This document shows, piece by piece, positions 1-21,598 of a stretch of DNA of 21,598 nucleotides; position 1 is the first letter of the stretch, and each line of letters opens with the position of its first letter. The DNA is from a virus. Both the position numbers and the translations under genes were made by a program. The notes below the pieces were generated by a model. It saw nothing but the letters and a program-made list of their open reading frames with translations, was not told the DNA's origin and did not search any database. The stretch lies in the IMG/VR virus record IMGVR_UViG_3300007344_000307, positions 1 through 21,598 of that record; one strand, written 5' to 3'.

Positions 1-213
1 ATATTATTTAATGGAACTAACGTAAAAACAAATACAGCAACAAGTTCAAATCCAGCGACAGGTTTTATTGGAGACCCATATAAATATGATCATTACTATT
101 TTACTTATGGTGGGCAATCAAATGGTTCTTTTATAAGTCAAGGAATGTCAGAGGCAGAATTAATTGCCCTTGAGTCATCCTATAAAACATTCATTAACAA
201 TATAACAGCTTAA
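1..213 (+). CDS. C-terminal 70 residues of an unidentified phage protein (partial)
   Basis: The frame is open from the first base of the window to a TAA at 211-213, so this is the 3' end of a gene starting outside the window. The visible tail is rich in Asn, Ser, Thr, Tyr and Gly (for example DPYKYDHYYFTYGG) and ends in a short helical segment, MSEAELIALESSYKTFIN. A polar, aromatic beta-type stretch with a short terminal helix would suit a virion surface or fibre-like protein, but no family is recognised. The next gene starts two bases after the stop, so it probably belongs to the same transcription unit as the small genes that follow. The reading frame is secure; the function is not assigned. 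Confidence 0.7.
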   Translation: MLFNGTNVKTNTATSSNPATGFIGDPYKYDHYYFTYGGQSNGSFISQGMSEAELIALESSYKTFINNITA

Positions 214-215
214 CA

Positions 216-419
216 ATGCAAATCATTAATTTAAATGCAGAGCAAAAAGCTCAAGTAGACACAGATGTAATAGTTGGGATTGAGAACTTCTCACCAGCGG
301 GTACATTTAGGTACAACGTAGACAAACGTAAACACATCGAGAGTATCTTAGGTGATGTATCGGAGTATATCGTAGACCTTGACACTATCGTGATGTCAGA
401 TCCTGAATTAGATATTTAA
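216..419 (+). CDS. small conserved-looking phage protein, unknown function
   Basis: A 67-residue protein starting two bases after the preceding stop, the usual spacing in this block. It is soluble and mildly acidic, with no signal peptide or membrane segment. A central FRYNVDKRK stretch is followed by an amphipathic C-terminal part ending in DPELDI. No enzymatic motif is visible. It opens the group of small genes leading to the terminase, so a role in packaging or head assembly is possible by position only. The tight spacing and absence of a better competing frame support it as a real gene. Confidence 0.65.
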   Translation: MQIINLNAEQKAQVDTDVIVGIENFSPAGTFRYNVDKRKHIESILGDVSEYIVDLDTIVMSDPELDI

Positions 420-445
420 AACTAATACAAATTAAATTTAATTAA

Positions 446-679
446 ATGAAAATCGAGAAAGAAGAACTTGATCTTATACTAGATCAACGAAATAAAATTG
501 ACACTATAGTTGGACAGATCGCAAACATCGAGTTGCAGAAATCACAACTAATTAATTCGTATTCAAATTTAATAGAAGAGTCTAATAATACACGCAAAGG
601 ACTAGAAGAAAAGTACGGTTCAATTAGTATTGATTTATCAGATGGATCATATACTGAATTGAATAATGAAAATAAATAG
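446..679 (+). CDS. small coiled-coil protein
   Basis: A 77-residue protein. Residues about 1-57 are a near-continuous charged helix with heptad-like spacing of Ile and Leu (LDLILDQRNKIDTIVGQIA and onward), followed by a short non-helical tail with KYGSISIDLSDG. Small proteins of this plan, a coiled coil followed by a KYG-x-x-S-I tail, are common hypothetical proteins in marine phages, from general recollection; their function is not established. The ATG follows an AT-only leader with no Shine-Dalgarno sequence. The gene ends in TAG, the only TAG stop in the window, and its last 14 bases overlap the next start, implying translational coupling. A dimeric assembly or adaptor role is inference. 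Confidence 0.75.
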   Translation: MKIEKEELDLILDQRNKIDTIVGQIANIELQKSQLINSYSNLIEESNNTRKGLEEKYGSISIDLSDGSYTELNNENK

Positions 680-899
680 TATTATTAGAAAAATAAGTAT
701 TGGATCTGATTATAAAAACGATGCAATGCACTATTCTGTTGGTCAGCAAGTGTACGGTGGTCACGAAATTTGTAATATTCTATTTGATGAACAAGAAAAT
801 TCTTATAGTATATTTATAAAAAAAGATGACGACGTTTTGCCATGGAAAAAGTTTAACCATAACATGGCTATATCAATCGAATACGATTTGAATTATTAA
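666..899 (+). CDS. small conserved phage protein, unknown function
   Basis: A 77-residue protein whose start lies 14 bases inside the previous gene and whose TAA shares its last base with the next ATG (TAATG). It looks like a compact beta-rich domain: KISIGSDYKNDAMHY, then VGQQVYGGHEICNILFD, then alternating strands ending with WKKFNHNMAISIEYDLNY. The pattern 'ISIG-x-DYKN-AMHY-x-VGQ' is one I associate with uncharacterised proteins of uncultured marine phages, without a known activity. No catalytic or metal-binding motif is evident. Both overlaps argue strongly that it is translated. Confidence 0.75.
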   Translation: MKINSIIRKISIGSDYKNDAMHYSVGQQVYGGHEICNILFDEQENSYSIFIKKDDDVLPWKKFNHNMAISIEYDLNY

Positions 900-1495
900 T
901 GAATAGTCTGTACGATTTTATAGTAAAACCAATTGGTGAAAGGTATAACAATACTAAAAAACTAGCTGGTAAAGACTTTGTAACTAATACGCGTATAGAG
1001 TCATTTAGAAACATTAATAGACGCGCTGAGATCATTGCCACACCAAAAGCAATAGAAACTAATCTAGAGCTAGGAAATGAAGTTATAGTGCATCATAACG
1101 TGTTTAGAAGATTCTATGATGTTAGAGGTAACGAAAAAGACAGTAGAAGTTACATGTTTAACGGTATGTATGCTGTCTCTGAAGAGCAAATATATGCTTA
1201 TAAAAATATTGATGGTGATTGGAAAACATATCAAGATTATTGTTTTGTTCAACCAATTAAAGCAGACGACAATACCACAAATGTTGAAAAGCCACTACAT
1301 GGTATTTTAATGTATGGTAATAAGTCTTTAAATATTAACGAAGGTGATCTAGTTTGTTTTACACCTGACTCAGAGTTTGAGTTTGTTTTTGATGGCAAAC
1401 TTTTATATTGTATGAAATCTAATAATATTGTTCTTTCTCATGGAAACAAAGGAAACACGCAAGAGTATAATCCAAGCTGGACGAGTGGCAGTTGA
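899..1495 (+). CDS. tandem GroES (cpn10)-like protein
   Basis: A 198-residue protein that reads as two GroES-fold units. Unit 1 (about residues 5-103) opens with YDFIVKPIGERY, like the 'KPLGDRVLVKP' opening of GroES, and closes with LELGNEVIVHHNVFR and YAVSEEQIYAYK, matching the GroES 'VKVGDKVLF...DGEEYLILRESDILA' end. Unit 2 (about 113-180) opens with YCFVQPI, contains EKPLHGILMYG, then INEGDLVCFTPDSEFEF and DGKLLYCMKSNNIVL. The hydrophobic mobile-loop tripeptide of GroES is not clear in either unit, so binding to host GroEL is uncertain. GroES family proteins act as lids on the GroEL folding chamber, and phages such as T4 encode capsid-specific versions (gp31). Position just before the packaging and capsid genes suits a capsid-folding co-chaperone, or a GroES fold reused structurally. 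Fold assignment is moderate; function is inferred. Confidence 0.6.
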   Translation: MNSLYDFIVKPIGERYNNTKKLAGKDFVTNTRIESFRNINRRAEIIATPKAIETNLELGNEVIVHHNVFRRFYDVRGNEKDSRSYMFNGMYAVSEEQIYAYKNIDGDWKTYQDYCFVQPIKADDNTTNVEKPLHGILMYGNKSLNINEGDLVCFTPDSEFEFVFDGKLLYCMKSNNIVLSHGNKGNTQEYNPSWTSGS

Positions 1496-1721
1496 TGAGT
1501 TAATTAAAGTAGCTAAAGAACCAATAGTAGACACCGATGAAGATGTATCTGCTGATAGACTTAAAAACGCTGCTGCTACAAAGAAGTTAGCAATATTTGA
1601 TGCCTTTGAAATACTTAAACGTATCGAAGAAGAAAACTTAGCACTTGAAGGTAGTAAGCCAGAAGAAGAAAAGAAAGAAGCAGTATTTACTGGATTTGCA
1701 GAGAAAAGATCTAAAAAATAA
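1440..1721 (+). CDS. small helical protein upstream of TerL, candidate small terminase subunit
   Basis: From the ATG at 1440 this is a 93-residue protein (METKETRKSIIQ...). A TTG at 1428 would add four residues, but ATG is preferred. It overlaps the end of the preceding gene by 56 bases, and its TAA shares a base with the TerL ATG. The protein is almost entirely helical and charged: an opening RKSIIQAGRVAVDELIKVAK, then DVSADRLKNAAATKKLAIFD, then an acidic stretch and a basic tail FAEKRSKK. Small terminase subunits are short helical DNA-binding oligomers usually encoded directly before TerL, so position, size and composition fit. No helix-turn-helix is convincing, so the assignment is positional. 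A TerL accessory protein is the main alternative. Confidence 0.55.
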   Translation: METKETRKSIIQAGRVAVDELIKVAKEPIVDTDEDVSADRLKNAAATKKLAIFDAFEILKRIEEENLALEGSKPEEEKKEAVFTGFAEKRSKK

Positions 1722-3946
1722 TGTACGAGCAATCGTTATATAAAATTATTCAACCTATTAAGCAAGCAAAACTTGATAGGTTAAATAGATATAAAAAATG
1801 GGAGTATGGTTATAATGATGAGCATGATATTGTCGTTATAAGCAAAACTGGTCAAATAGGTGATATATATGAAATACAAAATGTTAAAATAGCATTACCT
1901 AAAGAACCAAATAAAGTACACAGTAGATCGAATAAAAAAGAAGATCAATACTGGGAAAGACTTCCAAAACATAAAGATCTTGATAAAATAAAAAGCGTTT
2001 TTGATTGGAGAGATTATCCAGAAGAGTTCAAAGAAAAATATCATAGTTATATTAATGAAGAGTTTGAACGACGCGACGATGGTTTTTGGTTTAAGAACAA
2101 TGGAATAAGTACATATATTACTGGTACACATTATATGTATTTGCAATGGACCAAAATTGATGTTGGTGAAGCTGAATTTAGAGAATCAAATAGATTGTTC
2201 TTTATATTTTGGGAAGCGTGTAAAGCTGATGATAGATCATATGGATTATGCTATTTAAAAAATAGACGATCTGGTTTTTCATTTATGGCTGCTTCTGAAA
2301 TAGTTAATTTAGCTACTATTTCAAGTGATAGTAGATTTGGTATACTTTCTAAAACAGGACAAGATGCAAAAAAGCTTTTTACCGATAAAGTTGTTCCTAT
2401 GTCATCCAATTATCCTTTCTTCTTCAAGCCTATACAGGATGGTATGGATCGACCAAAAACTGAATTATCATATAGAGTACCTGCATCTAAACTAACTAGA
2501 AGAAAAATTGAATCAAAAACCGAACAAGAAGAGCTTGAAGGTCTTGATACTACAATAGACTGGAAGAATACTGCAGATAACTCTTATGATGGTGAAAAAC
2601 TAGTTTTATTAGTTCACGATGAATCTGGTAAATGGGAAAAACCAGAAAATATATTAAATAACTGGAGAGTAACTAAAACCACTATGAGACTTGGTGGTAG
2701 AATCGTTGGTAAGTGTATGATGGGTAGCACATCAAATGCTTTAGATAAAGGAGGAGAAAACTTTAAAAAATTATATTACGATTCAGATGTTACTAAAAGA
2801 GATAAAAACGGGCAGACAAAGTCTGGACTTTATAGTTTATTTATACCAATGGAGTGGAACTATGAAGGATTTATGGATAAGTATGGTATGCCAGTTTTTG
2901 ACACACCAGAAAAACCAAGAATAGGTTTACATGGTGAAAAAATAAGATTAGGTATTATTGATTATTGGATTAATGAAGCAGAGGGTTTAAAAGATGATCA
3001 AGATGCACTAAATGAATTTTATCGGCAGTTTCCAAGAACAGAAGAACACGCGTTTAGGGATGAAGCAAAACAGTCGATATTTAATTTACAAAAAATCTAC
3101 GAGCAAATAGATTACAATCAGGACCTTAGAAATACTAGTATATTAACAAGAGGTTCTTTTCATTGGGAAAATGGTATTCAAGATACTAAAGTTATCTTTG
3201 TACCAAACAATGATGGTAGATTTTTAATATCATGGGTACCGCCAAGTAATTTACAAAATAGGATTATAATTAAAAATGGAATAAAATATCCTGGTAATGA
3301 GCACGTTGGAGCATTTGGTTGTGACCCATATGATATATCTGGAACAGTAGATGGTAGAGGATCAAAAGGTTCTCTTCATGGTAAAACAAAATTTTCAATG
3401 GAAGATGCACCACCAGAGCACTTCTTTTTAGAATATATAGCTAGACCACAAACCGCTGAAATATTTTTTGAAGACGTATTAATGGCAATTGTTTTTTATG
3501 GTATGCCATTGCTTGCAGAAAATAATAAACCAAGACTTTTATATTATATCAAACGAAGAGGTTATAGAGGTTTTTCCATGAATAGACCAGACAAAGTTTA
3601 TAATAAACTATCTATAACGGAAAGAGATATTGGTGGAATACCAAACTCTAGTGAAGATATAAAACAAGCCCACGCTGCTGCAATTGAGTCATATATTAAT
3701 GAAGCAGTTGGTATTATAGGTGATGGAGAATATGGTGATATGTATTTTGATCGTACATTGCAAGAGTGGGCTAGATTTGATATAAATAGAAGAACTAAGT
3801 TTGATGCCACAATAAGTTCTGGTTTAGCTATTATGGCATGTAATAAAAACTTATATGCACCAGTAAATAAAGTTGTAAGAAAAAATATTAGCTTGGGTTT
3901 CAAGAGATATGATAACTCTGGTTCAATATCTAAAATTATAGATTAA
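1721..3946 (+). CDS. terL: terminase large subunit (packaging ATPase and nuclease)
   Basis: A 741-residue DNA packaging motor that docks on the portal, drives DNA into the procapsid and cuts concatemers. The N-terminal ~150 residues are an extension. The ATPase has a deviant Walker A, KNRRSGFS (residues 180-187), with Lys at its upstream end and no Lys before the Ser; this resembles phage lambda gpA (KSARVGYS) rather than the classic GxxxxGKS. Walker B is LVLLVHDE (294-301) with Asp300-Glu301, and the coupling motif GST is at 335-337. The RNase H-like nuclease begins at GAFGCDPYDISGT, with candidate metal ligands Asp535, Glu600 (PLLAENN) and Asp695 or Asp687 near the C-terminus. The length suits terminases of crAss-like phages. 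Its ATG overlaps the upstream stop, and the portal follows 11 bases downstream. Function is secure; individual nuclease ligands are inferred. Confidence 0.93.
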   Translation: MYEQSLYKIIQPIKQAKLDRLNRYKKWEYGYNDEHDIVVISKTGQIGDIYEIQNVKIALPKEPNKVHSRSNKKEDQYWERLPKHKDLDKIKSVFDWRDYPEEFKEKYHSYINEEFERRDDGFWFKNNGISTYITGTHYMYLQWTKIDVGEAEFRESNRLFFIFWEACKADDRSYGLCYLKNRRSGFSFMAASEIVNLATISSDSRFGILSKTGQDAKKLFTDKVVPMSSNYPFFFKPIQDGMDRPKTELSYRVPASKLTRRKIESKTEQEELEGLDTTIDWKNTADNSYDGEKLVLLVHDESGKWEKPENILNNWRVTKTTMRLGGRIVGKCMMGSTSNALDKGGENFKKLYYDSDVTKRDKNGQTKSGLYSLFIPMEWNYEGFMDKYGMPVFDTPEKPRIGLHGEKIRLGIIDYWINEAEGLKDDQDALNEFYRQFPRTEEHAFRDEAKQSIFNLQKIYEQIDYNQDLRNTSILTRGSFHWENGIQDTKVIFVPNNDGRFLISWVPPSNLQNRIIIKNGIKYPGNEHVGAFGCDPYDISGTVDGRGSKGSLHGKTKFSMEDAPPEHFFLEYIARPQTAEIFFEDVLMAIVFYGMPLLAENNKPRLLYYIKRRGYRGFSMNRPDKVYNKLSITERDIGGIPNSSEDIKQAHAAAIESYINEAVGIIGDGEYGDMYFDRTLQEWARFDINRRTKFDATISSGLAIMACNKNLYAPVNKVVRKNISLGFKRYDNSGSISKIID

Positions 3947-3957
3947 ATAGATTATAA

Positions 3958-6363
3958 ATGAAGCTTAATACTAATCCTAAAAGTGCATTTCCAAGCCAAG
4001 TGGTCAGTGACGCTGAAAAGGCTAGCATGGATTATGGTTATCAAGTTGCTAGAGCAATCGAAGGCGAATGGTTTGGTCAAGGTAGACCAGGTAACCGCTT
4101 TATGACAAACTGGAGTAATTTTCATAACTTAAGATTATACGCAAGAGGAGAGCAGTCAATACAGAAATATAAAGATGAGCTTTCTATCAATGGCGATCTT
4201 TCATATTTAAATCTTGACTGGAGACCTGTTCCTGTTGTAGCAAAGTTTGTTGACATTATTGTCAATGGTATGTCTGAAAAAAGATATAAGATTAATGCTT
4301 ACGCTCAAGATCCTGAATCAATAAAAAAGAGAACTAACTACGCTGCTAACCTCATGAGAGACATGATGGCTAGAAAAGAGTTAGAGATGATACAACAACA
4401 AACAGGTTTAAATTTATTTAAGTCACCATCAAACATCGATCTTCCAGAAACAAAAGAAGAGGTTGATCTACATATGCAATTATCATACAAGCCATCAATT
4501 GAAATTGCAGAAGAAGAATTAATAAGTAATACACTTGATCGTAATAAATTTGAATTAACACGAAGAAGATTAAACTACGATTTAACAGTACTTGGTATTG
4601 CTGCTGTAAAAACACAATGGACAAAAGCTAGTGGAGTTGAAATAAAGTATTGTGATCCTGCCAAAATGGTATGGTCATATACCGAAGATCCAAACTTTGA
4701 TGATTTATATTATGTTGGAGAAGTAAAACTTATGCACATCTCCGAGGTTAAAAAGCAGTTTCCATATTTATCAGATGAAGATTTAATTGAGATACAAAAC
4801 TATCAAGGTACTAATCAATACTTGATGGGTTGGCAAGAATATAGTGACGATGTTGTAGCTGTACTTTTCTTTGAATATAAAACATATTCTAATCAAGTAT
4901 TTAAATTAAAGAAAGGTGGTTATGGTTTGGAAAAAGCTATTGAAAAAGACGACACGTTTAATCCACCAGAAAATGATACATTTAAAAGAGTATCAAGATC
5001 TATTGAAACACTTTATAGTGGTGCAAAAATTTTAGGTTATGAAAAAATGCTAGACTGGGGACTAGCAAAAAACATGACAAGACCTAAAGCTGATTTGACA
5101 AAGGTTAATATGAACTATGCAATGTCAGCACCAAGAATGTACAAAGGTCGTATTGATTCTACAGTAAATAGAATTACTGGCTTTGCTGATATGATCAATA
5201 TTACAAATCTTAAAATTCAGCAGGTATTATCTAAAGTTGTCCCAGATGGTGTGTTCTTAGATGTAGACGGTTTAGCTGAAGTTGATCTCGGTAATGGAAC
5301 AGCATATAGTCCACAAGAGGCACTTAATATGTATTTCCAAACTGGTAGTATAATTGGTAGATCATTAACACAAGATGGTGATCTCAATAGAGGTAAAGTA
5401 CCAGTGCAAGAACTTCAATCTTCTAATGGTCAGGCTAAAATTGGTTCTTTAATTAATACATATCAATATTATTTACAATTAATTAGAGACGCAACTGGAT
5501 TAAACGAAGCACGTGATGGTAGTATGCCGAAAGAAGACATGCTCGTAGGATTGCAGAAGTTAGCCGCTAACGCATCTAATGTTGCCACTAGACATATTAT
5601 GCAGGCTAGTCTTTATTTGATCGCTAGAACGTGCGAGAATCTTTCGTTAAGAATATCTGATTCATTAGAATTTGCGTTAACTAAAAATGCACTTGAAAAT
5701 GCAATATCTTCATATAATGTATCAACATTGGAAGAAATGAAAGATATTCATCTTCATGATTTTGGTATTTACTTACAATTAGAGCCAGAAGATGAAGACA
5801 AAGTACAATTGGAGCAAAATATACAAGTTGCACTTCAAACTGGAGGTATTGATCTTGAAGATGCTATTGACATTAGAGAAGTTCACAACATTAAGCTTGC
5901 TAATGAAATGCTAAAGCAAAAGCGTAAGAAAAAACTACAACGTGAACAGCAAACGCAGCAACAAAATATTCAAATGCAAGCTCAAGCAAACGCTCAGGCA
6001 AGTGAAAAAGCAGCTATGGCAGAAGTTCAAAAGCAACAAGCTCTTACTCAAGAAAAAGTTAATATTGAACAAGCTAAGTCACAATTTGAAATACAGCGCC
6101 TTAGAGAAGAGGCTAATATTAAAAGAGAGCTAATGCAAGTAGAGTTTGATTTTAATATGCAGTTGGCGCAAGTGCAAGCTAATTCTAAAATGAGTGTAGA
6201 GAATGCTAAAGAAGATAGAAAAGATAAGAGAACAAAACTTCAAGCAACTCAACAAAGTGAGTTAATTGATCAAAGAAAAAACAATACATTACCTAAAAAC
6301 TTTGAGTCTTCAGGACAAGATACTTTAGGTGGTTTTGGTTTAGAGCAGTTTGAACCAAGATAA
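3958..6363 (+). CDS. portal protein
   Basis: An 801-residue protein directly after TerL, the usual place for the portal, which forms the dodecameric DNA channel at the head vertex. The N-terminal region has portal-like features: NLRLYARGEQSIQKYKDEL, then WRPVPVVAKFVDIIVNGMSE, where polypeptide wraps the conserved core, and later VLGIAAVKTQW and VEIKYCDPAKMVWSYTEDP. Residues about 645-775 form a very long helix rich in Gln, Glu, Lys and Ala, the expected C-terminal barrel or crown that projects into the capsid. The extreme C-terminus (TLGGFGLEQFEPR) is glycine-rich and flexible. The size suits crAss-like and related podovirus portals. The assignment rests on gene order, length and sequence pattern together. 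Confidence 0.88.
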   Translation: MKLNTNPKSAFPSQVVSDAEKASMDYGYQVARAIEGEWFGQGRPGNRFMTNWSNFHNLRLYARGEQSIQKYKDELSINGDLSYLNLDWRPVPVVAKFVDIIVNGMSEKRYKINAYAQDPESIKKRTNYAANLMRDMMARKELEMIQQQTGLNLFKSPSNIDLPETKEEVDLHMQLSYKPSIEIAEEELISNTLDRNKFELTRRRLNYDLTVLGIAAVKTQWTKASGVEIKYCDPAKMVWSYTEDPNFDDLYYVGEVKLMHISEVKKQFPYLSDEDLIEIQNYQGTNQYLMGWQEYSDDVVAVLFFEYKTYSNQVFKLKKGGYGLEKAIEKDDTFNPPENDTFKRVSRSIETLYSGAKILGYEKMLDWGLAKNMTRPKADLTKVNMNYAMSAPRMYKGRIDSTVNRITGFADMINITNLKIQQVLSKVVPDGVFLDVDGLAEVDLGNGTAYSPQEALNMYFQTGSIIGRSLTQDGDLNRGKVPVQELQSSNGQAKIGSLINTYQYYLQLIRDATGLNEARDGSMPKEDMLVGLQKLAANASNVATRHIMQASLYLIARTCENLSLRISDSLEFALTKNALENAISSYNVSTLEEMKDIHLHDFGIYLQLEPEDEDKVQLEQNIQVALQTGGIDLEDAIDIREVHNIKLANEMLKQKRKKKLQREQQTQQQNIQMQAQANAQASEKAAMAEVQKQQALTQEKVNIEQAKSQFEIQRLREEANIKRELMQVEFDFNMQLAQVQANSKMSVENAKEDRKDKRTKLQATQQSELIDQRKNNTLPKNFESSGQDTLGGFGLEQFEPR

Positions 6364-6370
6364 TTTTTTT
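6335..6370 (+). terminator. weak possible intrinsic terminator at the portal stop
   Basis: A 6-bp stem (TTGGTT at 6335-6340 with AACCAA at 6353-6358) lies within the last portal codons. Five bases after it, immediately past the TAA, comes a run of seven T (6364-6370). The stem is short and AU-rich and the loop is 12 nt, so efficiency would be low. It may only attenuate, letting transcription continue into the scaffold-like gene. Confidence 0.25.
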
Positions 6371-6396
6371 ATTAACTAATTATATATTATATTATT
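6364..6396 (+). promoter_or_regulatory. AT-only leader before the scaffold-like gene
   Basis: A 33-base gap that is T-run followed by TATATTATATTATT directly abutting the ATG, with only one C and no G. It closely resembles the leader of the gene at 9041 (TTATATTATATT before ATG). There is no Shine-Dalgarno sequence. It could be a translation-enhancing leader or part of a phage-specific promoter; low complexity makes chance similarity possible. Confidence 0.3.
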
Positions 6397-7545
6397 ATGT
6401 CAGATGTTAAATTAGATCTTCGTGAGTTTAAAGAAAAACAAGAAGATGATGTTATTAAAGTTGATTTACGAGAAAAACCTGTAAAAGAAGAAGAAGATGC
6501 CGTTCAAAAACAAAGCACAGAGGAAAGCGTGTTGGACAGCGCACAGCAAAGCGATCAAGGCGGGGAAGAAACCCAAGTGGAATTGCAAGAAGTGGGAGAA
6601 AGAAACGAAGAAGAAACTGAAAAAGTAAAACAGGAGGAAGAAGCTCCTATTATTATGGAGGTTCAAGATGAAGAAGAAAAACAAGAACCTCTACAAAAAG
6701 AAGTTGAAGAGCCTGTTGCACCACAAGTTAATCTTCCTGAAAACGTTGAAAAACTAGTTGACTTTATTAACGAGACTGGTGGAACAATTGAAGATTATGT
6801 ACGGCTAAATGCAGATTACTCTAATGTAGATGAAAATACTTTACTTAGAGAATATTATAAAAATACTAAATCACATCTTGATTATGATGAAGTAAACTTT
6901 CTTATTGAAGAAAACTTTGCTTATGATGAAGATATTGATGATGACAGAGATGTCAAACGAAAAAAATTAGCGAAAAAAGAAGAAGTTGCTAAAGCGCGTA
7001 AATTTCTTGATAACTTGAAGGTCAAGTATTATGAAGAAATTAAAAGTAGACCAACTATGTCTAATGAGCAGAAAAAAGCAATGGAATTTTTTAATCGCTA
7101 TAATCAACAAAAAGAAGAAAGTCTTAAGCGTAATGAAGGATTTAAAGAGCGTACTAAGAAATTTTTCACTGATGATTTCAAAGGTTTTGATTTCAATATT
7201 GGTGAAAAAAAATTTAGGTATGGTCTTAAAGATCCGTCAAGCGTTGCAGATGTTCAATCAGAAGTTAACAACGTATTGGGAAAGTTTCTCGATAATAACG
7301 GTTCTGTTAAAAACATGAGTGAATATCATAAGGCTTTGTATGCCGCATCAAATATAGATACGATTGTAAATCATTTTTACGAACAAGGTAAGGCAGACGC
7401 AGTTAAGGACATTGAGAAATCTTCTAAGAATATCTCAGATGAACCTGGCCGTAATTCTGCTGAAAATATTTTTGTAAATGGATTGAAAGTTAAAGCTATA
7501 AGTGGTGTGGACAGTTCTAAATTAAAAATAAAGCGTAAAGCTTAA
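6397..7545 (+). CDS. acidic scaffold-like head assembly protein
   Basis: A 382-residue, highly charged protein between portal and capsid genes, the standard place for a scaffolding or prohead core protein. Residues 1 to about 105 are disordered and very rich in Glu, Gln, Lys and Asp, and start with an imperfect repeat (VKLDLREFKE, then IKVDLREKPV). Residues about 110-382 look folded and mainly helical: NLPENVEKLVDFINETGG, LDYDEVNFLIEENFAYDEDI, then a basic helix and FDFNIGEKKFRYGLKD. The tail is basic (SSKLKIKRKA), which suits scaffold proteins that contact the capsid protein or portal through a short C-terminal basic element. There is no protease motif. Codons for residues 35-68 are unusually GC-rich. 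The scaffold role is inferred from order and composition. Confidence 0.65.
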   Translation: MSDVKLDLREFKEKQEDDVIKVDLREKPVKEEEDAVQKQSTEESVLDSAQQSDQGGEETQVELQEVGERNEEETEKVKQEEEAPIIMEVQDEEEKQEPLQKEVEEPVAPQVNLPENVEKLVDFINETGGTIEDYVRLNADYSNVDENTLLREYYKNTKSHLDYDEVNFLIEENFAYDEDIDDDRDVKRKKLAKKEEVAKARKFLDNLKVKYYEEIKSRPTMSNEQKKAMEFFNRYNQQKEESLKRNEGFKERTKKFFTDDFKGFDFNIGEKKFRYGLKDPSSVADVQSEVNNVLGKFLDNNGSVKNMSEYHKALYAASNIDTIVNHFYEQGKADAVKDIEKSSKNISDEPGRNSAENIFVNGLKVKAISGVDSSKLKIKRKA

Positions 7546-7564
7546 ACTTAAAAACTAAATTAAA

Positions 7565-8971
7565 ATGGCACTTACACCTAATAATTATTCGTTGTTGCCA
7601 ACTCAAAGCAAAACTTTGTCAACTACGAACTACATTGATTTTACTAGCGGAGCTGGTAACGACTTCTCTCAGCAATATCTCCCAGAGATTTATGAGGCTG
7701 AGGCTGAGCGTTATGGCAACCGCACCGTTTCTGGTTTCCTCCGTATGGTTGGAGCAGAAATGCCTATGACTTCTGATCAAGTTGTTTGGTCAGAACAAAA
7801 CAGACTTCACATTGCATACCGCGATAGCGCTACTGCAAACCAAGAAGTTACTATGAATACAACCGCAGCACTTGGTATTATCACGCTTGGTACTGATCTT
7901 ACTAATGTTATTAGAATTGGTAATACAGTTTTAATTGAGGATGCAACAACTAATGCAACGGCAAAAGCATATGTTACTAATGTTTCTGGTCAATCATTTA
8001 GCTGCTATAACTATGCTGGTACTTCTTGGACTGGTTTTGGTGGAACTACTGCTGATGACGTAAATGTATTTGTTTACGGATCTGAGTTTATTAAAGGATC
8101 TGGAGCAATGTCAGGATCAGTTTATCCTTCTTTTACTCAATACAGCAACAAGCCTATCATTATCAAGGATTTCTATGAAGTAACTGGTTCTGACGCTTCT
8201 CAAATTGGTTGGGTTGAAGTAACTGACGAGTCTGGAACCTCTGGATACCTTTGGTATCTTAAAGGTGAAGGAGAAGCAAGACTTCGCTATCAAGATTATC
8301 TTGAAATGGCTGTAGTTGAAGGCGAAACTGCTAACAACACTAACCTTGCAAGTATTAATATCGAAGGTACTGAAGGTCTTTTTGCTGCTGTTGAAAGTCG
8401 TGGTAATGTTATGTCTGGCTTTACAGCTGCATCTGGTCTTAATGATTTTGATGAGATTCTTCAACGTCTTGATAAAGAAGGTTCTATTGAAGAAAACATG
8501 CTTTTCCTAAATAGAAGCGTTGCACTTGATTTCGATGATATGCTAGCTGCTACTAACTCATATGGTTCACCTGGTGGTACATCTTACGGTGTGTTCGAAA
8601 ACAGTGAGGATATGGCATTGAATCTTGGATTCTCTGGTTTCCGTAGAGGTTCTTATGATTTCTATAAGACTGATTGGAAATACTTGAACGATGCTTCAAC
8701 TAGAGGTATGATTACAGACATCGAAGGAGTACTTGTTCCTGCTGGTACTTCAACTGTTTATGATCAAATGCTTGGTACTAACATTCGTCGTCCATTCTTA
8801 CACGTACGTTATCGTGCTTCTGAGACTGATGATAGAAGAATCAAGACTTGGTTGACTGGATCAGTTGGTGGTGTTTACACTAGCGGAGATGACTTAATGC
8901 AAGTTAACTTCCTATCTGAGCGTTGCTTGGTAACTCAAGCTGCTAACAACTTCGTGTTGTTCAAGGCTTAA
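7565..8971 (+). CDS. major capsid protein (HK97-type fold)
   Basis: A 468-residue protein following the portal and scaffold-like genes and ending in a strong terminator. The N-arm includes DFSQQYLPEIYEAEAERYGNR and VSGFLRMVGAEMPMTSDQVVW. Residues about 95-170 look like an inserted small beta-barrel (VIRIGNTVLIEDATTNATAK), in keeping with the insertion domain of crAss-type capsid proteins. The axial and peripheral domains follow, ending with DDLMQVNFLSERCLVTQAAN, a C-terminal strand typical of the fold. Codon use differs from its neighbours: about 13 of 21 Arg codons are CGT or CGC, whereas AGA dominates elsewhere, and C-ending codons are frequent. That is a mark of translational selection expected for the most abundant virion protein. 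No Shine-Dalgarno sequence precedes the ATG; the leader is AAACTAAATTAAA. Confidence 0.88.
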   Translation: MALTPNNYSLLPTQSKTLSTTNYIDFTSGAGNDFSQQYLPEIYEAEAERYGNRTVSGFLRMVGAEMPMTSDQVVWSEQNRLHIAYRDSATANQEVTMNTTAALGIITLGTDLTNVIRIGNTVLIEDATTNATAKAYVTNVSGQSFSCYNYAGTSWTGFGGTTADDVNVFVYGSEFIKGSGAMSGSVYPSFTQYSNKPIIIKDFYEVTGSDASQIGWVEVTDESGTSGYLWYLKGEGEARLRYQDYLEMAVVEGETANNTNLASINIEGTEGLFAAVESRGNVMSGFTAASGLNDFDEILQRLDKEGSIEENMLFLNRSVALDFDDMLAATNSYGSPGGTSYGVFENSEDMALNLGFSGFRRGSYDFYKTDWKYLNDASTRGMITDIEGVLVPAGTSTVYDQMLGTNIRRPFLHVRYRASETDDRRIKTWLTGSVGGVYTSGDDLMQVNFLSERCLVTQAANNFVLFKA

Positions 8972-8978
8972 TTATAAA

Positions 8979-9018
8979 AAACCTGGGATCACACTATGTG
9001 ATCTCAGGTTTCTTTTTT
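8979..9018 (+). terminator. strong intrinsic terminator after the capsid gene
   Basis: A 15-bp stem (8979-8993 with 8997-9011) with a single G-U wobble and a three-base CTA loop is followed by C and six T (9013-9018). It begins eight bases after the capsid stop codon. It would end or attenuate the transcript so that capsid mRNA exceeds that of the downstream neck genes. Confidence 0.9.
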
Positions 9019-9040
9019 ATTTATTTAATTATATTATATT
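9012..9040 (+). promoter_or_regulatory. AT-rich leader after the terminator
   Basis: The 29 bases between the terminator stem and the ATG at 9041 contain one C and no G, and end in TTATATTATATT. The same motif ends the leader of the scaffold-like gene. Because a strong terminator lies directly upstream, the downstream genes need either read-through or a promoter here. No recognised Bacteroidota or sigma-70 promoter is evident, so the promoter idea is only a possibility. Confidence 0.3.
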
Positions 9041-9907
9041 ATGGAACAAAAGAAAACAGTTGCAGCCAAAAAACCAGCTGCAAAACAACCAACGCCAAAA
9101 GACGGTGTTATAATTCAAGAACCAGTAATTGCACCAAAAGTTATTACTGAACAACCTAAAAAAACTAATAATAAGTGGGAAATTAAAGATCGTACATATT
9201 ATTTAGTTAATGGTAAATCTCCAATAAGTTATTCAATTCCAAGTAGACATACAAGAAAGAAACCACTTCTTTATTTTGATGAACAAATTAATGAGCAGAG
9301 AGAAATTAGATATGCGTCTAATCAAAAATCTCCATTTGTAGATGAACAAAAAGGAGAGGCAACTCTAGCTCACATTGTTTTTGAAAACGGATCGCTTAGC
9401 GTGCCGAAAGAAAATCAAGCATTGCAAAAACTTCTTTCATTATATCATCCTTTAAAAAATAAAGTATACGCAGAGTTTGATCCAGTGACTGAAGCAAATA
9501 ACGAACTTGATTTTATAGAAATTGAATTTGAAGCCATGGCTGCTGCTAAGCAAATGGACATTGACATGGCAGAGGCTATATTAAGAGCTGAAATTGGATC
9601 TAAAGTATCAACAATGAGTTCATCTGAACTTAAACGAGATCTTTTCATTTTTGCAAAAAAGAATCCAGTTTTGTTTATGGATCTAGCAAGCGATGAAAAT
9701 GTACATCTTAGAAATGTTGCTGTTAAAGCTACAGAAGCTGGTATTATTAAACTTTCTCCAGATCAAAGAACATTTACTTGGGGAAGTAATGATAGAAAAC
9801 TAATTACTGTTCCGTTTGATGAGCATCCATATTCAGCGATGGCGTCATTCTTTAAGACAGATGAAGGCATGGAGATTTTCTCTAATATTGAGAAAAAACT
9901 TTCATAA
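9041..9907 (+). CDS. conserved head/neck-region protein, unknown function
   Basis: A 288-residue protein directly after the capsid gene. Residues 1-20 are Ala/Lys/Pro-rich and disordered. A beta-rich part follows (KWEIKDRTYYLVNGKSPISY, then SRHTRKKPLLYFDEQ and EIRYASNQKSPFVDEQKGEA), then a helical part with IEIEFEAMAAAKQMDIDMAE and SSSELKRDLFIFAKKNPVLF, and a compact C-terminal domain with LSPDQRTFTWGSNDRKLITV. I recognise the pattern, with 'DRTYYL...HTR-x-PLLYFDE' and 'VPFDE-PYSA', from uncharacterised proteins of uncultured marine phages, but no function is known to me. Its position, between capsid and neck genes with its own 5' and 3' hairpins, suggests a virion or head-completion protein. 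It carries no enzyme motif. Confidence 0.75.
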   Translation: MEQKKTVAAKKPAAKQPTPKDGVIIQEPVIAPKVITEQPKKTNNKWEIKDRTYYLVNGKSPISYSIPSRHTRKKPLLYFDEQINEQREIRYASNQKSPFVDEQKGEATLAHIVFENGSLSVPKENQALQKLLSLYHPLKNKVYAEFDPVTEANNELDFIEIEFEAMAAAKQMDIDMAEAILRAEIGSKVSTMSSSELKRDLFIFAKKNPVLFMDLASDENVHLRNVAVKATEAGIIKLSPDQRTFTWGSNDRKLITVPFDEHPYSAMASFFKTDEGMEIFSNIEKKLS

Positions 9908-9920
9908 TATGTGATTATAC

Positions 9921-9965
9921 TTTATAGTAGTTAAGCCATCTTTAAGGTGGCTTAGCTGCTATAAA
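9921..9965 (+). other. 20-bp RNA hairpin without a U-tract
   Basis: In the 71-base gap between two structural genes, 9921-9940 can pair with 9946-9965 around a TTTAA loop: 20 uninterrupted pairs including three U-G wobbles, all with U on the 5' arm. What follows is ATAATAAATAAAC rather than a T-run, so it is not a classic intrinsic terminator on either strand. It may be an mRNA processing or stability element, or a terminator of a type that does not need a U-tract. Confidence 0.6.
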
Positions 9966-9978
9966 TAATAAATAAACT

Positions 9979-11001
9979 ATGGCTATAAATGTTAATCAAG
10001 TCTATAAGACTGTACTATCAATATTAAATAAAGAGCAGAGAGGATATATTACACCTGATGAGTTTAACAAACTAGCCACTCAGGTTCAGCTAGAAATGTT
10101 TGAAAATTATTCAGACGACCTGAACCAACTTGTACGCGTACCACAAACAGATATGGATTATTCTGATCGCGTTATGAACGTCGATGAGAAGCTATCTGTT
10201 TTTAAAAGATTTGGAACTGGAACGTACGATAATTCTACAACACCAGCAACTCCATTTTTTACACTCCCAACGGATTTATATAGACTAGGCGCAGTTACAT
10301 ATACTGGATTAAACAGTAAGGTAGTTGAATTACAGCGTCAACAACGTAATGAGTTTTACAATATACAAAACTCTCCACTTACAGCATCAACATTAGATTT
10401 CCCTTCTTATTTGTATGAAAATGAAAGAATGTATGTTAGACCAACTAGCATAACAAGCAGCATATCAGTTGATTACTTAAAAAAGCCAGATGATGTACGT
10501 TGGGGCTATAGCTTAGGTAGTCTTGGTCAATATATATATGACTCAACAACTTATGGTGCTAATTTACTAAACACAGGAACAAGTACACTTACTAATTCAA
10601 TTACAACAGCATTGGCTGGTGGATCCGCTGGTACATATACTTATCTACCGTATAGTGGTGGTAGTGGAACAGGTCTTGTTATGAATATAACAGCAACTAA
10701 CGCAACAACGTGTACAATAGATGTAATAACAGCTGGAACTGGTTATGCTGTAGGAGATGTACTTACAATTGATAATGACGAAATTGGTGTTGGTAGTACT
10801 GGTCCAGTAATAACATTAACAGCTGCTAATTTCAATAATAATAGCACATATGGATCTACAGATGTTGAACTTCATGTTTCAGAGAGAGATGATTTCATTA
10901 TTAATGTACTGAAATATTGTGGCGTTGTTATTAGAGACCCACAAGTAGTACAATTTGCAGCTAATGAAGCACAAAAAGACGAAGTAACTGAAAAAAGATA
11001 A
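9979..11001 (+). CDS. neck/ring-type connector protein with inserted beta module
   Basis: A 340-residue protein. The N-terminal helical region (INVNQVYKTVLSILNKEQRG, TPDEFNKLATQVQLEMFENY) and the middle part (ELQRQQRNEFYNIQNSPLT, YLYENERMYVRPTSI, VDYLKKPDDVRWGY) match a family I recall from crAss-like and marine podovirus-type structural blocks, where it lies between head and tail genes. The C-terminal portion (ELHVSERDDFIINVLKYCGV, VIRDPQVVQFAANEAQ) is helical. This suits head-tail connector or ring proteins that stack below the portal. Residues about 213-285 interrupt the family pattern with a glycine- and threonine-rich beta module that recurs in two downstream proteins. The next gene starts six bases after the stop. 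The structural role is well supported by context; the exact ring identity is not resolved. Confidence 0.75.
   Translation: MAINVNQVYKTVLSILNKEQRGYITPDEFNKLATQVQLEMFENYSDDLNQLVRVPQTDMDYSDRVMNVDEKLSVFKRFGTGTYDNSTTPATPFFTLPTDLYRLGAVTYTGLNSKVVELQRQQRNEFYNIQNSPLTASTLDFPSYLYENERMYVRPTSITSSISVDYLKKPDDVRWGYSLGSLGQYIYDSTTYGANLLNTGTSTLTNSITTALAGGSAGTYTYLPYSGGSGTGLVMNITATNATTCTIDVITAGTGYAVGDVLTIDNDEIGVGSTGPVITLTAANFNNNSTYGSTDVELHVSERDDFIINVLKYCGVVIRDPQVVQFAANEAQKDEVTEKR
10615..10833 (+). other. beta module copy 1 (in the first neck protein)
   Basis: Encodes residues about 213-285: GTYTYLPYSGGSGTGLVMNI, then TIDVITAGTGYAVGDVLTID, an acidic turn with the 'EIG' motif, and PVITLTAANF. It shares its order of motifs with copies at 12829 and 16709: TYT, a Gly-rich turn, a strand pair, G-Y/F-x-x-GD-x-[IL]-TI, then a closing hydrophobic strand. 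Confidence 0.65.
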
Positions 11002-11007
11002 TAGAAC

Positions 11008-12210
11008 ATGGAAATTCCAGGAACTGGCTTAATTAACGAAACTAACGAAGAGTATTACATTGGTCAAAAAGTATTTGATGTACAAGTAAGCCAAACTGAA
11101 TTTACTACCGCATTTAATACAGATCTCACCGATGGTATTGCTAATGAATATCCGCAAAACTATTATCTACAAACAAGTAGTGATAGCGGTGTTACATGGG
11201 TTACTGTTGCATCTGAAGTAAAAACTGGAACAACAAAAACTATTGTATCTGGAACAAACTCTGTACCAGTTGCGATCACTGGACCAATACTTGTAAGAGT
11301 TGCTTTATTTATTACAGCGGCTGAAGACAATTACGGTGGGTATGCTTTTATTAAACTAGGTGACATTATAAATAATTTTTTAGTTGCATATGTTGGCGCT
11401 GGAAAACTTGTGCCTAGCGTAAAAAGAACTGACGTTATATTTCACGCTAAAAGAGGTTTACAAGAATTTAGCTACGACACACTAAAGAGTGTTAAGTCAC
11501 AAGAGTTTTCAATGCCAAGTAGCTTAAGCTTTCCACTTCCACAAGATTATGTGAACTATGTAAGAGTTTCTGCTATTGATAACTTAGGCGTACAACATAT
11601 AGTTTATCCTGCAAATAATCTTACAGTTAATCCATATGAAAGTCCACAGCAAGATAGTGCTGGTGATTACGTACAAGATGATTACGGAAAAAATATACAA
11701 GAAACATCGGTAACAGAAACTAATTGGAAGGCAAACGATACAAACCAAATTACTGGTATATTTAATGCTAATCTAGCCACTCAAGGATATGATTGGTGGG
11801 GCTATGGATATGGATATGGAGTGGGTGGTTATGGTGGTTATTATGGTAGAAGATATGGTGCCCTGCCAGAATGGACACAACAAAATGGTTGGTTTACAAT
11901 AAATGGTCGAACAAATAGTTGGAACTTTTCTAGCAACCTTTTAAACAACACAATTGTTGTTAAGTATGTATCAGATGGTTTGGCTTATGATATGGATACT
12001 AGAGTGCCTAAAATGGCTGAGGAGGCAATGTATGCACATATTTTACATGCGATCGTGTCAAATAGAGCTGGTCAACCGGAATATTTAGTAAGAAGATTAA
12101 AGCAAGAGAGATCTGCTAAGCTAAGAAACGCAAAGATTAGACTTCAAAACCTAAAGCAAGATGAAATTGCTCAAGTTATGAGAAATAAGTCTAAAATGAT
12201 AAAACATTAA
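11008..12210 (+). CDS. second neck/ring-type protein with N-terminal extension
   Basis: A 400-residue protein. From about residue 113 it follows a recognisable phage neck protein pattern: AFIKLGDIINNFLVAYVG, KRTDVIFHAKRGLQEFSYDT, FPLPQDYVNYVRVSAIDN, then AYDMDTRVPKMAEEAMYAHI, NRAGQPEYLVRRLKQERSAK and a basic helical tail ending in MRNKSKMIKH. The conserved helical ends and central beta part suit a tail or connector ring component. Residues 1 to about 112 look like a separate beta-sandwich-like domain (YYLQTSSDSGVTWVTVASEV, ITGPILVRVALFI) that I regard as an addition. Residues 261-285 form a Gly/Tyr/Trp-rich loop. The next gene starts three bases after the stop. The neck role is inferred from family pattern and gene order. 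Confidence 0.75.
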   Translation: MEIPGTGLINETNEEYYIGQKVFDVQVSQTEFTTAFNTDLTDGIANEYPQNYYLQTSSDSGVTWVTVASEVKTGTTKTIVSGTNSVPVAITGPILVRVALFITAAEDNYGGYAFIKLGDIINNFLVAYVGAGKLVPSVKRTDVIFHAKRGLQEFSYDTLKSVKSQEFSMPSSLSFPLPQDYVNYVRVSAIDNLGVQHIVYPANNLTVNPYESPQQDSAGDYVQDDYGKNIQETSVTETNWKANDTNQITGIFNANLATQGYDWWGYGYGYGVGGYGGYYGRRYGALPEWTQQNGWFTINGRTNSWNFSSNLLNNTIVVKYVSDGLAYDMDTRVPKMAEEAMYAHILHAIVSNRAGQPEYLVRRLKQERSAKLRNAKIRLQNLKQDEIAQVMRNKSKMIKH

Positions 12211-12213
12211 TTT

Positions 12214-15200
12214 ATGCCAGAAGTTAGAAATGTCTTCCTAAAAGGGAAGATGAATAAAGATGTTAATGGTAGATTACTAACTCAAGGAGAGTATATTGAC
12301 GCTAGGAATATTTCTACAAACGATGACTTAAGTGGTAATTCCGGTTTAGCAGAAAATGTTAATGGTAATTCCTTGTTAACTAATTTTAATTTATCTGGTG
12401 AAAATTTAGAAATTATAGGTATCTGTATAGATACTTCAAAAAATAGAATTTTTGCATGTATTACCAATTGGAACGATACGTCGTCAGATGGTATATCAAA
12501 TTTTGCAAGTAGCGGCTCTTCGCACTATATATGCATGTATGATAACGCAGAACAAGTTAGTTACATTCTTGTTTCTGGTAATTTTTTAAACTTTAGCAAG
12601 ACTAGTCCAGTACTAAACATGCAGGTACTAGAAGATTTATTATTTATATCTGATAATAGAAATCAACCAAGAAAAATCAACGTTGAAACTGCTAAAGCAG
12701 ATCCTTCTTATTACTTCAAAGAAGAGCACATATCCGTAGCTAAGTATTATCCATATCAACAAGCTAATGTAGCAAAGTTGTCTAGTAATGGAGAGTTACT
12801 TATAAATTCAGAGTTATTAATAACTAAAAACACAACTGGATTAACACCAACAACTGCTACTTATACTGGCGTTATTCCTTCATCTACTAGTGGCTCCGGT
12901 GTTGGTTCACAGTTTACAATAGAAGTAATTAGTGGTTCAGTTGTTGAAGCTAAAGTCTCTGCAGTTGGTTCTTCATTTGATATTGGTGATACAATTACTA
13001 TTGACGGATCTTCTATAGGTGGTACTACTGTTATTAACGATGTTACATTAACCGTTTTAATGGAAAATATGAAACAAGATCCAACTATGAAGGATTGTGT
13101 TTCTGAAACATTACCAGCATCAACAACGGTAACAACTACGGGTGGTACATTATCTTTATCGCCTGGAGCTGGTGGAGTAGTAACTATACTTACACCTATT
13201 GATGCAAACTGGAAAGGATCAAGAATAACAACAAGTACAATAACTGTACAAAACAATGTTAATATACAACAAGCCTACACTGGTACAACTAGTTTACCAT
13301 TAGTGAATAATGGAACTTCTCCTATTACCATAAGTTCAGGAACTACAATTACGGTTGGAGCAAATCCATATTATGACGTGGATTATAATGGAGATGAAGA
13401 CTATTTGTCAGATAAGTTTGTACGTTTAAGTTATAGATTTAAATATGATGATGGTGAATATTCTATTATAGCTCCATTTACACAACACATATTTATTCCA
13501 AAACAAGATGGATATTTTTTAGACGAAAATTTTCCAGCAGATATTGAAGCCGATAATAGTGATGAAAATAGCGCTATAAAAAGTACAATCATTGCGTTTT
13601 TTGAAAACAAAGTAAACTGTGTTGAATTAGCAATAAATTTGCCGGAAGGAGTTGATACACCAGCAGATTTATATGAGCAACTTAAAGTTACAGATATTGA
13701 TATTCTTTATAAAGAATCTGATCAGACATCAATTAAAGTTTTAGATACAATTACGCAATCACAGTTAGCGTTATCATCTACGCCTCACCAGTATATTTAC
13801 GAATACAAAGCAAGTTCACCGATAAGGGTATTACCAAATAAAGAAATTACTAGAGCTTCAGATAAAGTACCAATTAGAGCAAAAGCTCAAGAAATATCTG
13901 GCAACAGGGTTATGTATGGAAATTATGTTGCAAGAAGTTCTAGACCACAAACATTAAACTATAATGTTTTAGCTGGTGAAAAAGATGATTTTGGAACTTT
14001 TAATTCTATTAATAAAACACAATATCCAAACCACTCTTTAAAGCAAAATAGATCATATAAAATTGGTGTTGTTCTTTGCGATAAGTTTGGTAGACAGTCT
14101 GATGTTATTACTTCTGAAAACTCTATAGTATATAATAATTATAGAACATCAACAACTGGTTTTTTAACATCTACAGATACTTGGCTTGGTGACTCACTTA
14201 AAATAATTTGGAACTCTGCTATCCCTAGTCAAATAGACGAACCTGGTTATGTCGGTTTATATAGCGATACAAATCCACTAGGTTGGTATAGTTACAAAGT
14301 TGTTGTTCAACAAAAAGAACAAGACTATTATAATGTATTTTTACCAACAATACTAAATAATTATCCATCTAGTCCTGCTTCAAATGACGAAGTATCACAT
14401 ATAACGTTATTTAGTGATAATATAAATAAAGTACCTAGAGATTTAAGAGAAGTTGGACCACAAGACATAGTATACTCTAGTTCTGTTGATTTGTATGGTA
14501 GAGTGCAAAATTCAATTTATAGTTCAAGCTCATCAACTAATATTCAGTTCTTTCCAGATTCAATACCAGACAAAGTTGTTAAAATTGGAATTAGAGATGA
14601 CATAGGATTGGATACAGATGAAGATGGAGCTGCATATGATGAATCTCCATTTTATAGTATTCCTACTGGATTAACACCACCTGGTGGTGCTGAGTTAAAA
14701 GGCGCTAATCCATTTATTGGCCAAGTACTAACACAGAAGCAAATAGGTGCGACAGGTGGTGCTAGCGGTGGTAATGTTACGTATAAAAATGTGAGATTAA
14801 ATGTATATGAAACTAAACCATTTTATTCTGAAATAGATATATTCTATGAAACAAGTACATCTGGTTTAATTTCAGATTTAAATACATTTATAAATAATAG
14901 TGCAAGTGAATTTACACCTATATCAATATCAGATTGGAACTTTATATTGGAAGAGGGTTTTTCAATTAATAGTTATGCTAATCCTGATTGGTTTGATGTT
15001 GTTAATTCAGAGGGCGTTAGTATAGCTTCAGCTAACTTAACTGGTACATTATTATCTGTTAGAAACGGTCCTGGTGGTGATGTTACCAATAAGTTTGTAC
15101 TAGAACAAGATCCTGTAAGTTATAAATTTAAAATAAAAACTAATTCATATTTTATATATACATCTGGAAGTAATTACGTTGACAATTATCAATTTAACTT

Positions 15201-15753
15201 TAACTTCACCAATACTGTTTCTGGTGTTGATTATTCTAATAATATATTAATAGAATATCCAAATAGACTCGATAATTCTATACCTACATTCACAGGTGTT
15301 TCACCGTTTACCCCTGGTAATAAAAATGAATTTCCAACACCTGTTGGTCAGTGGCATAATATAATCTCTATGGATGGACAAAATGGTACTGCCGATCCGT
15401 CTATAAATAGTAAGAAAAATGGTTTAGTATGGACAATTGTTTCTGTACAATTTTATTGGGTTTATCAAGGTTTGTGGACTACATACCAATCTGGAACGGC
15501 AATAAGCGAATATCTTAGAATAGCCAATGATGCTGGTCAAACATATACTAACATTGCTGAAACACTACAATATGATGACTCGTTTGTTTGTGTTAATACA
15601 AATGCTACTGACCCAAGTGATTTTTATATTAATTATAATGATAGGACAGATACAGATTTTAGGGTTTATTTAAGATTAAGTGATGCTAGCGGTGGCTCTG
15701 GTTATCTTAGTACTCAGGCAAGAATAGACTTTACACTAAAAAGAACAAATTAA
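12214..15753 (+). CDS. large tail muzzle / stabilisation-type structural protein
   Basis: A 1179-residue protein, almost wholly beta-rich. The opening VFLKGKMNKDVNGRLLTQGE followed by YIDARNISTNDD is a hallmark, as I recall it, of large tail proteins in crAss-like and marine phages, often annotated as tail stabilisation or muzzle proteins. Further family-like segments are AQEISGNRVMYGNYV (from residue 558), YKIGVVLCDKFGRQSD (from 615) and YKVVVQQKEQDYYNVFLP (from 694). Such proteins form the distal tail nozzle that gates DNA exit. Residues about 206-286 hold the second copy of the shared beta module. The C-terminal third is Ser/Asn/Gly-rich with no recognised enzyme motif. Only one base separates its stop from the next ATG, and the two proteins probably assemble together. 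No signal peptide or membrane segment is seen. Confidence 0.75.
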   Translation: MPEVRNVFLKGKMNKDVNGRLLTQGEYIDARNISTNDDLSGNSGLAENVNGNSLLTNFNLSGENLEIIGICIDTSKNRIFACITNWNDTSSDGISNFASSGSSHYICMYDNAEQVSYILVSGNFLNFSKTSPVLNMQVLEDLLFISDNRNQPRKINVETAKADPSYYFKEEHISVAKYYPYQQANVAKLSSNGELLINSELLITKNTTGLTPTTATYTGVIPSSTSGSGVGSQFTIEVISGSVVEAKVSAVGSSFDIGDTITIDGSSIGGTTVINDVTLTVLMENMKQDPTMKDCVSETLPASTTVTTTGGTLSLSPGAGGVVTILTPIDANWKGSRITTSTITVQNNVNIQQAYTGTTSLPLVNNGTSPITISSGTTITVGANPYYDVDYNGDEDYLSDKFVRLSYRFKYDDGEYSIIAPFTQHIFIPKQDGYFLDENFPADIEADNSDENSAIKSTIIAFFENKVNCVELAINLPEGVDTPADLYEQLKVTDIDILYKESDQTSIKVLDTITQSQLALSSTPHQYIYEYKASSPIRVLPNKEITRASDKVPIRAKAQEISGNRVMYGNYVARSSRPQTLNYNVLAGEKDDFGTFNSINKTQYPNHSLKQNRSYKIGVVLCDKFGRQSDVITSENSIVYNNYRTSTTGFLTSTDTWLGDSLKIIWNSAIPSQIDEPGYVGLYSDTNPLGWYSYKVVVQQKEQDYYNVFLPTILNNYPSSPASNDEVSHITLFSDNINKVPRDLREVGPQDIVYSSSVDLYGRVQNSIYSSSSSTNIQFFPDSIPDKVVKIGIRDDIGLDTDEDGAAYDESPFYSIPTGLTPPGGAELKGANPFIGQVLTQKQIGATGGASGGNVTYKNVRLNVYETKPFYSEIDIFYETSTSGLISDLNTFINNSASEFTPISISDWNFILEEGFSINSYANPDWFDVVNSEGVSIASANLTGTLLSVRNGPGGDVTNKFVLEQDPVSYKFKIKTNSYFIYTSGSNYVDNYQFNFNFTNTVSGVDYSNNILIEYPNRLDNSIPTFTGVSPFTPGNKNEFPTPVGQWHNIISMDGQNGTADPSINSKKNGLVWTIVSVQFYWVYQGLWTTYQSGTAISEYLRIANDAGQTYTNIAETLQYDDSFVCVNTNATDPSDFYINYNDRTDTDFRVYLRLSDASGGSGYLSTQARIDFTLKRTN
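12829..13071 (+). other. beta module copy 2 (in the muzzle-type protein)
   Basis: Encodes residues about 206-286: NTTGLTPTTATYTGVIPSST, a Gly-rich turn, FTIEVISGSVVEAKVSAVGS, then SFDIGDTITIDGSSIGG and a closing strand LTVLMENM. The start 'NTTGL...YTGVIP' is closest to copy 3 ('NKTGL...YTGVVP'). Confidence 0.65.
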
Positions 15754-15754
15754 T

Positions 15755-17755
15755 ATGGCAATAACTAGAGAGATAACATATTTTAATTCTTTTGCCGTTA
15801 AAAAAGTTGTCGAGGACAATGGATCTAGTTTACCTGGTAAAGCAGTTTGGCCAAGTTTACCTTGGAACCCAAGCAGTTATCCCAGTTTTCCACTTAAAGC
15901 TGATCCAGCCCTTGTTGCTTATGATTGGTATATTGAAGAGTCTAGAATTAGAGGAGGTTATAATAATACTCAATTAGATCTAGGTGTTAGAGCATATATA
16001 ACAGAAACTAATGATGAAGAGTTTATTGCTAATAGCGGAATAATATATTCTGGTATTTATAATTCTACAACTGGTTTTAACGAAACAAATGTGTTTTCAA
16101 CAGGTGAGAATATTGAAAAACAATTAGATCCTAGGTATGGAGATATACAAAAACTATTTGCTTATGATACTAATTTAATAGTTTTTCAAAATGATAAAAT
16201 AAATAGAGCATTAATAGATAAAGACGCACTGTACACGGCTTCTGGAAATTCAGCATTGACATCATCTGATAAAGTTATTGGTCAAATTACGCCATATAGT
16301 GGAGAATACGGTATTAGCGAAGATCCTCTTTCTTTTGCTTTTAAAGGTTATAGAATTTATTGCACAGATAGAGCGAGAGGTGCTGTATTAAGACTATCTA
16401 GAGATGGATTAACAGAAATCAGTGGTTACGGCATGAATGATTTCTTTAGAGATAAACTAGGTGCTATAACTAATGACCTTACTGTAAGTTCAGTTGAGCT
16501 CACATTAATAACTGGTAATGCTGCTGGAACAACAAGCGGCGTGTTTCCGACTAACTCTATAATTTTTGAAGATGGAGTTGACGACTTAAGTAGTTTAGAA
16601 TATGGAATGTCTTCGTTATTTTCTATATACGGTAATCAAAACGTCATAGTAGAAGAAATGTTAAGTGTTGGTTCTTTAACTGGTAATCTTACAAGTAGTA
16701 TAACTTTAAATAAAACCGGTTTATCTAACGGAGTTTATACTGGCGTTGTACCGACTTCTGATAGAAATTCATACGGTCAAACAACTGCAACTGGTGGCAT
16801 TGATCCTAAATTAACTGTAGGAGTGTCTGGTGGAACGGTTACAAACGTTATTGTTACTAGCGGTAGTATATTGTATGCCGTTGGCGATGTTTTAACTATA
16901 AATGGTCTAGATATTGGTGGAGGTGCTTCTGACAATGTTAAAATAACATTAGTAGCATCGAACATAGATAATATTTCTACAACTCAAAAAAGAATAGTAT
17001 TCAATAAAAAATTATCAAACTTTCTTGGAGGATTAGCAGTTCCACCTACTGGAACATCAACTTTTTATAAAAATATACAAGATAAAATTATTGGTGGTTT
17101 TGATAACTATTCTGATAAATATGTTTTATCTATTCAAGATTCAAGCGAAGACTCTTATGATACTTTAACATTTAATGACGACAATAATTCTTGGACTAGT
17201 TTTTGGGATTATAAACCGTTATTCATGGCGACGTTAAATAACATGTATTTTACATGTGTAAACGCAGAAGTATGGAAGCATTATGATACGACTCAAGGAA
17301 ATAATTATAATAGCTTTTATGGATCTTTTTATCCGTCGTCTATAACATTTGCTTTTAATCCTTCAGTGCAGTCTTCTAAAGTATTTAAAACAATCGCTTA
17401 TGAGGGAAGCAATGGTTGGAATATACAAAGCATTATTAGTGATATTGATGGTGTTCAAGCAAATGGTAACAGTTATAATGATTCGTCCGCTTTCATATAT
17501 AGTTATGATGAAGGTTCATACGTGGAAAATGGAATTACTTATAGAGCTGGATTTAATAAGAAAGAAAATAAATATATGTGTAATATAATAAATAATAGTA
17601 CAATAAGACCAGAAGAAGTTATCTTTGGTGATCAAATATCTGGTATTAAAGGTTATTATGTTACAGTTACTATACAAAATGATGATACAACAGACCCTGG
17701 TGGATTAAAAAGCTTGTTTTCAGTATCATCAGAATATGTTTTATCTGCAAATTAA
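15755..17755 (+). CDS. tail/muzzle-type beta-propeller-like structural protein
   Basis: A 666-residue beta-rich protein starting one base after the previous stop. The N-terminal ~235 residues carry segments I associate with the muzzle or distal tail proteins of these phages: WYIEESRIRGGYNNTQLDLG (from 58), IIYSGIYNSTTGFNETNVFS (from 96), QKLFAYDTNLIVFQNDKINR (from 132) and LRLSRDGLTEISGYGMNDFF (from 212). The alternation of short strands with 'YDTNLIVFQ' and 'GYRIYCTDRARGAVLRLS' reads like propeller blades; a C-terminal 'TFNDDNNSWTSFWDYKP' suggests the same. Residues about 319-404 hold the third copy of the shared beta module. The protein may be the second half of a muzzle that is one chain elsewhere. 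Virion tail role likely; fold inferred. Confidence 0.72.
   Translation: MAITREITYFNSFAVKKVVEDNGSSLPGKAVWPSLPWNPSSYPSFPLKADPALVAYDWYIEESRIRGGYNNTQLDLGVRAYITETNDEEFIANSGIIYSGIYNSTTGFNETNVFSTGENIEKQLDPRYGDIQKLFAYDTNLIVFQNDKINRALIDKDALYTASGNSALTSSDKVIGQITPYSGEYGISEDPLSFAFKGYRIYCTDRARGAVLRLSRDGLTEISGYGMNDFFRDKLGAITNDLTVSSVELTLITGNAAGTTSGVFPTNSIIFEDGVDDLSSLEYGMSSLFSIYGNQNVIVEEMLSVGSLTGNLTSSITLNKTGLSNGVYTGVVPTSDRNSYGQTTATGGIDPKLTVGVSGGTVTNVIVTSGSILYAVGDVLTINGLDIGGGASDNVKITLVASNIDNISTTQKRIVFNKKLSNFLGGLAVPPTGTSTFYKNIQDKIIGGFDNYSDKYVLSIQDSSEDSYDTLTFNDDNNSWTSFWDYKPLFMATLNNMYFTCVNAEVWKHYDTTQGNNYNSFYGSFYPSSITFAFNPSVQSSKVFKTIAYEGSNGWNIQSIISDIDGVQANGNSYNDSSAFIYSYDEGSYVENGITYRAGFNKKENKYMCNIINNSTIRPEEVIFGDQISGIKGYYVTVTIQNDDTTDPGGLKSLFSVSSEYVLSAN
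16709..16966 (+). other. beta module copy 3 (in the second tail protein)
   Basis: Encodes residues about 319-404: NKTGLSNGVYTGVVPTSD, a Gly/Thr turn, LTVGVSGGTVTNVIVTSGS, then YAVGDVLTINGLDIGGGASD and VKITLVASNI. 'YAVGDVLTI' is identical over nine residues to copy 1. Confidence 0.7.
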
Positions 17756-17761
17756 AAATAT

Positions 17762-18421
17762 ATGGCAATTAATTGGTTACCACTATCAATGGACGCTACC
17801 AAACATGGCGTTCAAATATATCAAAGTAATAAGCGACAAAAAGAATATAATAAAAAGCAGGCAGACAACATGCTCAGGATTAATCAATTAAAAGCTAGTA
17901 GAGCTGAAATACCAGATTTGTCTGAACCAATACAGGATCTTAGCGGTACACTTTCTAATCCATATGCTAATTTATCTGTTGCGACAAAAGCTGCTGAGAT
18001 ACAGATGGAGCAATCTGATATTGCATTAGCAAATACGCTTGATACAATTAGAGCAACTGGTATGGGTGCTGGTGGTGCTACTGCACTTGCTCAAGCAGCA
18101 TTGCAAAGTAAAAATGCAGTTGCAGCATCTATCGAAACTCAAGAAGCTAAAAACGCAGAATTAGCCGCTAAAGGTCAACAAGATCTTGAATTTTTACAAA
18201 TGCAAGAAAAACAAAGAGTACAAGCAGCTGAGGTTGATGCGTTAACTTATTCATTCGAAGCGCAAGAAGCTAGAACAAATGCAGATCTTGATTTTGAAGC
18301 TGGTTTGCAGCAAAGATATGAGCAGATGGAATACGATGCTCGTCTACAAAAAGAACAACAAATAAATCAAGCAACTGCAGAAATAACAACTGGATTTAAA
18401 GAAGGTGATTATTTTAAATAA
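17762..18421 (+). CDS. probable internal virion (ejection) protein
   Basis: A 219-residue, almost wholly helical protein rich in Ala, Gln and Glu. The central LSNPYANLSVATKAAEIQME, then LANTLDTIRATGMGAGGATA and LAQAALQSKNAVAASIE is a strong family pattern I recall from marine phage structural blocks, with 'GAGGATALAQAAL' as its core. The C-terminal half is a long Gln/Glu-rich helix. Proteins of this size and composition, encoded between tail and giant genes in short-tailed phages, are often stored in the particle and injected to extend the DNA channel (compare T7 gp14 by position and composition only). Start chosen at the first ATG, six bases after the previous stop; no signal peptide or certain membrane segment is visible. 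Confidence 0.65.
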   Translation: MAINWLPLSMDATKHGVQIYQSNKRQKEYNKKQADNMLRINQLKASRAEIPDLSEPIQDLSGTLSNPYANLSVATKAAEIQMEQSDIALANTLDTIRATGMGAGGATALAQAALQSKNAVAASIETQEAKNAELAAKGQQDLEFLQMQEKQRVQAAEVDALTYSFEAQEARTNADLDFEAGLQQRYEQMEYDARLQKEQQINQATAEITTGFKEGDYFK

Positions 18422-18430
18422 TAGAATATT

Positions 18431-20419
18431 ATGAGTTATAGAAATCCTGGTCAACTTGTAACTAAATATAATCCAACGGATGGTGTAATTAAACAAAATT
18501 CAGTTGAGAAGCCAAACTATAATGAAATAGCTAGAAAAAATGCTAAAGCTAATTTTGATATAGTTAGACAAAATGACATGAATGCGCAAAAAGCATTTGC
18601 AGATTATAGTAAAGTTGTAAAAGAAACACCTTATATAAACCAAGCTAGCGCAAATAGTATTCTTAGTGATTCAATTGATGAATATGCTGCCGCTAAATCA
18701 AGGCTTGAAACAGCAACTGGTTTTTATGAAAAAATAGATGAAGAAACTGGTGATGTTTTATATTCTTACGATAACGATCTTAAAATACTAGCTAATAATC
18801 AAGCATTTTTAAATGGGTTTTCACAAGATTTAAGTGCTATTAACTACATGACAGAGGAATTTGATAAATCTGGTGGTTTTGGCTCAGGCGAGGGACAGGT
18901 TGATGCAATGTTTACATCTCCATATTTTACATTATTAAAAAGCGTACAAGACCCATTCGCAGAAGGTGTAAATGTTGAATATATCAAAGAAAAAGATGCT
19001 AATGGCATACCATCTCTTGGTATTAAGCTATATGGATCTAGGGTTGCTGAAGTAAATAAAACCCTCGGTAATGAAGGGGATTCTTACGTTATAAAACCAG
19101 GTGAATTACAAAAGATATTAAATAATCAAGATGGTGATCCGTCCTTTGTAGGTTTATATTATAAAAACCATACAGCAATTGGCGATATTAAACAACAAAC
19201 AGAATCTATTGGCATAATTGATCCAAAAACTGGATTAATATCAAAAGAATACATGGTTGATGGAGGTGTTACAACAAAAACAAATACGATAGGAGGATAT
19301 ACAGAACAAATATCTACTAGTGTTGTAAATAGAGATAAAGTAAATCAAACGTTTAATCCTATTATAAAAGCGCAGGTTGATAGTATTATGCGTAGAGGTG
19401 ATACATCAACAGACGTTGCAATAAACCAATATGCTCAACAAGATGAAGATGGAAATTATTATTATAATCCAGTAACATGGGATGCGGTTAATAATAAATT
19501 CTCTATTGATAAACAAAATCCAGTAATTTTAGGTAAAGATTTTTTTGATAGAAACCTAACAGAAGAAAATCAAAAAACATTTGGGTATACACAAGAACAA
19601 TATAATCACGTTGTAGAAATATTAAAATCAAATATTTATCAAGATCTTGGTTTTACTCAACAACCTCAACAAACAATTATACCAGGTACGCGAAAAAATA
19701 TACCTACACCAACAAAACCAACTGAAGGTGAAATAAAAAGAAATAATGCAATAGAATTAACAGCAAAAGGCGTTAACTCTTTAAGTAAGCTAACTAGCAA
19801 TGAATTAAAAGATATTAATAAAGTTCAAGCTGCATTATCTCCTATTGCTAATTTATTTGGAGGAGAAATACAGCTTATTGACGACAAAATAGTTTTAACA
19901 AACTTCTACAAAGAAGACTCTAAAGGTAATGTATCAATAAGCGATAAATCACAAGAAATAGATATATCTAATTTAACAGGGCTTGAAGCACAAAAGAAAG
20001 TAATGCAAGAACTATTAAACATTGGTTTTGATGTAAATGTTCTTGATTATAGTCAACAACAAATAGATAAACTTGTTGGTGGTTATAAATTCGATCCTTC
20101 TACTGTTTCTTCTGAAATTGATAATTTAATGAAAAAACTTGTAACAGCAGATGGTAAATTAAAAAGTGAAGCAGATGTAATAAGAATTATAAAAAATAAA
20201 TATAAAGATATTAATATATCAGAACCGTTATGGAGTAAGGGTAATGACATCAAAATAGGTTCAACTATATTATCTGATGATGAAAAAACTTATACGCCTG
20301 ATAAACTAAGAGAGGCATTAAATATTGAATTAGGTCAAACTCAAAAAGTTGAACCTGAAATGACGGATGAACAAAAGAAAGAAAAAGTAATTCAATTAAT
20401 TGATCAATATTCTAAATAA
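18431..20419 (+). CDS. large soluble structural or cargo protein, unknown function
   Basis: A 662-residue polar protein of mixed helix and strand. The N-terminus (PGQLVTKYNPTDGVIKQ) is extended; residues about 30-110 are helical (NEIARKNAKANFDIVRQND, then SILSDSIDEYAAAKSRLETA). A middle mixed region contains LGIKLYGSRVAEVNKTLGN. A Pro/Thr/Lys-rich linker near residues 414-433 leads to a helical C-terminal part ending in MTDEQKKEKVIQLIDQYSK. No enzyme, lysozyme or protease motif was found. Its place between a likely ejection protein and a giant protein, with spacing of nine and two bases, suits a virion cargo protein of crAss-like type, carried in the head or tail. That role is inferred from context only. 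Confidence 0.6.
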   Translation: MSYRNPGQLVTKYNPTDGVIKQNSVEKPNYNEIARKNAKANFDIVRQNDMNAQKAFADYSKVVKETPYINQASANSILSDSIDEYAAAKSRLETATGFYEKIDEETGDVLYSYDNDLKILANNQAFLNGFSQDLSAINYMTEEFDKSGGFGSGEGQVDAMFTSPYFTLLKSVQDPFAEGVNVEYIKEKDANGIPSLGIKLYGSRVAEVNKTLGNEGDSYVIKPGELQKILNNQDGDPSFVGLYYKNHTAIGDIKQQTESIGIIDPKTGLISKEYMVDGGVTTKTNTIGGYTEQISTSVVNRDKVNQTFNPIIKAQVDSIMRRGDTSTDVAINQYAQQDEDGNYYYNPVTWDAVNNKFSIDKQNPVILGKDFFDRNLTEENQKTFGYTQEQYNHVVEILKSNIYQDLGFTQQPQQTIIPGTRKNIPTPTKPTEGEIKRNNAIELTAKGVNSLSKLTSNELKDINKVQAALSPIANLFGGEIQLIDDKIVLTNFYKEDSKGNVSISDKSQEIDISNLTGLEAQKKVMQELLNIGFDVNVLDYSQQQIDKLVGGYKFDPSTVSSEIDNLMKKLVTADGKLKSEADVIRIIKNKYKDINISEPLWSKGNDIKIGSTILSDDEKTYTPDKLREALNIELGQTQKVEPEMTDEQKKEKVIQLIDQYSK

Positions 20420-20421
20420 CA

Positions 20422-21598
20422 ATGAACGAAGAACTAGAAGTAATTGTACAGCGCATGATAGACGCTGGTGAGTCAGAGGAGAATATCGGACTAGTTATTC
20501 AGGAAATTACATCGCGGGGAAAGCAAGAAGGTGTCGACACTGCGGCTGCGACTGCGGCACCAGGAAAACCTCAGCAGCCAGAAGAGCCTATAACTACATC
20601 AAAACAAGAATCTCCATTTTACTGGGCAACAGACGCTGAAGAAAAGCAAAGATCAGAATTAACTCTTCAACAACCAAAAGGTGGTTATGCAGGATCTGTG
20701 ATTGCTGATATAAGTCAAAAAGAATATAACAAATTACTCGACGATAGATTATATAAAAGCGAGTATAAAAAAGAAGTATCAGAAGGAAATCGTTTTGTCG
20801 AAAAAGGTCAAGAGATAATTCCTGATTTACTAGTTATGCGGCATTATCCGGAAAAAAAAGCTTCCGTGTCTGCCCCAATGACTACTCTTGAGGCTGATAG
20901 GATTTTTCAAACAATAGATGCACTTACAATAGATGCCGCTAAAAACCCCACTAAATATGGTATTTTAACACAAGAACTTGGTATTGGTGTGTTTGAAAAC
21001 ATGACGGAAGAGAAGCAAAATAATCTTAGGGAAGATATATATAGAAAAACAGTTGAAAAAAGTGGTATTGATATAACTAAAGATTCTTTTTTAGATATAT
21101 ACCAAAAAAATCTACCAACTAATCTTAATAAAGCTGAAAGTCAAGTTGAAAATCAAAAGAGAGAGAGATTATATGACGTAGAAAATAGACCACCAGAGTA
21201 TTTAGATAATACACTAAAAAGTATTAAATCTAAACTTCCAGAAAAAGAGCAATTTATACATGGTCTAAATGAGCAATTATTAAGTCTTCAAAAAAAATAT
21301 AGTAATCTTTTACAAAGACGATCTCAAATGGATCCTACTGCTTTTGAACAAGAAAAAGCAAGATTAGAATCACTTTTCAAGCAAAATCAAGAAGCTCAAG
21401 AGCAGTTAAAAACTACTAGCACTTACAAGATGCTTGGTGCTTCAGGAGAAAAATTTAGACCAGTAATAGAAATTACAAATACTGAATCTTTATTGTTTAT
21501 AGATGGTTATATGCAAAACCAGGTAAAAAATGAAGGTTTAAGAAAAAATATGATTGATCAAGCTAATTCTGCATATGAATCAGCTACGAGTTTATCAA
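20422..21598 (+). CDS. N-terminal part of a probable giant virion protein (partial)
   Basis: The frame is open from the ATG at 20422, two bases after the previous stop, to the window end (392 complete codons, no stop). It opens with ELEVIVQRMIDAGESEENIG followed by LVIQEI, a short helical motif I recall at the N-terminus of very large virion proteins in marine phages. A Pro/Gln/Ala-rich linker (residues about 36-60) precedes a mixed region and, from about residue 230, long helices rich in Lys, Glu and Gln, including QLLSLQKKYSNLLQRRSQMD. In crAss-like phages the genes after the tail and cargo proteins include a very large virion-packaged RNA polymerase; position makes that a candidate, but no catalytic motif (such as DxDxD) is within view. 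A lytic or ejection protein is the alternative. Confidence 0.6.
   Translation, partial: MNEELEVIVQRMIDAGESEENIGLVIQEITSRGKQEGVDTAAATAAPGKPQQPEEPITTSKQESPFYWATDAEEKQRSELTLQQPKGGYAGSVIADISQKEYNKLLDDRLYKSEYKKEVSEGNRFVEKGQEIIPDLLVMRHYPEKKASVSAPMTTLEADRIFQTIDALTIDAAKNPTKYGILTQELGIGVFENMTEEKQNNLREDIYRKTVEKSGIDITKDSFLDIYQKNLPTNLNKAESQVENQKRERLYDVENRPPEYLDNTLKSIKSKLPEKEQFIHGLNEQLLSLQKKYSNLLQRRSQMDPTAFEQEKARLESLFKQNQEAQEQLKTTSTYKMLGASGEKFRPVIEITNTESLLFIDGYMQNQVKNEGLRKNMIDQANSAYESATSLS

Follow-up and report, generated by a model that had tools for sequence, protein, structure and literature searches.

In an uncultured relative of the crAss phages, three virion proteins that otherwise bear no likeness to each other carry inserted copies of one small beta-rich module. 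Computation demonstrates that the copies are homologous, that they are insertions, that they can be removed without loss of the host family and that one of them is nested within an older insert. By dN, the module evolves about four times as fast as the proteins that carry it, and it has also been replaced in place. For its role we put forward, at about an even chance, a promiscuous accessory domain that would decorate the virion surface.

Results

The virus and its tail proteins

The window (the whole stretch of DNA analysed, 21,598 nt) is a virus fragment of 21.6 kb (IMG/VR record IMGVR_UViG_3300007344_000307) that encodes a terminase (phrog_6681), a portal (phrog_6547), a capsid-type structural protein (phrog_13704) and a tail gene cluster. 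By protein comparison, its nearest cultured relatives are the Cellulophaga phages phi38:1 and Calle (Pervagoviridae), the Flavobacterium elemo phages, Tenacibaculum Gundel and Maribacter Panino. An L008-like phage contig, L091 (CALKXE010000160.1), lies inside a Saprospiraceae metagenome-assembled genome, which is a weak hint of Saprospiraceae as the host. The features discussed below are listed in Table 1.

Table 1. Module copies, the proteins that carry them and the enclosing insert (window coordinates)
Feature	Position	Strand	Extent	Basis and remarks
Protein A, crAss-type tail-barrel ring protein, bears module copy 1	9979..11001	+	340 aa	phrog_14543; AF2 model vs phicrAss001 ring protein 7qoj_E
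Module copy 1	10597..10833	+	A residues 207-285	Profile matches, alignments; insert with linkers about 10546-10857
Protein C, N-terminal muzzle part, separate gene here	12214..15753	+	1179 aa	phrog_14478, N-terminal part
Module copy 2	12820..13071	+	C residues 203-286	Profile matches, alignments
Protein D, C-terminal muzzle part	15755..17755	+	666 aa	PF25729 crAss_MUZ_C; phrog_14478 positions 925-1095
Older, larger insert in D enclosing copy 3	16469..17077	+	D residues about 239-441	Residues 239-442 absent from L019-L023; shorter, module-free form in L009-L012, L014, L018, L024, L028
Module copy 3, nested	16697..16966	+	D residues 315-404	Profile matches, alignments

The AF2 model of protein A (15 sequences; pLDDT 78, pTM 0.67) has the ring-protein fold of phicrAss001, with helices and a beta-sandwich, and it matches the ring protein 7qoj_E with Z 13.9 (rmsd 3.8, 196 aligned; Foldseek 3e-6). 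The sequences of proteins A, C and D had no direct match in the PDB, and profiles of A and D gave chance-level matches only. The neighbouring protein B has an additional N-terminal domain of ~100 aa (window 11032-11322, residues about 9-105), which is missing from L012, L025 and phi38:1 and gives a weak F5/8 type C match (E 0.0019) in the window copy only. The relative L020 encodes a second A-B ring-protein pair (4629-5357 and 5365-5955) without the module, which recalls the multi-ring barrel of crassviruses.

Protein D matches PF25729 (crAss_MUZ_C) at 43.1 bits, above the Pfam cut-off of 27. Because proteins C and D match opposite ends of a single PHROG, phrog_14478, and because phi38:1, elemoF and Gundel encode the muzzle in a single ORF (about 1300-1500 aa), the muzzle gene is split into two here; in the window and its clade, C and D are adjacent ORFs in different frames and not a single polypeptide. 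A programmed frameshift joining C and D found no support, as the gap between the ORFs ranges from ~1 nt to ~50 nt across relatives. The C ortholog of L016 (8001-9080 and 9436-11856) breaks into two ORFs downstream of the module, owing to a frameshift, a stop or an assembly error.

Homology of the three copies

A preliminary description of this DNA had proposed that the proteins at 9979, 12214 and 15755 share one segment and are otherwise unlike each other, and both statements were borne out. When whole proteins were compared by blastp, A matched D at E=1e-6 (101 aa, 37%), C matched D at E=1e-7 or 0.005 depending on the direction, and C matched A at E=0.006, with the similarity confined in every case to the module segments of 79-90 aa. 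To avoid circularity, leave-one-site-out profiles were trained on a single site and run against all ORFs and reversed decoys. Training on the A site alone recovered D (4.4e-13) and C (3.5e-8), against a best reversed decoy of 0.75, and training on the C site alone recovered D (1.6e-9) and A (6.9e-9), against a best decoy of 1.2; a profile from the D site alone, built from two sequences, recovered C at 2e-6 but A only at 0.045, with its best decoy at 0.0027. The copies are just 26-38% identical in pairwise comparison, so that the earlier term 'identical' does not apply to them, and the entry NxTGL...YTGV that had been taken to link copies 2 and 3 is near the family consensus SITTN...GTYTGV and not private to these two.

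The domain has a conserved turn, G-x-G-Y-x-x-GD-x-ITI, and one loop of strongly variable length (D-model residues about 21-33). Conservation falls on structural turns of Gly, Tyr, Asp and Thr, and no catalytic signature was seen among them. The AF2 model of the D copy, built from an alignment with 58 family members (pLDDT 86.7, pTM 0.79), is compact and beta-rich, with strands in corresponding order; its alignment contains A and C copies, so that it is not an independent superposition test. The module is predicted to be a small beta-barrel of about 80-90 residues. The best matches of the A model and the D-copy model to solved structures are EF-Tu/eIF2-gamma domain 3 barrels, at a weak Z of 3.6-3.7, and a Foldseek search of the module against the PDB gave no significant match.

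Presence, absence and nesting of the inserts

Each of the three inserts is cleanly absent from some relatives whose orthologs are otherwise intact, and the view of a removable beta-rich module in the ring (neck) protein and the muzzle is upheld, as relatives without the module keep the family fold. Orthologs of A that span the site without the module measure 263-266 aa in L019-L022 and 230-256 aa in phi38:1, Panino, elemoF and others; protein A of L023 has no module at the window site and carries copies at another loop. In protein C, residues 186-290 are missing from L023, and residues 182-394 from phi38:1. Most of the clade has the older beta-rich insert of D, of roughly 80 aa, and in the set of sequences compared the nested module is confined to the window and L008. 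Whole-record scans found three copies (A, C and D) in L008 (63.6 kb) and two (A and C) in L028 (58 kb). Relatives also carry the module elsewhere in C, namely near residue 50-150 (L020), at about 470-550 (L059, L063 and L069), at about 680-830 (L014, L024, L031 and L032) and at 815-875 (L039), and several insertion sites are occupied in single genomes only. Direct repeats were sought around the three copies as a sign of a transposition scar, and none was found.

The closest relative found, L028, is 93.6% identical to the window in MCP, 93% in A and 98.5% in B. Where B ends, identity is still 95-98%, and where C starts it has dropped abruptly to 62%; C as a whole is 53% identical, and D is 56% identical over residues 1-324 and ~90% identical again from residue 560. 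The stretch of presumed exchange runs from window position 12210 to about 17440 when compared with L090 (relative L028), with abrupt breakpoints in identity. On the simplest reading, these breakpoints suggest that the muzzle was exchanged between close relatives and that the D module, present in the window and absent from L028, was gained or lost along with the muzzle allele.

Evolutionary rate and replacement in place

Across 36 A orthologs, the module exceeds the rest of A 3.8-fold in dN (the median over 73 pairs that are not independent and whose core dS lies below 1) and 1.4-fold in dS. For the window and L028, dN in A is 0.102 for the module and 0.011 for the rest, with dS at 0.297 and 0.329, respectively; the module is the least conserved part of A in this pair (80-82% identity versus 92-100%). 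Some pairs combine conserved A cores with very different modules, such as L043-L062 (core dN 0.041, module 0.556) and L035-L070 (0.046 versus 0.626), and in these the module has been replaced in place. In protein C, the module dN ratio is about 4.4 while dS is similar, from few close pairs (for example, 0.232 versus 0.053 for L010-L011). The dN/dS of the module is mostly below 1, yet well above that of the core, and positive selection is therefore not demonstrated.

Spread of the family and tree of copies

A search with A-type copies reached at least 62 viral contigs, and the family also occurs at other muzzle sites and in T4-like sheath, adaptor and head-closure proteins. Among the matches listed, the hosts besides A and C orthologs include T4-like tail sheaths (L047, L051, L085 and L089; phrog_23, Pfam Phage_sheath_1), a protein matching the head-tail adaptor Ad2 (L045), a head-closure Hc2 fragment (L061) and a structural protein (L067). 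In the marine sheath proteins the module lies in the N-terminal third; in the cultured Flavobacterium phage immuto, whose sheath is 55% identical to that of L047 over 75% of its length, no module is detectable in this protein. A structural protein of 1610 aa in L077 (5656-10485; also in L079) contains 13 tandem stretches matching the module. As sole query, the D copy found no relative in the viral contigs; in annotated phages it had no match, and the A copy had only weak Synechococcus phage matches (E 0.1).

Unnamed repeats in cyanophage and other marine phage proteins (phrog_6005, 32294, 5342 and 4527) match the module in sequence, with E down to 7e-8, and in predicted fold, with TM 0.6-0.67, and probably belong to the same domain family. 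They occur in large structural, baseplate-wedge and tail-fibre proteins, which, unlike the module hosts, are mostly very large. Searches of Pfam and NCBIfam gave neither a name nor a tested function for these repeats.

In a tree of 77 copies, which is weak with its 85 columns, grouping tends to follow the host site (A, C1, D or sheath) and not the genome. Copies from different genomes group by site, so the A and C copies are older than this phage; the D copy is narrowly distributed. The sole hint of transfer within a genome is that the C2 copies (the second muzzle site, in relatives) sit among A copies, with support of 0.82-0.86 in this 85-column tree. A recent burst of copies inside this genome was rejected, given the site-wise grouping and several synonymous differences between near-identical motif stretches of A and D. 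Thus, the mobile domain of the preliminary description is indeed mobile, but its spread within one genome did not hold, as the copies cluster by site and family members occur in the sheaths of myophages and in structural proteins of cyanophages.

Relation to domain I of the T4 sheath protein

The best match in a PDB profile search was T4 gp18 (motif YTISTPGSNYAVGDKITV, E 0.016). Of 13 sheaths scanned directly, six T4-like ones matched (5e-6 to 2e-3), and a profile-profile comparison with gp18 domain I aligned 22 columns at P 8.5e-7, with nothing past the motif; reversing or shuffling the columns gave 0.25 or worse. The Pfam family of this domain, PF22639, is the recurrent Pfam match of the module family (13 of 58 copies, all below threshold); against a gathering cut-off of 27 bits, the A copy of the window scored 15.4 bits and the D copy had no match. 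Because the match spans ~22 residues and lies below the PF22639 threshold, we treat gp18 as a functional lead and not as evidence of family membership. T4 gp18 is not among the structure matches listed for the module, which excludes nothing. Outside the motif, the strand order looks circularly permuted with respect to gp18 domain I; this possibility was set aside, as a permuted profile aligns the whole domain with no gain in score.

Discussion

Domain shuffling in the neck and tail proteins of phages is an established process (PMC10684548), and the module is a new, unnamed example of such shuffling in virions. Ig-like accessory domains of phages are likewise inserted into, and shuffled among, unrelated virion proteins, and weak surface binding has been proposed for them (PMC9230969); the module differs from them in having no recurrent Ig-family profile match and in giving weak EF-Tu-like barrels in a fold search. 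In phicrAss001, the ring proteins are dodecamers and the muzzle is a hexamer, and the muzzle protein gp44, whose length varies by insertions, contains the inserted Ig-like domains IG1 and IG2 (PMC10172136). These ring and muzzle proteins belong to the same families as A and D, although the module was not reported in phicrAss001 and the muzzle lies in two genes here. By homology, the virion would hold 12 A-modules, 6 C-modules and 6 D-modules, in place of the 'three rings' of identical modules described earlier.

We propose that this predicted beta-barrel domain, inserted into loops of ring protein A of the tail barrel and of the muzzle proteins C and D, would face outward, as judged by analogy with T4 gp18 domain I and from the crowding of the channel that twelve lumenal barrels would cause. 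It would bind a variable external partner weakly, by avidity, and the partner would most plausibly be polymers on the surface of Bacteroidota hosts. The proteins that carry the module would retain their barrel and gate roles. In favour of surface decoration, we count the homology of the copies, the clean absences, the unrelated hosts, the fast dN, the replacement in place, the swapped muzzle allele, the compact model, the turn-type conserved positions and the outward barrel of gp18 domain I. Fast evolution and swapping would fit adhesion to glycans or the host. Against surface decoration, gp18 domain I binds parts of the virion (the baseplate and retracted fibres) and not host glycans, dN/dS is mostly below 1, as relaxed constraint on a filler might also give, and no convincing match to a carbohydrate-binding family was found, with single copies touching CBM_5_12 at E 0.06-0.17.

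The main rival of surface decoration, which we regard as rather unlikely, is docking within the virion, in which the module would be an outer handle by which the barrel and the muzzle grip tail fibres or hub proteins for anchoring or retraction. Domain I of gp18 (residues 98-188) is an inserted six-stranded barrel that protrudes without sheath-sheath contacts and binds the baseplate and the retracted long fibres, and G106S is one of three mutations that inhibit fibre retraction in T4 (PMC3004832). The module, also a predicted beta-barrel inserted in virion proteins, though in different ones here, has a GSNYAVGDKITV-type motif in common with this domain, and G106S probably hits the glycine conserved in the motif (index 107 if the initiator Met is counted); moreover, rings R1 and R2 of phicrAss001 bear the tail-hub collar (PMC10172136). 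However, the match to gp18 covers just about 22 residues. The module also diverges or is replaced in near-identical virion backgrounds, where the core of A and protein B are 92-100% identical, which would be odd for a specific internal interface.

It is unlikely that the module is a neutral or stabilizing filler, that is, a tolerated insert in a surface loop that drifts fast or adds only bulk or stability. Gain and loss are frequent, its dN/dS is mostly below 1 but well above that of the core, and the sites used by single genomes point the same way; yet divergent genomes have long kept the module at the A and C1 sites, its barrel framework being conserved, and it recurs in many virion proteins of unrelated phages. 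Chance resemblance, with a common low-complexity beta pattern in segments integral to three different folds, is very improbable: beta sequences rich in Gly, Thr and Val do match widely (there were weak antibody matches in the PDB profile search), but with profiles from the A site or the C site, the matches at the remaining sites beat reversed decoys by many orders of magnitude, and the intact orthologs without the segments already contradict it.

A wider extension of surface decoration is that this unnamed, widely shuffled beta-barrel family is a general, rapidly swapped surface binder of marine phage virions, on ring barrel and muzzle, that mediates host interaction along the whole tail, with gp18 domain I a (possibly permuted) relative; in this general form we consider it doubtful. 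If true, host contact would be distributed along the tail, beyond the fibres. One unnamed family is common to the ring and muzzle proteins of podophages and to the sheath, adaptor and head-closure proteins of myophages among marine phages. The clean pairs with and without the module, together with its measurably fast evolution, make the role of promiscuous accessory domains in virions directly testable. In these uncultured phages, the muzzle and the ring module may be the parts likeliest to track the host.
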